From contig CANQVL010000003.1 in NCBI GenBank assembly GCA_947627285.1, positions 1-64,000 on the forward strand: DNA of 64,000 bases, written 5' to 3'. Positions 1 through 64,000 of this stretch are shown in pieces. Position 1 is the first letter of the stretch; every line of letters begins with the position of its first letter. The stretch comes from an uncultured Oscillospiraceae bacterium. GTDB lineage: Bacteria; Bacillota; Clostridia; Oscillospirales; Oscillospiraceae. A program made the position numbers and the translations under genes. Below the pieces are notes generated by a model. It was not told the DNA's origin and did not search any database. It saw nothing but the letters and a program-made list of their open reading frames with translations.

Positions 1-908
1 GTATTTCGCCTGCCAGTATTGTCAGATCCCCGTACCTCCTCGTGGTAGAAATAGTCCACGATCACAGGGTGCCCCTGCGGAACACGACCGTAGGGCATCT
101 CGTTATCCACAAAGGGACAGTCGTACTTCTTTGCCATTTCCTCTGCTTGCTTTTCGAGTGTTGCAAAGTAGCTTCGGTCGTGCCTGTTGTATATTTCATC
201 ATAAAGCGGCGCGAGGCTTGGATATTTTTCCGCAATATAGTCCATAATCGTCTTTTTGAAGCCGCCGCGAAGGTTCAGGTTTTCAAGCCAGAACAGGTCG
301 CACTGATCCTTGACCCGCCCAAAGATTTCCTCCAAGTCCGTGATTCCCGGAAAGACAGGGGACACAAAGCAGACAGTACGGATACCGGCGTCGTAGACCG
401 TTTTCATGGCCGCCAGGCGCCTCTCGATGCTGACGGCGTTATCCATGTCGTTCTTGAAGTTCTCATCCAGCGTATTGATTGACCAGGATACCGTCACCTG
501 ACCCAACTCTTTCAAGAGGTCAATATCCCGCAGAACGAGATCGGATTTCGTGCAGATCAGGATGTCCGCGCCACTGCCGCGGAGCTGTTCAAGCAGCTTG
601 CGGGTAGCACCGAAAATTTCCTCCTGCGGATTATAGCCGTCCGTCACCGAGCCGATCACCACCCGCTGCCCGGCATACTTCTGCGGATTTTTGATTTCCG
701 GCCAGTGCTTCACATCAAGAAAGGTCCCCCATTCCTCCGTGTGCCCGGTAAACCGTTTCATAAACGAGGCATAACAATATTTGCAGGCGTGGGTGCAGCC
801 AATATAGGGATTGACGGAGTATCCGCCCACTGGGAGGCTGGATTTCGTCATGATGTTTTTCGTCTCCACATCGGCAATCAAAACGTCGTTTTCACTTATT
901 TGTGCCAT
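1..908 (-). CDS. SPL-type radical SAM protein, C-terminus cut by window edge
   Basis: Radical SAM protein of the spore-photoproduct-lyase-like group, probably binding one 4Fe-4S cluster and cleaving S-adenosylmethionine; the substrate is unknown. Reading down from the ATG at 906-908 gives an N-terminus with the cysteine motif CTHACKYC, then GSVTDGYNPQE and DILICTKSDLVLRD blocks typical of the family. About 302 residues are visible and the frame is still open at base 1; the near-identical gene at 53668-54597 ends a few residues beyond the matching point, so little is missing. The two proteins look about 85-90% identical by eye. The start overlaps the stop of the preceding DUF5131 gene by 13 nt, so the two are translationally coupled. 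It lies beside a tRNA-fragment junction, so it may be carried by an integrated element. Confidence 0.85.
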   Translation of the reverse strand, partial: MAQISENDVLIADVETKNIMTKSSLPVGGYSVNPYIGCTHACKYCYASFMKRFTGHTEEWGTFLDVKHWPEIKNPQKYAGQRVVIGSVTDGYNPQEEIFGATRKLLEQLRGSGADILICTKSDLVLRDIDLLKELGQVTVSWSINTLDENFKNDMDNAVSIERRLAAMKTVYDAGIRTVCFVSPVFPGITDLEEIFGRVKDQCDLFWLENLNLRGGFKKTIMDYIAEKYPSLAPLYDEIYNRHDRSYFATLEKQAEEMAKKYDCPFVDNEMPYGRVPQGHPVIVDYFYHEEVRGSDNTGRRN

Positions 909-1582
909 TTTCTCTGTTCCTCCAAAACTCTGCTGTAAGCGTCGGGCAGTTCCTGTATCATATCATCACCCATGATGGGGGCAAGGTCTTCTTTCCAAAA
1001 CACACGGGCGCCCTGTGCGTGGGCCTGCTTCGTCAGAGAACACACCCATTCCGGCGATGTTCGGACTTTCCGGCTCATGGGGCCGGTCATGGTTCCGATG
1101 ACTACCCAATCAATACCGCTGAAATCCACCTCGCCAGGATCGTCGAACAGCGGTTCGAAGGTCACATGGTAATGCTTGGCCCGAACGTTTTTCCGCAGCG
1201 CGTCAATTCTCCAAAGCTCCGATTTTCTTGTGACCGTCACACCGAACCAAGCGTTTTCAAGGTCGGTGTCGATGTCCAGCAGGTCGGGGCGTTTTGACAG
1301 GAACAAAAATTGATGTTGGGGATTTTCTGCCATCTTTGCAAATACCTGCTCCCGCCATTCCGTCTTCCAACCGGCAAGGTCGCTCATGCCGGTCAGCAGG
1401 AAATTCTGCGGCCTTTCTTTTTCCATCAGCCGCAGCTTACCCGGAAAAAACTCCGGTTTTGAGAAGTCGTCAATCATATGATACCGCCGCACGTTGTTTC
1501 TGGCGTAGCAGTAGGGGCAGCCCACCGTACAGCCGATCACCAGGTTCATATTTTGTATCTGGTCTTTTATGCAAACATACAT
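896..1582 (-). CDS. DUF5131 family radical-SAM-like protein (phage Gp37/Gp68-like)
   Basis: A 228-residue protein with a radical-SAM-like cysteine motif near the start (GCTVGCPYC, Cys18, Cys22 and Cys25) followed by motifs of the DUF5131 family (NFLLTGMSDL, FLFLSKRP, WFGVTV, WVVIGTMTGP). The family is found in phages and bacteria and its reaction is not established. I chose the ATG at 1582 because GGAGGA sits 11 nt upstream, inside the end of the MarR gene; the longer frame to 1633 would overlap MarR heavily. The gene sits between MarR and the SPL-type radical SAM gene with only short overlaps, so the three form an operon. Two radical SAM-type proteins under one MarR regulator suggest a stress or repair role, which is inference. 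Confidence 0.8.
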   Translation of the reverse strand: MYVCIKDQIQNMNLVIGCTVGCPYCYARNNVRRYHMIDDFSKPEFFPGKLRLMEKERPQNFLLTGMSDLAGWKTEWREQVFAKMAENPQHQFLFLSKRPDLLDIDTDLENAWFGVTVTRKSELWRIDALRKNVRAKHYHVTFEPLFDDPGEVDFSGIDWVVIGTMTGPMSRKVRTSPEWVCSLTKQAHAQGARVFWKEDLAPIMGDDMIQELPDAYSRVLEEQRKWHK

Positions 1583-1583
1583 A

Positions 1584-2015
1584 TTAAATTCGTTCCTCCA
1601 CATTCGCGAGTATTCGCCGGAGATAAGCTTCAAACTGTCGAATTTCCTCCTCGGAAAAACCCTTATAGTAAATATCGCCGATCTCCTTTGTGACCTCGTC
1701 GTAGTCGTCCTTCAGCGCCTTTGCGCTTTCTGTCAAGAATATGAGTATCTTCCTGCGGTCCGTATCGCCCCGGTCCCGCCGCACTAAGCCGCTCGTTTCC
1801 ATACGGTCCAGCATACCGGTGAGCGTCGTCATGGCCAGCCCTGTCTCTCTGGATAACTCGCTGATAGGAATACCGTCCTCATGCCAGAGAACATACAAAA
1901 TTCGTCCCTGCGCGCCGTTGAAAGCGTCGATATTCTTTTGGGCCAGGATGCGTTCAAAAATTCTGCCGCCAACTTGCTTGATCCTTGTGATTAAAAAACC
2001 GCCCTGTCGTTCCAT
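1584..2015 (-). CDS. MarR family transcriptional regulator
   Basis: A 143-residue winged-helix regulator. The N-terminal helix ends in the dimerisation region; the HTH and wing are visible as ISELSRETGLAMTTLTGMLDRMETSGLVRRDRGDTDRR at about residues 52-90, the classic MarR signature including the DxR wing residues. The start ATG has GGGAG about 6 nt upstream. It is first gene of the minus-strand operon MarR / DUF5131 / radical SAM and has a strong promoter directly upstream, so it probably represses its own operon. The ligand cannot be told from the sequence. Confidence 0.9.
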   Translation of the reverse strand: MERQGGFLITRIKQVGGRIFERILAQKNIDAFNGAQGRILYVLWHEDGIPISELSRETGLAMTTLTGMLDRMETSGLVRRDRGDTDRRKILIFLTESAKALKDDYDEVTKEIGDIYYKGFSEEEIRQFEAYLRRILANVEERI

Positions 2016-2044
2016 TGGCTTCTCCCTTCTTACTGCTTTATAGG

Positions 2045-2073
2045 ATTATACTATATAGGAGTATCTGGGTCAA
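2045..2073 (-). promoter_or_regulatory. sigma-A type promoter of the MarR operon
   Basis: On the minus strand TTGACC (2068-2073) and TATAAT (2045-2050) are separated by exactly 17 nt. The spacer and -10 region carry repeated CTATATAG/TATA sequence that could serve as the MarR operator. The MarR start lies about 30 nt downstream. Confidence 0.8.
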
Positions 2074-2094
2074 TATATTTTCGCATAAAAATAA

Positions 2095-2109
2095 CCGGGC
2101 AATGCCCGG
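2095..2109 (-). terminator. short GC hairpin, possible weak terminator
   Basis: CCGGGC and GCCCGG pair across a 3-nt loop. On the minus strand the hairpin is followed by TTATTTTTATG, so it could end leftward transcripts arriving from the transporter gene at 2418. Confidence 0.5.
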
Positions 2110-2164
2110 CTTATATATACTTTGCAAAGATGCGTTTTCATAAGTATCTCAAATAGCAGCCATC

Positions 2165-2205
2165 AGTAGTCAATTCTCAAAAATTAGTAGTCAAACAGTA
2201 GTCAA
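2165..2205. repeat. three phased AGTAGTCAA direct repeats, putative integrase arm sites
   Basis: AGTAGTCAA occurs at 2165-2173, 2186-2194 and 2197-2205, spaced 21 and 11 nt (two and one helical turns). Short phased direct repeats next to a tRNA fragment are what tyrosine-integrase arm-type sites look like. No integrase gene is present in the window. Confidence 0.5.
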
Positions 2206-2293
2206 CGGCCAATGGTTTTCCACTCTCTGCAAATCCCAAATCCTTAGCGCCGCAAGGGGTTTGACCGTAATCGCTCACTCAATCGCCGGAAAC

Positions 2294-2333
2294 GTCGGAG
2301 TCTGACACTCTATCCAGCTTAAGCTACGGGCAC
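2294..2333 (-). pseudogene. 5-prime fragment of tRNA-Arg(CCG)
   Basis: On the minus strand the sequence reads as a tRNA 5-prime half: acceptor strand GTGCCCG, TA, a D-arm (GCTT...GAGT with AAGCTGGATA loop), anticodon stem TCAGA and loop CTCCGAC with anticodon CCG. Right after the anticodon loop it stops matching; the expected TCTGA stem, variable and T-arm are absent. A tRNA cut at the anticodon loop is a common integration scar. The rest of the tRNA should lie at the other end of the element or has been lost. Confidence 0.65.
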
Positions 2334-2360
2334 ATTTGGTTGGCGCGAGTAGTAATATAA

Positions 2361-2382
2361 CAGATTGGAGAGGAAATTTCAA
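2361..2382. repeat. 22-bp direct repeat, left copy
   Basis: Matches 22259-22280 at 21 of 22 positions in the same orientation. Both copies lie just downstream of minus-strand genes. The pair brackets the 19.9-kb carbohydrate island. Confidence 0.6.
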
Positions 2383-2417
2383 GAGCAAATCAGATTTTTG
2401 GAAGAGATTTTTTGACG

Positions 2418-3596
2418 TCAGGGATTTTTGCGTTTTAACAGTATGGCTGCTGTATAGAGGACGATGGGGAAAACCGTGGCGGCGAGGATTCCCGCCTTCA
2501 AATCGTTCCCCAAAAGGCCGGATACCAACCCGGCGAATGTGGGACCCGCGGAACAGCCCAGGTCTCCAGCCAGAGCAAGTAAGGCGAACATGGCCGTTCC
2601 GCCGCCTCGGATGAGGGCGGAGGCGCGGCTTAACGTCCCCGGCCAGAAGATCCCCACCGCAAAGCCGCAGACCGCGCACCCCAGAAGCCCGAAAAACGGG
2701 ATAGGGACCAGGGCGATGCACAGATACGATGCTATACACAGAACGCAGCTGAAGGTCATGTATTTTTCAAGATCGATCCTGTCGCCAAATTTTCCGTAGA
2801 TCAGTCTTGAGATTCCCATAAGCGTGGCAAAGGCCATGGGTCCGGCCAAATCTCCAACAGTCTTGCTGACGCCAAGTCCCTTTTCGGCCAAAACGGACGC
2901 CCACTGGCTGACAGACTGCTCGCTGGCCCCCGCGCAGAGCATCATCAAAAGGAGGATCCAGAAGAGCCTGTCGCGGATGAGCTTCCGTACTGTCAGCCCC
3001 TTTTCCCCGGGAGGATTTAGGGGCGCTATGGGGACCTTGAGAAAAAGAAGCATGTTGGCGGCGGGAATAAGCGCCCAAATGATCCCCAATATCTGCCAGG
3101 CTCCGATGCCGAACACGGCGAAAAACACGGTGGATATAAGCACAACGCCTACATGCCCCCAGCAATAGAAGGAGTGGAGAAGGCTCATGGCCTTTTCCTT
3201 GTTGCCGGTGGGACACGCCTCTAAAACGGGACTTACCAGGACCTCAATGAGTCCGCCTCCCACAGCGTAGAGACATACGGATATGAAAAGCCCCGCGAAA
3301 GGGTCCGGCATGAGTTTTGGCAAAAAGGTGAGGGAAATAAGTCCTGCCACGGCGAAAAGGTGTGCCGCAATCATGGAGACGCGGCAGCCCAAGCGGTCAA
3401 TGAGCCCGGCTGACAGCGCGTCCACAAGCAGCTGCACGATGAAATTCACCGTGATCAAAAGCGTGATCCTGGTCAGCGGTATCCGATAGCTCGTCTCAAA
3501 GCTCACAAAGAGAAGCGGGGCGAAGTTGTTGACGATAGCTTGGACGACATACGCCACAAAGCAGGCATAGATGGTCCCCTGATAATTCTTTTTCAT
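2418..3596 (-). CDS. MFS sugar transporter
   Basis: A 392-residue major facilitator protein with about 12 hydrophobic segments and the MFS loop motif after helix 2 (DALSAGLIDRLGCRVS). It resembles the FucP/sugar-MFS branch of prokaryotic members. I start it at MKKN (3596), 13 nt after the stop of the GH43 gene, because the longer frame overlaps that gene. The only ribosome site is a weak GGAA, as expected for the second gene of a coupled pair. With GH43 upstream it probably imports the xylo- or arabino-oligosaccharides that enzyme trims. Substrate assignment is inference from context. Confidence 0.85.
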   Translation of the reverse strand: MKKNYQGTIYACFVAYVVQAIVNNFAPLLFVSFETSYRIPLTRITLLITVNFIVQLLVDALSAGLIDRLGCRVSMIAAHLFAVAGLISLTFLPKLMPDPFAGLFISVCLYAVGGGLIEVLVSPVLEACPTGNKEKAMSLLHSFYCWGHVGVVLISTVFFAVFGIGAWQILGIIWALIPAANMLLFLKVPIAPLNPPGEKGLTVRKLIRDRLFWILLLMMLCAGASEQSVSQWASVLAEKGLGVSKTVGDLAGPMAFATLMGISRLIYGKFGDRIDLEKYMTFSCVLCIASYLCIALVPIPFFGLLGCAVCGFAVGIFWPGTLSRASALIRGGGTAMFALLALAGDLGCSAGPTFAGLVSGLLGNDLKAGILAATVFPIVLYTAAILLKRKNP

Positions 3597-3609
3597 GGCA
3601 AATTCCAGT

Positions 3610-5085
3610 TTATGATTTGTAGCACAACGCAAAGGAGCGGAATATGGCGGTATTTCCTCCCGCGGCGTATAGCCACAGCATTGTGCCGGTGTGACCGCCG
3701 GACACCTCGGAGGAGAGGTACTTGGTGTCGGCGCAGCCTAAACACCGCTCCAAGCCGTTTTGAACCAAATAGAAGCTGTATGTAAGGGCGCTGCCCCGGA
3801 GAATGAGCCGCACTTGCCCTGGGGAAAGTGGAAGGGAACACTGAAGATGCTTTACGGGGCCGATTTTGAGCTTCAGATCAGCGAAAAGCCCTGAGTCCCT
3901 TTTACAAAGGAACAGGTCGTAGTGCTCATTCTCACTGATATACGCGCTCACACCCGCTTCTCCCCGGTCAAGGGACACATCCACACCCAAGTCAAAATCA
4001 AAACCCTTTTGGCGCAGAGCGATAAACGTGGGGTCAGCCCCGTCAAGAGTCGTGTCCGTGCCCCGGAGCGTAAGGCTTTCACGGGAGAACAGATAGTTTT
4101 CCCGCGCCGGACGGCGCAGACAGCACCAATCTATAGCCCAGTCGGTGTTCTCAAAGGTAAAGAGGGGCTTTTTCAACTGCTCAAAGTTTCCCGGAAGTTC
4201 GTAGGTCTCTTCCATGACGCCGTCCGTCCCCGCCGCGATCCATCCGTCCGGGGTGAAGTGCGCCGGAGCCAAAAAGACCTCGCGCCCTAATGTGTGGTAC
4301 GGCTGCCAGGGGTGTATTTGACGAAAGCCCAGGGTCACAAGGTGGTACTCGCCGCCATAGTCCTCCACAAGCTCCGCGTGTCCGATCCCCTGTATGATGG
4401 CGGGGGCTTTGTTCCTGTTTGTGAGGACGGGGTTATCGGGGCAGTTCTCAAAGGGCCCACAGGGGGATTGGCTTCGGGCGCAGGTGACCATATGACCGTA
4501 TTCCGTGCCGCCCTCCGCGGCCAAAAGATAGTACCACACGCCTATATGGTACATATGCGGCCCCTCCAGGTAACGCCCGCCGGTGCCGTGCCATATGACG
4601 CGGCTTTGTGTAAGGCGGCGGCCGGTCTCAATGTCGATCTCACACTGCGTGATCCCCTCATCACCGTCGTCGCTGCCGCCGTTGGAGAGAAAATAGACCT
4701 TTCCGCCGTCAAAAAGGAGGGAGGGGTCGATCCCGCCCTGCGTTACCTCAATGGGTTCCGACCATTCGCCGTAAATATCATCGGTATGGACATAGAAGTT
4801 TTTCCCGGTGGTGCTGTTGGTCGAGACCATATAGAACCGCCCGTTATAGAAGCGTATCGTCGGGGCAAAGATCCCGCCGGAGCTGGCGGCGCCTGTAAGC
4901 TCCAGCTGAGACTCCCGCGTGAGCACATGACCGATCTGCCTCCAGTTTACAAGATCCTCGCTTTCAAAAAGCGGAACACCGGGGAAATATTGAAAGGAGC
5001 TGGAGACGAGATAATACTTACCACCGGCCCGGCAGACGCTTGGGTCAGGATAAAAACCGCTTATGACGGGATTGTGATAACGCAT
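3610..5085 (-). CDS. GH43 family beta-xylosidase / alpha-L-arabinofuranosidase
   Basis: A 491-residue glycoside hydrolase family 43 enzyme. The five-bladed propeller carries the expected catalytic acids: Asp14 in GFYPDPS (base), Asp120 in GGIDPSL (pKa modulator) and Glu174 in YLEGPHMY (acid). The C-terminal ~180 residues form the beta-sandwich (Concanavalin-like) domain common in GH43 beta-xylosidases. The start ATG has GGAGGG 6 nt upstream. There is no signal peptide, so it acts on imported oligosaccharides in the cytoplasm. It is divergent from the ABC operon at 5281 and co-transcribed with the MFS transporter. Whether it prefers xylose or arabinose linkages cannot be told. Confidence 0.9.
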   Translation of the reverse strand: MRYHNPVISGFYPDPSVCRAGGKYYLVSSSFQYFPGVPLFESEDLVNWRQIGHVLTRESQLELTGAASSGGIFAPTIRFYNGRFYMVSTNSTTGKNFYVHTDDIYGEWSEPIEVTQGGIDPSLLFDGGKVYFLSNGGSDDGDEGITQCEIDIETGRRLTQSRVIWHGTGGRYLEGPHMYHIGVWYYLLAAEGGTEYGHMVTCARSQSPCGPFENCPDNPVLTNRNKAPAIIQGIGHAELVEDYGGEYHLVTLGFRQIHPWQPYHTLGREVFLAPAHFTPDGWIAAGTDGVMEETYELPGNFEQLKKPLFTFENTDWAIDWCCLRRPARENYLFSRESLTLRGTDTTLDGADPTFIALRQKGFDFDLGVDVSLDRGEAGVSAYISENEHYDLFLCKRDSGLFADLKLKIGPVKHLQCSLPLSPGQVRLILRGSALTYSFYLVQNGLERCLGCADTKYLSSEVSGGHTGTMLWLYAAGGNTAIFRSFALCYKS

Positions 5086-5186
5086 AAAAGTCCCTCCTCG
5101 TTCGGGCGAATGATACCACGGGCAGGGGAGAGATGTCAACGTAAATTTCCATTTTGGGGCGGAACGGTAAAAAGAAACTAATCATT

Positions 5187-5216
5187 TTGCTAAAAGCAAT
5201 AGAAATTTGATATATT
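5187..5216 (+). promoter_or_regulatory. promoter of the sugar ABC operon with inverted repeat
   Basis: TTGCTA (5187-5192) and TATATT (5211-5216) are 18 nt apart. The -35 element is part of a TTGCT-AAA-AGCAA inverted repeat (5187-5199). The core TGCTAAAA recurs on the minus strand at 20269-20276 in the other regulated intergenic region, so it may be an operator of the AraC-type regulator at 20375. Confidence 0.5.
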
Positions 5217-5280
5217 CCTTTTTGCGGTTTGCCTAAAATAAGAGCCAGTAGAGTTCAATCATCAGAGAGGAGGAGGTTCC

Positions 5281-6252
5281 ATGAGCGTGAAAACAGCCCA
5301 ACCTTTACCGGAAAAGAAAGCAGAGCGGAAAAGGCGCGGTAAAACCGGAGGGAGCTGGAAGCACGATTTCTTAATGAACAAGTGGCTCTACATCCTGACA
5401 ATCCCGGTGGTGGCTTTTTTCCTCATATTCAACTACCTGCCCATGGCGGGGCTGGTGATGGCCTTTGAAAACTACAAGCCCGCTCTGGGGCTTTTCAAAA
5501 GCCAGTGGGTGGGGCTTCAAAACTTCAAAGACTTCTTTATGGGGCCCAGCTTTTGGACGATTTTGAGGAACACGCTGGTAATCAGCCTTTTAAACCTGGC
5601 TATCGCGTTCCCGCTTTCCATCATTTTCGCCCTGCTGCTCAATGAGATGAATGTCCTGTGGGTCAAAAAGCTTACCCAAACCGTCAGTTATATGCCCTAT
5701 TTCATTTCAATCGTGGTGCTGTGCGGGCTGGTGACGGAATTTTGCTCCTCCAGGGGTTTTATCACCAATCTGATGGTGTCGGTCTTTCATATTCCGCGGG
5801 AGAACTTACTTACAAACCCGGATTATTTCTGGGCCATCAACCTCATATCGGATATTTGGCAAAACCTGGGCTACAGCTCCATTATCTTTGTGGCGGCTAT
5901 CACCTCAGTAAATCAAGATTATCACGAGGCGGCGGCGCTGGACGGGGCCAACCGGTTCCAGCGGGTCTGGCACGTGACGATTCCCTCCATCATGCCTACT
6001 ATCGTCACCATGCTGATCCTCAAGTGCGGCACGCTGCTGAATGTGGGCTTTGAAAAGATCCTGCTTCTTTACAACCCCAGCATCTACTCCACAGCCGACG
6101 TCATCAGCTCCCATGTCCAGCGCCTTGGTATCGGTCAGGCCCAGTACGGATACGCCACGGCTGTGGGACTATTTAACTCCGTGGTCGGGACAGTCCTTCT
6201 CTTCCTGTCCAACCACATCAGCCGCAAGTACGCTGAGACCTCCATCGTCTGA
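5281..6252 (+). CDS. sugar ABC transporter permease, LplB type
   Basis: A 323-residue integral membrane permease of the polysaccharide/oligosaccharide ABC group. After a basic cytoplasmic N-terminus there are six hydrophobic segments; the coupling EAA loop is seen as YHEAAALDGANRFQRVWHVTIPSIMPT near residue 220. The ribosome site is GGAGGAGG. It is followed 18 nt later by the second permease and then a lipoprotein, giving the usual permease/permease/binding-protein set. The ATPase is not in the window, which is normal because such systems often share one encoded elsewhere. Confidence 0.93.
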   Translation: MSVKTAQPLPEKKAERKRRGKTGGSWKHDFLMNKWLYILTIPVVAFFLIFNYLPMAGLVMAFENYKPALGLFKSQWVGLQNFKDFFMGPSFWTILRNTLVISLLNLAIAFPLSIIFALLLNEMNVLWVKKLTQTVSYMPYFISIVVLCGLVTEFCSSRGFITNLMVSVFHIPRENLLTNPDYFWAINLISDIWQNLGYSSIIFVAAITSVNQDYHEAAALDGANRFQRVWHVTIPSIMPTIVTMLILKCGTLLNVGFEKILLLYNPSIYSTADVISSHVQRLGIGQAQYGYATAVGLFNSVVGTVLLFLSNHISRKYAETSIV

Positions 6253-6270
6253 GAAAGGGGGAGAGGTAAA

Positions 6271-7164
6271 ATGATAGAACGCAATACGCCATCAAGGATC
6301 GTCTTCAACATCATAAATTACACGCTGATGATCGGCTTCGGCCTCGCCTGCTTTTTACCCTTTTGGCACGTGCTGATGTGCTCAATCAGCGACCCGCGGC
6401 TCCTCATGGGCAATTCCGGGCTTGTGCTGTGGCCCCTTGGCAGGCCGACGCTGGAGGGTTACAAGCTGGTCCTCAAGAACCCGGACATATGGAGCGGATA
6501 CCTGAACACCATTATCTATGTGGTTGCTGCTACCGTAGCCGGCACTGTCCTGACGGCACTGGCGGGGTATCTGGTGTCCCGAAAAAACTTCAAGCTCGCA
6601 AAGCCCCTGGCGCTTTTTATCATGTTCACCATGATATTCAGCGGCGGAACGATCCCACTCTACATGGTGGTCCGCTCTCTCGGGATGCTCAATTCACGCT
6701 GGTCCATTATTATCCCCACGCTGATGAACGCCTATTACGTTATCATGATGAAATCAGCCTTTGAGCAGATCTCCCCGGCATACGAGGAGGCGGCGCGCAT
6801 CGACGGAGCGGGGCCGCTGACTATCCTCTTCAAGGTACTGCTTCCTATGGTGATGCCGACGCTGGTGGTCATCATCATGTTTACGGTGATCATGCAGTGG
6901 AATTCCTGGTATCAGGCGTCCATCTATCTGCCCAGGGCCCGCGATATGTGGCCGTTGCAACTTTTCATGCGGGAGGTACTGATCAACAATGACACCTCCC
7001 GCATCGTCACCTCCGGGAACGAGGCCAACGCCATGGTCAACATGACAGGGAACCTTGTAAAATACTGCGTCACCGTGGTTGGCACGGCACCAATACTACT
7101 TGCATATCCCTTTGCCCAGAAATATTTCGTCAAGGGTGTCACCATGGGCGGCGTAAAGGAGTGA
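6271..7164 (+). CDS. sugar ABC transporter permease, YtcP type
   Basis: A 297-residue permease partner of the preceding gene, with six membrane segments and the EAA coupling loop YEEAARIDGAGPLTILFKVLLPMVMPT near residues 170-195. The C-terminus YFVKGVTMGGVKE matches the YtcP/LplC group (carbohydrate permease, MalG-like). GGGGGAGAGG provides the ribosome site. It acts in the membrane as the heterodimer partner of the permease at 5281. Confidence 0.93.
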   Translation: MIERNTPSRIVFNIINYTLMIGFGLACFLPFWHVLMCSISDPRLLMGNSGLVLWPLGRPTLEGYKLVLKNPDIWSGYLNTIIYVVAATVAGTVLTALAGYLVSRKNFKLAKPLALFIMFTMIFSGGTIPLYMVVRSLGMLNSRWSIIIPTLMNAYYVIMMKSAFEQISPAYEEAARIDGAGPLTILFKVLLPMVMPTLVVIIMFTVIMQWNSWYQASIYLPRARDMWPLQLFMREVLINNDTSRIVTSGNEANAMVNMTGNLVKYCVTVVGTAPILLAYPFAQKYFVKGVTMGGVKE

Positions 7165-7216
7165 AAACCGGCTTTGAGCCGAAATAATAAATCAAAATGA
7201 TTTTAGAAGGAACAAC

Positions 7217-8863
7217 ATGAAAAAGAGAATTCTTTCCCTGCTTTTATGTCTCGTCATGGCGGTCTGCATTCTGGCAGGATGCGATGCCAAGAAGGACGCA
7301 GACGACAGCGAGCTTATGACCGTGACCGTCTTCCAGCAGGCGGACGACGTGACCATGGACCAGGTGGAGAATAACCCCATTTTCCAGTATTGGGAGAAGA
7401 TGTTCAATCTGGACATCGAATGGCAGTTCCCGCCCCAGGGAAGTGAGCAGGAGCAGCTCACCATGATGCTGGGCACCGGCGACTACACCGATGTCATAAC
7501 CTTCAGCTTCAGCACCGAAAACCTGGAGGCCATGTGCAACGACGGCGTTATCTATGACCTGACAGATTACATCGAGGAGTACATGCCCAATTACGACGCG
7601 TATCTCAAGGACCCCGCTAACGCCGACGTGCGCTCCATTCTCTACAACGACGCGGGCCACATCTACAACGTCGCCACCGTGCAGGAGCACCCCATGGCCT
7701 GGGGCGGCTTCGTCTACAGGCGGGACATCCTGGAGACAATGACCGGCGGAAATATTGCGTTCCCCTCCGGCAATTCGGAGCCCACCACCATCGAGGACAT
7801 GGACTATATGCTGGGCCTCATGAAGCAGTATTTTGACGCCGCAGGTATGTCGGTGAGTGCGCCCCTTATCATTCCCGCTGTGGGCTATGTGGCTACCGGC
7901 GAGTTCCTGAACGGCTTCGGCATCGGTGCCCTGGAGTACATCGACAACGGAAAGGTAAAGTTTGGTCTTTGCGAGGACAACTTCTACAACTACCTCACGA
8001 AGATGAAGGAGTGGTTCGACAAGGGCTATCTGTACGCCGACTTTGCCAGCCGCACCCAGGATATGTTCTTCCTGCCCAACACCGAGCTTACATACGGCGG
8101 CGCGGCGGGGTGCTGGTACGGGTTGACCGCCAACCTGGGCGGCGCCATGTCCCTGCCTGACTACGGCCTCTTTATGGATGTCCAGCCCATGGCGGCCCCG
8201 GCGGACACGGTAAACGGCGTCACCAAGCCCCTGGGAATTCTCCTTGACTCCGGCAGGACCCAGGCTAACTCCGGCTTTGCCATCTCCACCAAGTGCAGCG
8301 AGGCCAAGCTTCAAAGGCTCCTGAGGGCCTTCGACTGGTTCTTCACCGAGGAGGGCATGATCACCCGCACCATGGGCCTCTCAGCCGAGCAGGGGGCGGG
8401 GGAGTACAAGATATATCAGGACCTCAAGCTCCCCAATGGCGTCCGCAAGGACGGCACCCGTGAGTGGGTGGACGAGGTGGCGAACGCCGCCAGCGCTGAT
8501 GAGTATGATGTCCCCAACGCGGACCGTATGCCCGGCGTCTCCATTCAGCTCCCCTACAGGGCTTATGAGCTTGTGGACGGCGTGAGCTACGAGGAGATAG
8601 GCGATGAGGTCTGGACGAAGTACGGCAACGCCAACACCTATCCGCTGTCCATCGCGCTGTCCCCGGAGGACAACGCCCGTGCCACCACGCTTCAGACGAA
8701 TATCACCGACTATGCCAACAGCATGATCGTCAAGTTCATCATGGGCCGTGAGGAGCTGACCCCCGACAGCTTCAAGGCGTATCAGGACCAGATCCACGCC
8801 CTGGGCGTTGACGAGTACATCGCCATCAAGCAGGCGGCCTATGATAAATTTATTACCAGATAA
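7217..8863 (+). CDS. sugar ABC transporter substrate-binding lipoprotein
   Basis: A 548-residue extracellular lipoprotein with a lysine-rich signal peptide and lipobox LAGC (Cys22). The body is a large family-1-like solute-binding protein of the LipO/YtcQ type that goes with LplB/YtcP permeases. The ribosome site AGAAGGA precedes the ATG. The gene is last of the operon and is followed by a terminator hairpin. The large size fits binding of oligosaccharides rather than monosaccharides; the ligand is unknown, but the flanking GH3, GH43, GH2 and GH5 genes suggest a plant-wall glycan. Confidence 0.92.
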   Translation: MKKRILSLLLCLVMAVCILAGCDAKKDADDSELMTVTVFQQADDVTMDQVENNPIFQYWEKMFNLDIEWQFPPQGSEQEQLTMMLGTGDYTDVITFSFSTENLEAMCNDGVIYDLTDYIEEYMPNYDAYLKDPANADVRSILYNDAGHIYNVATVQEHPMAWGGFVYRRDILETMTGGNIAFPSGNSEPTTIEDMDYMLGLMKQYFDAAGMSVSAPLIIPAVGYVATGEFLNGFGIGALEYIDNGKVKFGLCEDNFYNYLTKMKEWFDKGYLYADFASRTQDMFFLPNTELTYGGAAGCWYGLTANLGGAMSLPDYGLFMDVQPMAAPADTVNGVTKPLGILLDSGRTQANSGFAISTKCSEAKLQRLLRAFDWFFTEEGMITRTMGLSAEQGAGEYKIYQDLKLPNGVRKDGTREWVDEVANAASADEYDVPNADRMPGVSIQLPYRAYELVDGVSYEEIGDEVWTKYGNANTYPLSIALSPEDNARATTLQTNITDYANSMIVKFIMGREELTPDSFKAYQDQIHALGVDEYIAIKQAAYDKFITR

Positions 8864-8897
8864 CCGTAGACCTTGAGCCTTCACCCCCTCCAAAAAA

Positions 8898-8925
8898 AGA
8901 CGCCGTCTCTATTCAGGCGGCGTCT
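8898..8925 (+). terminator. terminator after the ABC operon
   Basis: AGACGCCG and CGGCGTCT pair across a 12-nt loop, preceded by seven A residues. The downstream T tract is poor on the plus strand, so read-through into the GH3 gene is possible. Confidence 0.6.
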
Positions 8926-8985
8926 TGTCATGAGGAGAAATATGGTATATATACTATGCGAAAACCTTAGAAAGGAATTGTTCCT

Positions 8986-11391
8986 ATGAAAAAATGGACA
9001 AGAGCGATCTATGCGCCCAACCTGCCCCTTGCCCCCTCCGGCTTTGTCACCTCCTCAAAAGAGCATATCGCCTTATCCCGCCGTGCGGCGCGGGAGGGAG
9101 CGGTCCTTCTGAAAAATGAAAACGGACTCCTGCCGTTAGACCCCTCCACGCAAGTGGCGGTCTTCGGCAAGGGGTGCGCCGATTACGTCAAGGGCGGCGG
9201 AGGAAGCGGCGACGTGACCGTGGCCTACGTCCACACGCTTCTGGACGGCATGGCGGCGCTGGGCGTCCCGGTTTATACGCCCCTTTGCGACTTCTACAGG
9301 GACTATGTCTCCAGGGAATACAAATGCGGCGCTGTCCCCGGTATGATGGCGGAGCCGGAGCTCCCGGAGCAGCTTCTTGCCTCTGCCCGCGCGTATGCGG
9401 ATACCGCCATCATCGTCCTCTCCCGTTTCTCAGGCGAGGGCTGGGACCGATCCGACGTTACATTTGTAGATCCGCAGAATCCCTGGGAAGACGAGAACGC
9501 CATGCCCAAACGTGCCAAGCGGTTCTTCGGAGGCTCCGACTGGTATCTGAGCGATGCGGAAAAGGCGCTGATCGGGCGCGTCTGCGAGAGTTTTCCAAAG
9601 GTGGCCGTGGTACTCAACGTGGGCGGAGGCATGGATGTTAGCCTCTTTGCCGACGATGAGCGAATCTCCTCGCTGCTTCTCACATACCAGGGCGGTATGG
9701 AGGGAGGGGACGCCGCGGCGGAGCTTATCTTCGGACTTGATAACCCCTCCGGCAAGCTCCCTGACACGCTGGCGCGGGATCTGGGCGATTATCCCTCCAC
9801 GGAGCATTTTCACGACTCCCCCTGGTATGTGGATTACACCGAAGACGTCTACATGGGCTATCGGTATTTTGAGACGGTCCCCGGCGCCAGGGAGCGGGTG
9901 GTATACCCCTTTGGCTTTGGACTCAGCTACACGACCTTCGAGCTGACCCCTGTCTCCGCCGGGGAGAAAAGTGGGGAGATTCAGGTCAAGGTGCGCGTCA
10001 CCAACACCGGCTCACGCCCCGGACGGGAGGTGGCGGAGCTGTACTTTGAGGCGCCGGTGGGCCTTATCCAAAAGCCCTGCCGCGTTCTGGCGGCCTTTCA
10101 AAAGACAAAGCTCCTGTCTCCGGGGGAGAGCGAGACGCTGACACTCCGCTTCCCGGTCACCGATATGGCGTCATTTGATGACACCGGCGCTGTGGAGCAC
10201 TCGGCGTGGTTTATGGACAAGGGCAGGTATCAATTCTATCTGGGAGGCTCCGTCCGGGACGCCAAAAGGCTCGATTACGTCTATGAGCTTGCTGAAACCC
10301 TTGTTACGGAGCGCGTCTCCGATTCCCTGGCGCCCTCACAGCTCGATATACGCCTTCGGGCGGACGGCACATATGAGCCGGTCCCGAAGGGCGCGGATCA
10401 CGACCCCAATGAGGACGCGCTGGAGCGTCTTCCCAACGGCTCAGAGGAGGCTGTCGCCCCCGCCGAGCGGGGGAGGGAGAGGTACATGCTCTTCAAGCCC
10501 TTTGTGGGTAAGCCCCTCAACGATGTGGCTGAAGGGAAAATGACCGTTGATGAGTTTATTGAGCAGCTTTCCGATGACGACATTCTCCACCTTCTGGGCG
10601 GTCAGCCCAATGTCTCCGTGTCCAACACCTTCGGAATGGGGAACCTGCCGGAGTACGGCGTCCCCACACTTACCACCGCCGACGGCCCGGCGGGTCTGAG
10701 GCTCCAGCCGGAGACGGGGCTCACCGCCACGGCCTGGCCCTGCGCCACGCTTTTGGCCTCCAGCTGGGATAAGGAGCTCACATACGCCGTGGGCGCGGCG
10801 GCAGCCGCGGAGGTGAAGGAGAACAACATCTCCGTCTGGCTCGCCCCGGCGGTGAACCTGCACAGGAGCCCCATGTGCGGACGGAATTTTGAGTATTGGT
10901 CCGAGGACCCACTGCTGTGCGGAAGGTTGGCGGCATCCATGGTCCGGGGGATACAGTCTCAAAACGTGGCGGCAACGGTGAAGCATTTTGCCTGCAACAA
11001 CAAGGAGACAAACCGCAAAAATTCAGACTCCCGCCTGAGCCAACGGGCCCTCCGGGAGCTGTATCTTAAACAGTTTGAGATTATTGTTAAAGAGTCCGAG
11101 CCCTGGGCCATCATGTCCTCCTACAACATCATAAACGGACAGCGCGCTTCCGAGAGCCGGGAGCTTCTCACGGATATATTGAGGGGCGACTGGGGCTACG
11201 AGGGGCTTGTCATGACCGACTGGTGGAACCGTGGCGAGCACTACAAGGAGATCCTGGCGGGGAACGACCTGAAAATGGCCACCGGCTGGCCGGAGCGCGT
11301 CCGCGATGCCATGAAGCTTGGCCTCGTGAAGCGTGAGGATCTGACGGTCTGCGCCAAACGGGTTTTGGAGCTTATCCTGAAAATTGACTGA
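8986..11391 (+). CDS. circularly permuted GH3 beta-glucosidase-like enzyme
   Basis: An 801-residue family 3 glycoside hydrolase with the domains in swapped order. The alpha/beta-sandwich half comes first (REGAVLLKNENGLLPL near residue 36, GYRYFETVPG, YPFGFGLSYT), then an Fn3-like domain at about 330-430, then the TIM-barrel half (ADGPAGLRL, KHFACNN, YELYLKQFE-type region). The catalytic nucleophile is Asp745 in LVMTDWW, close to the C-terminus. This order is known for some ruminal clostridial beta-glucosidases. There is no signal peptide. RBS AAAGGA. It follows the ABC operon with a terminator hairpin between, so it may be partly co-regulated. Confidence 0.9.
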   Translation: MKKWTRAIYAPNLPLAPSGFVTSSKEHIALSRRAAREGAVLLKNENGLLPLDPSTQVAVFGKGCADYVKGGGGSGDVTVAYVHTLLDGMAALGVPVYTPLCDFYRDYVSREYKCGAVPGMMAEPELPEQLLASARAYADTAIIVLSRFSGEGWDRSDVTFVDPQNPWEDENAMPKRAKRFFGGSDWYLSDAEKALIGRVCESFPKVAVVLNVGGGMDVSLFADDERISSLLLTYQGGMEGGDAAAELIFGLDNPSGKLPDTLARDLGDYPSTEHFHDSPWYVDYTEDVYMGYRYFETVPGARERVVYPFGFGLSYTTFELTPVSAGEKSGEIQVKVRVTNTGSRPGREVAELYFEAPVGLIQKPCRVLAAFQKTKLLSPGESETLTLRFPVTDMASFDDTGAVEHSAWFMDKGRYQFYLGGSVRDAKRLDYVYELAETLVTERVSDSLAPSQLDIRLRADGTYEPVPKGADHDPNEDALERLPNGSEEAVAPAERGRERYMLFKPFVGKPLNDVAEGKMTVDEFIEQLSDDDILHLLGGQPNVSVSNTFGMGNLPEYGVPTLTTADGPAGLRLQPETGLTATAWPCATLLASSWDKELTYAVGAAAAAEVKENNISVWLAPAVNLHRSPMCGRNFEYWSEDPLLCGRLAASMVRGIQSQNVAATVKHFACNNKETNRKNSDSRLSQRALRELYLKQFEIIVKESEPWAIMSSYNIINGQRASESRELLTDILRGDWGYEGLVMTDWWNRGEHYKEILAGNDLKMATGWPERVRDAMKLGLVKREDLTVCAKRVLELILKID

Positions 11392-11403
11392 GGAATAGAA
11401 AAT

Positions 11404-11434
11404 ACAGCCCTCAACAGTAAACGTTGGGGGCTGT
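11404..11434. terminator. bidirectional terminator between convergent GH3 genes
   Basis: A 12-bp stem (ACAGCCCTCAAC with GTTGGGGGCTGT, one G-T pair) and a 7-nt loop lie between the two convergent GH3 genes, followed by GTTTATT on the plus strand. Confidence 0.8.
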
Positions 11435-11442
11435 AGGTTTAT

Positions 11443-14088
11443 TCATTGATCGACCCGCGCGGCGTTGGATAGTCTCTCAAGCTTTATAAGCCCCCGCAGG
11501 AGGCGAAGGACGTTCTCCTGGAGCTGTCCCAGGGGGAGTCTGCCGTCATTTACCGCCGCCTCGATTTCCCTGACGTATGTGTCGTCATCGCTTCCGGGCG
11601 TTATCCATGAGATCCCGGCGGCTGCCATCTCCGCCACGTCCGCCGAGTCGTAGCTGTTCCAGTCGGTCATGACGAAGCCCTCAAAGCCGCAGTCGACAAA
11701 GAGCAGGCCCTCGACGAGCTCCGGGTCGCAGGAGGTGAAAAGTCCGTTCACGGCGTTGTAGCTTGTCATCACGCTCGCGGGCTCGTGGATCTCCAGCGCG
11801 TATTCAAATGCCCGGAAATAGAGCTCCCGGATGGCGCGAACAGAGAGGACGCTTTGATTGCGCTTGCGCCCTGTCTCGGCGTTGTTGGCGAGAAAATGCT
11901 TATAGCATCCGCCCACCCCCGCGCTCTCAAGCCCCCGGCAAAAGGAACCCGCCATGACGCCGGCAAGATACGGGTCCTCGGAAAAATACTCCGGGTGACG
12001 CCCGCAGAGGGGACTTCGGTGGAGATTCATACCGGGGGCCAGAATGAGCTGTACACCAAGCTCCCTGGCCTCCTCGCCAATCACGCGGCCCACCTTCTCC
12101 ATGAGCCTTTTGTCAAAGGACGACGCCAGCGTCACGCCGGAGGGCATCCCGATATTGCCCTCCTTCAGATTGACACCGCTGTTGCCGTCGGCGACGGTCA
12201 TCTCGGGAAGGTCAAGCCCCGCTGCCCGATATAGCCTCCCCGCCTCACCACGGGCGTCCATGCGCCAGCCGTGTCCCGCGCAGATTTGGAGCCGGGACAG
12301 TGTATGAACGTCCAAGCCTGCCACGAACTCCGAAAGCAGGCTCTCGTCCGCCAATACATCGGCAAAGGTCAGCCTTCTGTCCGACCAGGGAAGAACGGGG
12401 TGGGTAAAGCGCTCCGCCTCCCGGCGCTTCGGCTCAATACCGTAAACGTTTTCCGCAACGCCGGAGAGTTTCCCGATGGGATAAGTGTTTTCCGCGTCGC
12501 GCCGGGAGAGGCGCGTAAAGGGTATATTCGGGTACATACGCGCCTTTACCTCTCGGACAGTTATATCCGTGGGGACGGTAAAGCTCCCGATTTTCACCGC
12601 CTCCCGCACCGATCCGCCCAGATAGACTCCGTACTCGCCGCCGCAGACCACAAAGGCGCTCCGCGCCTCGTCAAAGCTCGCCATGTGGGAGAGGGGGACG
12701 GTCAACGTCACGCTCTCGCCCTCGCCGGGGGACAGGAGCTTCGTTTTTTCAAACGCCGCCAGTTCCCTGACCGGCTGCTCCAGCACCCCGTTTGGCTTGG
12801 AAAGGTAAAGCTCTAACACCTCGCGTCCGGGAACCTTCCCCGCATTGGTCACCGAAACGCAAAGACGCAGCGTATTCCCGTCAAAGGCCAGCTCCTTACA
12901 TTTTCGCTCAAAGCGCGTGTAGGAAAGGCCGTGCCCAAAGGGGAAGCCGTCTTTCGGAGCTTGGGGAAAGGTCTCAAAATACCGGTATCCCACATAAATA
13001 TCCTCCTCGTAGACGGTGTTCAGCCATACCTCGCTGTCGGAGGGAATACGCGGATGCCCGTTGCCGCTTGTGTAAAAATTGCGGGAGACGGGATTATCGG
13101 TATATCTGACAGGCCAGGTGTCCGTGAGCCGCCCGGAGGGATTTACACGCCCTGTGAGCACGTCCACCAGCGCCCTGCCGCCCAGCATACCGCCAAAGCC
13201 GCAGTAGAGAAGGGCGTCCACGCCGTATTTTTCCACAAAATCAAGCTCCATGGGATAGCCCACGTTGAGAATGACAACGAGCTTTTCAAAGCCCTGCCGC
13301 AATGATGCCAGCAGTGCCTCCTCATCATCGGTGAGACGGGCCTGCCCGGGGCAAACGGAATTGTCCGTATTCTCCCCGGATGGGCGGGAGAGCACAAGAA
13401 CGGCGGTATCGGAGCGCTCCCGCGCACGCGCTAAAAGCTCTGTCGGGGGTACGGCGTCCGTCCATCGGAAATACTCGCAAAGCTCCTCATTGAGCTTATA
13501 TTCGCTCTCACCCCGCGCCGCCTCAAAAAGCCCCACGGCATAACGTGGCGTGATTTTCCCTGCCCCCACAGCAGAGAGCCGGAAGGAGTACATACCGCTC
13601 CCAAAGAGATTCACATTACCCGGTCGTAAGGGCAGGGTGTCCCGCTCGTTTTTCATAAGAACGATGCCGTCCCTTGCCGCCTCCAGGGCGATCCTCTCAT
13701 GCTCGGCGTACCGGGGCAGGGGAGAGGCCTTCTCCCTGGCTTTGACCGTCAGCGTGACCGGCTCCATGACGCTGCCCTCGGTGTCCTGATACCCGCTTAT
13801 TTGAATTTCCGCTGTCTGTCCGTACTCTCGCAGCAAACCGGAAAGCCGGAGGGCCAGCCAGCACATGGGTTTCCCCTCCACGGTGAAGGAGCATACACGG
13901 GCTGGGATAAGGCGCCCGCCAACCGTGGCGGAGCCGCCCTCCTCTGTCATGGGCTTTGAAAAGGGCAGGACGGCACAGCCCTCCAGACGGCGATCAAACA
14001 TGACAAATTGACTGTCCGGGTCGTTGAAATCATAGATATACGGCTGGGATAGATTCCATTGAAGCCTGGGGAGATCGTTGCTGCTCAT
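11443..14088 (-). CDS. second circularly permuted GH3 enzyme
   Basis: An 881-residue family 3 glycoside hydrolase that, like its convergent neighbour, has the sandwich half first (ARDGIVLMKNERDTLPL) and the barrel half last (VADGNSGVNL, KHFLANN, nucleophile Asp809 in FVMTDWN). An extra ~100-residue N-terminal beta-rich segment precedes the sandwich half. It is clearly diverged from the 8986 gene, so the two are not a recent duplication and may cut different linkages (beta-glucoside versus beta-xyloside). Start ATG 14088 is chosen for its GGAGG site 8 nt upstream. It is the last gene of the operon 20199 to 11443 on the minus strand. Confidence 0.88.
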   Translation of the reverse strand: MSSNDLPRLQWNLSQPYIYDFNDPDSQFVMFDRRLEGCAVLPFSKPMTEEGGSATVGGRLIPARVCSFTVEGKPMCWLALRLSGLLREYGQTAEIQISGYQDTEGSVMEPVTLTVKAREKASPLPRYAEHERIALEAARDGIVLMKNERDTLPLRPGNVNLFGSGMYSFRLSAVGAGKITPRYAVGLFEAARGESEYKLNEELCEYFRWTDAVPPTELLARARERSDTAVLVLSRPSGENTDNSVCPGQARLTDDEEALLASLRQGFEKLVVILNVGYPMELDFVEKYGVDALLYCGFGGMLGGRALVDVLTGRVNPSGRLTDTWPVRYTDNPVSRNFYTSGNGHPRIPSDSEVWLNTVYEEDIYVGYRYFETFPQAPKDGFPFGHGLSYTRFERKCKELAFDGNTLRLCVSVTNAGKVPGREVLELYLSKPNGVLEQPVRELAAFEKTKLLSPGEGESVTLTVPLSHMASFDEARSAFVVCGGEYGVYLGGSVREAVKIGSFTVPTDITVREVKARMYPNIPFTRLSRRDAENTYPIGKLSGVAENVYGIEPKRREAERFTHPVLPWSDRRLTFADVLADESLLSEFVAGLDVHTLSRLQICAGHGWRMDARGEAGRLYRAAGLDLPEMTVADGNSGVNLKEGNIGMPSGVTLASSFDKRLMEKVGRVIGEEARELGVQLILAPGMNLHRSPLCGRHPEYFSEDPYLAGVMAGSFCRGLESAGVGGCYKHFLANNAETGRKRNQSVLSVRAIRELYFRAFEYALEIHEPASVMTSYNAVNGLFTSCDPELVEGLLFVDCGFEGFVMTDWNSYDSADVAEMAAAGISWITPGSDDDTYVREIEAAVNDGRLPLGQLQENVLRLLRGLIKLERLSNAARVDQ

Positions 14089-14105
14089 AAAACCTGCCTC
14101 CGCGT

Positions 14106-16571
14106 TCATTGGCACGCAAGTTTGATTTCCTGTTCGCCGCAGTCCTCCGCCGAGATTCTGACCAAAATTGCCCCGGGCTCGGTTCCGGTGCGGATGACTG
14201 CCAAAACGCGTCCGTCAAAGGTTTTCCAGGTGTTCTGCTGGTAGGAGCCCTCCGCCTGGGGATCGGCAGAGCCGAGACCTGCCAGGGATGCCGCTCCCTC
14301 GACGGTGACGGTCACGTTCTTTGCCTCCCAGGGGCTGAGCGTGCCGTTCTCGTCTGTCAGCTCCACGGTGATATATGCCGCGCCTCTGCCGTCGGCGGCG
14401 AGGACGGTCTTATCTGCCGTGACGCGCATTTTTTCGGGACTTCCGGCGGTTTTCAGGGTGAAGCGTCCGTCCTCCGCGCCGTTCGTGTACCCCACTGCGG
14501 TGAGCTCGCCGGGAACGTAGCGCAGGGGGAAGGAGACATCAAAGCCGGCGGACTCCCCGGCGGGCTTCCGGCCCAGTGAGACGCCGTTTAAAAGAAGCTC
14601 CACCTCCTCCGAGACGGAAAAGACGTGCGCCGCCGTAGGCCGGTTCTCAAAGCCGGGGAAGGTCCAGGAGAAGATCGCGTCGAAATACTTCCAGTCGTTG
14701 GTGTTGTCAGGAAGTCCGTATTTGTCCACCCGCTCCACGCAGATGTAAGGTTCCCGACGCCGTCCGTAAGCGGTCTCCCGCAGGAAGCTCATGGGCCGGC
14801 GGCTGCCGTTTATGTCTATATCGCCGCTGTACGCCAGCCTGTCCGGATACCAGCCCTGCTCGCGCCTCTCAGGGACGTAGTGGTAGCAGGCTATGCCGGC
14901 TTCTCCCAGGTAGTCCCAGCCCGTCCAGGTGAAGTCGCCGATGACGTGATGATTGCGCCGAACGATCCCCCAGAGCCGCGCGATGTCCGTGGGGTATGTC
15001 TCGCTCCCCACGACCACGCGCTCCGGGTGGCGGGTGTGCTCAAATTCATGGCGGGCCGTGAGGTAATTATAGCCCACCACATCAAGTTCGCAGGACACCT
15101 CCTCCATGGCCTCACTGAGCCCCGTACTTGTGGCGAAGGCGTCCAGCTTACGCTGCTCCATCTTCGCCATTGCGGCGTTCAGGGCCTCGCTCCCGGCGCT
15201 TGATGCCGCCTCGCTTCGCAGGGCGGCCTCGGTGTCCGCCATCTGCGCCGTCATCTCCTCTAACCTGTCCGTCATAGCCAAAAACCCGCTGATGCCGCAG
15301 GTTATAAACCGCGTGGGGTCCAAGGCGCGGAGGGTGTTTGCAAGCTCCCTGTTTCTCCACCCGCCGCTCCTGCGCCCGATCTCGGGAATCTCGTTGCCAA
15401 GGCTGTAGAGCACCACGCTGGGGTGGTTATAGTCCTTTGCGACCATGCGCTCCACGGTTTCCCGCCACTCACATGTGAAATCCAGGGCGTAGTCGGCGGT
15501 ATTTTTGGGCATCTCCCACATATCCGTAAGCTCGTCCATCACCAGGAGCCCCAGCCTGTCGCAGACGTCCAGAAGGGCGGGGGAGGCCGGATGGTGGGCG
15601 CTGCGGATGGCGTTGAAGCCCGCCTCCTTGAGCCTGCCCAGCTTAAACGCCTCCGAATCCGGCAGGGACGCCGTGCCGGTGAGACCGTGGTCGGCATGGA
15701 TACAGGCGCCCCGGAGCTTTGTCTCCACTCCGTTTATACGAAGGCCGTGCCGGGCGTCCAGCTTCAGGGTGCGGATGCCGAAGACGCCCTCCGCCCGGTC
15801 AAGCTCCCGCCCGTCGGCTGTGAGCATGGCGGCGTATGTATATAATTTGGGCTCGTCGGGACTCCACAGCGCCGCGTTCTCCACAAAAAGCCGCATATGG
15901 GCCTGTGCCTTCTCACCGGCAAGGAGGGAGACGGCATTCTCGCAGACGCTCTCCCGCCCGTCGGGGGAGGTGAGGGTGAGGCGAAGGACCGTATTTTCCG
16001 CGTCCGCTCCGTCGTTCTTTACGGATATGAGCGCCGCGACTTTCGCCCCGCCGTCCTCAAGGTCCTCCGTCGTCAGCCGGACGCCCTGGGGCTCTATGTG
16101 GGCTTTTCCGCCCTCCAGAAGCCACACGTCCCGGTAGATGCCGGAGCCGGGATACCAGCGGGAGGCGTTTTCAAAATTGCGGGTCTGGACCTGGAGGACG
16201 TTCTCCTGCCCGTACCGCAAAAATCGGTCCAGATCCGCGAAAAAGACGTTGTAGCCGTATTGGTTGGATACAACAAGCTCGCCGTTTAAAAAGACCAGCG
16301 CCTGGGCCATCACCCCGTCAAACTCGATGATGTGCCGCTCGTTTTTCCAGCTCTCCGGCGCGAAAAAACGCTTTTCGTATGTGTAGGACTTCACCGGGTA
16401 ATACCCGGTCTGGTTCCCGCTGGGGCTGTCGGGCGTGCGCTCCTCAAAAATCTGCGCGTCGTGGGGGAGCGTCACGGGCTTTCCGGGCGCCACGTCGCCA
16501 AAGATCACGCCAAAGGGATTGGGCATTCCGGGCGCTACGGTCCAGAGCGTATTCCAAAGAAGTTTCCTCAT
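14106..16571 (-). CDS. GH2 family glycoside hydrolase (beta-galactosidase/glucuronidase type)
   Basis: An 821-residue family 2 enzyme. In order: N-terminal sugar-binding sandwich (RHIIEFDGVMAQALVFLNGE, SGIYRDVWL), immunoglobulin-like domain, and TIM barrel with NAIRSAHHP and the acid/base Glu in SLGNEIPEIG; the nucleophile is probably Glu in WDYLGEAG. A C-terminal DUF4982-like and Ig-like segment follows (HVFSVSEEVELLLNG, MRVTADKTVLAADGRGAAYITVEL). Start at MRKLLW (16571) because AGAGG lies 9-10 nt upstream; an ATG 9 nt earlier is possible. An unusual helical insert at about residues 400-470 is rich in Ala and Glu. No signal peptide, so cytoplasmic. Confidence 0.88.
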   Translation of the reverse strand: MRKLLWNTLWTVAPGMPNPFGVIFGDVAPGKPVTLPHDAQIFEERTPDSPSGNQTGYYPVKSYTYEKRFFAPESWKNERHIIEFDGVMAQALVFLNGELVVSNQYGYNVFFADLDRFLRYGQENVLQVQTRNFENASRWYPGSGIYRDVWLLEGGKAHIEPQGVRLTTEDLEDGGAKVAALISVKNDGADAENTVLRLTLTSPDGRESVCENAVSLLAGEKAQAHMRLFVENAALWSPDEPKLYTYAAMLTADGRELDRAEGVFGIRTLKLDARHGLRINGVETKLRGACIHADHGLTGTASLPDSEAFKLGRLKEAGFNAIRSAHHPASPALLDVCDRLGLLVMDELTDMWEMPKNTADYALDFTCEWRETVERMVAKDYNHPSVVLYSLGNEIPEIGRRSGGWRNRELANTLRALDPTRFITCGISGFLAMTDRLEEMTAQMADTEAALRSEAASSAGSEALNAAMAKMEQRKLDAFATSTGLSEAMEEVSCELDVVGYNYLTARHEFEHTRHPERVVVGSETYPTDIARLWGIVRRNHHVIGDFTWTGWDYLGEAGIACYHYVPERREQGWYPDRLAYSGDIDINGSRRPMSFLRETAYGRRREPYICVERVDKYGLPDNTNDWKYFDAIFSWTFPGFENRPTAAHVFSVSEEVELLLNGVSLGRKPAGESAGFDVSFPLRYVPGELTAVGYTNGAEDGRFTLKTAGSPEKMRVTADKTVLAADGRGAAYITVELTDENGTLSPWEAKNVTVTVEGAASLAGLGSADPQAEGSYQQNTWKTFDGRVLAVIRTGTEPGAILVRISAEDCGEQEIKLACQ

Positions 16572-16606
16572 TTTTTTCATACCTCTACTCTCAAAATGTG
16601 ATGCCG

Positions 16607-17704
16607 TCAAAACCTGAGCCAACCCTGGTTAACGCATCTTCCCGCGTCGTCCACCTGGGCGTCCGGACCGTCCATCATGACCTTCCAGGTCCAGTAAAAC
16701 CACCCAATGGCGTCCTTCATGCTCTCCTGAAAGCCGTCCGCCACGGTGGTGTATAGACGGTCCTTCTCCGCTTTCGTCATGGAGGCCAGCCCGTCCGCCT
16801 GATTTTGGGCGTTCCACTCGCCAACAATCAGCGGCACACGTTTCGCGGCGGCGTTGACACGCTCTCCCAGCTTTTTAAGATACGCGCTGTATACATCTGC
16901 GTTTCTCTCGCGAAACATCGTCATGTCCGGGGTCATCAGGTAGTTGTGGGTGTCCAGCACCGCGCCGGGGAGGGCGTTTATAAAGTCGTCCCATATGTCC
17001 AGCTCAAAGGCGTCGGCAAAGACAACGTATTTGTCCGTGTGGCGGCGAATGGCGGCGTAGGTGTCAAGATAAAACCTTTTGAGAAATTCCAGCGTATAGT
17101 TTTCGCTGCTCTTTGCCAGCTCCTTGTCCACGGGAATATAAAACTGCACGAAATTGTGGATATTCAGCGTCTCCCCGGCCTTAGTATCGCTGCACATGGG
17201 CTCGTTGAGAACGCCGATGCCCCACAGGGCCTCACGCCGCCCGTAGCGCCGGGCGATTTTTTCCAAAACCTCAACGGTGAGCTCCACATACCGGGGGCGT
17301 GTGGACCAGGTGCAGATGCCGCAGATGCCGGAGTTGTCCGTGCCGTTGTGCCCACCGGGGGCAGTGTGCAGATCCACCAGGATCTTGAGCCCAAATTTCT
17401 CCGCCCAGTCAAAGGTCCGGTCCAGATACTCATAGCAGTGGATATACGGCCCCATGTCCTCAAAGAGGAAGAAGGGGACGGGGATACGCACGGCATTGAA
17501 GCCCTTTGCCGCTATGTCCTCAAAGTCCCGCTCGGTGATGAACTCGTCCCGGTGGACCTTCAACCGCTCGGCGGCCCGTTCGTGCCCCAGCTCAAGGCAG
17601 AGATACGTCTCATCCATCGCCGTGGTGCCAGAGAACAGCGCCTCGGACATCCATTTTTCCAGTACAAGCCAATTTCCAAGATTGACCCCGCGCAGTTTTT
17701 CCAT
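16607..17704 (-). CDS. GH5 family glucanase (exo-beta-1,3-glucanase-like)
   Basis: A 365-residue (beta/alpha)8 enzyme of glycoside hydrolase family 5. It opens with RGVNLGNWLVLEKWM, characteristic of the exo-1,3-glucanase-like subgroup, and has the expected acid/base Glu168 in GVLNEP and nucleophile Glu296 in VGEWN, plus His113 in DLHTAPGG. Start ATG 17704 has AAGGAG 7 nt upstream; an ATG two codons earlier is too close to it. The gene lies 11 nt after the GH106-like gene and before GH2, so it is mid-operon. There is no signal peptide, which suggests action on imported short glucans or glycosides. Confidence 0.88.
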   Translation of the reverse strand: MEKLRGVNLGNWLVLEKWMSEALFSGTTAMDETYLCLELGHERAAERLKVHRDEFITERDFEDIAAKGFNAVRIPVPFFLFEDMGPYIHCYEYLDRTFDWAEKFGLKILVDLHTAPGGHNGTDNSGICGICTWSTRPRYVELTVEVLEKIARRYGRREALWGIGVLNEPMCSDTKAGETLNIHNFVQFYIPVDKELAKSSENYTLEFLKRFYLDTYAAIRRHTDKYVVFADAFELDIWDDFINALPGAVLDTHNYLMTPDMTMFRERNADVYSAYLKKLGERVNAAAKRVPLIVGEWNAQNQADGLASMTKAEKDRLYTTVADGFQESMKDAIGWFYWTWKVMMDGPDAQVDDAGRCVNQGWLRF

Positions 17705-17715
17705 GGTCATTCTCC

Positions 17716-20199
17716 TTACTGTTCAGATTTAGTATAGAGCCATACTTTCCCTGTAATCCCCGATAAGGCGGAGACGGTAATTTTATACCCCTCCGGGTAC
17801 GCGCCGGGGAGCGCGGCGGCCTCCCGCTCCAATGTTGTCGCCACCTCCACGGCAAGCTCGTTTTCCCCGGGGCGCAGAAGGCCCGTCAGGTCGTAGAGGA
17901 AGGGCGGCGCGATTTGGATCCCGGCGCTGACCCCGTTCACAAACACCTCCACACCCTCCTGTGCGTCCGTGATCTCCAAAAGAAGCTCCCCGCCGCCATA
18001 TTCAAGCGTGCGCTCATAGCGGACAAACCCGGAGAAATCCGGGCGCTCCGCCGCCAGATCGTCTGGCAGGCAAACGGTCTTCTCCCCAGAGAAGTGTGGG
18101 TAATCAATGCTCCGGCAGACGGAGCGCCGCCAGAGGCCGGACAAGTCCTCTTTTTTGTATCTCTTAAGGTCAGGACGGGAATAAACCGGCCCGTCCGCGT
18201 CCCCAAATACAAGACAGAGGCTTTTACCGGGGACGATCTCCGCCTCAATCTCGGTTCCGCCCGGTACGGGTCGGGAGGCGGCGCGGTAGAGCTTATTTTC
18301 CCAGCCGTCGTATTCGCACAAATTTCCGACGGCTGGTATGTTCAACGTTCCGCGCCAGGGGGAGATCCCCTCATTTACTAAAAACCAGATGTCTAAGCCG
18401 CGTTTATATCGCAGGACGCGGATACGGTCATTTTTCGGAATGAGCCGGGCGAAGCCGGTGACACTGCCGGCGGCTCTATCCCCAAGCTCCTCCGGCGTGA
18501 CCAGGGGAAATCCACTCCAATCAAAGTCCCCGTCCCCGTCGCAGAGAGCTTCGGGACGGCGTCCCACAAACCAGACGGCGGAGCCAGAAGTCGACAGCGC
18601 CGCAAGCTCCCGCGCCGTTTTCAAGGGTATATATTGAGCCCCCGGAACCAGAATGAGCTGATACCCCGCCGCCGCGTTCAAGGCGTCCCCCGGGATAAAA
18701 TCGTAGTCGATCTGCCTGTCAAAAAGCGGCTGGGCCAGCGTCTGAAGGTCAATATATTCCCCGGTCCACTCCGCCGCCGCGTTGTAAACAATAGCAACGG
18801 GAGCGACAGACCGCCCTCCGTCCAAAAGCGCGGACATACGGGACATATATTGGAGGAGCTCCCCAAAGTGGCGGTACTGGGGATTGTGACCGTGGGCATA
18901 AAAGTGCGGCGGACAGTCCGTATCCGGGTAGGGCGCGGGGTCAAAGGCGTGAGGGACGAAGCGGTTGACTCCCCGCACAAGGAAATGGTCGGCGAGATAT
19001 TTCTCCAGCCTCACCCCCTCGGACCAGCCGTAGTTCCCAAAAATCTCGCACATACACCGCCCGCGCTTTTTTGGGTCCAGCTTCGCCGCCGATGACCCCA
19101 GCTTTCCCAGGACGTAGTGATAAAATAGCCCGTCCCGGAAGTCACCCCAGGGCCCGGAGCGCCCGTTCCACTCACCCTGCGGCAAAACCTGATTCCCGAT
19201 GCAGTCTATTCCCGCCATATCCTGCCCGGAAAGCCCCCGGAAGTAGTGGCCCAGACTGCTCCCCGTGCGGGTGTGCTGGTTGTTGTCCTCGATGATGTGT
19301 CCGATGTACTCCACACCATGTTCCCGGCACCAGGAGCCGATCTGGTGTGAAAAGTTCTTTGCCGCAAGCGCGGTTACACTGTCCATATAGGCGTACCGAG
19401 CCCGCGCCGCGTCCTCGCCCGTCGGCTCCCAGAGAAGCGGAAGGTTCCTTTCAAATTCCGCGCCCCATTTTTGCCGCAGAAGCTCCTCCAGCTCGTCGCT
19501 CCAGGGAAGGTCGTCCAGCTCCCAGAGACGCCTGCCGTACTCATAGAGGTGGTCGTTGCCCAGCTCCGGCTCGTCGGAGAAAAAACCGGCGACTGTCCTT
19601 CCAAAGTCGTCCTTAAAGTGGCTGTAATGAGCCTCGTATACGGCGTCGATAAGCACCCGGCAGGAGTCGCGGCTCAGCATATTGATATAGTCACGGTGCG
19701 GTCCCCGGTCATAGGTCACATGACATACCGCCCGATGCCCGCCGGGGAGCTCCGCGACACTTAAAACTCTGTCCTGTCCGATTATCGGCGGCTCAAGCCC
19801 CCGCTCAAACCGTCCGGGATGCCAGGGGGGAGCGGCGGGCGGAACGGGCTCGCCGCTTTCGATGATCGTTCTTGTGATGAATTTCCGGCGCAGGGAGAGG
19901 TCCGCGCCTTTGAGAGCGCCGCCCGCCCAGCCGGTGGGGAAGTGCCCGTCGTCCAGTATCCAGACCCTCATGCCGCGGCATCTGGCCTCATCCAGAAGAA
20001 TATCCAGGTCCCGCCACCAGCCGGGACCCAGATAGTCCGGGTGGGGGCGGGATTCCAGGCACACCGCGCGGCACCCGGCGTTGTAAATTACGCCCATATA
20101 TTCCCGCAGCGTCGCCTCGTCCTCGCCGTGGAGCCAGAGGAACGGGAAAATATTTGCCTCCAACGCGCCGGAAAGCGCCGCTTTGAGCTTGCTGTCCAT
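17716..20199 (-). CDS. GH106-like glycoside hydrolase, function uncertain
   Basis: An 827-residue protein resembling the uncharacterised glycosyl hydrolases near family GH106 (alpha-L-rhamnosidases). Seen in order: a TIM-barrel-like N-terminal half with ILDDGHFPTGWAGG near residue 95 and an acidic motif VAGFFSDEPELGN near 215, a glutamine-amidotransferase-like middle (LILVPGAQYIPL), and a C-terminal jelly-roll with VEVFVNGVSAG and LTGLLRPGENELAVEV. Those motifs echo GH106 layout but I cannot confirm catalytic residues or substrate. Start at ATG 20199 has GGAGGAGTTG upstream; a GTG 12 nt earlier overlaps the ribosome site. It is first gene of the GH operon divergent from the AraC regulator. 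Confidence 0.7.
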   Translation of the reverse strand: MDSKLKAALSGALEANIFPFLWLHGEDEATLREYMGVIYNAGCRAVCLESRPHPDYLGPGWWRDLDILLDEARCRGMRVWILDDGHFPTGWAGGALKGADLSLRRKFITRTIIESGEPVPPAAPPWHPGRFERGLEPPIIGQDRVLSVAELPGGHRAVCHVTYDRGPHRDYINMLSRDSCRVLIDAVYEAHYSHFKDDFGRTVAGFFSDEPELGNDHLYEYGRRLWELDDLPWSDELEELLRQKWGAEFERNLPLLWEPTGEDAARARYAYMDSVTALAAKNFSHQIGSWCREHGVEYIGHIIEDNNQHTRTGSSLGHYFRGLSGQDMAGIDCIGNQVLPQGEWNGRSGPWGDFRDGLFYHYVLGKLGSSAAKLDPKKRGRCMCEIFGNYGWSEGVRLEKYLADHFLVRGVNRFVPHAFDPAPYPDTDCPPHFYAHGHNPQYRHFGELLQYMSRMSALLDGGRSVAPVAIVYNAAAEWTGEYIDLQTLAQPLFDRQIDYDFIPGDALNAAAGYQLILVPGAQYIPLKTARELAALSTSGSAVWFVGRRPEALCDGDGDFDWSGFPLVTPEELGDRAAGSVTGFARLIPKNDRIRVLRYKRGLDIWFLVNEGISPWRGTLNIPAVGNLCEYDGWENKLYRAASRPVPGGTEIEAEIVPGKSLCLVFGDADGPVYSRPDLKRYKKEDLSGLWRRSVCRSIDYPHFSGEKTVCLPDDLAAERPDFSGFVRYERTLEYGGGELLLEITDAQEGVEVFVNGVSAGIQIAPPFLYDLTGLLRPGENELAVEVATTLEREAAALPGAYPEGYKITVSALSGITGKVWLYTKSEQ

Positions 20200-20374
20200 C
20201 AACTCCTCCACCTCCTGTGCCCTTATTATAGAGGATTTGCCAAAACGGATATATCAGATTTAGAAGCATTTTAGCAGATTACTAAAAAGCCTCCCAACAA
20301 AAATCAATAGTTCCACTTCCAATATTAAATTCCTCATGTTATAATCGTAATATCACATAGGGGAGGGGATCACC
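20200..20374. promoter_or_regulatory. divergent promoter region between GH operon and AraC regulator
   Basis: On the plus strand TTCCAA (20317-20322), 17 nt and TATAAT (20340-20345) precede the araC-type gene. On the minus strand TATAAT (20225-20230) precedes the GH operon with no good -35, as expected for an activator-dependent promoter. TGCTAAAA on the minus strand (20269-20276) repeats the core seen in the ABC promoter at 5188-5195. Confidence 0.5.
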
Positions 20375-21550
20375 TTGAATGTGACGGCGCTCTATTATTA
20401 CATAGCCCATGAGCTTCGCTCATTCCTGCGCGTCTATGACAAGACCTCCGACGAGAAGCGATCCTTCACCCTACGCGTGGACGCGCGCGATACGGTCACG
20501 CCGGAGCTGGAAAAGCGCCTTCTCGCTTTGGCGACGCGGGAATACCCGGTGCTTGTCCGTATAAACGGCGTAATGCTTTTTGGGGTGGTGGAGACGGCGG
20601 ATTGCGTATTCCTTGCGGGACCCGTAGCCTGCTCGGATCCCCTTACTTTAAAAAATGAGTGGGAGGAGGAGACGCCTGAGGAGCTTTCCTGGCTGCCGGA
20701 GTGCTCCCTGGAGACCTTTACCGACAAGCTCCTTCTCCTGCATGACGTTTTAGGGGACGTAAATCTCCCGCTCCAGCCCTGTCTCACCGCCAACGCCGCG
20801 GACGACAGCGGGCAGATGCGCTCGGAGTTCACAAGGCAGGTCTTTGCCAACCGTGAGATTCAGCGCCGACACAATCCACACGACCACGAGCTTCGGGAGA
20901 TGATGAGCATCGAAAACGGCGACGCCTATCAGCTGAAGGTCACCTGGTCGGAGCAGTTTGCCGGGGATTTTGGCACCACCTCCATGGACCCGGACAGGGA
21001 CAAACGTAACCTGGGCATCGTCACCGTCGCCTTCGCCACCCGCGCCGCCATCCGGGGCGGGGTCCTGCCGGAGATCGCGCTGAGCCTGGGGGACGTGTAT
21101 ATGCAGAAGATCGACACCACGCCCCGGATAATGGAGACACTGGAGCTTGCCCGCCGCGCGGAGATGGAGCTGACGCTTCTGGTCGCTGACGCCAAGCGGC
21201 GGCGGGACGAGAGCCGCCAGGAGCAGGAGAACCCCACAGTCCGCCGCTGCAAGGATTATATCTATAAGCACCTGCAGGAAAAGCTCAGCGTCAAGGCCAT
21301 CGCGGACGCTCTGGGGATACACCCCAACTACCTCTCCACGCTGTTCCGCAAGGACACCGGCGTCACCCTCTACGATTACATCATGCAGGAGAAGCTGGAA
21401 TTAGCCAAGAACCTGCTGACCTTCACCGACTATTCCTACAGCGACATATCCTCGTATCTGGGCTTTTCGTCCCAGAGCCACCTGGGGAAGGTGTTCAAAA
21501 ACGCCACTGGTCTTACACTGATGCAGTACAGGAACAAATACAGAGAATAA
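20375..21550 (+). CDS. AraC family transcriptional regulator
   Basis: A 391-residue regulator whose last ~100 residues form the two HTH motifs of the AraC family (VKAIADALGIHPNYLSTLFRKDTG and YSDISSYLGFSSQSHLGKVFKNATGLTLMQYRNKY). The N-terminal ~280 residues are a sensor domain of the kind found beside sugar operons, not a simple cupin. The start is TTG at 20375, supported by GGAGGGG 6-7 nt upstream; the only nearby alternative is GTG 20381. Divergent from the GH operon and on the same strand as the acetyltransferase, it is the likely local activator of the carbohydrate island. Confidence 0.88.
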   Translation: MNVTALYYYIAHELRSFLRVYDKTSDEKRSFTLRVDARDTVTPELEKRLLALATREYPVLVRINGVMLFGVVETADCVFLAGPVACSDPLTLKNEWEEETPEELSWLPECSLETFTDKLLLLHDVLGDVNLPLQPCLTANAADDSGQMRSEFTRQVFANREIQRRHNPHDHELREMMSIENGDAYQLKVTWSEQFAGDFGTTSMDPDRDKRNLGIVTVAFATRAAIRGGVLPEIALSLGDVYMQKIDTTPRIMETLELARRAEMELTLLVADAKRRRDESRQEQENPTVRRCKDYIYKHLQEKLSVKAIADALGIHPNYLSTLFRKDTGVTLYDYIMQEKLELAKNLLTFTDYSYSDISSYLGFSSQSHLGKVFKNATGLTLMQYRNKYRE

Positions 21551-21564
21551 AAGGAGACTTTGCC

Positions 21565-22197
21565 ATGACGAATCCGGAGCGCCGGGACAGGGGACTTGCC
21601 TATGTGGGCGACAGTCAGGTTTTTGCTGAGATGGGGGAGTGCAAGAGGAAGCTCAAAAGGCTCAACGACCTTGACCCCTGGGAATATGAAAAGATCAACG
21701 CGCTCATCAAGGAAGTCATTCCTGATTCCCGTGAAATAGGCGTTATCCTGCCCTTTTATTGCGAATACGGCACCCATATCCGCACCGGCAAAAGCTTCTT
21801 CGCAAACTATAACTGCGTGATGATCGACGTTGCCAAAATCGAGTTCGGCGACAACTGTATGCTTGGCCCGAACGTGTCCATATATACGGCGGGGCACCCA
21901 ATCCACCCGGAGACAAGAAACAGCGGTTATGAATACGGGCGCGCCGTCACCGTGGGCGACAACGTGTGGATCGGCGGGAGCACCACCGTATTGCCGGGCG
22001 TTCACATCGGGAACAACGTGGTGATTGGCGCTGGGAGCGTCGTCACAAGGGATATCCCCGATATGGTCGTCGCCGCCGGAAACCCCTGCCGCATCCTCCG
22101 CTCCGTCACGGAGGCAGACCGCCGTTATCTTTTCAAAAGAGAAGAAATCGACGACGAGGCCTGGGAAATCATCTGCCGGCAGTATCAGAATGACTGA
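21565..22197 (+). CDS. maltose/galactoside O-acetyltransferase family protein
   Basis: A 210-residue left-handed beta-helix acyltransferase of the LacA/Maa/NodL group. The N-terminal MAC domain (MTNPERRDRGLAYVGD...) is followed by hexapeptide repeats; the conserved YTAGHPIHPETR contains the catalytic His, and VWIGGSTTVLPGVHIGNNVVIGAGSVVTRDIP is the acetyl-CoA-binding helix. It transfers acetyl from acetyl-CoA to a sugar hydroxyl, often as detoxification of non-metabolisable sugars during uptake. RBS AAAGGAG. It is 15 nt after the AraC gene, so co-transcribed, and is followed by a strong terminator. Confidence 0.92.
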   Translation: MTNPERRDRGLAYVGDSQVFAEMGECKRKLKRLNDLDPWEYEKINALIKEVIPDSREIGVILPFYCEYGTHIRTGKSFFANYNCVMIDVAKIEFGDNCMLGPNVSIYTAGHPIHPETRNSGYEYGRAVTVGDNVWIGGSTTVLPGVHIGNNVVIGAGSVVTRDIPDMVVAAGNPCRILRSVTEADRRYLFKREEIDDEAWEIICRQYQND

Positions 22198-22216
22198 GCG
22201 ATAAAACGGAAAGCAA

Positions 22217-22245
22217 AAAGCCGCGTCAAAAAATTGCGCGGCTTT
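22217..22245 (+). terminator. terminator after the acetyltransferase gene
   Basis: AAAGCCGCG and CGCGGCTTT pair (9 bp) over an 11-nt A-rich loop. Confidence 0.85.
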
Positions 22246-22258
22246 ATATATGAATAAT

Positions 22259-22280
22259 CAGATTGGAGAGGGAATTTCAA
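22259..22280. repeat. 22-bp direct repeat, right copy
   Basis: Same orientation and 21 of 22 bases identical to 2361-2382. It lies between the terminator of the acetyltransferase and the end of the SLH-protein gene. Confidence 0.6.
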
Positions 22281-22314
22281 CGGGGCGGCGTTTTTGTCGC
22301 CCCGCGCGGATCGG

Positions 22315-25300
22315 TCAGGTGTTCTCCTCGACTTTTCTTGAAGTTAAAAACCGCTGAACTATGTCCGCTGTTTGAGCCCGCGCTGACTGTCCCTGCGGGT
22401 CTATGATGCCGTCCTTGTCCTGAATGATGCCGCACCCTGCCGCCCACTGTATGGCGGAGACAGCCCACTCGCTGATTTGGTCGAAATCCTTAAGGCTCAA
22501 AATATTGGTGTCCTCGCCCACGGAAACGCTCCAGCCCCTGATTTTGGCATACCGCCATAGCACGGTGGCGATCTGCTCATTGGTGATTGGGTCGTCAGGG
22601 CCAAATTTCCCGTTGCCGCAGCCGACCACGATACCCTCGCTGGTCGCCCAGCGTATGGCTTCGGTGTACCATGTATCCGTCTCCACATCGTCATATTGCA
22701 TCAGGTAGTTGACCGCCGGACTGCCCGCTTCCTTCCACAAAATTGTGACGACCATGGCCCTGCTTGTGATCATGTCAGGTGAGAAGGTTGTGGCGGAGGT
22801 GCCCACCATCAGACCGTTCTCCACGCAGTAGTGAACGCCGTCGTGATACCATTCTGTGGGCGCGGCGTCGGTAAATTTGGCGATGGGGCAGGTGTTGTCC
22901 CGCTTGCAGACCGGCACAAAGGCGGCATCTATTTTAACGCCGCCGGAGGGCATGACGAATGTAAATGTTCCGTCGCCGCTCACCTTGTACTCCACGGCTC
23001 TGCCGCTGCTGTCGGTGACGGTGAGGGCGCCAAGCTCATAGCCCTCGTCTGGCGTGACAGTCACCGTCACACGGCTGCCGGAGGCGGCTCGGGACGGGTT
23101 GACCTCCAGGCTTCCGTGCTCCGGCTGGGTCACGGCGGCGTTGTAGGTGGGAGGCGCCGGCGGCGCCGGGGTGTAACCGATGGCGTAGGTGGAGAACTTG
23201 CTGGCATATATGTAAATCTTGCCGCCCGCCTCGTCAAGCCGGAAGGTGCCGTCGGTTTTGCTGTCATCTTTCGTGAGGACCTCCGCCAAATTACCATGGC
23301 TGCGGTAGGCGGTCACATTTGTCTTATACGTGAAGTCAAACGGTATGACGATCTCCAGAACCACGCCGGCTTCTGTGATTGCTTCTTTCGAGCTGGTAGT
23401 AGTTTTGGTCAGGGTCATATCCAGATAGGTTAGATTTGCCGCCTGGGAGGACGCGGCGGCTTCAAGAGCCTCTTTGTCGGCGGGAGCATCGTTTTTCTCC
23501 ACCGTCAGGGTGACGGTGACCGTCTCGACAGGGGAGGCCTCCTTCTCGGCAAGAGCGTCCACGCCGCCGGCGACCACGTCCGGGGTGTCCTCGCCTAGCA
23601 CCTCCACCACGCTGCTGACATTGCCTGCCGGCATTTGAATGTCACGATCGTTGGCATCGGCGTCAGAAATCTCCACCAGGATCGTCTTTGTGACCGTCTC
23701 CCAGGTGGCTGCCACGTTGTAAAGCCCCGCCGGGACACTGGAAAAGCTGTACCGGCCCTGGCTGTCTGTGGTTGTCTCCGCGACTTTAACCTGACCCCGG
23801 GTGAGCCGTACGGTCGCGCCGGCAAGGGGCTTGTTGTCATTATCGGTGACGACGCCGGAGATACGGAAGGTGTCCAGCCTGGATATGGGCTCGCTCCTGG
23901 TCGCGCCGCAGACGGAACAGGTGTAGAGACGGTTCCCCTCAGCCTCCGCGGTGGGCTCCAATGTCACCACGCCCTCGTCCCAGTCGTGGTCGGTCATATT
24001 GCCCGTCCATCTGCAGACGTCGCAGGCCTGCCAGTGCTGGTCCGGGTCGCTGTCAACCCAAGTCAGCCGGTGGACGGCGATGTCGTTCCGGGGCGCGCCA
24101 CACTCGCCCACGCCCTGGCAGTCGTGCCAGTGGTTTGAACTGTCGTGGGTCCATTCCTCGGCGTAGACGTGGACGTGGGTGATAGTCAGCGTGCCCACCT
24201 TAGCTGTCCCCGCCAGGGTGAAGTTGGAGTCGTCGACGGTGACAATCACGTCATAGGTTCCCGGCAAAACCGGCTCCGCCGCCGCGCCGTTCTGCTCATA
24301 GGAAACAGCGACTTTCGCCGGATCGATAACCGGGGTCTCGCCCTCCTTCTGCGATACTGTGACGGAGATGACCGCGCCGGTGTAAGGGGTATTTACCTCC
24401 ACCGCATGGAAGGTGATGGGGGCGGGGGAGACGGTGACGGAAATGGACTGTGCCACCGTATCGATGTGGTTGGCGTCGCCCCTGACCTTCCACCAGACGT
24501 AGTATGTTCCGGCGTTAGTCCCTTGGGGGACGGTCGCGGTGAACGTCTCATCATTGGGCTGGGTATCGGCGTTAGCACTTAGGGAGTAGACAACCGTGCC
24601 GGTTTCGGACGTGCCGCCGGTTACAAGTTCCAGGGGCGCGCCGGTAAAGGTAAGACCAGTTTTCGCTTCGGGCACGGTGGTGGCAGACGCCGCCACAGGC
24701 TGAATGGTGATTGTCTGCGTCGTCGCATCGCTGCCCGTCAGCGTGTAGTTGCCGGCGGACGCGCCGGTGAGACCGGTGGCGGTGGCTGTGTAGGTCCCGA
24801 CTTCGATGGCTTCGGACACCACGGAGCCGCCGTTGGGCTTCACCTCCACCGTCACGCTGACATCGTCGCTGTTGACCCTGTTGCCGACCTGGGCGGTGAC
24901 GGTGTGGGCTCCGCCGGTGTAGTCTACGGTAAACGTATCGCCATCGTCCAGCTTCCACGTGAGCGTGACCACTCTCTGGGCGATGGTGACCCCGCCATGA
25001 ATCGTCTGATTGTTGGCGCTTGCCGCCACGCTGTAATACTGCGCGTCGACGCCGCTTTTGGTGATACCGCTGAGATCCACCGTATCATACGTCGCCGCGT
25101 TCGCACCGGATAGGGTGCCGGTGGCGGTGAGGGTCACGGTGTCGGACCCTATAAGACCATTGGGCGTAAGGGTCACAGAAACGGTCTTCTCGCCGTTGTA
25201 CTCCCTGCCCGCCGCGGTGACGGTATAGCTGAGCGCCCTGGGAGTCACGGTAACTTCCTGTGTGCCGCTCCCGTCGGCGATGTTGGCGTTCTCGCTGTAT

Positions 25301-28300
25301 TCCGCGATGACGGTGGACGTGCCGGTATCGCCAAACAGCATTTTCTGCAAGTCTGAGCTTGTTCCGCCTATCGTCAGCGTCGCCGTGCCGTTCTCCACGT
25401 CCACGGCTGTGCCGAGGTTTTCGTCGCCAATCTTAAACTGTACCGTTCCGGTGAGCTTGTCCGCGCCAATAGCGCCGGAGCTCACCGCCGCCGTCAGCGT
25501 GATGTCGCTGCCGTAGGTGGGGGAGTCACTGGCGTTAACAGAAACCGTCGGCGTGGCTTTCGCAATGGTGACGGATATGGACTGGGCCGCCGTGTCGTTG
25601 TGGTTGTCGTCGCCCATCACCTTGTACCAGACGGTGTAGGTCTGGGCATTGGTGCCTGTGGGGATTTTGACGGAATAACTGCCGTTTTGCTCAAGGCTGT
25701 ACTGCATCGTGCCGCCGTCGGCTGTACCGGCCGTAACAAGCTCCTGCGCCGTGCCGTCATACGTCAAATCCGTCTTTGCCGTCGGAGCAATAACGGTCGA
25801 ATCAGCCTTCGCAACATTTACCTTAACCGTTCCAGTTGCCGTACCCTCGTAATTTGTCGTGTCGGACGAAGTGAATACCGCCTGAACGCTGTTTTCGCCT
25901 ACCGTAAGAACTGTGTTTTCGTCGCTCCACGCGAGCGTACCGCCGTCAACATCAGGCACACTTACGCTGCTAAGTTTCTTATTAGGTTCATATGTACCGC
26001 CGTCAACATCTCCGACCGTCGGGAATTTCGGCGCAACCTTTGCGATTGTGACTTTTATACTTGCCTCTGCTATGCCGTTATAGTTGTCATTTCCAACCAC
26101 TTTATAATAAACGGTATGCTCACCGGCTGTTGTCGCTGTCGGCGCGGCTGTCGAGTACGTTCCTCCGTTAACCTTGTACTGCAATTCACCGCCGGTCGCC
26201 GAGCCTGCTGTTGCAAGAAGCTGCTGTGCCGTGCCGTTATACGGCAAATCCGTCTTTGCCGTCGAAGCAGTAATGGTCGAATCAGCTTTTTCAATATTCA
26301 CCGTAACCGCCCCGGTCGGAGCGTCTGCCGCTTGATAATATTCCGCGTCCTCGCCGCCTACGGTAACGCCTGTTATCGTAACGCTCTTGCCGTCACCCAC
26401 GTTTGCGTCGTTAATCGTTCCTGTTGCCGTTAATGTTACAGTATCGCTACTTTCGGCATTAGTCGGCTCAAGTGTTACTTCAACATTTGTGTCGCCGTTA
26501 TATTTCCTGTTCGTCGCCGCAGCCGTGTATGTAAGCGTTTTCTTATTCAGCGTAACGGTAATATTATCCTTTGTGCTCCCGTTCAGATTCACACTGCCGC
26601 CGTACTCGGCTGTGATTTTGCCGTCCGCAGCCTTTATTGCATTGTATTTCGCTTTATCAACAGTAACGGTAAGCGTTGCCGTGCCGACGCTCTTTAACTC
26701 GCCATCGGTGTACTCTACTGTTGCCTCGCCGAGCGATGTCTCGCCGGCAAAAAATTCTACCTGATCCTGCGCCGCAGACATAAGGCTGATACCGGCGGCA
26801 TTACTTTTCTTTACCTCCGCTGTCAGCGTCAACGTATCGCCGTATGTCGCGCTGCTGTCTGCGACCGTAACATCTGAATTGGCTTTTTTAATCGTAACTT
26901 CCACAGACTGCGGTGTGCTGTCGTTGTGGTTGCTGTCGCCGACCACCTTATACCAAACCGTGTATGTTTTCGCTTCGGTGCCCTTCGGTATATCGGCAGA
27001 GTAGTCGGCATTATCAAGACTGTACTGTATTGTGCCGTCCTCGGTTTCACCCGCCGTGACAAGCTCCTGCGCCACGCCGGAATATGTCAAATCATTTGAC
27101 AAAGGTATGACTGTCACGGACGAATCGGCTTTCTCTATGCTCACCTTGACCGTGAGCGTCACGTCCTCCGTACCGTAGCTCCAAACGCTCATCAGCGCAT
27201 ACTGCGGCGCATTTTCCTTTGCGGTGACTATAATGGTATAATCCCCCGCGCCCAGCCCTGTGGGGACTGTCAGCATGTTCCCGCTTATCTCTGCCTTTGT
27301 GTTGCCTTGGTTGGTAATTTCATACGTAAACTTATCCGCAACAGAAATACTTCTGTTCGCATACGCCATATGCTTGTCCAAATTAACCGTAAGCGCGGTC
27401 GAATAGCCGTAGATCGCCTCCAGCCGAATTACATCCATGTCGCCGCCGAAATGGTCGTGCCCAACGGCGTACACCGTCATATCCTCGGTGACGGCGGTTT
27501 CCGCGTTGAATTCCGCACCCAAAGCGTCCTCGCTTTGCGACCACCTTTCAAACGTGTAATTCGTCTTTTAGGGATTCTCCGGCAGCGTCACCGTTCCGTT
27601 GGGGTTTGTGTACTTAACGTCATAATTTGAGTTATCCCGCATCGCGAAGGTAACCTTCAGGACCTTTTTACTTGTATCGGTCGTCAGCACGGGATATGCG
27701 TCTACCTCACCGCTGAGCTTCTGTCCCCACACCTGCTGATCGGGCGTATCCTGCTTGTTTTGCAAAAGCCACGCCACCTCGCCGGAGGCGAATTGCGCGG
27801 CGGTTTTTGACGTGCCGCCGTATGTTCCTTTCGCACCACAGGTATTGAGGTAGTAGCAATATCTAACGCTACCGTCACTGGATCCCACAATGCCGCCTAC
27901 CCATCCATTGCCGCTTACAGTTCCCGTGTTATAGGAATTTTTAACGCTGCCGCTGTTGGATCCCGCAATGCCGCCTATTTTATTGCCAGTGCCCGTTACT
28001 GCTCCCGCATTATAGCAATTTTCAATGCTGCCGCCGTTGTTGTATCCCACAATGCCGCTTACAGAGGAACCGCCGTTTACCGCGTTCGTGTTACAGCAAT
28101 TTTCGACCCTGCCGCCAGCGTTGTATCCCACAATGCCGCCCGTATCTATGCCGCCGGTGATACTGCCTGAAACGGTGAGATTTTTGATTGTGCCGGTGGA
28201 ATACCCAAACAGACCTTGGTAGGCATCCTCAGTGTTTATGTAAAGTCCGCTTATCTCGAACCCGCCGCCGTCAAATGTGCTATTAAAAGGCGCTTTATCA

Positions 28301-28589
28301 GACGTTCCTATCGGTGTCCATGATGTACCACTTCCCACGCTGTACTTTGCCGACATATCTATACTCGCCGTCAGCTTGAAATACTCGCCTTCACCGCCCG
28401 TGGCGCCAGCGTTGATATAATCCCGGAACGCCTCAAGCTGCTCCAGAGTGGCAATCTCATTCGGGCTGTCAGCCGTGCCGCTGCCGCCGTTGTTTGTAAA
28501 AGGGCGTCCGATGCCCACACCGCCGCGGGCAGGTGGGCAAAGACCATCACTGCTGCCAGCAAAACGCTTATGAACCGCTTTTTCATCAT
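22315..28589 (-). pseudogene. giant SLH-anchored secreted repeat protein, broken by frameshift and stop
   Basis: Reading from 28589 (a second ATG lies 3 nt on), a signal peptide MKKRFISVLLAAVMVFAHLPAAVWA is seen, but the frame is lost at about 28518-28500; the mature part continues in another frame with GTADSPNEIATLEQLEAF and several GLUG repeats (GGIVGYNAGGRVENC, GSIENCYNAGAVTG). That frame hits an in-frame TAA at 27568-27570, in the middle of a Listeria-Bacteroides-type repeat (TLPENP, stop, KTNYTFERW), and then stays open for 1,735 residues. These hold about four related YDG/MBG-like modules, a carboxypeptidase-like Ig domain (ISGVVTDNDNKPLAGATV), a further beta domain and three SLH domains at the C-terminus. 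Without the two lesions it would be a roughly 2,080-residue surface protein attached to cell wall polysaccharide. Sequencing error is an alternative. Confidence 0.8.
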
Positions 28590-28630
28590 CTCATCCTCTC
28601 TTTCTCTTCGGACTTTTCAGTTTGTTCGCT

Positions 28631-28670
28631 CCGTGGGACCCCACGGACAGGGCTGGACAAGCCCAGCCCT
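28631..28670 (-). other. two adjacent hairpins in the 5-prime leader of the SLH-protein gene
   Basis: CCGTGG/CCACGG (28631-28646) and AGGGCTGG/CCAGCCCT (28649-28670) form two back-to-back stem-loops about 45-80 nt upstream of the start codon. They lack a U tract, so they look like leader structure rather than a terminator. Confidence 0.45.
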
Positions 28671-28695
28671 GATAAAGCTTTAATTTCAAGAACGC

Positions 28696-28724
28696 TTGAC
28701 AAATCACGTTTTTACATTTATCAT
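28696..28724 (+). promoter_or_regulatory. promoter of the MerR-family gene
   Basis: TTGACA (28696-28701), 17-nt spacer, TATCAT (28719-28724). The spacer is 17 nt, not the 19-20 nt typical of promoters activated by MerR proteins. Confidence 0.75.
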
Positions 28725-28776
28725 CATAATAATACCATGTTCACCAGTGGACAAGTCAATAGGGGAGGATGAAAAA

Positions 28777-29574
28777 GTGAATGATTTATTTTCAATCAAT
28801 CAGGTGAGCCGAAGCTGCGGGGTGTCCCGGTCAACTATCCTGCGGCTGGAGGACCGGGGCCTGCTCACACCGGCGAAGGTGGACAGCGAGACAGGCTACC
28901 GCTGGTACGACAACCACAACGTAAGCCGGGTCATGCAGATACTGTCCTTTTTACAAATGGGCATGACCTATGACGACGCCGCACTGTACTACCGCGCCAA
29001 TGGGACGTCGCAGGAGCTCCTGGAACGGATGGAGGAGCGGTTTTTGATGTTCAAACGGGCATACGATGAAATAAAGCTCCGGGTGGAAAAAAAGGAGTAT
29101 TTGAGCTTTGAATTCGTGGATCTGCCGGAGTATGTCTGCTACTGCCGGGAATTTCAGGGGACGACGGTGGCGGACCGCTATTGGGTGATGTATAACCTAT
29201 ACCACGAGGCGGTGGAGAAGGGCTATCGGCTGCTCAAATCCGAGCCGCTGTTTATCATCAACAAGCGCACCGATTATCTGGACGGCGCCTTTGAGGAAAA
29301 GGAGGTGGACTTTATTTGCTGCGTCCCGCTGGAGCCGGACGAGCCGCCGAAGGAGGCGGTGACATTCCCGGCCTGCCGGGGATTTTCCTGCCTGTGCTAC
29401 GGCAGCTACTCCCGCAGACCATACGCCTACAACGAGTTCGGCAGGGAGATCCGGGAGCGGGGGCTGAAGCCCACGGGCTATGTCCGCGCCCTGGGCCTGG
29501 TCGCCCCATACACCGGCAGGGAAATCGACTCGGAGAACTACGTTTCCCGCCTGGTAGTGCCGGTGGAGGGGTAA
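28777..29574 (+). CDS. MerR family regulator with effector-binding domain (BmrR-like)
   Basis: A 265-residue regulator. The N-terminal MerR HTH is clear (FSINQVSRSCGVSRSTILRLEDRGLLTPAKVDSETGYRWYD), followed by a long coiled dimer helix and a C-terminal GyrI/BmrR-like effector-binding domain from about residue 105 (YVCYCREFQGTTV...). I use GTG 28777, with GGGGAGG nine nt upstream; the longer frame would run through the promoter. Such proteins bind lipophilic or sugar-like ligands and often control efflux genes, but no target gene is adjacent: the neighbours are the broken SLH gene and a convergent LacI gene. Confidence 0.87.
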   Translation: MNDLFSINQVSRSCGVSRSTILRLEDRGLLTPAKVDSETGYRWYDNHNVSRVMQILSFLQMGMTYDDAALYYRANGTSQELLERMEERFLMFKRAYDEIKLRVEKKEYLSFEFVDLPEYVCYCREFQGTTVADRYWVMYNLYHEAVEKGYRLLKSEPLFIINKRTDYLDGAFEEKEVDFICCVPLEPDEPPKEAVTFPACRGFSCLCYGSYSRRPYAYNEFGREIRERGLKPTGYVRALGLVAPYTGREIDSENYVSRLVVPVEG

Positions 29575-29590
29575 AGATAATATTGACAGG

Positions 29591-29624
29591 CAGAAAGCCG
29601 CGCCAAAAACGGCGCGGCTTTCTG
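29591..29624. terminator. strong bidirectional terminator
   Basis: A perfect 14-bp stem (CAGAAAGCCGCGCC with its complement) and 6-nt loop between the convergent MerR and LacI genes. Confidence 0.9.
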
Positions 29625-29675
29625 CGTTTATAAAATTGTGCTTAAAAATCCGGTTTGTCAATTCACTTGACAAAT

Positions 29676-30689
29676 TTATACGCTTTTTCTCTTTTTCAAA
29701 ACAGTGTTGATCTCAATTTTCACCGGGTGGAGCGGGCCACGCTCGATAATGTCAATTAAGCGATTGACGGCGGCCTCGCCCATGACGGCGATGGGGATAT
29801 GGACGGTGGTCAGGGGAGGGTCAAAAATCTCGCACAGCGGCAGATCGTCAAAGCCGATTATAGCGATGTCACGCGGGATGCTGTAACCTGCCTCTTTCAG
29901 AGCGCGGGCCGCGCCGATGGCGATAATGTCATTGTCGGCAAAGTAGCACTTCGCCAGGTCCTCTCCGGCGGCGATGAGCTCCCGCATGTCCTCGTAAGCC
30001 CCCTCCTGGGAGGGGGTGAGGCGGTGGACGACGGATTTTGAGGATGAGAGGCCGTTTTTGCGGATTGCCTTGTAAAACCCGTCCGCCCGCTCCTCAAAGT
30101 TGTTGATGGAGTAGGACGAGTGGAGGTAGCCGGGCTGTGTGCGGCGCTTCATAATGAGGTAGTCCGTTGCCACAAAAGCGCCCTGCGTGTTGTTTATGAG
30201 AATGCAATCGCGCTCTAATGTCTCAAAATAGGAGTCCAAGAGCACAAGCGGCGTATGAAGACCGGAAAACCGCTTCACCGACGGAAGGTCCATCTCGGTT
30301 GCCAGGAGTATGATACCCGCGAAACCGCCATGATCCAGAGAGTAGATCTCGTCATCTAACCTGTCGTCCTCATAGAGATAGCGGATCACATAGTCATAGT
30401 TTTGTTTCTTGCACGCAAGGCTTATCCCGTCCGCCAGCGTTGCGAAAAAGGGGGTGTCGGTGACGACAGCCCCGCTTTTTTTGTATACGGCAAAGCAGAT
30501 CGTCCCGCGAGTAGCGGAGGCAACTGCCTTACGGGTAAAATCGTAGCCAAATTCCTTCGCCGCCGCCAAAACCCTCATGCGAGTGGAGGTGCTGACGCCT
30601 GGCCTATTGTTGAGCGCCAAAGAGACAGCCGCCTCGGAGATCCCGAGCTTACGCGCCAGCTCCTTTGCGGATATGGACGTTCCCGCCAT
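29676..30689 (-). CDS. LacI family transcriptional regulator
   Basis: A 337-residue repressor. The N-terminal HTH and hinge are typical (ISAKELARKLGISEAAVSLALNNRPGVSTSTRMRVLAAAKEFGYD), followed by a periplasmic-binding-protein-like sugar sensor ending ...TVLKKRKSV. Start ATG 30689 is supported by GGGAGG 7 nt upstream; earlier starts lie in the promoter. It is divergent from the FGGY kinase operon and separated from it by a large palindrome, so it almost certainly represses that operon until its sugar arrives. Confidence 0.92.
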   Translation of the reverse strand: MAGTSISAKELARKLGISEAAVSLALNNRPGVSTSTRMRVLAAAKEFGYDFTRKAVASATRGTICFAVYKKSGAVVTDTPFFATLADGISLACKKQNYDYVIRYLYEDDRLDDEIYSLDHGGFAGIILLATEMDLPSVKRFSGLHTPLVLLDSYFETLERDCILINNTQGAFVATDYLIMKRRTQPGYLHSSYSINNFEERADGFYKAIRKNGLSSSKSVVHRLTPSQEGAYEDMRELIAAGEDLAKCYFADNDIIAIGAARALKEAGYSIPRDIAIIGFDDLPLCEIFDPPLTTVHIPIAVMGEAAVNRLIDIIERGPLHPVKIEINTVLKKRKSV

Positions 30690-30729
30690 AATATCGCCTC
30701 CCTGTGATGCCAATATAACAAATTTAGTG

Positions 30730-30753
30730 AATTTAGTCAATATTTACTAAATT
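30730..30753. promoter_or_regulatory. palindromic operator for the LacI-type regulator
   Basis: AATTTAGT (30730-30737), 8 nt, then ACTAAATT (30746-30753) is a perfect inverted repeat. Another half site, AATTTAGT, lies at 30721-30728 and AATTTAGC at 30762-30769. It sits between divergent lacI-type and kinase genes in a very AT-rich stretch. Confidence 0.7.
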
Positions 30754-30810
30754 ATTTATATAAATTTAGCTAATACGGCCTTATGATATAAAAAAAAGGA
30801 GCGTGTGCGT

Positions 30811-32295
30811 ATGGCAGATAAGTATGTTGTCGGTCTTGACCAGAGCACTCAGGGGACGAAGGCTGTTTTGCTCGATTCCGATGGGAAAATCGTTGCGAGA
30901 GCCTATGCCCTGCATAGACAGCTTATAAGTCCCGAGGGGTGGGTCTCCCACAACGGGGAGGAGATCTTTGAAAACTGCGTGAAGCTCATCCGACGGGTGG
31001 TGGAGGAGGCGGGGATCGACAAACGCTCCGTCGCCGCAATCGGTATCTCCAACCAGCGGGAGACGACCCTTGCCTGGGACAGGGTAACAGGGAAGCCCGC
31101 CGCCCACGCGGTGGTCTGGCAGTGCGCAAGGGGCAGAGAGATCACCGACGCCATGACGGACGAGGGTTTTCGCGACCGAGTCCGGCAAAGGACCGGCATA
31201 CCGCTCTCCCCGTACTTTCCGGCGGCAAAGGCGGCGTGGCTCCTGCGGCACACCGGGGCCGGGGAGCTTTCCAAAACAAACCGGCTGTGTATCGGAACGG
31301 TGGATGCCTTCCTCGTCTATAAGCTCACCGGCGGGCAGGTGTTCAAAACGGACTACTCCAACGCCTCCCGGACACAGCTTTTCAACATTCGTGAGCTTTC
31401 CTGGGATGCGGAGCTCTGCCGGGCCTTCGGCGTTCCTCCGGAGGCTTTGCCACAGGTGGAAAGCTCCGACGGGGATTTTGGCGCGACCACGCTGGAGGGC
31501 TATTTTGACCGCCCCGTGCCTGTTTTGGCTATGATGGGCGACTCCCACGCCGCGCTTTTCGGTCAGGGCTGTGTCCGGCCCGGAACGGCAAAGGCCACCT
31601 ACGGTACGGGCTCCTCCGTGATGATGAACGTGGGAAACAGACCTATCGACAGCGCCGGGGGCCTTGTCACGTCCTTGGCCTGGGGCAGAGGCGGCAAGGT
31701 CAGCTACGTATTAGAGGGCAACTTAAACTACACAGGCGCCGTTATCACGTGGCTCAAGGATGATCTTGGCCTCATTGAGAGTGCCGTTGAGACGGAAAAG
31801 CTGGCGGAGGAGGCAAACTCTGACGACACCACCTATCTTGTCCCGGCCTTCACCGGTCTCGGAGCGCCCTACTGGGACGACGCGGCAAGGGCGTCCCTCA
31901 CCGGGATGTCGCGCCTCACGGGAAAGCGCGAGATCGTTAAGGCGGCGCTGGAGTGCATTGCCTTTCAGGTGACGGACATACTTCGTGCCATGGAGCGCGA
32001 CGCGGGCATTACGCTTTCCGAGCTGCGGGTGGACGGCGGCCCCACGGCAAACCGTTATCTCATGCGGTTTCAGAGCGACATCGCCGGTGTGAGGCTCCGG
32101 GTGCCGGTAAACGCGGAGCTTTCCGCCTTCGGCGCGGCGATCATGGCGGGAATTTCGGTGGGGGTTATGCCGGAGGACGTGACGGAGCGAAACGGCGTGA
32201 GTGCCGAATACGCCCCGCAGATGACGGAGGAAACACGCAGAACAAAATACGGCGGCTGGAAAAACGCCGTAAATATTACGACAGGGAGGAAATAA
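30811..32295 (+). CDS. FGGY family carbohydrate kinase
   Basis: A 494-residue sugar/polyol kinase of the FGGY family with the actin-like ATPase fold. The N-terminus has the phosphate loop LDQSTQGTKAVLLD; AIGISNQRETTLAWD and AVVWQCARG follow the glycerol/xylulose kinase pattern; ATYGTGSSVMMNVG and VDGGPTANRYLMRFQSDIAGV are the second-domain signatures. Start ATG 30811 is 9 nt after AAAGGAG. It looks GlpK-like in places, but sits in an operon with a sugar isomerase and split transketolase and under LacI control, so a ketose substrate such as apulose or xylulose is more likely. The exact substrate is unproven. Confidence 0.88.
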   Translation: MADKYVVGLDQSTQGTKAVLLDSDGKIVARAYALHRQLISPEGWVSHNGEEIFENCVKLIRRVVEEAGIDKRSVAAIGISNQRETTLAWDRVTGKPAAHAVVWQCARGREITDAMTDEGFRDRVRQRTGIPLSPYFPAAKAAWLLRHTGAGELSKTNRLCIGTVDAFLVYKLTGGQVFKTDYSNASRTQLFNIRELSWDAELCRAFGVPPEALPQVESSDGDFGATTLEGYFDRPVPVLAMMGDSHAALFGQGCVRPGTAKATYGTGSSVMMNVGNRPIDSAGGLVTSLAWGRGGKVSYVLEGNLNYTGAVITWLKDDLGLIESAVETEKLAEEANSDDTTYLVPAFTGLGAPYWDDAARASLTGMSRLTGKREIVKAALECIAFQVTDILRAMERDAGITLSELRVDGGPTANRYLMRFQSDIAGVRLRVPVNAELSAFGAAIMAGISVGVMPEDVTERNGVSAEYAPQMTEETRRTKYGGWKNAVNITTGRK

Positions 32296-32297
32296 GT

Positions 32298-33698
32298 ATG
32301 GCAAACATCAAATTGGGCTACGCGCCCACCCGCAGGAGTATTTTCAGCGCCCCGGACGCCCTCAAATACCGGGATCTCACCGCGAATAAGCTCCGTGAGA
32401 TAGGCGTGGACTTCGTGGACATCGACGACATAAACGATGAGGGGCTTCTCTTTGACGAGAACGACCGTCTGAAGGTTTTGGAGAAATTCCGTGCGGAAAA
32501 GGTGGACGGTATCCTCCTTGCCCACTGCAACTTCGGCACGGAGTACGTCTGCGCCCGCCTTGCCCGGGACCTGGGCGTGCCGGTACTGCTGTGGGGCCCT
32601 TTGGACGAGCGGCCGGAGCCTGACGGCGTCCGCCTCCGGGATACCCAGTGCGGCCTTTTCGCCACCGGCAAGGTTTTGCGCAGGTTCCGGGTGCCGTTTA
32701 CGTATCTCACCAACTGCCGCCTCAGCGATCCCGTCTTTGAACGGGGCGTGCGGAACTTTTTGGCGGTGTGCAACGTGGTGAAGACATTCAAAAACATCCG
32801 TATTCTCCAGCTTGGTCCCCGCCCCTTTGATTTCTGGTCCACCATGTGCAACGAGGGCGAGCTTTTGGAGCGATTCAATATCCAGCTCTCCCCGGTGCCC
32901 CTGCCGGAGCTGACCGCCGAGGTGAAGCGGGCTATCGCCGACGGGGACGAGGTGAAGGCGACGATGGATTACTGTCGGGAGAACATGGACATCAACGTGA
33001 CCGACGAGCAGCTCACCAATGTGGCGGGGCTTGCCGTGGCTATGGAGCGGCTCATCAAAAAGTACCACTGCAACGCCGGCGCCATTCAATGCTGGAACGC
33101 CCTCCAGGACGAGCTTGGCATCATGCCCTGCGCCGCCAATGCGATCTTGAACGACAAGGGCATCCCCATTGTCTGCGAGACGGACATTCACGGCGCGATC
33201 ACCGCGCTTCTGGTGGAGGCCGCCGATTTGGAGGGCCGCCGGAGCTTCTTCGCCGACTGGACCATTCGCCACCCGGATATTGAAAACGGCGAGCTTCTCC
33301 AGCACTGCGGCCCCTGGCCCCTGAGCGTTGCCGGGTGTCGGCCCTGCATAACCTACCCGCTGGCCTTTGACTACCCCGGCGCTATCACCGCCGAGGCAAA
33401 ACATGGGGATCTGACACTGGCCCGCTTTGACGGGGACAACGGGGAGTACAGCCTCCTTCTGGGCAACGCCCGCGGCGTGGACGGGCCGAAGGGAATGGGC
33501 ACATACCTTTGGGTGGAGGTCCAGAACATCAAGCGGCTGGAGGCTAAGATCGTGGAGGGGCCGTACATCCACCACTGCGTCGGTATCCACAAGGACGTGG
33601 TGCCGGTTCTCTATGAGGCGTGCAAGTACATGGGTATCAAGCCCGACCTCTACGACCCCATCGAGGAGGACGTAAAGGCATATTTAAGGGGCGAGTAA
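32298..33698 (+). CDS. L-fucose/L-arabinose isomerase family protein
   Basis: A 466-residue protein of the FucI/AraA-like isomerase family, expected to interconvert an aldose and ketose using Mn2+. Visible family blocks are VDGILLAHCNFGTEY, GVPVLLWGP, NECDIHG-type ETDIHGAITALL and the C-terminal IHHCVGIHKDV. RBS GGGAGG precedes the ATG by a few bases, 2 nt after the kinase stop. The order kinase, isomerase, transketolase on one transcript suggests it makes the ketose that the kinase phosphorylates. The substrate is not identified; it is clearly shorter than classical FucI (about 590 residues). Confidence 0.82.
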   Translation: MANIKLGYAPTRRSIFSAPDALKYRDLTANKLREIGVDFVDIDDINDEGLLFDENDRLKVLEKFRAEKVDGILLAHCNFGTEYVCARLARDLGVPVLLWGPLDERPEPDGVRLRDTQCGLFATGKVLRRFRVPFTYLTNCRLSDPVFERGVRNFLAVCNVVKTFKNIRILQLGPRPFDFWSTMCNEGELLERFNIQLSPVPLPELTAEVKRAIADGDEVKATMDYCRENMDINVTDEQLTNVAGLAVAMERLIKKYHCNAGAIQCWNALQDELGIMPCAANAILNDKGIPIVCETDIHGAITALLVEAADLEGRRSFFADWTIRHPDIENGELLQHCGPWPLSVAGCRPCITYPLAFDYPGAITAEAKHGDLTLARFDGDNGEYSLLLGNARGVDGPKGMGTYLWVEVQNIKRLEAKIVEGPYIHHCVGIHKDVVPVLYEACKYMGIKPDLYDPIEEDVKAYLRGE

Positions 33699-33699
33699 C

Positions 33700-34539
33700 A
33701 TGGATAACAGGGAACTGACGATTCACAGCTGGGATCTGCGGCAGGACATTTTGGACATTGTCATGGCGGGCGGCGGCGGACATATCGGCGGGGATATGAG
33801 CGTCTTAGCGCCGCTGCTCCTGCTCTACAAAAGGCACCTGCGCGTAACGCCGGAGACGGTGGACGACCCGAACCGTGACCGCTTTGTCCTATCCAAGGGC
33901 CACTCCATGGAGGCGTACTACGCCGTTCTCTGTGACTGCGGATTTCTGGACCTTGAGGACGTGAAGGCGCGCTTTAACAAGCTGGGCTCGCCCTACATAG
34001 GCCACCCCCACAACGTTCTGCCGGGCATTGAGATGAACTCCGGCTCTTTGGGCCACGGCCTTCCCGTTTGCGTGGGGATGGCTCTGGCGGGGAAGATGGA
34101 CAAGAGGGACTACCGGGTCTACACCATCATGGGCGACGGGGAGCTGGCGGAGGGCTCCGTCTGGGAGGCGGCTATGGCGGCTGCAAAGTTTGGTCTTGAT
34201 AACCTCTGCGCCGTCATTGACCGCAACCGCCTCCAGATCTCCGGCTCCACCGAGGACGTGATGCCGGAGGATCCCTTGGAGGATCGCTGGTCGGCCTTCG
34301 GGTGGAATGTCCTGAGCGTGGACGGAAGCAGCTTTGAGGAGCTTGATGGGGCATTTGAGGCGGCAAAGACAGTGAAGGGCAGGCCCACAGTGATCGTCTC
34401 AAACTCCGTCAAAGGGTACGGCTCTCCCGTCATGGAAAATAAGGCCGGCTGGCACCACAAGGTTCCCACGGCGGAGGAGTACGAGCAAATCAAGGCGGAC
34501 TTTTTGAAGGGCAAGGAGGCGGCTCAATATGTCCAATAA
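33700..34539 (+). CDS. transketolase-like protein, N-terminal (thiamine diphosphate-binding) subunit
   Basis: A 279-residue subunit equal to the first third of transketolase. It has SKGHSMEAYYAVL and GSLGHGLPVCVGMALAGK, and the thiamine diphosphate/Mg2+ motif GDGELAEGSVWEAAMAAAKFGLDNLCAVIDRN. The start lies 2 nt after the isomerase stop with AAGGGG upstream; its stop overlaps the next gene by 11 nt, so the two subunits are coupled. In the context of a kinase and isomerase it may act on a branched ketose phosphate, as the AptA subunit of apulose-4-phosphate transketolase does; ordinary pentose phosphate transketolase is the alternative. Confidence 0.9.
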   Translation: MDNRELTIHSWDLRQDILDIVMAGGGGHIGGDMSVLAPLLLLYKRHLRVTPETVDDPNRDRFVLSKGHSMEAYYAVLCDCGFLDLEDVKARFNKLGSPYIGHPHNVLPGIEMNSGSLGHGLPVCVGMALAGKMDKRDYRVYTIMGDGELAEGSVWEAAMAAAKFGLDNLCAVIDRNRLQISGSTEDVMPEDPLEDRWSAFGWNVLSVDGSSFEELDGAFEAAKTVKGRPTVIVSNSVKGYGSPVMENKAGWHHKVPTAEEYEQIKADFLKGKEAAQYVQ

Positions 34540-35464
34540 GGTCCCCAACCGGCAGGCCATCTGCGAGACGCTGATGGAACACGCCAAATTTGACCGGGAC
34601 ATCGTGGCTTTGTGCTCCGACTCCCGCGGCTCTGCCTCCATGACGCCGTTTTTTGAGGCTTTCCCGAACCAGTCCGTGGAGGTTGGCATCGCGGAGCAGA
34701 ACTTAGTCGGCATCGCGGCGGGGCTTGCCTCCTGCGGGAAGAAGCCCTTCGCCTTCTCTCCGGCAAGCTTCCTCTCCACAAGAAGCTACGAGCAGTGCAA
34801 GGTGGACGTGGCATATTCTAACACTAATGTGAAGCTCATCGGCATCTCCGGCGGCGTCAGCTACGGGGCATTGGGCATGAGCCACCACTCAGCACAGGAT
34901 ATCGCCGCCATGAGCGCCATCCCCAATATGCGCGTCTATCTGCCCTCGGACCGGCACCAGACGAAAAAGCTCATGGAGGCGCTTTTGCAAGATCAAAAGG
35001 GCGCCTATATCCGGGTGGGCCGAAACCCGGTGGAGGACATCTACACCGAAGAAAGCTGCCCATTCGAGATGGACCGGGCGACGGTCCTGAGAGAGGGTAC
35101 GGACGCGCTTTTGGCTGCCTGCGGCGAGATGGTGCGTCCCGCCTTGGACGCCTCCGAGCTTTTGGCGGGGGTGGGGATAGACTGTACCATCCTCGATATG
35201 TATTGCGTAAAGCCCCTGGACACCGGGACGCTTTTAAAATACGCAGAGAGTGCAAAGATTGTTGTCACCGTGGAGGAGCACGCCCCCACCGGCGGTCTGG
35301 GCTCCATGGTGGCGCAGGCGGTAGGGGAGCACTGCCCACGCTTTGTTAAAAACCTGTCTCTCCCCGACGCCCCCGTCGTCATAGGCACCAGCCGGGAGGT
35401 GTTCGACTACTACGGCCTCACCTCCGTCGGGATAGCCAAGTCGATAAGAGAAATGCTTAAATAA
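34529..35464 (+). CDS. transketolase-like protein, C-terminal subunit
   Basis: A 311-residue partner subunit carrying the pyrimidine-binding and C-terminal domains. The catalytic Glu region is VEVGIAEQNLVGIAAGLASCGKKPF, and GGVSYGALGMSHHSAQDIAAM and SVDCTILDMYCVKPLD-type blocks follow as in transketolase C-subunits. It overlaps the N-subunit by 11 nt and is followed directly by a strong terminator, closing the LacI-controlled operon. Together the pair should transfer a two-carbon ketol group. Confidence 0.9.
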   Translation: MSNKVPNRQAICETLMEHAKFDRDIVALCSDSRGSASMTPFFEAFPNQSVEVGIAEQNLVGIAAGLASCGKKPFAFSPASFLSTRSYEQCKVDVAYSNTNVKLIGISGGVSYGALGMSHHSAQDIAAMSAIPNMRVYLPSDRHQTKKLMEALLQDQKGAYIRVGRNPVEDIYTEESCPFEMDRATVLREGTDALLAACGEMVRPALDASELLAGVGIDCTILDMYCVKPLDTGTLLKYAESAKIVVTVEEHAPTGGLGSMVAQAVGEHCPRFVKNLSLPDAPVVIGTSREVFDYYGLTSVGIAKSIREMLK

Positions 35465-35467
35465 CCC

Positions 35468-35496
35468 GAAAGCCCCCGGATCGACCGGGGGCTTTC
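35468..35496 (+). terminator. strong terminator of the kinase/transketolase operon
   Basis: A perfect 12-bp stem (GAAAGCCCCCGG and complement) with 5-nt loop, followed by TTATTATTT. Confidence 0.95.
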
Positions 35497-35510
35497 TTAT
35501 TATTTGTGCT

Positions 35511-35612
35511 TTGACAAATTGCGCTTTTAAGATTAAATTCCTCTCATATAAAATGGGTTCCGTTCAATGAAAGCTGGAACTTTTTGACGGGAAAATGTTC
35601 TAAAAGTATAAA
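35511..35612 (+). promoter_or_regulatory. tandem promoters of the second sugar ABC operon
   Basis: First: TTGACA (35511-35516), 17 nt, TAAATT (35534-35539). Second: TTGACG (35584-35589), 17 nt, TATAAA (35607-35612), about 80 nt before the binding-protein start. Either or both may be used, probably with YesN-type activation. Confidence 0.7.
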
Positions 35613-35692
35613 ATAATTACACCAAAAATTATAGCGGCGGGGACGGATTTTTTGTACAATTCAGACATCCCAACAAATTAAGGAGGATACCC

Positions 35693-37153
35693 ATGAAAAA
35701 GAAGATCACAGCACTTGTACTTACACTTGTCATGCTTCTCTCCGTTCTCACCGCCTGCGGCGGCGGAGGCGAGAAGGGCGGATCGGGGGATGTGGAGAAG
35801 ATCAAGATATATCTGCCTACCTCCGGCAAGACCGACGACCTGGACAAGGTCATGGAGAAGGTCAACGCCATCACACGGGAGAAGATCGGGGTCGAGGTGG
35901 AATTCAAGGTCTACCAGTTCGGCCAGTGGTTCCAGCAGTACGCACTGTTCCTCTCCGGCACCGAGGATGTGGACATCCTGGCCAACTACGGCGGCTATCT
36001 GAACGCCGTGGCCCAGGGCGCCGCCTATGACCTCACCGACCTCATGCAGCAGTACGGCCAGGACATCATCGCCAAGGAGGGCGATTACCTGAAGTCCGGC
36101 CAGGTGGACGGGCACCAGTACGCCATCCCCATCTACGCCGGTTACGCCTGGAACATGGGCATCCTGTACCGCAAGGACGTGGTGGAGGAGCTGCACCTGG
36201 AGGATATGGTGGCTAACGTCAAGACCATCGATGACTGGGGCGCTGTCTTGGAGGCCGTCAAGGCCGGGAAGCCCGAGATGACCCCCTTCGTGACCCTCAA
36301 CGGCTCTACCGCCTACACCTTCAACTACGGTACCTGGGATGACCTGGGCAACTGCTACGGCGTCCTGATGGACGGCGGCAAGACCGACGAGGTAGTGAAC
36401 CTCTTCGCCACCGACGAGTACAAGCACATGTGCGAGGTCATGCACGACTGGTACGAAAAGGGCTATTCCAGCAAGGACATCCAGACCCAGACCGACGGCT
36501 TTGTGGTGCTGACCCAGAACGACGCGGCCTTCTGCACCCTGGGCCAGACCGACTTCAACACTGAGTTCTATCAGACTACCACCTGCGGCAAGCCCATCGG
36601 CACCGTGATGCTGGGCGGCGGCACCCCCGTGGCCCGTACCTACAACAACGTCACCTACACTGTCATGTCCAACACCAAGCACGCCGAGGCCTGCATGAAG
36701 TTCCTGAACCTGTGGTTCTCCGACAAGGAGATCGGCAACCTCATCAGCTACGGCATCGAGGGCGAGCACTATGTCCTGAATGAGGACGGCCTGGGCGAGT
36801 ATCCCGCCGGTCAGGATGCCAGCACCTGCGGATACCACCTGGGCGCCAATATCTCCAACACCAACCGCATCATCTGGTGCACCGAGGACCCGGACTACGC
36901 CCGGAAGCTGGACGACAGCAACACCAACGCCCAGAAATCCGCCGGTCTCGGCTTCGCCTTCGACCCCTCCACGGTGACCAACGAGATCACCGCCCTGGAC
37001 AACATCTGCACCCGGTATCGGACGGGCCTGGAGTGCGGTTCCATGGACCCCGAGACCGTACTGCCCGAGTTCCTCAACGCCCTCAAGGACGCCGGTATCG
37101 ACAAGGTCATCGCCGAGAAGCAGGCGCAGCTTGACAAGTTCCTGGGAAAATAA
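35693..37153 (+). CDS. sugar ABC transporter substrate-binding lipoprotein
   Basis: A 486-residue secreted lipoprotein with a signal peptide and lipobox LTAC (Cys22) followed by a Gly-rich linker. The body is a family-1-type solute-binding protein, distinct from the 7217 lipoprotein. It is followed by two permeases, a YesM/YesN-type sensor pair and an esterase, a typical self-regulated sugar import locus. RBS AAGGAGG. The DNA is highly codon-biased and GC-rich, which suggests strong expression. Confidence 0.93.
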   Translation: MKKKITALVLTLVMLLSVLTACGGGGEKGGSGDVEKIKIYLPTSGKTDDLDKVMEKVNAITREKIGVEVEFKVYQFGQWFQQYALFLSGTEDVDILANYGGYLNAVAQGAAYDLTDLMQQYGQDIIAKEGDYLKSGQVDGHQYAIPIYAGYAWNMGILYRKDVVEELHLEDMVANVKTIDDWGAVLEAVKAGKPEMTPFVTLNGSTAYTFNYGTWDDLGNCYGVLMDGGKTDEVVNLFATDEYKHMCEVMHDWYEKGYSSKDIQTQTDGFVVLTQNDAAFCTLGQTDFNTEFYQTTTCGKPIGTVMLGGGTPVARTYNNVTYTVMSNTKHAEACMKFLNLWFSDKEIGNLISYGIEGEHYVLNEDGLGEYPAGQDASTCGYHLGANISNTNRIIWCTEDPDYARKLDDSNTNAQKSAGLGFAFDPSTVTNEITALDNICTRYRTGLECGSMDPETVLPEFLNALKDAGIDKVIAEKQAQLDKFLGK

Positions 37154-37178
37154 GTTATAACAGTTGCGTTTTTCAGGT

Positions 37179-37199
37179 CGCGCGGCACTACGCCGCGCG
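37179..37199 (+). other. stem-loop between binding protein and permeases
   Basis: CGCGCGGC and GCCGCGCG pair perfectly over a 5-nt loop with no U tract. It probably protects the upstream lipoprotein message from 3-prime decay and lowers permease expression. Confidence 0.6.
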
Positions 37200-37232
37200 G
37201 CCTTACGAAAAAATATCAAGGGGGAAAGTTCC

Positions 37233-38201
37233 ATGACCACAGCGGCTCCCGCGAAAACGGCACCATCCAGGAAAAAGAAGGGGAACAGCACGCTTGCGAA
37301 GCGCCTGAAACGGTGCTGGCCCTTTTACATAATGGCCCTGCCCGCCATTATCTACTTTGTGATAAACAACTACATCCCCATGTCCGGACTTATCCTGGCG
37401 TTCGAGCACTACACCGTCTCCGGCGGTATCTTCGGCTCGGAGAAGGTGGGCCTTCAAAACTTCAAGTTCCTGTTCACCAGCGCGGACTCATGGATCATGA
37501 TCCGCAACACGCTCCTTTACAACCTGGCGTTCATCGTCCTGGGGACGGTCATTGCCATCCTGACGGCCTACTTCCTCCATGAGCTCAAGAGCAATATGTC
37601 CAGGAAGGTCTACCAGACCGTCATCCTGTTCCCCGGCCTGCTGTCCGTCATAATCGTCTCCTACCTTGCAAACGCTCTGCTGGCTGGCGACACGGGCTTT
37701 ATCAATATGCACATCCTGCGGCCGCTGGGACTGGAGTCCGTCTCCTTCTATTCCGAGAAAAAGTGGTGGCCGTTTATTCTGGTGTTCGTACACTTCTGGC
37801 AGATGACAGGCACAAACTGCATCCTGTACCTTGCCAATATGTCCGCCATCGACCCGGGGCTTTACGAGGCGTCCAGCCTTGACGGAGCCTCCAGGTGGGA
37901 CCAGCTTATAAACATCACCGTCCCCTGCCTCATTCCAACCATCATCACCATGACTATCCTCCAGGTAGGCAAGATATTCAACTCCGACTTCGGCCTGTTC
38001 TATCAGGTACCTATGAACTCCGGCGCCATTTTGGACGTCACGCAGACCATCGATACCTACGTGTACCGGGGACTTATGAACACCGCCAACATGGGCATGT
38101 CCGCCGCGGCGTGCTTCTATCAATCCGTCGTCGGCTTTGTGCTGGTGATGATCACCAACGCCATCACCCGCAAGATAAGCCGTGAGAATGCCATGTTCTA
38201 A
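37233..38201 (+). CDS. sugar ABC transporter permease, LplB type
   Basis: A 322-residue permease with a basic N-terminal tail and six membrane segments; the coupling loop is YEASSLDGASRWDQLINITVPCLIPT near residue 220. Start ATG 37233 has GGGGGAAAG just upstream, so the longer frame is not used. It acts with the next permease as membrane channel of the importer. Confidence 0.93.
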   Translation: MTTAAPAKTAPSRKKKGNSTLAKRLKRCWPFYIMALPAIIYFVINNYIPMSGLILAFEHYTVSGGIFGSEKVGLQNFKFLFTSADSWIMIRNTLLYNLAFIVLGTVIAILTAYFLHELKSNMSRKVYQTVILFPGLLSVIIVSYLANALLAGDTGFINMHILRPLGLESVSFYSEKKWWPFILVFVHFWQMTGTNCILYLANMSAIDPGLYEASSLDGASRWDQLINITVPCLIPTIITMTILQVGKIFNSDFGLFYQVPMNSGAILDVTQTIDTYVYRGLMNTANMGMSAAACFYQSVVGFVLVMITNAITRKISRENAMF

Positions 38202-38214
38202 GGAGGGTACAATA

Positions 38215-39099
38215 ATGGTAAGAAAAGACACGAAATTCCAGGTCGCGGACCACATCATCATGATAATCATGTCCTTCCTGGTGCTGTTTCCTCTGGCGCT
38301 TCTCATTATGTCCTCCATGTCCGCCGAGGCTGACATCATCAAGTACGGCTATTCGCTAATCCCCAAAAACTTTGATTTGTCGGCATACAAATATATATTT
38401 GCCGAGGGCAGCGTGTTCCGCTCCTACATGATCACCATCGTGGTGACAGTGGTGGGGACACTGGCAAGCATCATCATCACCACCATGTTCGCTTACACGC
38501 TGACGGTCCCAGAGCTTCCGGGCAAGAGCTTTCTCAGCTTCTTTGTTCTCTTTACCATGCTCTTCTCCGGCGGCCTCGTGCCCAGCTACATGATGTGGAC
38601 CCAGATGTTCCATATAAAGAACAAGATCTGGGCGCTGCTCATACCAAACCTGCTGTGCTCCTCCTTCCACATCATGATCTGCCGGTCCTACTTCCAGAAC
38701 AACATCCCCAAGGAGGTTCTGGAGAGCGCACGCATGGACGGCGAGAGCGAATTCGGCATATTTTTCAAGATCGTACTGCCCTTGAGCCTCCCGATTTTGG
38801 CGACCATCGGCTTTATGAAGGCGCTTATGTATTGGAATGACTGGACAAATAGTTTATACTATATAACAGACAAGAACCTGGTCGGTATCCAGGCGCTTCT
38901 CAACAATATGCTTACCAACGCCCAGTATTTGGCCCAATCCATGGACGCGTCCAGCGTGGCGACGGATTCCGCCTCGATTCCCTCCCTGTCACTGAGGCTT
39001 GCCATCGCCGTGGTGGGTATGCTGCCCATGATCATTCTGTACCCCTTCTTCCAGAAGTATTACATGAAGGGCCTGACTGTCGGCGCGGTGAAAGGATAA
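38215..39099 (+). CDS. sugar ABC transporter permease, YtcP type
   Basis: A 294-residue permease with six membrane segments and coupling loop ESARMDGESEFGIFFKIVLPLSLP near residue 185; it ends YYMKGLTVGAVKG, as YtcP-type proteins do. Start ATG 38215 has AGGAGGG at good spacing, 13 nt after the first permease. The sensor kinase gene follows after 1 nt. Confidence 0.93.
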   Translation: MVRKDTKFQVADHIIMIIMSFLVLFPLALLIMSSMSAEADIIKYGYSLIPKNFDLSAYKYIFAEGSVFRSYMITIVVTVVGTLASIIITTMFAYTLTVPELPGKSFLSFFVLFTMLFSGGLVPSYMMWTQMFHIKNKIWALLIPNLLCSSFHIMICRSYFQNNIPKEVLESARMDGESEFGIFFKIVLPLSLPILATIGFMKALMYWNDWTNSLYYITDKNLVGIQALLNNMLTNAQYLAQSMDASSVATDSASIPSLSLRLAIAVVGMLPMIILYPFFQKYYMKGLTVGAVKG

Positions 39100-39100
39100 G

Positions 39101-40852
39101 GTGCGTCTTATGGCGTCAGAGATATCACTCAACAGCTGGCTCAGAAAGTACTGGCTCGGCCTCACTGCCGTGCTGGCGGTGATATCTCTGACCGCTCAGG
39201 TCTTTATACTCGCCGGCCTCACCCGCAGGGCGGAGCAGAACATACGCGAAAATGTCCACATTGTCCAAGAGGATATAGAGTCCGCACTGGATGGTGTGGA
39301 CAGCTTCATTTATGAATCGCTGTACGGCGGTGAAACGGCAGTCGTGCCCTCCAGGTTCCGCATCCTTGGAAGCGAGACGGACCCTGCCGAGCTTTCCCAG
39401 GCGCGCATCGAGGTGATGACGAGCCTGCAGAGCCTTGTCAGCTGGTCAGATATGATCGAGTCCATTGTGGTTTGCACCCCTCGCGACGGGGAGGTGTTCA
39501 CTTTGGAGGCGGGCAAGGACGGTAGCTTCCCCGTCCGTAGGGAGCTGAAGGCGTACTTCGGCGGGAAAATCATGAGCGGCGAGCTTTATGAGCTTGACCG
39601 TTATACGGTCTTTGAGGGGGACAGCGGGACGCACCTTCTGCGCATCATGCGCATCGATTCCAGCTACATCGTGGTCTGCGTGTCCTCAGGGAAGCTTTTG
39701 AAAACGCTTCAATACGCCAATTCCAACGGCTCCGGAATGGCGTTTGTCTCCTCTGGCGGCAAAATATTGGCGGATTCGGGCTCCGGGGTCACCGGACCGC
39801 TGGGCCCGGAGACCGAGGGAAGGTATATTCGGACCGGCGGACAGCTGTGCCTGCAAACGGGCTACATCTCCGACCGCTCAGGCTGGTATTTCGGTATTTT
39901 GACGCCCCGTCGGACCATTATCGGAAGCATGGCCGCCTACTACGCGGTGTCGGCACTGCTGATTTTGTCGCTGATGGTGGCACTGCCGCTTATGTTCAAG
40001 CGTCTGAACGCCAAGGTGGGCAGGCCCATCAACGCCATCGCCGGGAGCATGGAGGAGGTGGCGGGCGGCGACCTGGACATCAGCATCGCCACAGACTCGC
40101 GCATTCTGGAGCTGGGGACGCTCACCCGCTCCTTTAACCACATGGTCAGTGAGATAAAGCGGTTGAAGATTGAAAAATACGAAAGCGAGCTGCGGGTGCA
40201 GAAGGCGACCATGCAGTATTTGCAGCTTCAGATAAAGCCCCATTTTTACGCCAATATGTTCAACATCATCTACTCTCTCGCCCAGAGGCAGGATTATGAC
40301 GCCATCCAGAAGGTATCCACCGCAGTGGTGGCGTACTCCCGGTATATGTTCCGGGACGCCTCCGAGATGGTGGAGCTGTGGCGGGAGCTGGAGCACGTGC
40401 GGGGGTACATCGAGATATCCCGGATACGCTACGGCAGCGACATACGATGCGAAATAAACTCCCCTGAGGCTTTGCGGGGCGCTTTGGTGCCGCCATTTGT
40501 CATCGAGGGCTTCGTGGAAAACTCGGTCAAATACGCATCCGTACCCGGCAAGCCCTTCCTGGCGAGCGTAAATGTGAGCCTTGACGGGGACGGCGAGACG
40601 CTGGTGATCGAGATACGGGACAACGGCATGGGGTACAGTGAAAACGTGCTGAACTCCGATTGGCGCAACCATGAGATCGACGGAGGTCACATCGGGCTCA
40701 CCAACATATATAACCGCCTGAAGATAGTCTACGGAGACAGGGCGGATATGGAGATACGCAGTGATAACGGCGCCGTGACAACGGTCCGTATACCGTACAT
40801 CTCCGACGACGTGGAGCTGGATGATGACGATATTCAGGAAACGAGAGGATAG
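39101..40852 (+). CDS. YesM/LytS-type sensor histidine kinase
   Basis: A 583-residue membrane kinase. One membrane segment near residues 17-40, a ~240-residue extracellular sensor, a second segment near 275-300, HAMP (INAIAGSMEEVAGGDLDISI), the His kinase domain with phosphoacceptor His in QIKPHFYANMFNIIYSLAQ, and HATPase blocks (VENSVKYA, DNGMGYS, HIGLTNIYNRL). The GTG at 39101 directly follows the permease stop; an ATG at 39110 is equally plausible. The usual PHFLYNTLN is PHFYANMFN, a mild change. It phosphorylates the YesN-type regulator next door, sensing the sugar or binding-protein complex. Confidence 0.92.
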   Translation: MRLMASEISLNSWLRKYWLGLTAVLAVISLTAQVFILAGLTRRAEQNIRENVHIVQEDIESALDGVDSFIYESLYGGETAVVPSRFRILGSETDPAELSQARIEVMTSLQSLVSWSDMIESIVVCTPRDGEVFTLEAGKDGSFPVRRELKAYFGGKIMSGELYELDRYTVFEGDSGTHLLRIMRIDSSYIVVCVSSGKLLKTLQYANSNGSGMAFVSSGGKILADSGSGVTGPLGPETEGRYIRTGGQLCLQTGYISDRSGWYFGILTPRRTIIGSMAAYYAVSALLILSLMVALPLMFKRLNAKVGRPINAIAGSMEEVAGGDLDISIATDSRILELGTLTRSFNHMVSEIKRLKIEKYESELRVQKATMQYLQLQIKPHFYANMFNIIYSLAQRQDYDAIQKVSTAVVAYSRYMFRDASEMVELWRELEHVRGYIEISRIRYGSDIRCEINSPEALRGALVPPFVIEGFVENSVKYASVPGKPFLASVNVSLDGDGETLVIEIRDNGMGYSENVLNSDWRNHEIDGGHIGLTNIYNRLKIVYGDRADMEIRSDNGAVTTVRIPYISDDVELDDDDIQETRG

Positions 40853-40855
40853 TAA

Positions 40856-41599
40856 ATGAGAAAATATTCCGTCCTCATTGTGGACGATGAGAAGCTTGCC
40901 ATTCTCGGTCTGGAGGCCGGTGTTGACTGGGACGGGCTTAACGTGTCGCGTCTCTATAAGGCGCACAGCTTTGACGAGGCTGTTGATATTCTCCGCAAGA
41001 GGGACGTGGACATCGTGGTGACGGACATTGAGATGCCCGGCGCCGGAGGGCTTGAGCTCATCAAATGGATACGGAGCAATAAGCCCGAGATACACTCGGT
41101 TTTTTACACCGGACACGCGGAATTCTCCTACGCCCTTGAGGCGCTGAGGCTGGGCGTGGACGACTACCTTTTGAAGCCGCTGCCATATGACGAGCTGGCG
41201 GCGATCCTCAAAAGGGTGGAGGAGAAGCTGGAAAACGAGGACGGCGGTGTGCTGAACATGGAGGACATGGAAAACTCCGCCCAGATCGTGGAGCAGGTGA
41301 AAAAGCTAATCAGCGACAACCTTTCCGAGGGCAACCTGCAGAGGGACGAGCTTGCCGCTATGGTCCACATAAGCCCCGGACACCTGGGGCGGGTATTCAA
41401 GAAGGAGACGGGGATGTCCATCTCCGCCTACATCACGAAAAAGCGCATCGCCGTGGCAAAACAGCTTCTCACAAAGACGAGCCTGTCCGTCACACGCATA
41501 TCCGAGCGGGTGGGGATAAGCTATTCCTCCTACTTCACCAAGGTGTTCCGGGAACAGACCGGTCTTACGCCCCAGGAGTACAGGCAGAAGTATCAGTAA
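40856..41599 (+). CDS. YesN-type response regulator with AraC output domain
   Basis: A 247-residue regulator. The receiver domain has the acidic pair DDE and phosphoacceptor Asp in IVVTDIEMPGAGG (near residue 57) and Lys in YLLKPLP; the C-terminal ~100 residues are an AraC-type double HTH (HISPGHLGRVFKKETG, ISERVGISYSSYFTKVF). It is 3 nt after the kinase gene and pairs with it. Probable targets are the tandem promoters upstream of the binding-protein gene. Confidence 0.94.
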   Translation: MRKYSVLIVDDEKLAILGLEAGVDWDGLNVSRLYKAHSFDEAVDILRKRDVDIVVTDIEMPGAGGLELIKWIRSNKPEIHSVFYTGHAEFSYALEALRLGVDDYLLKPLPYDELAAILKRVEEKLENEDGGVLNMEDMENSAQIVEQVKKLISDNLSEGNLQRDELAAMVHISPGHLGRVFKKETGMSISAYITKKRIAVAKQLLTKTSLSVTRISERVGISYSSYFTKVFREQTGLTPQEYRQKYQ

Positions 41600-41652
41600 A
41601 TCCGATTCAGCTATTTACACAAAAAGTACCCATGAAAGGAGAACCGAGTCAC

Positions 41653-42951
41653 ATGCTGGTAACCACAAAATACGGAAGGATCGAGGGCGTATCCTGGGAC
41701 GGATGCGCCGTTTTTAAAGGGATACCCTACGCCGCGCCTCCCACGGGGGACAGGCGCTTCCGCCGTCCCCAGCCGCCGGAGCCGTGGGAGGGCGTGCTGA
41801 GGGCCGACAGGTGGGGCAATAAGAGCGTACAGTTCGGCAACCCCAACGACACCTTCTATAAAAAGGAGTTCTATTCGAATCCTGATTTTGACGCGCCCAT
41901 ATCTGAGGACTGCCTCTACCTGAACGTGTGGGCGCCGGAGGGGGAGAGGGAGAAGCTCCCGGTGGCGGTCTACGTCCACGGAGGCGCGTTCATGGGCGGC
42001 GCCGGCAGCAACCTGCCCTTTGTGGCAACTGAGCTTGTCCGCCGGGGGGTCATCGTCGTGACAGTCAACTACCGGCTTGGCGCGCTGGGCTTCCTGTGCC
42101 ACCCGGCTCTTTCCGAGGGGCGCGCCCCCTGCGGCGGAAACTACGGGCTCTGGGACCAGATCGCGGCGCTCCGGTGGGTACGGGAAAACATCGCCGCCTT
42201 CGGCGGGGACCCTGAAAACGTCACCGTTTTCGGACAGTCCGCCGGGGCAATGAGCCTGCAAATCCTGGCTGTTTCACGGGCGGCGCGGGGGCTTTTCCAC
42301 AAAATGATACTCCAGAGCGGCGGCGGATACAAAAACCCCCTGGGCGTGACCAGGACACGGGAGGCCGCCGAGACCTTTGCCGACGACCTCATCGACGCGC
42401 TGGGCGGCAACGAGGAGTGCCTTCGCGCCGCCTCCTCTGAGGAGCTGCTTCCCGCCCTTGAAAAGGCCCTGGCGCAGGCGTTTATCCAGCGCAAGGGTAT
42501 GCCCTACGTGCCCGTCATAGACGGAGAGCTCATCTCCGAGGACGTGAACGAGCTGATCGCCCAGGGCAAGTGCGCTCCGGTGCCGTACATTCTCGGCGCC
42601 AACGGGGACGACCTGACCGCGGCGAAGGAGGACCCCTGTCCGGAAAACAGCCCCATGCACCGGGGCAACATCGCCTACGCCGCGCATACGGACAGCCATG
42701 TCTGGGTCTATTACTTTGACAGGAAGCTCCCCGGAGACGGCGCCGGGTCCTTCCACTCCGCCGAGCTTTGGTACGTGTTCGGGAGCCTGGACTACTGCTG
42801 GCGCCCGACGGAGAAGCACGATCGGGAGCTGTCGGACCGGATGGTGACATATTGGACCAACTTCATGAAAACGGGCGACCCCAACGGCCCCGGCACGGAT
42901 CTGTGGCCCCGGTGCACCGCCGAAGACCCGAAATATATTACGTTTAAATGA
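41653..42951 (+). CDS. type-B carboxylesterase
   Basis: A 432-residue alpha/beta-hydrolase of the type-B carboxylesterase family. The oxyanion-hole motif is YVHGGAFMGG, the nucleophile Ser in VFGQSAGAMS, and SEDCLYLNVWAPE is the family signature. Start ATG 41653 has AAAGGAG upstream; the frame start 21 nt earlier has none. It is last gene of the ABC/YesMN locus and would hydrolyse acyl (acetyl or feruloyl-like) esters from imported sugars. No signal peptide. The substrate is inferred only. Confidence 0.88.
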   Translation: MLVTTKYGRIEGVSWDGCAVFKGIPYAAPPTGDRRFRRPQPPEPWEGVLRADRWGNKSVQFGNPNDTFYKKEFYSNPDFDAPISEDCLYLNVWAPEGEREKLPVAVYVHGGAFMGGAGSNLPFVATELVRRGVIVVTVNYRLGALGFLCHPALSEGRAPCGGNYGLWDQIAALRWVRENIAAFGGDPENVTVFGQSAGAMSLQILAVSRAARGLFHKMILQSGGGYKNPLGVTRTREAAETFADDLIDALGGNEECLRAASSEELLPALEKALAQAFIQRKGMPYVPVIDGELISEDVNELIAQGKCAPVPYILGANGDDLTAAKEDPCPENSPMHRGNIAYAAHTDSHVWVYYFDRKLPGDGAGSFHSAELWYVFGSLDYCWRPTEKHDRELSDRMVTYWTNFMKTGDPNGPGTDLWPRCTAEDPKYITFK

Positions 42952-43011
42952 CCGGCACCCGCGGGCGCGCCCTTGAATGCCGGCAGCGGATCGCCATCAA
43001 GTAAAAAAGCG

Positions 43012-43035
43012 GGACGCCCCGATATCGGGGCGTCC
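43012..43035. terminator. perfect palindromic terminator
   Basis: A 24-nt perfect palindrome (GGACGCCCC...GGGGCGTCC around GATATC) between the convergent esterase and LysR genes; A-rich on one side and T-rich on the other, so it works for both strands. Confidence 0.9.
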
Positions 43036-43054
43036 TGAATATTTATTCGGAGGG

Positions 43055-43939
43055 CTATACGATGCTTTTGGCGGCCCGGACGACGGGGGAGGAGGGGTCG
43101 GAGCGCCAATAGACTGCCGTGTCGAACAGGAAATCCTCCAGGGGGATGAGGCGGATGTTGGAATGGGAGATAAGCCGGTTGTTCCCGCTCAAAACGGCGA
43201 CGCCCGCGCCTGTCTCCACGTACAGCATCAGCGTCTCGAAGGTGGACGCCTCCAGGGTCACCCTGGGCTCGAAGCCCGCCTGCCGGCATGCCTGACGGAT
43301 GAGGGCATAGCCCTCCGGCGAATACGTCCTGGACAGGGACACGAAGCTCTCGTCCCGAAGCATGGAGAGCGTCAGGGCGCTGTGAGCTGCCATGGGGTTC
43401 TCGGCGTTGATGGCGACAACGCCGCAGCAAGTGTCCGCCACGTGCCTGACGCAGGAGGGAGGCACGGCGTGGGGGCTTTGGCGAAGCTCGCTGGTGACGA
43501 TGAGATCGTACCTTCCCGCCTCAAATTCCTGCCAGATGTGTCTGAGGTCGCCCCGTTCCAGCCGGACGAGCAGGCCGGGGCTTCTCGTTTGAAGCTCCTT
43601 TAACATCTCCGGCGCGCCTGAGGCGATGCTCAGCCCCTCCAGAACTCCGATAGTCACGGTGTTGTTCCGCGTCTGCTCCAGCTTCCTGGCCTGAAGAATG
43701 GACCGGTCGATCTGCTCCAGCGCCTGGGACCACTCATTGTAGAGAAGCTTCCCGGCGTCGGTGAGCCGCACATATCGCCCGTCGCGGCAGAAGAGCTCAA
43801 CGCCCAGCGACCGCTCGAGCCCCGAGACGGTTTTGCTGAGGTTCGACTGCGCCGTATAGAGGCGCGCCGCCGCCTCGGTAAAGCTCTCGCGCTTTGCCAC
43901 TTCCACAAAATACCGCATGGCCGTCAGAGTTACGCTCAC
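43055..43939 (-). CDS. LysR family transcriptional regulator
   Basis: A 294-residue LysR-type regulator with N-terminal winged HTH (AAARLYTAQSNLSKTVSGLERSLGVELFCRDGRYVRLTDAG) and a C-terminal substrate-binding domain. The first codon is uncertain: GTG 43939 (preceded by GGGGTGGG) is my choice, GTG 43948 is possible. It is divergent from the beta-galactosidase/GPH symporter operon with 190 nt between, so it probably controls that operon. The inducer is unknown. Confidence 0.88.
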   Translation of the reverse strand: MSVTLTAMRYFVEVAKRESFTEAAARLYTAQSNLSKTVSGLERSLGVELFCRDGRYVRLTDAGKLLYNEWSQALEQIDRSILQARKLEQTRNNTVTIGVLEGLSIASGAPEMLKELQTRSPGLLVRLERGDLRHIWQEFEAGRYDLIVTSELRQSPHAVPPSCVRHVADTCCGVVAINAENPMAAHSALTLSMLRDESFVSLSRTYSPEGYALIRQACRQAGFEPRVTLEASTFETLMLYVETGAGVAVLSGNNRLISHSNIRLIPLEDFLFDTAVYWRSDPSSPVVRAAKSIV

Positions 43940-44034
43940 GTTTCCCACCCCGTTTCTTTGGATTTTATTGGCTCCTACAGGCTATTTTATCACATATATA
44001 TCCATTTGTATATAGGAAAAGCAAAAAATGATAT

Positions 44035-44063
44035 TTGTTCTGCGTCAATTTATACATTAAAAT
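44035..44063 (+). promoter_or_regulatory. promoter of the GH2/GPH operon
   Basis: TTGTTC (44035-44040), 17 nt, TAAAAT (44058-44063). The AT-rich region 43970-44060 upstream could hold LysR-type sites. Confidence 0.55.
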
Positions 44064-44127
44064 GTAATCAGACCTTGGGAAAATTGGCGGATTGAATGAA
44101 ATTACAACACATCAAAGGAGGAGAGCA

Positions 44128-46398
44128 ATGCGACAAGTCATCAACATAAGCAAGGGCTGGAAGTTCATCAAAAGGAACGCCGGTCTTCCGGTGTCACTCC
44201 CGGCTGACTGGCAGGACGTGGATCTGCCGCACACCTGGAACGCGGTGGACGGTCACGACGGGAACGGAAGCTACGACAGGGGCAGCTACTGGTACGCCAG
44301 GAGCTTCCCCACGCCGAAGCAGCCCTTGAAGGGAGGGCGCGTCTACGTTGAGGTCCTGGCGGCAGGTCAGCAGGCCACGGTTTTCTTCAACGGTCAGGAG
44401 GTGGCGTACCACGAGGGCGGCTACTCCGCTTTCCGCGCCGACGTCACCGACCTGTGCGTCACCGAGGGGGAGAACCTGCTGGTGATAAACTGCTCCAACG
44501 AGTACAAGGACAGCGTTTATCCCCAGTCCGCCGACTTCACCTTCTACGGCGGCCTCTACCGGGGCGTCAACCTCATCTGCGTGCCCGAGACCCACTTCGA
44601 CCTTGACTACCACGGCGGACCCGGCATCATGGTTACGCCCACACTCTGCGAAAAATGCGGCGGCGCGAAATTCAAGATCGAGACATTTGTCACAAACCCC
44701 GACCCCAACTTCACGGTCCTCTACAGCGTCAAAGGCGAGGACGAGCTGGAGGTGGCCTCCGGCTGCAGGCCCGCGGACGACACCGCCATCGAGCTTCTTG
44801 TCCCGGACCCGTTCCTGTGGAGCCCGGACGACCCGTACCTCTACACCGTCACCGCAACGCTCCAGCGCCGCAACGAGGCGTATGACGAGCTCACGGTGAA
44901 TTCCGGCGTCCGCTCCTTCAGCTGTGACCCTGAGCGCGGCTTCATTTTGAACGGCGTGCCCACGCCGCTCCGGGGCGTATCCCGCCACCAGGACAGGCTC
45001 TATAAGGGCAACGCTCTCACAGTCGAGGACCACTGGGAGGACGCCGCCATCATCAAGGAGCTGGGCGCCAACACCATCCGCCTTGCCCACTACCAGCACT
45101 CACAGGATTTCTACAACGCCTGCGACGCGCTGGGCTTTGTGGTCTGGGCGGAGATACCCTTCATCAGCGTATTCAACGCCGACCCCGCCGCCCACGAAAA
45201 CTGCGTCCAACAGCTTACGGAGCTGATAGTCCAGAACTACAACCACCCGTCCATATGCTTCTGGGGCATCTCCAACGAGATCCTCATCGGCGGCATAAGT
45301 GAAAAGCTGGTGGAGAACCATGTGGAGCTCAACGCCCTTGCCCACAAGCTGGACCCCACGCGCCTCACAACCATCGCCCACGTATCCATGACGCCCATTG
45401 ACTCGCCCATGCAGCACATCACCGACGTTGTGAGCTACAACCACTACTTCGGCTGGTACGGCGGGAAGATGGAGGACAACGGACCCTGGCTCGACAACTT
45501 CCACAGGGTCAATCCCAACATCTGCCTTGGGCTCTCCGAGTACGGCTGTGAGGGGATCATCACCTACCACGGCTCGGACCCCAAGTGCAAGGATTACTCC
45601 GAGGAGTACCAGGCGCTCTACCATGAGCACATGGCGAAGGTCCTCAACGACCGGCCCTGGATCTGGTCCAGCCACGTGTGGAACATGTTCGACTTCGGCT
45701 GTGCCGCGCGCAACGAGGGCGGCGTGGCGGGCCGGAACAACAAGGGCCTTGTCACCATGGACAGAAAGACGAGGAAGGACAGCTACTACATCTACAAGGC
45801 CTACTGGAACCCCGAGCCCATGGTCCACATCTGCGGCAAGCGCTACGCTCAGAGGGCAGGGGAGACCACGGCGGTGAAGGTCTACTCCAACCAGCCAAAG
45901 GTAACTCTCTATCTCAACGGCGAGCCGATAGGGGAGCAGGAGGCGGACAAGGTCTTTGAGTTCACCGTCGCGTTGAGGGACGGCTTCAACATCCTGAAGG
46001 CCGTGGCGGGGGACGAGTGCGACACCGCCACGCTGGAGAAGGTGGAGACTGAGCCCGACATCTACACACTCCCGGAGGCAAGGGAGCGGGCCGAGGGCGT
46101 CGCCAACTGGTTCAAGACCGTGGGGAGCATGGACCTTTCCGCCCCCATGGAGTTCCCGGAGGGCAAGTGGTCCGTCCGCGACACTCTGGGGGATATGGCG
46201 TCGTGCCCCGAGGTCTACGCCATTGTCTCCAAGGCAGTGAAGCTCGCCACCAACTTCGACATCAAGCCCGGCGAGGGTATGTGGGACATGATGAAGGCCA
46301 TGTCGCCGGAGAAGATGATGGGCCTTGCCGCCGGGCTCCTGCCCGACGGGTTCCTCCAGTCCCTCAACGCCCAGCTTATCAAAATCGACAAGGCGTGA
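44128..46398 (+). CDS. GH2 beta-galactosidase-like glycoside hydrolase
   Basis: A 756-residue family 2 enzyme with sandwich domain (DVDLPHTWNAVDG, GSYWYARSF, YHEGGYSAFRADVT), Ig-like domain, and a TIM barrel with acid/base Glu in FWGISNEILIGG and nucleophile Glu in LGLSEYGCEG. The beta-sandwich domain IV is replaced by a short DUF4982-like part, then an unusual ~100-residue C-terminal helical tail (MKAMSPEKMMGLAAGLLP). RBS AAGGAGG before ATG 44128. The gene is co-transcribed with a GPH sugar symporter, so it probably hydrolyses an imported beta-galactoside or beta-glucuronide. Confidence 0.9.
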   Translation: MRQVINISKGWKFIKRNAGLPVSLPADWQDVDLPHTWNAVDGHDGNGSYDRGSYWYARSFPTPKQPLKGGRVYVEVLAAGQQATVFFNGQEVAYHEGGYSAFRADVTDLCVTEGENLLVINCSNEYKDSVYPQSADFTFYGGLYRGVNLICVPETHFDLDYHGGPGIMVTPTLCEKCGGAKFKIETFVTNPDPNFTVLYSVKGEDELEVASGCRPADDTAIELLVPDPFLWSPDDPYLYTVTATLQRRNEAYDELTVNSGVRSFSCDPERGFILNGVPTPLRGVSRHQDRLYKGNALTVEDHWEDAAIIKELGANTIRLAHYQHSQDFYNACDALGFVVWAEIPFISVFNADPAAHENCVQQLTELIVQNYNHPSICFWGISNEILIGGISEKLVENHVELNALAHKLDPTRLTTIAHVSMTPIDSPMQHITDVVSYNHYFGWYGGKMEDNGPWLDNFHRVNPNICLGLSEYGCEGIITYHGSDPKCKDYSEEYQALYHEHMAKVLNDRPWIWSSHVWNMFDFGCAARNEGGVAGRNNKGLVTMDRKTRKDSYYIYKAYWNPEPMVHICGKRYAQRAGETTAVKVYSNQPKVTLYLNGEPIGEQEADKVFEFTVALRDGFNILKAVAGDECDTATLEKVETEPDIYTLPEARERAEGVANWFKTVGSMDLSAPMEFPEGKWSVRDTLGDMASCPEVYAIVSKAVKLATNFDIKPGEGMWDMMKAMSPEKMMGLAAGLLPDGFLQSLNAQLIKIDKA

Positions 46399-46462
46399 CA
46401 GCCGCCAAAAACTGAAGGAAGAGCTTTCCTTAAAATGTAATTTTTAAAAAGGAGGAGATCCC

Positions 46463-47875
46463 ATGTCCCGAGCAAACGCAACAGACCAGACCTCCCCGCG
46501 CAAATTCGGCATACGCGACTCCCTGGCCTACGCCGCCGGCGATTTCGGCTGCAATATGTCCTTCGCGTTGAAGGGCACAATGCTCATCTTCTGGACCCAG
46601 TTCATGAAGATGGACTCCGTCATTTATGCCGCCCTTCTGCTGGTATGCCAGATCTGGGATGCCATCAACGACCCCCTTCTCGGCTCCATCATCGACGCTG
46701 ACCGCCACAAATATAGGCGCAACAAGTTCCTTGCCTACATATCCTTCGGCTCCTTTGGCCTCATGTTCGCGGGCGCGCTGTGCTTCATCCCCTGGATACC
46801 CAAGGACCAGGAGATCATCAAGGGAATCGTGTTCATCTGCGGCTACGTCATCTGGGACGCCTTCTACACCATCGCCAACGTCCCCTACGGCTCGCTTCTC
46901 AGCCTCATCTCCGACGACCCCGGTGACAGGGCAAGCCTGTCCGCCTGGCGCAGTGTGGGCTCCATGCTGGGCAATCTGGCTACCATGGCGCTCATACCCA
47001 TCCTCATCTACGACGCGAACAACAACATCATGGGCGAGCGGGTGTTCTTCGTTGCCCTGGTCATGGGCGTTCTGGGCTTCATCGCCTTCCGCTTCATGAT
47101 AGCCAACACCGTCATACGCGTTGAGGACAACGTGAAGGTCTCCGAGGAGCGGCAGAAGTTCAACGTCCTCAAGGCCATGAAAAACTTCCTGAGCAACCGT
47201 CCCGCCGTGGGCGCGACCCTCGCCGCCATGGGTATGTTCCTGGGGATGCAGGGCGCCTCCGCCGCCGTCACCGTGTTGTTCCAGTCCTACTTCCACAACG
47301 CCCGCATCTCCGGCATTGTCTCCATGTTCTCCATGCTGCCCATCATACTCTTTACGCCGCTTGCCAGGAAGATGGTGGGTAAGTACGGCAAGAAGGAGCT
47401 GTCCGTAGTGGGCGCCTTCGTCAGCATCGCCGCCTGTGTGCTGATGCTCATACTTCCCATCACCCCCGACGGCAAGGGCATCGGCATCTACGTGGGCTGT
47501 CAGCTCATAAACGCCCTGGGCATGGGCATCTACTCCACCGTCAGCTGGTCCATGATGGGCGACGCCATCGACTACAACGAGTGGAAGCACGGCACCCGCG
47601 AGGAGGGCACCGTCTACGCCCTCCACTCCTTCTTCCGCAAGCTTGCCCAGGGCCTGGGGCCGTCCCTGATTTTGGTGATCATGGTGGCGCTGGGATACGT
47701 GGAGGAAAACGAGGGCAACCAGATCGCCGAGGTCGCCCGCAATATGCGCTACCTCGTCCCCGGCGCGTACCTCTTCTCCGCCGCCCTTCAGCTTGTTGGC
47801 CTGGGCGTCATCTACAACCTGGACAAAAACACCCTCACAAAGATGGAGTCCGAGCTCAAGGAGCGCAAGGCATAA
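46463..47875 (+). CDS. GPH family sugar:cation symporter (MelB/YicJ-like)
   Basis: A 470-residue MFS-type symporter of the glycoside-pentoside-hexuronide family with 12 membrane helices. Family marks are IWDAINDPLLGSIIDADRHKYRRNKF in loop 2-3 and the matching MMGDAIDYNEWKHGTREEGTVYALHSFFRKLAQ region. RBS AAAGGAGGAG. It lies 64 nt after the GH2 gene. It probably imports the substrate of that enzyme with Na+ or H+. Confidence 0.93.
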   Translation: MSRANATDQTSPRKFGIRDSLAYAAGDFGCNMSFALKGTMLIFWTQFMKMDSVIYAALLLVCQIWDAINDPLLGSIIDADRHKYRRNKFLAYISFGSFGLMFAGALCFIPWIPKDQEIIKGIVFICGYVIWDAFYTIANVPYGSLLSLISDDPGDRASLSAWRSVGSMLGNLATMALIPILIYDANNNIMGERVFFVALVMGVLGFIAFRFMIANTVIRVEDNVKVSEERQKFNVLKAMKNFLSNRPAVGATLAAMGMFLGMQGASAAVTVLFQSYFHNARISGIVSMFSMLPIILFTPLARKMVGKYGKKELSVVGAFVSIAACVLMLILPITPDGKGIGIYVGCQLINALGMGIYSTVSWSMMGDAIDYNEWKHGTREEGTVYALHSFFRKLAQGLGPSLILVIMVALGYVEENEGNQIAEVARNMRYLVPGAYLFSAALQLVGLGVIYNLDKNTLTKMESELKERKA

Positions 47876-47911
47876 ACTTAAACCAGCCATTACTCGGCAA
47901 TTCAGGAAAAA

Positions 47912-47938
47912 GCAGCCGGCAAAAAACCGGCTGCTTTT
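47912..47938 (+). terminator. terminator of the GH2/GPH operon
   Basis: GCAGCCGG and CCGGCTGC with a 7-nt loop, followed by TTTT. Confidence 0.92.
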
Positions 47939-48069
47939 CGTGTAAAATACGCGATTGCGACGGCGAGGGGCAGAAATTTTTCCCGAAAAAAATACGTGAA
48001 ACGGCAAAACGCAAACAAATCTTAACAATTGTGTGTTAGGATAAGACAAAAACGCAAGGGGGGCTTTCT

Positions 48070-48741
48070 GTGTTTCGGATTTTGGTGGTGGAGGACGACG
48101 CGGATCTGAACCGCTCCGTCTGCTCGTTCTTAAACGGCAGCGGGTACAACGCGGCGGGGTGCCTGAACGCCAACGACGCCTATGACGCGCTCTATGAGAA
48201 CACCTTTGACCTCATCGTATCGGACATCATGATGCCGGGCACCGACGGCTTTGAGTTCGCAAAAACGGTGCGGAGCCTGGATCAGGAGATCCCCATCATA
48301 TTTATGACGGCGCGGGACGACATTACCTCAAAGCAGCGGGGCTACCGCGCCGGCATTGACGATTACATGGTAAAGCCCATCGACCTGGACGAGCTCCTGC
48401 TACGCGTCGGCGCTCTCCTGCGGCGGGCGGGGATCTCCGCCTCCCGCAGGCTGGAGATCGGGAAGCTGCGGCTTGACATGGACGGGCGCACGGCAGAGTA
48501 TGACGGGGAGGAGATCCCAATGACGGCGCGGGAGTTCAACATCCTCTTTAAGCTCCTGAGCTGTCCCGGAAAAGCATTCACCCGCACACAGCTCATGGAC
48601 GAGTTCTGGGACGCGGACACGAACACAGCGCCGCGGGCAGTCGACGTGTACATGACAAAGCTCCGCGGGAAGCTTGAGCGCTGCTCGGAAATCGAGCTGA
48701 GGACCGTCCACGGTCTGGGCTACAAGGCGGTGATTTTGTGA
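48070..48741 (+). CDS. OmpR family response regulator
   Basis: A 223-residue receiver plus winged-helix regulator. DDAD acidic pair at residues 9-12, phosphoacceptor Asp in LIVSDIMMPGTDG near 53, Lys in YMVKPID near 102, and the OmpR output TAREFNILFKLLSCPGKAFTRTQLMDEFWD with the C-terminal recognition region ...VDVYMTKLRGKL. Starts at GTG 48070 after GGGGGG. The stop overlaps the kinase start by 4 nt (GTGA). Confidence 0.93.
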   Translation: MFRILVVEDDADLNRSVCSFLNGSGYNAAGCLNANDAYDALYENTFDLIVSDIMMPGTDGFEFAKTVRSLDQEIPIIFMTARDDITSKQRGYRAGIDDYMVKPIDLDELLLRVGALLRRAGISASRRLEIGKLRLDMDGRTAEYDGEEIPMTAREFNILFKLLSCPGKAFTRTQLMDEFWDADTNTAPRAVDVYMTKLRGKLERCSEIELRTVHGLGYKAVIL

Positions 48742-49850
48742 AGGAGTATCCCGGATACCGGCGGCTCTTGTACTCGCTGAGGAGCTATGCCGCGTTTTTT
48801 CTGCTTATGTCCTTCGTTATCACCTGCTGTATGCTTCTTTTCCTGAAAATGCTGGCAAGCTCCATGGAGCTTACGTATACCGAGCGGGAGATCCGCCTTG
48901 CGGCGATCGCCACGTTTGTAAACGTTATCCTCCTGAGCCTTCTCTGCACCGTCATTGACGGCATTCGCCGGAAATTCATGGTGGAGCGCCCGGTGCGGCG
49001 CATCGTGCAAGGGGCCTCAAAGCTCATGCAGGGGGACTTCTCCGCGCGGATCGAACCCTACCACGGGATCGACGAGCGGTCGGGGTTTGACACGATCATC
49101 GACTACTTCAACCTCATGGCGGAGGAGCTCTCCGGCGTTGAGACTCTGCGGACGGACTTTATCGCCAACGTGTCCCACGAGCTGAAAACGCCCTTGGCGG
49201 TAATGCAAAATTACGCCGCTCTGCTCCAAAGCCCTGATCTCACGGAGGAGCGGCGGCGGGAGTACGCCGGGGTCATCGCTGAGCAGTCACGGCGGCTTGC
49301 GGACCTCATCACGAATATTTTGAAGCTGAACCGTTTGGAAAACCAGCAGATATACCCCGCCGCCAGGCGGTATGACCTGGGCGAACAGCTTGCCGGGTGC
49401 CTCCTGGATCTTGAGAGCGTCTGGGAGAGAAAGAGCATTGAGATAAAGACCGACATCGAGGAGGATGTATTTGTCGAATCGGACGGCGAGCTCCTCTCCC
49501 TCATTTGGAGCAACCTCTTTTCCAACGCCCTGAAATTCACGGAATCCCACGGCGCCGTATCCGTAACGCTGAAAGCCGAGGGGGAGTACGCGGTCGTACA
49601 CGTCTCGGATACCGGCTGCGGCATAAGCCCTGAGGTGGGCAAGCACATCTTTGAGAAATTCTACCAGGGCGACCCCTCCCACGCCTCCCAGGGGAACGGC
49701 CTCGGGCTGGCGCTGGTGAAGCGCGTGGCGGATATCGTGGGCGGCAGCATCACCGTTGAGAGCGAGGTGGGGAAGGGGAGCACCTTCACCGTGAAGATCA
49801 GGAGGGCGGCTGATGGAGAGATCAAAAAGCAAAAACCCGCTGAGGAATAA
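48738..49850 (+). CDS. sensor histidine kinase (PhoR/ResE type)
   Basis: A 370-residue kinase with two membrane segments (about 17-37 and 55-75), a very short external loop, a HAMP-like linker, HisKA with phosphoacceptor in NVSHELKTPLAVMQNYA, and HATPase with NALKFT, SDTGCGIS and GNGLGLALVKR. The GTG start overlaps the response regulator stop, so they are coupled. With almost no extracellular part it probably senses the membrane or a partner membrane protein, perhaps the one encoded next. Confidence 0.93.
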   Translation: MKEYPGYRRLLYSLRSYAAFFLLMSFVITCCMLLFLKMLASSMELTYTEREIRLAAIATFVNVILLSLLCTVIDGIRRKFMVERPVRRIVQGASKLMQGDFSARIEPYHGIDERSGFDTIIDYFNLMAEELSGVETLRTDFIANVSHELKTPLAVMQNYAALLQSPDLTEERRREYAGVIAEQSRRLADLITNILKLNRLENQQIYPAARRYDLGEQLAGCLLDLESVWERKSIEIKTDIEEDVFVESDGELLSLIWSNLFSNALKFTESHGAVSVTLKAEGEYAVVHVSDTGCGISPEVGKHIFEKFYQGDPSHASQGNGLGLALVKRVADIVGGSITVESEVGKGSTFTVKIRRAADGEIKKQKPAEE

Positions 49851-50514
49851 GCTCCTTCGTACTAAAGCGGGCGAAAAATACCTTACCGACCCACGCTTCC
49901 GCGCCGAAGTCTCGCTGTATCTGGGACTTTTCGTAAATCTCCTGTACATCGCCGTGAAGCTGGCCTCCGGCATCGTGTACCGGTCCGTCTGGTTCATCGC
50001 TCTGGCGGTATACTACCTCATTCTGGCGGTGATGCGCCTTATGCTGGCGCGCCGCCTGAACGTCCGGGACGAAGTATCTCAGCTGCGCCGTTACCGGCTG
50101 TGCGGGATCATGCTCCTTTTCATGAATCAGGCGCTTGCGGGTATAGTCGTATTGATGGTGCGGCATGACCGGGGCTTTGAATATCCGGGGTATTTGATTT
50201 ACGCCATGGCAACATATTCCTTTTACGCGGTAACGGTGGCGGTGATCAATATCGTCAGGATCCGAAAGCATAAAAGCCCGGTCCTGTCCGCCGCGAAGGC
50301 TGTCGATCTCGTGGCGGCGCTGGTGTCAATACTGTCCCTGACCACGGCAATGCTGACGCGGTTCGGCGGGGAGGACGACGCCGGATTCAACAGGACAATG
50401 ACCGCCTCGGTTGGCGGCGGGGTCTGCACCGCCGTCATCGCCATGGCGATCTACATGATCTGTCGGGCAAATAAAAAACTCAAAAAGCTTGAAATTAACA
50501 ATTCTCAAACATAA
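49813..50514 (+). CDS. uncharacterised multi-pass membrane protein
   Basis: A 233-residue hydrophobic protein with about six membrane helices and basic ends (MERSKSKNPLRNKLLRTKAGEKYL and RANKKLKKLEI). It overlaps the end of the kinase gene by 38 nt in another frame, so it is the third gene of the two-component operon. I do not recognise the family. It may be a sensor accessory or the immediate output of the system; either is inference. Its stop is followed by the hairpin cluster at 50539-50656. Confidence 0.85.
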   Translation: MERSKSKNPLRNKLLRTKAGEKYLTDPRFRAEVSLYLGLFVNLLYIAVKLASGIVYRSVWFIALAVYYLILAVMRLMLARRLNVRDEVSQLRRYRLCGIMLLFMNQALAGIVVLMVRHDRGFEYPGYLIYAMATYSFYAVTVAVINIVRIRKHKSPVLSAAKAVDLVAALVSILSLTTAMLTRFGGEDDAGFNRTMTASVGGGVCTAVIAMAIYMICRANKKLKKLEINNSQT

Positions 50515-50538
50515 CCTGAACGTTTCGCAAACATTCCT

Positions 50539-50656
50539 ATGGTACAATATCCGCAAATCGGATATTGTACCATGATTTGAGCTGTTTTTCTCCCGCCCTT
50601 CGGGCGGAACCGAAAAACATGGCGAATATACCATCCCCGCGCTGCGGGTATGGTAT
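50539..50656. repeat. cluster of three hairpins with a duplicated promoter-like motif
   Basis: A perfect 15-bp stem with 5-nt loop (50539-50573), a compound hairpin GTTTTTC/GAAAAAC around CCGCCC/GGGCGG (50584-50618), and ATACCAT/ATGGTAT around CCCGC/GCGGG (50628-50656) follow one another. TATGGTAnAATATCCGCAAnTCGG occurs at both ends (50538 and 50650). The second copy contains TATAAT and precedes the 50690 gene, so one edge acts as its promoter region. The first hairpin may terminate the two-component operon. Confidence 0.75.
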
Positions 50657-50689
50657 AATATCCGCAATTCGGAAAGGAGCAAAAACGTT

Positions 50690-51073
50690 ATGGAAGAAAA
50701 CAAAGAGACCTTCGCCTACACCTATTCCGCTCAGGAGCAGGAGGAGATCAGAAGGATACGGGACAAATACGCGCCGCCGTCAAAGGAGGAAAGCCCCATG
50801 GACCGGCTCCGCCGCCTGGATAAAAGTGTAACAAAGGGAGCGGGGATCGTATCTATGATCGTGGGGATTGTCAGCGCCCTCATCATGGGTGTCGGTATGT
50901 GCTGCGCGATGCTTCCGGGGTGGGAGAAGCTTTTCGTTCCCGGCATTATCATCGGCGTTGCGGGTATCATCGGCGTGATCGCGGCATACCCGATCTATAC
51001 CCGCATGGTAAAGCGCAAGCGCGCCAGTCTCGCCCCCGAGATCACGCGCCTCAGCGACGAGCTTTTGAAATAA
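50690..51073 (+). CDS. small two-helix membrane protein, function unknown
   Basis: A 127-residue protein with an acidic N-terminus (YSAQEQEEIRRIRDKY, KEESPMDRLRRLDKSV) and two hydrophobic segments, about 52-75 and 82-105. It resembles small proteins common in Firmicutes with no known function. RBS AAAGGAG lies 10 nt before the ATG. It is transcribed alone after the hairpin cluster and ends at a terminator. Confidence 0.8.
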   Translation: MEENKETFAYTYSAQEQEEIRRIRDKYAPPSKEESPMDRLRRLDKSVTKGAGIVSMIVGIVSALIMGVGMCCAMLPGWEKLFVPGIIIGVAGIIGVIAAYPIYTRMVKRKRASLAPEITRLSDELLK

Positions 51074-51079
51074 CCGAAA

Positions 51080-51103
51080 ATGGCGCCCCGACCGAGGCGC
51101 CAT
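51080..51103. terminator. terminator between convergent genes
   Basis: ATGGCGCC and GGCGCCAT pair over an 8-nt loop, followed by CAGTTTTTATATTTT on the plus strand. Confidence 0.85.
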
Positions 51104-51109
51104 CAGTTT

Positions 51110-51922
51110 TTATATTTTCACTTCCGCTCCCTCGCGGGTGACGAAGTCGAAGACGGAGTTGTCATACACCTGGTCGCCCCTGTAAATATCTATGTACCCG
51201 AGCCCGTGCTCCGTGGGGTAGAGGTGAAGGTCATACCTTTCGCCGTTCATAACGGCATAGCCGGTTATCTCCTCGCTCCGGTCCCTCTCAAGGATGATGT
51301 TGAAATTCAGCATATTATAGAGCTCCGGGAGATTTGAGCAGACGAAGGAATAGCGCTCGCCGTTATAAAGCGCCACCTCCGCCACGTCCTTGACCCTCTT
51401 ATAAAAGCCAAAGCCCCTCTCGTCAGCTCCGTCCTCCGAAAAGTCGAGAAAGCCGATCTCGGTTGAAACGCCGTCCCTCAAGGCGAAATATCCGTATTCC
51501 ACCCTCCTGTAGGCCCTTGAGTCCCAGGCAAAAACGAGAATGTCGCCGGGTACGTGGGAGGCGCCGTTGAGCATTTCGTCAACCCCGGAAAGGCCGTAGA
51601 AGCCCTTCAGATCCCAATCTATCCCGATGGGTCCCTCAAAAACGGCGCCGCCGCGCGCCCTCAGGGTTATTCCACGCGGGCGGCTCACAAGAGCGATAAA
51701 GGGATAGCGGGGGATAGTGCCGATATTTCCCCGGTTTCTCCCGACAGTCAGCATTATGCTGTCCCGCCCGCTCCAAACCGCGTGGGCGCAATAATAATCG
51801 ACCCTCCGCTTTAGCGCGCCCGACCGCGGCATCAGCCCGTCCTTCCCCAGCGCCGCCCTCTCACAAACCGCCATATCCGCCGCCGCCACAGCCAAAAACG
51901 AGTTCAAAGCAATACTTTGCAT
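51110..51922 (-). CDS. uncharacterised 270-residue protein
   Basis: The protein has no obvious signal peptide; the N-terminus MQSIALNSFLAVAAADMAVCERAAL is mildly hydrophobic. The rest is acidic, aromatic-rich and beta-like (IALVSRPRGITLRARGGAVFEGPIGIDWDLKGFYGLS and repeated Y-G motifs). I do not recognise the family. I start it at 51922 because GAAAGGA lies about 9 nt upstream; the longer frame lacks one. A promoter is visible at 51955-51984, so it is a single-gene unit between the 127-residue protein and the sirtuin operon. Function unknown. Confidence 0.75.
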   Translation of the reverse strand: MQSIALNSFLAVAAADMAVCERAALGKDGLMPRSGALKRRVDYYCAHAVWSGRDSIMLTVGRNRGNIGTIPRYPFIALVSRPRGITLRARGGAVFEGPIGIDWDLKGFYGLSGVDEMLNGASHVPGDILVFAWDSRAYRRVEYGYFALRDGVSTEIGFLDFSEDGADERGFGFYKRVKDVAEVALYNGERYSFVCSNLPELYNMLNFNIILERDRSEEITGYAVMNGERYDLHLYPTEHGLGYIDIYRGDQVYDNSVFDFVTREGAEVKI

Positions 51923-51954
51923 GATCCATGTCCTTTCGTCAAATTTTAAACCCA

Positions 51955-51984
51955 ACTATACCACACCGCCCGGATGTTTGTAAA
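51955..51984 (-). promoter_or_regulatory. promoter of the 51110-51922 gene
   Basis: On the minus strand TTTACA (51979-51984), 18 nt, TATAGT (51955-51960). Confidence 0.55.
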
Positions 51985-52092
51985 GTTTTTATATTTTTTG
52001 CATAATTTAACGATGTGGGACATCATGACATATTGGATCAATACTGAAAGCCCAGGCAAGCGCCGGTTTTGTGTTCCGATCCGCAAAGGCGG

Positions 52093-52959
52093 TCACAGGT
52101 CCTCCAGAACCTGGAAAATGTCGGCGTCAAGGAGGATGGAGCGGCTGGCGATCTCAGACGGGCAGACGGCTTTTCCGTTATTTACGCAGGAATACACCGC
52201 CCAGGTGTTCTCCGCCGTCATGCGCCAGAAGGGGTATTTGATGATGCCGGGGGTGTTGAAGCCAACGCCCAGCTCCAGATACAGGACCTTGCCGCTTTTA
52301 TGGGCTCGAAGGAAGCTCTCGTACCGCTCCGCCGCCTCGTGCCAGCCCTCGTCCTCGACAAACCGGTCGTCGGAGCGCAGATTCAGCGTCATTGGCCTGC
52401 CGCAGCGGGGACAACGGGGGAGGAGCTCGGCGGGGACCCGCATATCCCTTTGCCGTTCCAGCATTTGGCGAATAACGGGCTCGTTGTCGAATGTCTCCTG
52501 ACGGCAGGGCTTGGAGCACTGAAAGAGCCCGTAGTCGCCTTGGGTGTAAAAAAGCCGCCTTTTGTCAAAGCCCGCCTTTTGAAAGCAGTGGTCAACATTT
52601 GTGGTTATCATAAAATAATCCTTGCCGGAGACGAGCGTAAGAAGCCGGTCATATACCGGATTGGGGGCGTCCGTATACCGGTTGATGAAGATATACCGGC
52701 TCCAATACGCCCAGAATTCCTCCGGCGCGGGGAAGGGATAAAAGCCACCGGAGTACATATCCGAAAAGCCGTATTTTTCGGCAAAGTCGGAAAAATGCTT
52801 CTTAAACCGCTCCCCGGAATACGTAAAACCCGCGGCTGTGGACAGCCCCGCGCCGGCGCCGACGACGACGGCGTCCGCCTTGTCAAGAGCCCTTCGGAGC
52901 CCGGGGATATTATCCCAGTAATTCCCTGTAGATTTTGTGATCGGCATCCTTGAAGACAT
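52093..52959 (-). CDS. class-M sirtuin (SirTM) protein ADP-ribosyltransferase
   Basis: A 288-residue Sir2-fold protein of the macrodomain-linked class. NAD-binding GAGAGLS at 34-40, TTNVDHCF with Asn121 and Asp123, and Gln140 in YTQGDYG where classical sirtuins have catalytic His. Zinc is probably held by Cys148, Cys152 and the CPRC pair (183, 186). SirTMs ADP-ribosylate a lipoyl-carrier protein (GcvH-L) in some Firmicutes. Here no GcvH-L or lipoate ligase gene is near. Start 52959 has GGAGGTGATATTCA upstream and overlaps the macrodomain gene end by 50 nt, so the two are tightly coupled. The target in this organism is unknown. Confidence 0.9.
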   Translation of the reverse strand: MSSRMPITKSTGNYWDNIPGLRRALDKADAVVVGAGAGLSTAAGFTYSGERFKKHFSDFAEKYGFSDMYSGGFYPFPAPEEFWAYWSRYIFINRYTDAPNPVYDRLLTLVSGKDYFMITTNVDHCFQKAGFDKRRLFYTQGDYGLFQCSKPCRQETFDNEPVIRQMLERQRDMRVPAELLPRCPRCGRPMTLNLRSDDRFVEDEGWHEAAERYESFLRAHKSGKVLYLELGVGFNTPGIIKYPFWRMTAENTWAVYSCVNNGKAVCPSEIASRSILLDADIFQVLEDL

Positions 52960-53671
52960 TGAATATCACCTCCGTATCGCCCCTGTATTGCCGCACCGTG
53001 TCAACGGCGATCCTTGCCGCCTCCTCGTTGGGGAAGTGAAACTCGCCGGTGGAGATACAGCAGAACGCCACGCTTTCAATCCCGTTTTGCCGCGCCAAAG
53101 CAAGGCAGGAGCGGTAACAGGAGGCGAGCAGGCCCCGCTCTGTCCCGGTCACATTGCCGTATACGATCGGTCCCACGGTGTGGAGCACATAGCGGCAGGG
53201 CAGGTTGTAGGCGGGGGTGAGCTTTGCCTGTCCGGTGGGCTCCCCGTGACTCTGCTTTTCCATAAGCTCCGCGCAGGCAAGCCGCAGCTGTACCCCGGCG
53301 TAGGTGTGTATGGCGTTGTCGATACAGCCGTGGCAGGGGACATAGCAGCCGGTGAGACCGGAATTGGCGGCGTTGACGATAGCGCCGCATTTGAGGGCGG
53401 TGATGTCGCCCTGCCAAAGATATATTCCCGGCTCAACTGGCGTGAGATCCGCAATGTCCGTGACGCCCTTTCTCGTCGTCTCCTCCCGCAGGTATTCGTC
53501 CTGAACCGCGAGAAAATCCTCCCCGATGGGGCGCGGCGGGCGGACGTTCATAAGAGACCGCAGGAGCCTTTTTTGCTCCGCGCTACCGTCCGGCAGCTCC
53601 GCCGCCCAGTTCCCGCGCTCCTCCCGCAGAAGATACCGTATCAAAAACTCCCGTCTTTCCGCCTGCGTCAT
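52910..53671 (-). CDS. zinc-macrodomain ADP-ribosylhydrolase
   Basis: A 253-residue macrodomain protein with a ~75-residue N-terminal helical extension. The ADP-ribose pocket shows GDI (88-90) and VNAANS (99-104). GCYVPCHGCIDNAIHTYAG supplies zinc ligands (Cys109, His114, Cys116), the mark of the SirTM-linked Zn-macrodomains, which remove the ADP-ribose that SirTM adds. HTVGPIV and STGEFHFPNEEAARIA are further family blocks. It overlaps both neighbours (4 nt with the radical SAM gene, 50 nt with SirTM), so the three proteins are made together. Confidence 0.93.
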   Translation of the reverse strand: MTQAERREFLIRYLLREERGNWAAELPDGSAEQKRLLRSLMNVRPPRPIGEDFLAVQDEYLREETTRKGVTDIADLTPVEPGIYLWQGDITALKCGAIVNAANSGLTGCYVPCHGCIDNAIHTYAGVQLRLACAELMEKQSHGEPTGQAKLTPAYNLPCRYVLHTVGPIVYGNVTGTERGLLASCYRSCLALARQNGIESVAFCCISTGEFHFPNEEAARIAVDTVRQYRGDTEVIFNVFKDADHKIYRELLG

Positions 53672-54597
53672 GACGTCACCTCCGCTTTTTTGTTCCGCCT
53701 TCCCGTGTTGCCGGAGCCCCGGACCTCCTCGTGGTAGAAGTAGTCCACGATGACGGGGTGACCCTGTGGGACGCGACCGTAGGGCATTTCGTTATCCACA
53801 AATGGACAGTCGTATTTTGCCGCCAGCTCCTCCGCCTTTCTTTCCAGCTCCTCAAAGAAGCTCCTGTCGTGCCGGTCGTAGATCTCCCGGTAGAGCGGAA
53901 GAAGGGCGGGGTATTTTTCGCCGATGTAGTCCATGATCGTCCTTTTGAACCCGCCGCGAAGGTTCAGATTTTCCAGCCAGAACAGGTCGCACTGATTCCT
54001 GACACGCTCAAAGATAGCCTCAAAGTCCGTTATTCCCGGAAAGACGGGGGAGACGAAGCAGACGGTGCGGATACCGGCGTCGTAGACCGTTTTCATTGCC
54101 GCAAGGCGCCGCTCGATGCTGACGGCGTTGTCCATGTCGTTCTTAAAGCCCTCGTCCAGCGTGTTTATTGACCAGGACACCGTCACCTGTCCCAGCTCCT
54201 TCAAAAGGTCCAGGTCCCGAAGGACCAGATCGGATTTTGTGCATATGAGAATGTCCGCCCCGCTGCCGCGAAGCTCACTAAGGAGCTTGCGGGTGGCGCC
54301 GAAAATCTCCTCCTGCGGGTTGTAGCCGTCGGTCACCGAGCCGATGACCACCCGCTGACCGGCGTACCTCTTGGGGTTTTTTATCTCCGGCCAATGCTTC
54401 ACGTCTAAGAACGTCCCCCATTCCTCGGCGTGCCCCGTAAAGCGCTTCATGAAGGAGGCGTAGCAGTATTTGCACCCATGGGTACAGCCCACATACGGGT
54501 TGACCGAGTACCCTCCCACCGGAAGCGCGGACTTGGTCATGATGCTTTTAGTCTCCACCTCGTTTATCAAAACGCCGTCTTGCTCGATCGCCGCCAT
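53668..54597 (-). CDS. SPL-type radical SAM protein of the sirtuin/macrodomain operon
   Basis: A 309-residue radical SAM enzyme with C38-T-H-G-C42-K-Y-C45 and downstream blocks GSVTDGYNPQEEIFGATRKLL and LICTKSDLVLRD. It is close to the protein encoded at 1-908. Start ATG 54597 has GGAGGGACA upstream; the longer frame has no such site. It is first gene of the operon radical SAM, macrodomain, SirTM. Its substrate is unknown; association with ADP-ribosylation suggests a stress-linked modification or repair reaction, which is inference. No regulator is encoded immediately upstream, unlike the left copy. Confidence 0.9.
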   Translation of the reverse strand: MAAIEQDGVLINEVETKSIMTKSALPVGGYSVNPYVGCTHGCKYCYASFMKRFTGHAEEWGTFLDVKHWPEIKNPKRYAGQRVVIGSVTDGYNPQEEIFGATRKLLSELRGSGADILICTKSDLVLRDLDLLKELGQVTVSWSINTLDEGFKNDMDNAVSIERRLAAMKTVYDAGIRTVCFVSPVFPGITDFEAIFERVRNQCDLFWLENLNLRGGFKRTIMDYIGEKYPALLPLYREIYDRHDRSFFEELERKAEELAAKYDCPFVDNEMPYGRVPQGHPVIVDYFYHEEVRGSGNTGRRNKKAEVTS

Positions 54598-54764
54598 ATT
54601 CTCTGTCCCTCCGGAGTGTTGTTTGCCATCTATTATACCCCCGCCGCCCCCATCACGCAAGCCCCACGCCTCGCCTTTGTTACAAAGACCGTTACGCCCT
54701 TAACACCTCTAAATAATGCCAAAAAAAGAAAGCGGCGGGATCACATCTCCTGCCGCTTTCAAAG

Positions 54765-54989
54765 TCAGCTTCGCGGTGCGGGGTCGTCTGTGAGGCCCAC
54801 CAGATAGTCCAAGCTCGTCTTGTAAAAGACTGCCAGCTTAACCGCCGCCTCCAGGGGGAGAGGACGCTCGCCGCGCTCGTATTTGGAGTACAGGGACTGG
54901 TCGCACATCAGCTCTTCCGCCACCTGACGCTGTGTCAGGTCAGCATCCTCCCGCAAATCGCGTATCCGTAGACGCATATTCATCACCAT
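54765..54989 (-). CDS. XRE-type helix-turn-helix regulator
   Basis: A short DNA-binding protein of about 74 residues: RLRIRDLREDADLTQRQVAEELMCDQSLYSKYERGERPLPLEAAVKLAVFYKTSLDYLVGLTD is a complete HTH_3 domain. The exact start is uncertain: three in-frame ATGs lie at 54989, 54983 and 54977. Palindromic and repeated GACAATAT sequences just upstream (54990-55042) suggest autoregulation. It lies beside a DUF3987 gene, a pairing common in prophages and integrative elements. Confidence 0.85.
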   Translation of the reverse strand: MVMNMRLRIRDLREDADLTQRQVAEELMCDQSLYSKYERGERPLPLEAAVKLAVFYKTSLDYLVGLTDDPAPRS

Positions 54990-55029
54990 TGACAATATAC
55001 ACCGGCGAAGAGGTTTATATTGACAAATT

Positions 55030-55042
55030 GGACAATATGTCC
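55030..55042. promoter_or_regulatory. GGACA-ATA-TGTCC palindrome, putative XRE operator
   Basis: Perfect odd-centred palindrome upstream of the XRE gene, with related TTGACAATATA and TATATTGACAA words nearby. Confidence 0.45.
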
Positions 55043-55181
55043 TGCGATTTGCTTTAGTGGTGAGAATATGCCTGATTATAAGGAGATGCACCGCCCGGTG
55101 AGGTTTGTCGGGTTTGTCATGTAGCGGCAGGGGGGTGGAAGGGGCGGAAAAGCGGCTGAGGGAGCGGGGTTTGGGGATTTG
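55043..55181. other. intergenic stretch without supported gene
   Basis: Holds only an 18-codon plus-strand frame (55071-55127) preceded by GGTGAG, which is too short to support. It contains tandem TTTGTC words discussed under the DUF3987 locus. Confidence 0.4.
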
Positions 55182-56693
55182 TCAGTATGTCATGGCGGAT
55201 GAGGGATTTGTGACGACGTATCGCGTGCCCCGCACGCCTATGGGGTGGGTGGTGACCTCACGGATATAGCCCCGGTCGCCCAGGTATCCCAGCGCCCTGT
55301 CAAATTCCCTGACGGAAGAGAAGCGGGAGGTACACATCCTGTACAGGTCCCTTCTCGGCAGAGACATGAACCTCTCCGAAACCAGCCTGTTCCAGACATA
55401 TTCCGCGTCCTTGGAAAGCCCCGAGCATTCGGAGACATCGTAAACCGCCTCCGCCTCCATGGCGAAAAAGCTGGCGACGGATCCGGCGTTCGCCATTGTT
55501 TCCTCACTTATGGGCGTTTCGGTGGGGTCGCTCCGGGCGGAGCTTATATGAAGCAGCGCGGCGATCCTGACCAGCGCCCCCGTGAGCTTCCCGCCCCAGT
55601 CTCTCATGTTCGCCCAGCGCTTGGGGAAGTATGACTCCACGATCTCCTGGAACTCCCTCCTGTACTGCTGTGCCTCCTCGCTGAGCCGGACCGTGCCGGC
55701 GTAGGGTGAGGAGAGGAGGAACCTGACGTGCTCCCGGTAGGCGTCCCTGACCTCGTCTGGTATGGGCGCGGGGTCTGTCTTCCTCGCCCCCAGCATAGAG
55801 CGGCAGCGGGCGTAAAGGAATCTCGCCGTCAGTCCCCGATGTCTGAACTCCCGATTTTCCATAATCGCGCCAAGCACCGAGGGCTGGACGGTGAGCATCA
55901 CGGTTATCCTCGGCTCCCGCACGAAATTCGCGCCTCTGCCTATCCTGTCCACGGCTATGTCGTCTCCGGCGTGACCCTTGAGGTAGATGTCAAGCCCCCC
56001 GGAGGAGTCGTACCTTCCGGCGGATATGTAGCTGAATATCCCGCCCTCGGAGGAGGCGACGGTGACGCTGCCGCCGTTGGAGGACATGATATCCACAAGC
56101 TTCTCCGGGGTTGTGTCGTCCACCAGCAGGCGGCAGGGGGTCTTCTCCTTAAACGACGCCGCCTCCTGCGCGGCGAGCCTGACCTTCTCCGCCGCCCGCT
56201 CAAATTCCGCCGAGCCCGGAGTACATTCGCCCATCCGCCGCTGCGCGGACTGGAGGCTCTTGTCCAGCGCCGCCTTGAGCCCCGCGCTGGAGGCCACCTC
56301 CGCCGCCTCCAGATCCCTGACCTCCCGCTCGTACTCCCTCACAGGCTCCAGAAGCGCCGAGATGACGGCGCTCTTTCTCTCTCCGGGCTCCGCCGAGGCG
56401 AGGGTGTAGAGGCAAAGGGGCTCCCGCCAGTCGGGGGTCACCTCCACCCGGTACTTTGACTGCGCCGCCGTTGCGAGAACGCCCAGCGCCAGCGTCCCCG
56501 CCATCTCGGGGCTCGTCTGGGTGGACTCGGAGAGCGCCCGGACGTATTCCCGCACAGCCCCCGGGAGGGAGTCGGTGGGAAAAAACGTCTTCCGCTCCTC
56601 CTCAAAGGGAGCGGGCTTAGGCCAGGGCAGCTCCCAAATCTCCCGAACCTCCGCCGGGACCGTATCCATATTCTTTACTGTTGCTTCCTGCAT
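55182..56693 (-). CDS. DUF3987 domain protein (mobile-element primase/helicase-like)
   Basis: A 503-residue protein of the DUF3987 family, found in prophages and integrative elements and often fused to or beside DNA primases. A degenerate Walker-A-like block AEPGERKSAVISALLEP near residue 103 and SNGGSVTVASSEGGIFSYISAGRYDS near 208 are characteristic. RBS GGAGGAGACACG. The central region 120-170 is Ala/Glu-rich helix. No recombinase, integrase or structural phage genes flank it, so it looks like the remnant of an element that also left the XRE gene. It is intact. Confidence 0.85.
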   Translation of the reverse strand: MQEATVKNMDTVPAEVREIWELPWPKPAPFEEERKTFFPTDSLPGAVREYVRALSESTQTSPEMAGTLALGVLATAAQSKYRVEVTPDWREPLCLYTLASAEPGERKSAVISALLEPVREYEREVRDLEAAEVASSAGLKAALDKSLQSAQRRMGECTPGSAEFERAAEKVRLAAQEAASFKEKTPCRLLVDDTTPEKLVDIMSSNGGSVTVASSEGGIFSYISAGRYDSSGGLDIYLKGHAGDDIAVDRIGRGANFVREPRITVMLTVQPSVLGAIMENREFRHRGLTARFLYARCRSMLGARKTDPAPIPDEVRDAYREHVRFLLSSPYAGTVRLSEEAQQYRREFQEIVESYFPKRWANMRDWGGKLTGALVRIAALLHISSARSDPTETPISEETMANAGSVASFFAMEAEAVYDVSECSGLSKDAEYVWNRLVSERFMSLPRRDLYRMCTSRFSSVREFDRALGYLGDRGYIREVTTHPIGVRGTRYVVTNPSSAMTY

Positions 56694-56957
56694 CGTGTCT
56701 CCTCCTTTAATTTATTCCGCGCCGAAGTATTCGTATGCTTTAGTATGATTTGATTATAGCACATGTCTCTCGGCTTTGCAATACTTAGTTTAAAATATTT
56801 TTAAGCTTTTTGCGTGAAAATCTGACAAACCACGAAGTACCTTGCGCCGCAAGGGTTTCGGGACGCGGCGCACATATTTATGTCCGTGACAAAGCTGACA
56901 AAAGGGGCGCAAAGGGCAAAAAAATCATCCCCGCGTAATTTTTCGCGGGGATTTTGG
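56694..56957. other. intergenic region with TGACAAA repeats and a hairpin
   Basis: TGACAAA-type words occur at 56822, 56886 and 56895. CCTTGC/GCAAGG forms a small palindrome near 56842, close to a similar sequence at 2243-2262. ATCCCCGCG/CGCGGGGAT (56927-56952, 8-nt loop) is a terminator-like hairpin with T-runs on both sides. Confidence 0.5.
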
Positions 56958-56986
56958 TTGTAATATGGCGGAGGTTGTAGTATAAT
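56958..56986 (+). promoter_or_regulatory. promoter of the DivIVA-like/fumarase operon
   Basis: TTGTAA (56958-56963), 17 nt, TATAAT (56981-56986). Confidence 0.7.
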
Positions 56987-57023
56987 GACTGAAACAGCGA
57001 TAATTTTCTGACGTGAGAGGACG

Positions 57024-57371
57024 GTGGAGCTCTTGGAGCAGGAGAAGGGCAACTTCCGCGGACGGCTGTTCGGCGGGTTCAACAGGCGCGACGTCATCGA
57101 CTACATCGAGGTCCTCGCTGGAGAGCGCGGGGAGCTGGAGAGGGAGAACCAAAAGCTCCGCGAGCGCATATGGGAGCTTGAGAACCCGGAGCCGGAGACA
57201 GACAGCGACGAAAGTATTTTGCCGGAGGAGACGGTCGAAACCGTGGCTGTGACCGGTGACGCCGGCGAGGGCGAGAAGACCGCGAAGCCCGTGAGATCCG
57301 CCCGCGTGAGGGTGTACAGGACCTCGGGCGTTAACAAGAGGAGAAGACGGTGCAGAAGATATTCGATATAA
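57024..57371 (+). CDS. small DivIVA-like coiled-coil protein
   Basis: A 115-residue protein. FRGRLFGGFNRRDVIDYIEVLAGERGELERENQKLRERI near residues 11-50 matches the start of DivIVA/GpsB proteins (membrane-binding loop then coiled coil), followed by an acidic stretch (ETDSDESILPEETVET) and a basic tail (NKRRRRCRRY). The start is uncertain: GTG 57024 or TTG 57033. It overlaps the fumarase gene by 22 nt. DivIVA-type proteins act at cell poles and septa; the acid-then-basic tail is unusual and may bind membrane or nucleic acid. Confidence 0.65.
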   Translation: MELLEQEKGNFRGRLFGGFNRRDVIDYIEVLAGERGELERENQKLRERIWELENPEPETDSDESILPEETVETVAVTGDAGEGEKTAKPVRSARVRVYRTSGVNKRRRRCRRYSI

Positions 57372-57907
57372 GGTCAGAGGAGATAAGGAGCTTCGCGCCG
57401 CAAATGCGCGCAGGGGACAGGGTACTGCTCACGGGGACGGTTTACACCTCCCGCGACCAGGCGCACATGGCGATATTCCGGCTCCTTGACGCGGGGGAGA
57501 GGACGCCCTTTGAAATAAAGGACGCCGTCATATATTACGCCGGGCCCACGCCGGGGCACGACGGTATGCCCACCGGCGCCTGCGGTCCCACCACCTCGAG
57601 CCGCATGGACGCATTTACGCCAAGGCTTCTGGATCTGGGGCTCGCGGCTATGATAGGCAAGGGGCTCAGGTCCGACGATGTCCGGGACTCCATCGTGAAA
57701 AACGGCGCCGTCTACCTGTGCGCCGTGGGAGGCGCCGGGGCGCTTGTGGCAAGGTCCATAAAGGAGATGGAGGAGATAGCCTTCCCGGAGCTGGGCTGCG
57801 AGTCCGTAAAGCGCCTGTACGTAGAAAAAATGCCCCTGACCGTAGGAATCGACCCCACAGGCGGAGATATATTCCGGCAGGGGATTGAAAAATATAAAAT
57901 AAACTAA
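57350..57907 (+). CDS. class I fumarate hydratase beta subunit
   Basis: A 185-residue protein equivalent to the C-terminal domain of class I fumarase (FumA/TtdB): GDRVLLTGTVYTSRDQAHMAIF, AVIYYAGPTPG, GPTTSSRMD and KNGAVYLCAVGGAGALVA are the family blocks. It interconverts fumarate and malate with an alpha subunit carrying the Fe-S cluster. The start GTG 57350 has AGGAGAAGACG upstream. The alpha subunit is not in the window; normally it sits just upstream, where a DivIVA-like gene is found instead. It is followed by a strong terminator. Confidence 0.9.
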   Translation: MQKIFDIRSEEIRSFAPQMRAGDRVLLTGTVYTSRDQAHMAIFRLLDAGERTPFEIKDAVIYYAGPTPGHDGMPTGACGPTTSSRMDAFTPRLLDLGLAAMIGKGLRSDDVRDSIVKNGAVYLCAVGGAGALVARSIKEMEEIAFPELGCESVKRLYVEKMPLTVGIDPTGGDIFRQGIEKYKIN

Positions 57908-57931
57908 AAAGGGCTGTGCCCTTTTTAGTTT
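57901..57931 (+). terminator. terminator overlapping the fumarase stop
   Basis: A perfect 14-bp stem with 3-nt loop (AAACTAAAAAGGGC and complement). It begins inside the last codons of the gene. Confidence 0.95.
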
Positions 57932-57945
57932 AATGGGAACGTTCA

Positions 57946-58073
57946 GAAAAAAGTCCTGAATTCTGCGGAATTCAGGACTTTTTTCCTGCTGTCGCACTGC
58001 GCGCGTGACCCGAAGGGTCACACACTTGCGCGACATAATGTGATTTTTCCGACGTACATGCCGCCGGAAAAAT
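57946..58073. repeat. array of further hairpins
   Basis: A perfect 18-bp stem with TGCG loop (57946-57985), a branched structure with TGTCGC/GCGACA outer stem and GTGACCC/GGGTCAC inner hairpin (57990-58035), and ATTTTTCCG/CGGAAAAAT (58043-58073). The first can terminate either strand. Confidence 0.75.
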
Positions 58074-58118
58074 ATTGAATTTAAATTTATTACGGTCCGA
58101 AGCAGTTTTTAAAGCCTG

Positions 58119-58973
58119 TTATGCTCCCAATATTTTCTCAGCGGATTCTACTGTGTGGCGGGCGAGGACGGCGGTGGTTACGCTTCCTACGCCGCCGGGT
58201 ACGGGGGTGATGGCGGAGACTATGGGCTCCACCGCCTCAAAGTCCGCGTCGCCCGATATGCCGCCGTCGGGGAGCTCGTTTATCCCCACGTCCACTATCA
58301 CCTGTCCGGGAGAGACGTGGCCGGCGGTGAGGGAACCGAGGCGTCCCGCGGCGGAGACGACTATGTCCGCGCGGCGTGTCTCGCCGGCAAGGTCCCGCGT
58401 GCGGGTGTGACATACTGTGACCGTGGCGTTGCGGGCGAGGAGCAGCTGGGACACGGGCTTACCGATGACCAGACTCCTGCCGATGACCACCGCCCGCTTT
58501 CCGGCGCAGTCAATGCCGTAGTGGTCGAGTATCCGGGCGCAGCCCTCGGCTGTGCAGGGGCAGAAGCCCCGCCCGCTGCCGGTAAACACCCCGGCGAGGG
58601 AGACGTCGGTTATCCCGTCCACGTCCTTGACAGGGTCCAGCGCGGCGCAGACGGCGGAGTCGTCGATGTGTTTGGGCAGGGGACGGAAGATGAGTATCCC
58701 GTGGACGGACATATCCCCGCTCAGGGAGCGGAGGGTGTCAATAAGCTCCGCCTCGCTCACGTCCTCCGGCAGTACGACGCTCCTCGTCTCTATCCCCACT
58801 CCGGCGCATCGCTTCACCGCCCCGCGCTCATAGGAGATGTCCGCGGGGTTTTCACCCACGCGCACCAGCGCCAGCGCCGGCACGACGCCTATTTCCCGAA
58901 GCGCCCCTGCACGCGCGCACGTCTCCTCATTCATCTTTGCCGCCACCGGCGCGCCCCTCAAAAGCTCTGCCAT
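58119..58973 (-). CDS. folD: FolD-type methylenetetrahydrofolate dehydrogenase/cyclohydrolase
   Basis: A 284-residue folate enzyme that oxidises 5,10-methylene-THF and hydrolyses methenyl-THF. Family blocks: RVGENPADISYERG near 38-51, ILIFRPLPKHID, DVDGI, CTAEGCARILDHY, VVIGRSLVIGKPVSQLLL (nucleotide binding) and the C-terminal TPVPGGVGSVTTAVLARHT. Start ATG 58973 has GGGGCTGAGG upstream. The usual YVxxKxK is YERGAVK here: Tyr48 is kept but the catalytic Lys position is Ala52 by alignment, with a Lys two residues on. This is seen in a clostridial FolD subgroup, but cyclohydrolase activity is then doubtful. Confidence 0.9.
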   Translation of the reverse strand: MAELLRGAPVAAKMNEETCARAGALREIGVVPALALVRVGENPADISYERGAVKRCAGVGIETRSVVLPEDVSEAELIDTLRSLSGDMSVHGILIFRPLPKHIDDSAVCAALDPVKDVDGITDVSLAGVFTGSGRGFCPCTAEGCARILDHYGIDCAGKRAVVIGRSLVIGKPVSQLLLARNATVTVCHTRTRDLAGETRRADIVVSAAGRLGSLTAGHVSPGQVIVDVGINELPDGGISGDADFEAVEPIVSAITPVPGGVGSVTTAVLARHTVESAEKILGA

Positions 58974-59005
58974 CCTCAGCCCCACTTTTCAAGTAAAATT
59001 TGCTG

Positions 59006-59266
59006 TTACGCGTTGATTGCCTTTTGCGCTTCCTTAAGGAAGCTCTCGCGCTCATCGATTGGTATTTTGAGAAAGTCCAAGGCCTTTTCCGATGTCCAAT
59101 GGAGTTCATTTAGCATTGACCAGTACACGTTGATAAAGCATTCACGCCTACCTTGTTTATATCCCTGTTTAAAGCCTTTTTTAAAGCCTTGTTGAAACCC
59201 TATTTGAATTCCACGGTCTTCAATGGCTTGACTTAAATTGCACATCACATTAACCCCGTTTGTCAC
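59006..59266 (-). CDS. duplicated C-terminal tail of the Rpn-family protein
   Basis: An 86-residue frame that repeats the last ~70 residues of the gene upstream (CNLSQAIEDRGIQIG, YWSMLNE-HWTS-KALDFLKIP-DERESFLKEAQKA) but lacks the nuclease domain. It starts at GTG 59266, overlapping the upstream stop (GTGA), so it could be translated by coupling. Between the shared blocks it has an expanded GFKQG-type repeat. It is either a partial gene duplication or a small regulator of the nuclease; the first is the safer reading. Confidence 0.7.
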   Translation of the reverse strand: MTNGVNVMCNLSQAIEDRGIQIGFQQGFKKGFKQGYKQGRRECFINVYWSMLNELHWTSEKALDFLKIPIDERESFLKEAQKAINA

Positions 59267-60252
59267 TGTGCGCTGTTTGCTTTTTGCGCTTCCTTAAGGA
59301 AGCTCTCGCGTTCGTCGGCAGGTATTTTGAGAAAGTCCAAGGCTTCTTTTGATGTCCAGTGATGCTCATTTAGCATTGACCAATACAGATCAATATGAGT
59401 TTCCTGCCTGCCTTTCTGAATGCCTCTTTTTACACCTATTTGAATCCCCCGGTCTTCGATTCCCTGGCTCAAGTTGCACATTGCTGTGACCTCCTTTTCA
59501 ACTTCACGCGTCATGGGGATATTGTACTCATTTGTCAGAATATCCCGCTTCTCGTTTTCCTTCATTTTCCCCGACAGAAGAACTCCCAGCATTCTAAGGA
59601 GCTTATCCGTGCCAGGTTCCTCCGGATCGCCGATATTCAGCATGATGACTGTCAAGAGATCATAATGCTCGACCGGCTCAACGGTCCTGCCGAAGACGTC
59701 TCTTTTTTGTATGGCGTATTGCGTGATCGTGTTCGCCTTTTCCTTAGGCGGGTCCATGCATATCCAGATCGAGTATACCTTTTTCAGCCTCTCATAGTGC
59801 GATTCCACAAATTCCTGTCCGTACTGGGAGGAGATCATGCGGGCGCAGTAGTATATTCCGCGCATGGTCAGCGGATACCCGGGGTTATATTTGTTCTGGG
59901 CCTCGATGTTTATGATAAGGCTCAGCCTGTCATCCGTGCCGGGGATCAGGGCTTGAAAACGGATATCGTAGGTGACCGTTCCCTCGCTCACGCTTTTGTC
60001 GCTGGTATCCTGACCGCGAATTATCGGGGACTGTCCGTCGGGGAAAACCGGCACCTCGCCGACCTGCGGCGTTCCCTCGATGTAACGCGTCTCAATGTCC
60101 TCGACACTGCAATTTAAGTATTCGGGGACACAGCGCCGCATGATCCTGGCGAGAATGGATTTCTCGGATAAAAGCCTTTTGCACGCGGCGTCATATCTGG
60201 CTTTGTCGTCGGCGGAACGTATCGCCTGAGCTGTAGTTGTCTCTATGTCCAT
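59263..60252 (-). CDS. Rpn family PD-(D/E)XK nuclease (transposase-like)
   Basis: A 329-residue protein of the Rpn/PDDEXK transposase-like family. The catalytic core shows Asp96 in TYDIRFQAL and Glu117/Gln119 in INIEAQNKY, then YYCARMISSQYGQEF and YSIWICMDPP. The C-terminal ~90 residues are helical. The family promotes RecA-independent recombination in E. coli; role here unproven. RBS AAAGGGAT. The 3-prime end has been duplicated immediately downstream. The gene is more AT-rich than its neighbours, suggesting acquisition. Confidence 0.88.
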   Translation of the reverse strand: MDIETTTAQAIRSADDKARYDAACKRLLSEKSILARIMRRCVPEYLNCSVEDIETRYIEGTPQVGEVPVFPDGQSPIIRGQDTSDKSVSEGTVTYDIRFQALIPGTDDRLSLIINIEAQNKYNPGYPLTMRGIYYCARMISSQYGQEFVESHYERLKKVYSIWICMDPPKEKANTITQYAIQKRDVFGRTVEPVEHYDLLTVIMLNIGDPEEPGTDKLLRMLGVLLSGKMKENEKRDILTNEYNIPMTREVEKEVTAMCNLSQGIEDRGIQIGVKRGIQKGRQETHIDLYWSMLNEHHWTSKEALDFLKIPADERESFLKEAQKANSAQ

Positions 60253-60478
60253 ATTTTTATCCCTTTCTGCGCATATATTGTATCACATTCCGGCGTAATA
60301 GTCCACATAATTTTTTGAGTCCCAATTCGATGGCGGAAATTTTGTAAAAAAATCAATAAACCGTCTTAGCCGGCAGTGGATTTCCTCGCATTTGGGTGAT
60401 ATAATGCTAAATATTGATAGGACTTGAGAAGGACAACTCAAAAAGCATTTCCTTTGTATCTCTATGAGGAAACATACG
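60253..60478. other. divergent intergenic region
   Basis: AT-rich stretch between divergent genes. TATAAT at 60401-60406 is a candidate -10 for the plus-strand gene, but no convincing -35 is seen. Confidence 0.35.
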
Positions 60479-61015
60479 ATGAACTATCACACTTATTTTA
60501 ACAGATATTGCCATGAAAACGGTTTAGATATCTGCCTGTCTTTCACTATGCCGGTTGGATATGAAAACGCAAATGGGACATTTGACCCGGGCAGCGGGAC
60601 TGTTTATATCAACATGACGAGGCTTGACCAGCGTCCTGATTATGAAAAATTGTTTTATCTGTTTCACGAATTGCGCCACGCATCCCAATACCTCCAACCG
60701 GACCGATTTGACGGGATGATAATTAAAAGCCGGCAATATGTCATTATGTATGATGGCGTTTGCCATAAGCTTGTAGACGGCGAATGGAAAACCTGCAAAC
60801 TGGATGTGAACGAGGACTTTTTTACAGAGGTTTATCTGGGACAGCCTTATGAGACGGACGCAAACACATTTGCCTACGAAGAAGTAAGCTCATTACTTGG
60901 CGATTCTCCAGAATTACGGGCGCTGTATTCATTCTGGATGCCAAAAGCGGCAATATCGGAGGATACGTTCAGAGAGATATACGGAGAAATCGACCGGAGC
61001 ATTGAGCGGCAATAA
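60479..61015 (+). CDS. HExxH metallopeptidase-like protein
   Basis: A 178-residue cytoplasmic protein with the zinc-binding helix FHELRHASQY (HELRH near residues 62-66) and a downstream acidic segment YETDANTFAYEEV that may supply the third ligand. It resembles the core of ImmA/IrrE-like peptidases but I cannot assign the family. Start ATG 60479 has GAGG nine nt before it; an ATG 15 nt earlier lacks a site. It is AT-richer than its surroundings and next to the Rpn gene. Substrate unknown. Confidence 0.7.
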   Translation: MNYHTYFNRYCHENGLDICLSFTMPVGYENANGTFDPGSGTVYINMTRLDQRPDYEKLFYLFHELRHASQYLQPDRFDGMIIKSRQYVIMYDGVCHKLVDGEWKTCKLDVNEDFFTEVYLGQPYETDANTFAYEEVSSLLGDSPELRALYSFWMPKAAISEDTFREIYGEIDRSIERQ

Positions 61016-61072
61016 AGGATCGCACATGCCGCCTCGTCTTCATCAAATCGAGACGGCTGGGTCTTTTACATT

Positions 61073-61121
61073 ACAAGCATACCCACACCCGCGGTTGACC
61101 GCACGGTGTGGGTATGCTTGT
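61073..61121. terminator. long cruciform terminator between convergent genes
   Basis: A perfect 17-bp stem (ACAAGCATACCCACACC and complement) whose loop carries its own GCGGT/ACCGC hairpin, followed by GTTTTG. A smaller CGTCT/AGACG hairpin (61035-61055) precedes it. Confidence 0.85.
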
Positions 61122-61140
61122 GTTTTGCTGTAAGGTTTGC

Positions 61141-61491
61141 TTACCGGTTCATTCCGCTGCCGGGCACGTAGCCGTTGTTTGCGCTGCCTGTACCGGCAGT
61201 GCCGTTAGTGCCGTTAGTACCGTTAGTACCGGTGGTTCCGGTGTTCCCGTTTGTACTGGTGCCGTTGTTCGTACCAGTGGTTCCGTTCGTGCCGGTGCCG
61301 TTGTTTCCGCCGGTGCCCATGCTGCCGGTGATGTCCTCTCCCATGTCGCGAAGGTCGTCCTTCAGGTCGTCAAGCCCGTCGCCGATAACTCCGTCCTTGG
61401 TGTTGTCGCTCCTGTCGGCGTCGGAGTTGCCGCAGGAGACCAGTGAGAGCGCCATTACAAGCGCCAGAACGATATATAACGCTTTTTTCAT
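61141..61491 (-). CDS. low-complexity Gly/Asn/Thr-repeat lipoprotein
   Basis: A 116-residue lipoprotein: signal peptide MKKALYIVLALVMALSLVSC with lipobox LVSC, then an acidic Asp/Gly segment (DGLDDLKDDLRDMGEDITG) and a ~45-residue tail of Thr, Asn and Gly in short repeats. RBS AAGGAGG. It would be exported and lipid-anchored. The tail is a flexible linker by composition; function unknown. The DNA of the tail is built of near-9-nt repeats. Confidence 0.85.
   Translation of the reverse strand: MKKALYIVLALVMALSLVSCGNSDADRSDNTKDGVIGDGLDDLKDDLRDMGEDITGSMGTGGNNGTGTNGTTGTNNGTSTNGNTGTTGTNGTNGTNGTAGTGSANNGYVPGSGMNR
61196..61318. repeat. short tandem repeat coding the lipoprotein tail
   Basis: Runs of (c)cgttagta/gtaccggtggt-like 9-nt units encode the Thr-Asn-Gly-rich tail. 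Confidence 0.7.
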
Positions 61492-61703
61492 ATTTCCTCC
61501 TTGTCGGTCCTTGACCATAAAGCTTTGCGTAAGCTATTATTTGCGCAGCCGCTGTATTTGATACGTTTTCGGCGCGTTTCCGAATTTTGCATATTTTAAG
61601 CTGTATCCCCGCTTGCTGAGGTCAGGTTGGTGTTAAAATGCACAAATTATGAATGTTGACGCAAGCAGAAAATTCATATTCATATGAAAATGACCTTATA
61701 CTC

Positions 61704-61732
61704 TTGTCAAAATGCAGGATTGAGCATATAAT
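61704..61732 (+). promoter_or_regulatory. promoter of the aminotransferase gene
   Basis: TTGTCA (61704-61709), 17 nt, TATAAT (61727-61732). An upstream in-frame ATG at 61731 lies inside the -10, so the start must be further on. Confidence 0.85.
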
Positions 61733-61769
61733 GGCTGTAAAATCAATTGCAGATAGGGGATATACCATC

Positions 61770-62969
61770 ATGAAAAGCCTGTCAAACGCCGCCTCGGCGA
61801 TAAAGCCCTCGGCGACACTCGCAATCAACGCCCTCAGCCAGGAGCTCAAGTCCCAGGGTGTGGACGTGGTCAGCTTCGGGGCGGGGGAGACCGATTTCTT
61901 CACGCCGGACCCCATCAAGGAGGCGGGCATCGCCGCCATCCAGGGGAACAAGTCCTATTACACCTCCTCCTCGGGCGTGGCGCCCCTGAAGGCCGCCATA
62001 TGCGGCTATCTTGACAGGACCTTCGGCGTCAAATACGAAAACAAGAATATCTGCGTAACCTCCGGCGCGAAGCACGTGCTGTATATCGCCATGCGCGTCA
62101 TGCTCAACCCCGGCGACGAGGTCATTCTCCCGGCGCCCTACTGGGTGACATATGAGGAGGCGATAAGGATGTGCGGGGCGAAGCCCGTGATCCTCAAAAC
62201 CGACGAGACCACAAGGTTCAAGGTCTCCCCGGAGCAGCTTGCCGCCGCGGTCACGGACAGGACCAAGGCCGTGATCCTCACAAACCCCTCCAACCCCACG
62301 GGAATGCTCTACTCCGAGGAGGAGCTTCGCGCCCTTGCAAAGGTCATCGTGGAAAACGACCTCTACCTCATCGACGACGAGATCTACGCCACGCTTGTCT
62401 ACGAGGGCAAATTCGTCTCCGCCGCCGCCATCGACCCGGAGCTTTACAAGCGCACCGTGGTCGTCAACGGCGTATCCAAGACCTACGCCATGACCGGCTG
62501 GAGGATAGGCTTTGCCGCGGGACCGGCGGAGATCATAAAGCTCATGGACACCTACCTCAGCCACTCCACAGGCAACGCCTGCAACATCGCCCAGTACGCC
62601 GCGATCGAGGCTTACAGCGGCGACCAAACATGCGTGGAGGAGATGCGCAAGAAATTTGCCGAGAGGCGGGAGTATTTCGTCAGCCGGGTAAACGCCATTG
62701 ATAAGGTGAGCTGCCTTCCCCCCGACGGGGCGTTCTACATATTCATGAACGTCTCCAAAACCTTCGGCTCCACAATATGCGGGGAGGAGATACGCGACTC
62801 CTCGGACTTTGCCCAGGCGCTTTTGAAGCACGGCCTTGTCGCCACGGTCCCCGGCGCCGCCTTCGGGTCCAACGAGCACATCCGCTGGAGCTACGCCACG
62901 AGCCTTGAGAACATCAAAAAGGGTCTTGACAGGCTGGAAAAATTCCTAAATAACGAGCCTTTGGCATAA
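61770..62969 (+). CDS. class I pyridoxal-phosphate aminotransferase (aspartate aminotransferase-like)
   Basis: A 399-residue PLP enzyme of the AspB group, moving an amino group between aspartate (or a similar amino acid) and 2-oxoglutarate. The PLP-binding Lys is in VNGVSKTYAMTGWRIGFAAGP, with NPSNPTGMLY and the Tyr/Asp block LIDDEIYATLVYEG; SFGAGETDFFTPDPI is the N-terminal substrate loop. Start ATG 61770 follows AGGGGATATACC. The promoter at 61704 places transcription start just before it. It is transcribed alone. Substrate specificity is not resolved. Confidence 0.93.
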   Translation: MKSLSNAASAIKPSATLAINALSQELKSQGVDVVSFGAGETDFFTPDPIKEAGIAAIQGNKSYYTSSSGVAPLKAAICGYLDRTFGVKYENKNICVTSGAKHVLYIAMRVMLNPGDEVILPAPYWVTYEEAIRMCGAKPVILKTDETTRFKVSPEQLAAAVTDRTKAVILTNPSNPTGMLYSEEELRALAKVIVENDLYLIDDEIYATLVYEGKFVSAAAIDPELYKRTVVVNGVSKTYAMTGWRIGFAAGPAEIIKLMDTYLSHSTGNACNIAQYAAIEAYSGDQTCVEEMRKKFAERREYFVSRVNAIDKVSCLPPDGAFYIFMNVSKTFGSTICGEEIRDSSDFAQALLKHGLVATVPGAAFGSNEHIRWSYATSLENIKKGLDRLEKFLNNEPLA

Positions 62970-62977
62970 GAAGTCAA

Positions 62978-63008
62978 AACGCGGTACGTTGAAAAAGCGT
63001 GCCGCGTT
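62978..63008 (+). terminator. terminator after the aminotransferase gene
   Basis: AACGCGGTACG pairs with CGTGCCGCGTT (one wobble), followed by ATTTTTTG. Confidence 0.9.
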
Positions 63009-63028
63009 ATTTTTTGCTATTTTTATAC

Positions 63029-63056
63029 TTGAATTGGCGGACCGATATGGTATAAT
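63029..63056 (+). promoter_or_regulatory. promoter of the aldolase gene
   Basis: TTGAAT (63029-63034), 16 nt, TATAAT (63051-63056). Confidence 0.65.
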
Positions 63057-63099
63057 GGAACAGTCGAAAACCCAATCTTTCTACCGAGGAGTGACATAT

Positions 63100-64000
63100 A
63101 TGCCTTTAGTAACCACCACCGAGATGTTTAAGAAGGCCTATGACGGCGGCTACGCCGTGGGCGCCTTCAACGTAAACAACATGGAGATCGTCCAGGGGAT
63201 CACCGAGGCCGCCCGGGAGCAGCACGCGCCGCTGATCCTCCAGGTCAGCAAGGGCGCCCGCGCCTATGCAAACCACACCTACCTTGTGAAGCTTGTGGAG
63301 GCGGCTGTCATCGAGTGCCCCGACATTCCCATCGCCCTGCACCTTGACCACGGTCCCGACTTTGAGACCTGCAAGTCCTGCATCGACGGCGGCTTCACCT
63401 CCGTGATGATCGACGCCAGCTCCAAGCCCTTCGCCGAGAACATCGAGATCACCCGCAAGGTCGTGGAGTACGCCCACGACCACGGCGTCGTCGTGGAGGC
63501 GGAGCTCGGCTCCCTCGCCGGCGTGGAGGACGAGGTCAACGTCTCCGCCGAGGATTCCAGCTACACCCGCCCCGAGGAGGTGGAGGAGTTTGTCTCAAAG
63601 ACCGGCTGTGACTCCCTCGCCATCGCCATCGGCACCAGCCACGGCGCTTACAAGTTCACCGCCGCCCAGTGCACCCGCAACGAGCAGGGCGTCCTCGTTC
63701 CGCCTCCCCTGAGGTTTGACATCCTTGAGGAGGTATCCCGCCGCCTGCCCGGATTCCCCATCGTGCTCCACGGCTCCTCCAGCGTTCCCCAGGAATTTGT
63801 GAAGATGATCAACGAAAACGGCGGCAAAATGCCCGACGCCGTGGGTATCCCTGAGGAGCAGCTCAGAAAGGCGGCTACACTGTCCGTGTGCAAGATAAAC
63901 ATCGACTCCGACCTCCGCCTTGCCATGACCGGCTCCATCCGCAAGTATTTTGCGGATCACCCCGACCACTTTGACCCCCGCCAGTACCTGACTCCCGCCC
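63100..64000 (+). CDS. class II fructose-bisphosphate aldolase, partial at window end
   Basis: A zinc aldolase (cleavage of fructose 1,6-bisphosphate in glycolysis, or a tagatose-bisphosphate relative). The first 300 codons are present; the 3-prime end lies outside. Start ATG follows GAGGAG at 7 nt. Marks: VGAFNVNNMEIVQGITEAA, zinc His in IALHLDHGPDFETC, GFTSVMIDASSKPFAENI, VEAELGSLAGVEDEV, IAIGTSHGAYKF and VLHGSSSVP, as expected for the class. It is strongly codon-biased, fitting high expression. Tagatose versus fructose specificity cannot be told here. Confidence 0.95.
   Translation, partial: MPLVTTTEMFKKAYDGGYAVGAFNVNNMEIVQGITEAAREQHAPLILQVSKGARAYANHTYLVKLVEAAVIECPDIPIALHLDHGPDFETCKSCIDGGFTSVMIDASSKPFAENIEITRKVVEYAHDHGVVVEAELGSLAGVEDEVNVSAEDSSYTRPEEVEEFVSKTGCDSLAIAIGTSHGAYKFTAAQCTRNEQGVLVPPPLRFDILEEVSRRLPGFPIVLHGSSSVPQEFVKMINENGGKMPDAVGIPEEQLRKAATLSVCKINIDSDLRLAMTGSIRKYFADHPDHFDPRQYLTPA

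Follow-up and report, generated by a model that had tools for sequence, protein, structure and literature searches.

The pairB–Zn-macro–SirTM operon

The window (the whole stretch of 64,000 nucleotides analysed here) belongs to an uncultured Oscillospiraceae bacterium, probably a gut bacterium. Three ORFs on its minus strand encode radical SAM mobile pair protein B (pairB, TIGR04470; 53668..54597, with an ATG start and a TTG at 54660 also in frame), a Zn-macrodomain (Zn-macro, protein-ADP-ribose hydrolase NF003163; 52910..53671) and the class M sirtuin SirTM (52093..52959). The pairB and Zn-macro ORFs overlap by 4 nt (ATGA), the Zn-macro and SirTM ORFs by 50 nt, and the motifs are kept, confirming the tight radical SAM–macrodomain–SirTM operon described by the first-pass annotation. 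Its 'SPL-type' label for the radical SAM protein proved loose: pairB scored 575 bits against TIGR04470 (cut-off 410) and 15.2 bits against the NCBIfam spore photoproduct lyase model TIGR04070 (cut-off 400), and was rejected as a spore photoproduct lyase. The CX3CX2C motif of pairB (CTHGCKYC, residues 38-45) has C38, C42 and C45 invariant in 20 aligned sequences; phmmer found no match to pairB in the PDB under E 0.06.

Zn-macro was identified by its profile score (347.5 bits against NF003163, cut-off 272), its motifs and its near full-length PDB matches (8rsi, 5kiv and 8rsl). The sequence alignment reaches into the N-terminal portions of 8rsi and 5kiv, where the three-helix extension of Zn-Macros would lie. 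The zinc motif CYVPCHGC at residue 109 and NAAN at residue 100 fit the Cx4HxC zinc loop plus NAAN that define Zn-Macros (PMC11490716). SirTM matched the SirTM structure 5a3a (phmmer, 1.8e-74), and its N121, Q140 and R195 align with N118, Q137 and R192 of S. pyogenes SirTM, the Gln and Arg being mapped from the alignment and the Asn position read by eye; the roles of these active-site residues are taken from PMC4518038. QG replaces the catalytic HG, the active-site Asn, Gln and Arg are present, and the 50-nt overlap provides the macrodomain linkage of class M sirtuins. The dN/dS values against the window were low in Zn-macro (0.11-0.23) and SirTM (0.14-0.22; nine relatives each) and in pairB (0.07-0.13; five relatives). 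SirTM and Zn-macro look like a functioning writer/eraser switch, as predicted from these features.

The first-pass annotation had remarked that the usual GcvH-L substrate genes were missing and proposed a genome search for them. The three-gene operon does harbour neither GcvH-L nor LplA2, and neither was found in the whole assembly (98.7% complete): the single, sub-cut-off match to GcvH (PF01597) was a biotin-carrier-like protein, and the one match to the lipoate/biotin ligase family (PF03099) was a biotin-ligase-like protein. Both models were run on 14 control genomes (PF01597 matched in 13, over the cut-off in 10; PF03099 matched in 14, over the cut-off in all 14). With respect to writer and eraser, catalytic residues included, the window agrees with the extended SirTM operon found in Staphylococcus and Streptococcus (GcvH-L, Zn-Macro, SirTM, LplA2, OYE and LLM; PMC4518038, PMC11490716), but neither GcvH-L nor LplA2 was found in its operon or genome. 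Other Zn-macro substrates are to be expected, because the Zn-macros of a minimal operon and of fusions do not demodify GcvH-L (PMC11490716). Lone SirTM/Zn-Macro pairs have been named for Clostridiaceae, Lachnospiraceae and others (PMC4518038). The second Zn-macro–SirTM copy of the window genome resembles them, with no radical SAM gene on its 3.3-kb contig (C90); in the window, pairB precedes the pair.

pairB and the radical SAM mobile pair

pairB belongs to a mobile pair: its normal companions are pairA and a MarR regulator, and SirTM is usually absent. The window carries this usual cassette (TIGR04471/TIGR04470/TIGR04472) at 3-2015, on the minus strand: a second pairB copy (3..908; TIGR04470, 590 bits) that is truncated by the contig start, radical SAM mobile pair protein A (pairA; 896..1633; TIGR04471, 412.6 bits, cut-off 355; Pfam DUF5131, PF07505) and a TIGR04472-like MarR-family regulator (1584..2015; 222.2 bits, just below the cut-off of 240). 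By contrast, pairA and MarR are absent beside the pairB copy at 54 kb. Among the 80 best pairB relatives, which span several phyla at 82-91% identity, pairA was found in 68; pairB also occurs on plasmids of Bacteroides, Parabacteroides, Selenomonas and Lachnospira.

The survey of radical SAM and SirTM co-occurrence suggested by the first-pass annotation gave a divided answer. Radical SAM genes do recur beside the SirTM–Zn-macro pairs of the class, but pairB itself directly adjoins the pair in no more than six of its 80 best relatives, all of them 'Lapin' bins and one (L085) with broken genes. The class sample (291 genomes of the window's class) had 13 pairB places over the cut-off, a single one of which, the window itself, abuts Zn-macro–SirTM; at one other the pair lies 2.3 kb off, with two unrelated genes between, and one place (window 24-878) is incomplete because the contig ends there. 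These counts do not support pairB as a habitual companion of SirTM in this class. The pairB–Zn-macro–SirTM block is common to the window, L082, L086, L088, L089 and L100 (77-81% nucleotide identity, with differing flanks). In a quick pairB tree the seven rows with Zn-macro–SirTM needed three label changes against the tandem-sirtuin rows, and may, on this sequence evidence, have a single origin. The presence of pairB beside SirTM looks like a late insertion. The first-pass annotation had offered the radical SAM enzyme either as an ADP-ribosylation target or as acting with the pair on another one; a late insertion makes the target option less likely than action beside the pair.

A role in anti-phage defence was considered and rejected, as PADLOC gave no match at E 0.01 to SirTM, to Zn-macro or to either tandem sirtuin of L140. 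Two PADLOC models without description, PDC-M41B and PDC-M30B, matched pairA (2.9e-28 and 5.8e-28) and pairB (4.8e-4 and 2.6e-3).

ACGX-repeat peptide operons and the relic upstream of pairB

AcgM is the radical SAM/SPASM maturase (TIGR04340) of the predicted 'ACGX-repeat peptide' system, and AcgA (TIGR04341) is its peptide. In the class sample, acgM scored over the cut-off at 12 places in 11 of the 291 genomes. At 11 of them an over-cut-off Zn-macro lay within about 4 kb downstream on the same contig and strand; the twelfth was on a 4,150-base contig ending after DUF1848. SirTM, a peptide ORF and an HxlR regulator were present at all 11 acgM–Zn-macro loci, a nitroreductase at 10 and a PNPOx/ferredoxin gene at 8. 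TIGR04341 was confirmed on three peptides and found in 12 of the 14 genomes searched. In Roseburia sp. 831b, the RefSeq names read, in a row, acgA, acgM, nitroreductase, 4Fe-4S protein, protein-ADP-ribose hydrolase and Sir2. The NCBIfam family names for the ACGX system do not mention SirTM.

In 23 distinct ACGX peptides, 126 of the 136 Cys residues are followed, at the fourth position after them, by Asp (74) or Cys (52). The CX3D spacing is shared with PapA, the precursor on which the freyrasin maturase PapB acts, and is what PapB cross-links (PMC9413430). AcgM belongs to a family separate from PapB (only 65 bits on the PapB model), and its cross-links are predicted only.

The linkage is partial. 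acgM was over the cut-off at only 11 of the 55 Zn-macro places in the class sample, and most of the sampled Zn-macro–SirTM pairs have no acgM nearby, because 37 of the 44 acgM-less places have at least 4 kb of upstream sequence. Outside the class, the pair was nearby at only three of seven further acgM loci. One genome without ACGX peptide (G150) and one with a peptide relic only (G197) both keep the Zn-macro–SirTM pair, and the window assembly had no acgM over the cut-off and no TIGR04341 match. These three genomes, all without an intact peptide system, indicate that AcgA is not the sole substrate. AcgA and AcgM lay beyond the view of the first-pass annotation, since the window lacks both. 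These gene neighbourhoods point to the ACGX-repeat peptide, together with its maturase AcgM, as the recurrent small-protein candidate for the pair.

The ACGX system would be the ancestral neighbourhood of the window operon: acgA and acgM were not found in the window genome, but a relic of the adjoining gene was. This PNPOx/ferredoxin 3'-end relic (54633..54695, minus strand) keeps the last codons and the stop (..RRGACVMGAAGV*, compared with RHGTCVTGAAGV* in L082). In L082, L088 and L100 the 3' end of the PNPOx/ferredoxin gene forms an open reading frame directly ahead of pairB, and the nucleotide similarity of the window to these three extends to 54672. Before pairB lies a promoter-like TTGCGT-17-TATAAT (54632..54660, minus strand) with the same spacing in the same three relatives, as read by eye from the alignment. 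Further upstream, a weakly RstR-like HTH protein (54765..55091, minus strand; 48.9 bits, below the cut-off of 80) is 93% identical to an L082 protein whose gene has the nitroreductase on one side and the PNPOx/ferredoxin 3' end on the other.

acgM is retained upstream of pairB in three of the six relatives of the window operon. The order is acgM–nitroreductase–HTH–PNPOx/ferredoxin 3' end in L082, acgA–acgM–PNPOx/ferredoxin 3' end in L088 and acgA–acgM–nitroreductase–pairA in L089, each followed by pairB–Zn-macro–SirTM. The acg genes were not seen in L085 or in L086 (10 kb upstream covered), and the L100 sequence ends 608 bases upstream. In a quick tree, the window Zn-macro falls in a nine-row group (SH-aLRT 92), four rows of which have ACGX genes. 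Because three relatives keep acgM upstream of pairB and the window keeps the relic of the next gene, the window operon appears to derive from an ACGX operon that took up pairB and was cut short.

Proposed history, alternatives and meaning

We propose, with the balance about even, that SirTM/Zn-macro is an accessory of ACGX operons in part of the Clostridia and that the window operon is a truncated, pairB-bearing derivative. The gene order, relic, motifs and low dN/dS are seen in the sequences themselves; we infer the order of insertion and loss. The ancestral order would be HxlR regulator, acgA, acgM, nitroreductase, PNPOx/ferredoxin, Zn-macro and SirTM. In the window lineage, pairB would have come between the PNPOx/ferredoxin gene and Zn-macro, and the genes from acgA to PNPOx would have been lost later, leaving pairB–Zn-macro–SirTM behind the promoter-like site.

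AcgA as the substrate, the chemistry, a role in redox control and the present target are likewise inferred. SirTM (writer) and Zn-macro (eraser) would form a working mono-ADP-ribosylation switch. The GcvH-L operon serves as the analogy: there a carrier and its modifying enzyme go with flavin oxidoreductases, and an acidic residue of the carrier is ADP-ribosylated. The extended SirTM and acg operons both hold a small modified carrier and flavin enzymes, although the carrier proposed as ancestral here would be an ACGX-repeat peptide that a radical SAM/SPASM enzyme modifies. By this analogy AcgM would act first on AcgA, forming the predicted CX3D or CX3C thioethers; SirTM would then ADP-ribosylate the modified AcgA, most likely on Asp/Glu, and Zn-macro would remove the ADP-ribose under redox control. 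That the pair of acg operons reversibly ADP-ribosylates the RiPP AcgA after radical SAM/SPASM cross-linking of its CX3D/CX3C repeats is a tentative suggestion, which we hold to be possible though doubtful. The window pair, without acgA, would have to act on another target, which pairB may modify, or pairB may merely share the promoter.

The true partner might instead be a CX3CX2C protein of the pairB/DUF1848/DUF5131 type that modifies or repairs a target with the pair, the ACGX genes being mere neighbours. The slot next to the pair is taken by pairB in the window, L082, L086, L088, L089 and L100, by DUF1848 in L185, L204 and L267 (after SirTM in L244) and by DUF5131 in L106, L163, L165, L174 and L207. 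In addition, 7 of the 80 best pairB relatives have tandem SirTM-like genes ahead of the pairA/pairB cassette; queried with a tandem sirtuin, the class sample gave only 30-37% identity and, among the 48 matches listed, all lay near a Zn-macro match. However, such a protein lies directly against the pair at only 7 of the 55 class-sample Zn-macro places, with L163 interrupted (8 of 55 if the presumably HydG-like gene beside the pair in L192 is counted as occupant). The seven tandem-sirtuin loci include three near-identical copies (L140, L150 and L152), and all six pairB-abutting relatives come from the 'Lapin' bins. We consider this explanation unlikely.

Chance order, in which a mobile-cassette member landed beside SirTM–Zn-macro and shares only its promoter, fits the plasmid-borne pairB genes and the missing pairA at 54 kb; conservation of the block in the window and five relatives despite differing flanks, and the low dN/dS of all three genes, speak against it and make it quite improbable. 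That pairB is itself the ADP-ribosylation target agrees with the co-translation implied by the overlaps, but 74 of the 80 best pairB relatives do not abut SirTM, the protein is highly similar across phyla and its slot is taken by unrelated families in other genomes; we regard this as very improbable.

The open-licence literature yielded no paper linking SirTM, or a sirtuin and a RiPP, with radical SAM enzymes, and none on ACGX with radical SAM or on the 'radical SAM mobile pair'. ACGX alone gave, among the matches listed, none on ACGX peptides by title; macrodomain, radical SAM and operon gave only an E. coli gene survey, and for SirTM, Clostridia and substrate PMC4518038 was the sole match.

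Through the ACGX linkage the pair gains a testable candidate target: a small, expressible peptide, along with the enzyme that would act on it first. If the proposal is true, AcgA would be a RiPP that carries ADP-ribose and would represent a second class of SirTM substrate, one free of lipoate, paralleling lipoyl-GcvH-L as a small redox thiol carrier. The ACGX peptide, by its NCBIfam name just a repeat peptide, would gain a possible role in redox control, suggesting as a common logic the reversible ADP-ribosylation of enzyme-modified thiol carriers.

The operon and its genome

The operon comprises three open reading frames on the minus strand (52093-54597) with overlaps of 4 and 50 nt, as the first-pass annotation had described for its radical SAM, macrodomain and SirTM (class M sirtuin) genes. 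The radical SAM protein scored 575 bits on TIGR04470, 'radical SAM mobile pair protein B' (pairB; cut-off 410), and the zinc macrodomain (Zn-macro) 347.5 bits on NF003163 (cut-off 272). The sirtuin matched SirTM 5a3a and a macro-sirtuin fusion, 8rsn, both with solved structures. In the alignment with S. pyogenes SirTM, its N121, Q140 and R195 fall on N118, Q137 and R192, residues whose roles are those given in PMC4518038. Both the Cx4HxC zinc motif (as defined in PMC11490716) and NAAN are present in the macrodomain. The dN/dS was 0.11-0.23 for Zn-macro and 0.14-0.22 for SirTM (window vs. nine relatives) and 0.07-0.13 for pairB (vs. five relatives), ratios that are rough because dS was 0.6-1.7.

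The annotation had also pointed to missing genes for GcvH-L, the carrier protein of known SirTM operons, and this held across the whole genome. PF01597 gave a single match, which at 21.3 bits is below the cut-off of 22.2; it is a biotin-carrier-like protein containing AMKMEN, a biotin-site motif. PF03099 gave a single match, a biotin-ligase-like protein. This genome carries another Zn-macro–SirTM pair on a 3.3-kb contig (C90, locus L065, 1155-3005), downstream of an apparent, internally deleted nitroreductase relic.

Linkage of the Zn-macro–SirTM pair to the ACGX system

Neighbours were compared in 291 genomes of one class, which we take to be Clostridia. Zn-macro was over the cut-off at 55 places in 52 of these genomes, and the region examined around each reached as far as 5.5 kb on the upstream side and 4.5 kb on the downstream side (at least 4 kb of upstream sequence at 46). 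Using tblastn, SirTM was found at 52 of the 55 places, a divergent HxlR-like regulator at 30, a PNPOx/ferredoxin-like protein at 23, a match to AcgM (the radical SAM/SPASM maturase of the ACGX system) at 13, nitroreductase at 12, Rrf2-like at 5, DUF5131 at 4, MarR-like at 3, and DUF1848 and pairB at 2 each. Eleven of the AcgM-like matches exceeded the TIGR04340 cut-off; those in L195 and L200 were antisense or 26% identical. A peptide ORF with at least four [AST]CG motifs was present at 10 places, and the peptide is shorter in the eleventh acgM locus (L180).

Over-cut-off acgM was found at 12 places in 11 of the 291 genomes, and an over-cut-off Zn-macro lay within about 4 kb of 11 of them; the contig of the remaining one is short. 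These 11 loci harboured SirTM (11), peptide (11), HxlR (11), nitroreductase (10) and PNPOx/ferredoxin (8). A search of 398 genomes of the phylum gave 7 further acgM places outside the class: the pair was present at three (L265, L266, L267) and absent from four (L263, L264, L268, L269; at least 5 kb of downstream sequence each). The pair is therefore a frequent but non-obligate accessory of the ACGX system. This linkage is already visible in public annotation, since the RefSeq row of Roseburia sp. 831b reads acgA (the repeat peptide), acgM, nitroreductase, 4Fe-4S protein, protein-ADP-ribose hydrolase, Sir2 and DUF1848.

Proposed origin of the operon and the place of pairB

A pairB–Zn-macro–SirTM block (77-81% nucleotide identity) is common to the window, L082, L086, L088, L089 and L100. 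The DNA immediately before pairB in L082, L088 and L100 (whose contig begins 608 bases upstream) codes for the end of a PNPOx/ferredoxin-type protein. Before this end, L082 has acgM, nitroreductase and an HTH gene 93% identical to that of the window, and L088 has acgA and acgM; in L089, acgA, acgM and a diverged nitroreductase precede pairA–pairB. No acg genes were seen in the locus sequence of L086 or L085. In the window, the HTH gene is followed by a frame ending in RRGACVMGAAGV and a stop, where L082 has RHGTCVTGAAGV and a stop, and a promoter-like TTGCGT-17-TATAAT lies at the same point. The Zn-macro tree (quick method) placed the window in a 9-row group with ACGX genes in 4 rows (SH-aLRT 92). 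The starting state may have been an acg operon; pairB, with or without pairA, would then have inserted before Zn-macro, and acgA to PNPOx would have been lost afterwards. The window genome gave no acgM over the cut-off and no TIGR04341 (acgA) match, an assembly gap being possible, and 12 of the 13 other genomes searched alongside it had TIGR04341 matches. L171 (same place as L043) keeps the pair; its ACGX peptide is truncated, acgM gave no match there, and the acg operon seems to be decaying while the pair stays.

The pairB gene usually occurs without SirTM. A contig scan gave at least 580 relatives, and the best 80 (82-91% identical) came from Bacillota, Spirochaetota, Actinomycetota and one Chloroflexota bin. 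Among these 80, pairA adjoins pairB in 68, a MarR regulator is near in 52, and the pair is directly downstream in six (L082, L085 with broken genes, L086, L088, L089, L100; 0.9 kb of downstream room in 68). These six are 'Lapin' bins, probably from rabbit gut. Plasmids gave 66 matches among 72,556 records, and in 26 of these the match covered 80% or more of the query. The usual MarR–pairA–pairB cassette occurs at window 3-2015, interrupted by the contig start, and the genome thus has two pairB copies. Its pairA (896-1633) matches the PADLOC candidate models PDC-M41B and PDC-M30B at about 1e-28. A response regulator/histidine kinase block (window 48006-50459) is 69.7% identical to L131 11886-14333, downstream of the L131 pair cassette.

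The annotation had proposed that the radical SAM enzyme may be a target of the pair or act with it, and this stands only in part. A second pattern speaks for a link of this kind: in different genomes the slot against the pair is filled by pairB, DUF1848 or DUF5131, three families with CX3CX2C, at 7 of the 55 class-sample places including the window and L163, where the DUF5131 gene is interrupted. Against this, pairB exceeded the cut-off at 13 places in 12 of the 291 genomes, and only the 54 kb place of the window adjoins Zn-macro; in G223 the pair is 2.3 kb downstream, with CAAX-protease-like and beta-lactamase-like genes between. Tandem SirTM-like genes accompany the pairA/pairB cassette in 7 of the best 80 relatives (5 kb of upstream room in 52), although a search of the 291 class genomes with one of them gave no match above 37%. 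We regard this association, of CX3CX2C proteins with the Zn-macro–SirTM pair and of tandem sirtuins with the cassette, as real but weaker than the ACGX linkage.

The tandem genes lie upstream of pairA/pairB in L087, L090, L123, L085, L140, L150 and L152; at the catalytic-motif site, L140 and L087 each combine a gene with QG and a gene with EG. Relatives (38-45%) occur on plasmids of Lactiplantibacillus, Paenibacillus and Mesobacillus, in Mesobacillus close to nicotinate phosphoribosyltransferase. DUF1848, possibly a rearranged radical SAM-like family, lies against Zn-macro–SirTM or inside an acg operon in L185, L204, L267, L260 and L244; CX3CX2C is present in L185, L204 and L244 (near the C-terminus in L244).

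AcgA as a candidate substrate

The 23 distinct ACGX peptides, of which one is a relic, contain 136 cysteines; 126 of these are followed at +4 by Asp (74) or Cys (52). Of the 108 Asp in the peptides, 74 are preceded by Cys at -4. On CX3D motifs PapB forms thioethers from Cys to the Asp beta carbon (PMC9413430). AcgM and PapB are both radical SAM/SPASM proteins, but AcgM reaches only 65 bits against the PapB model. According to PMC4518038 and PMC11490716, SirTM acts on GcvH-L once it is lipoylated, modifying an acidic residue, and Zn-macros remove ADP-ribose from Glu/Asp sites; Zn-macros from a minimal operon and from fusions did not act on GcvH-L (PMC11490716). Both the window genome and G150 retain the pair without acgA, and G197 retains it with no more than a relic of the peptide, which argues against AcgA as the sole target. 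Given the CX3D spacing on which PapB acts, the ADP-ribosylation of acidic sites and the Zn-macros inactive on GcvH-L, we infer by analogy that AcgA may be a natural analogue of GcvH-L.
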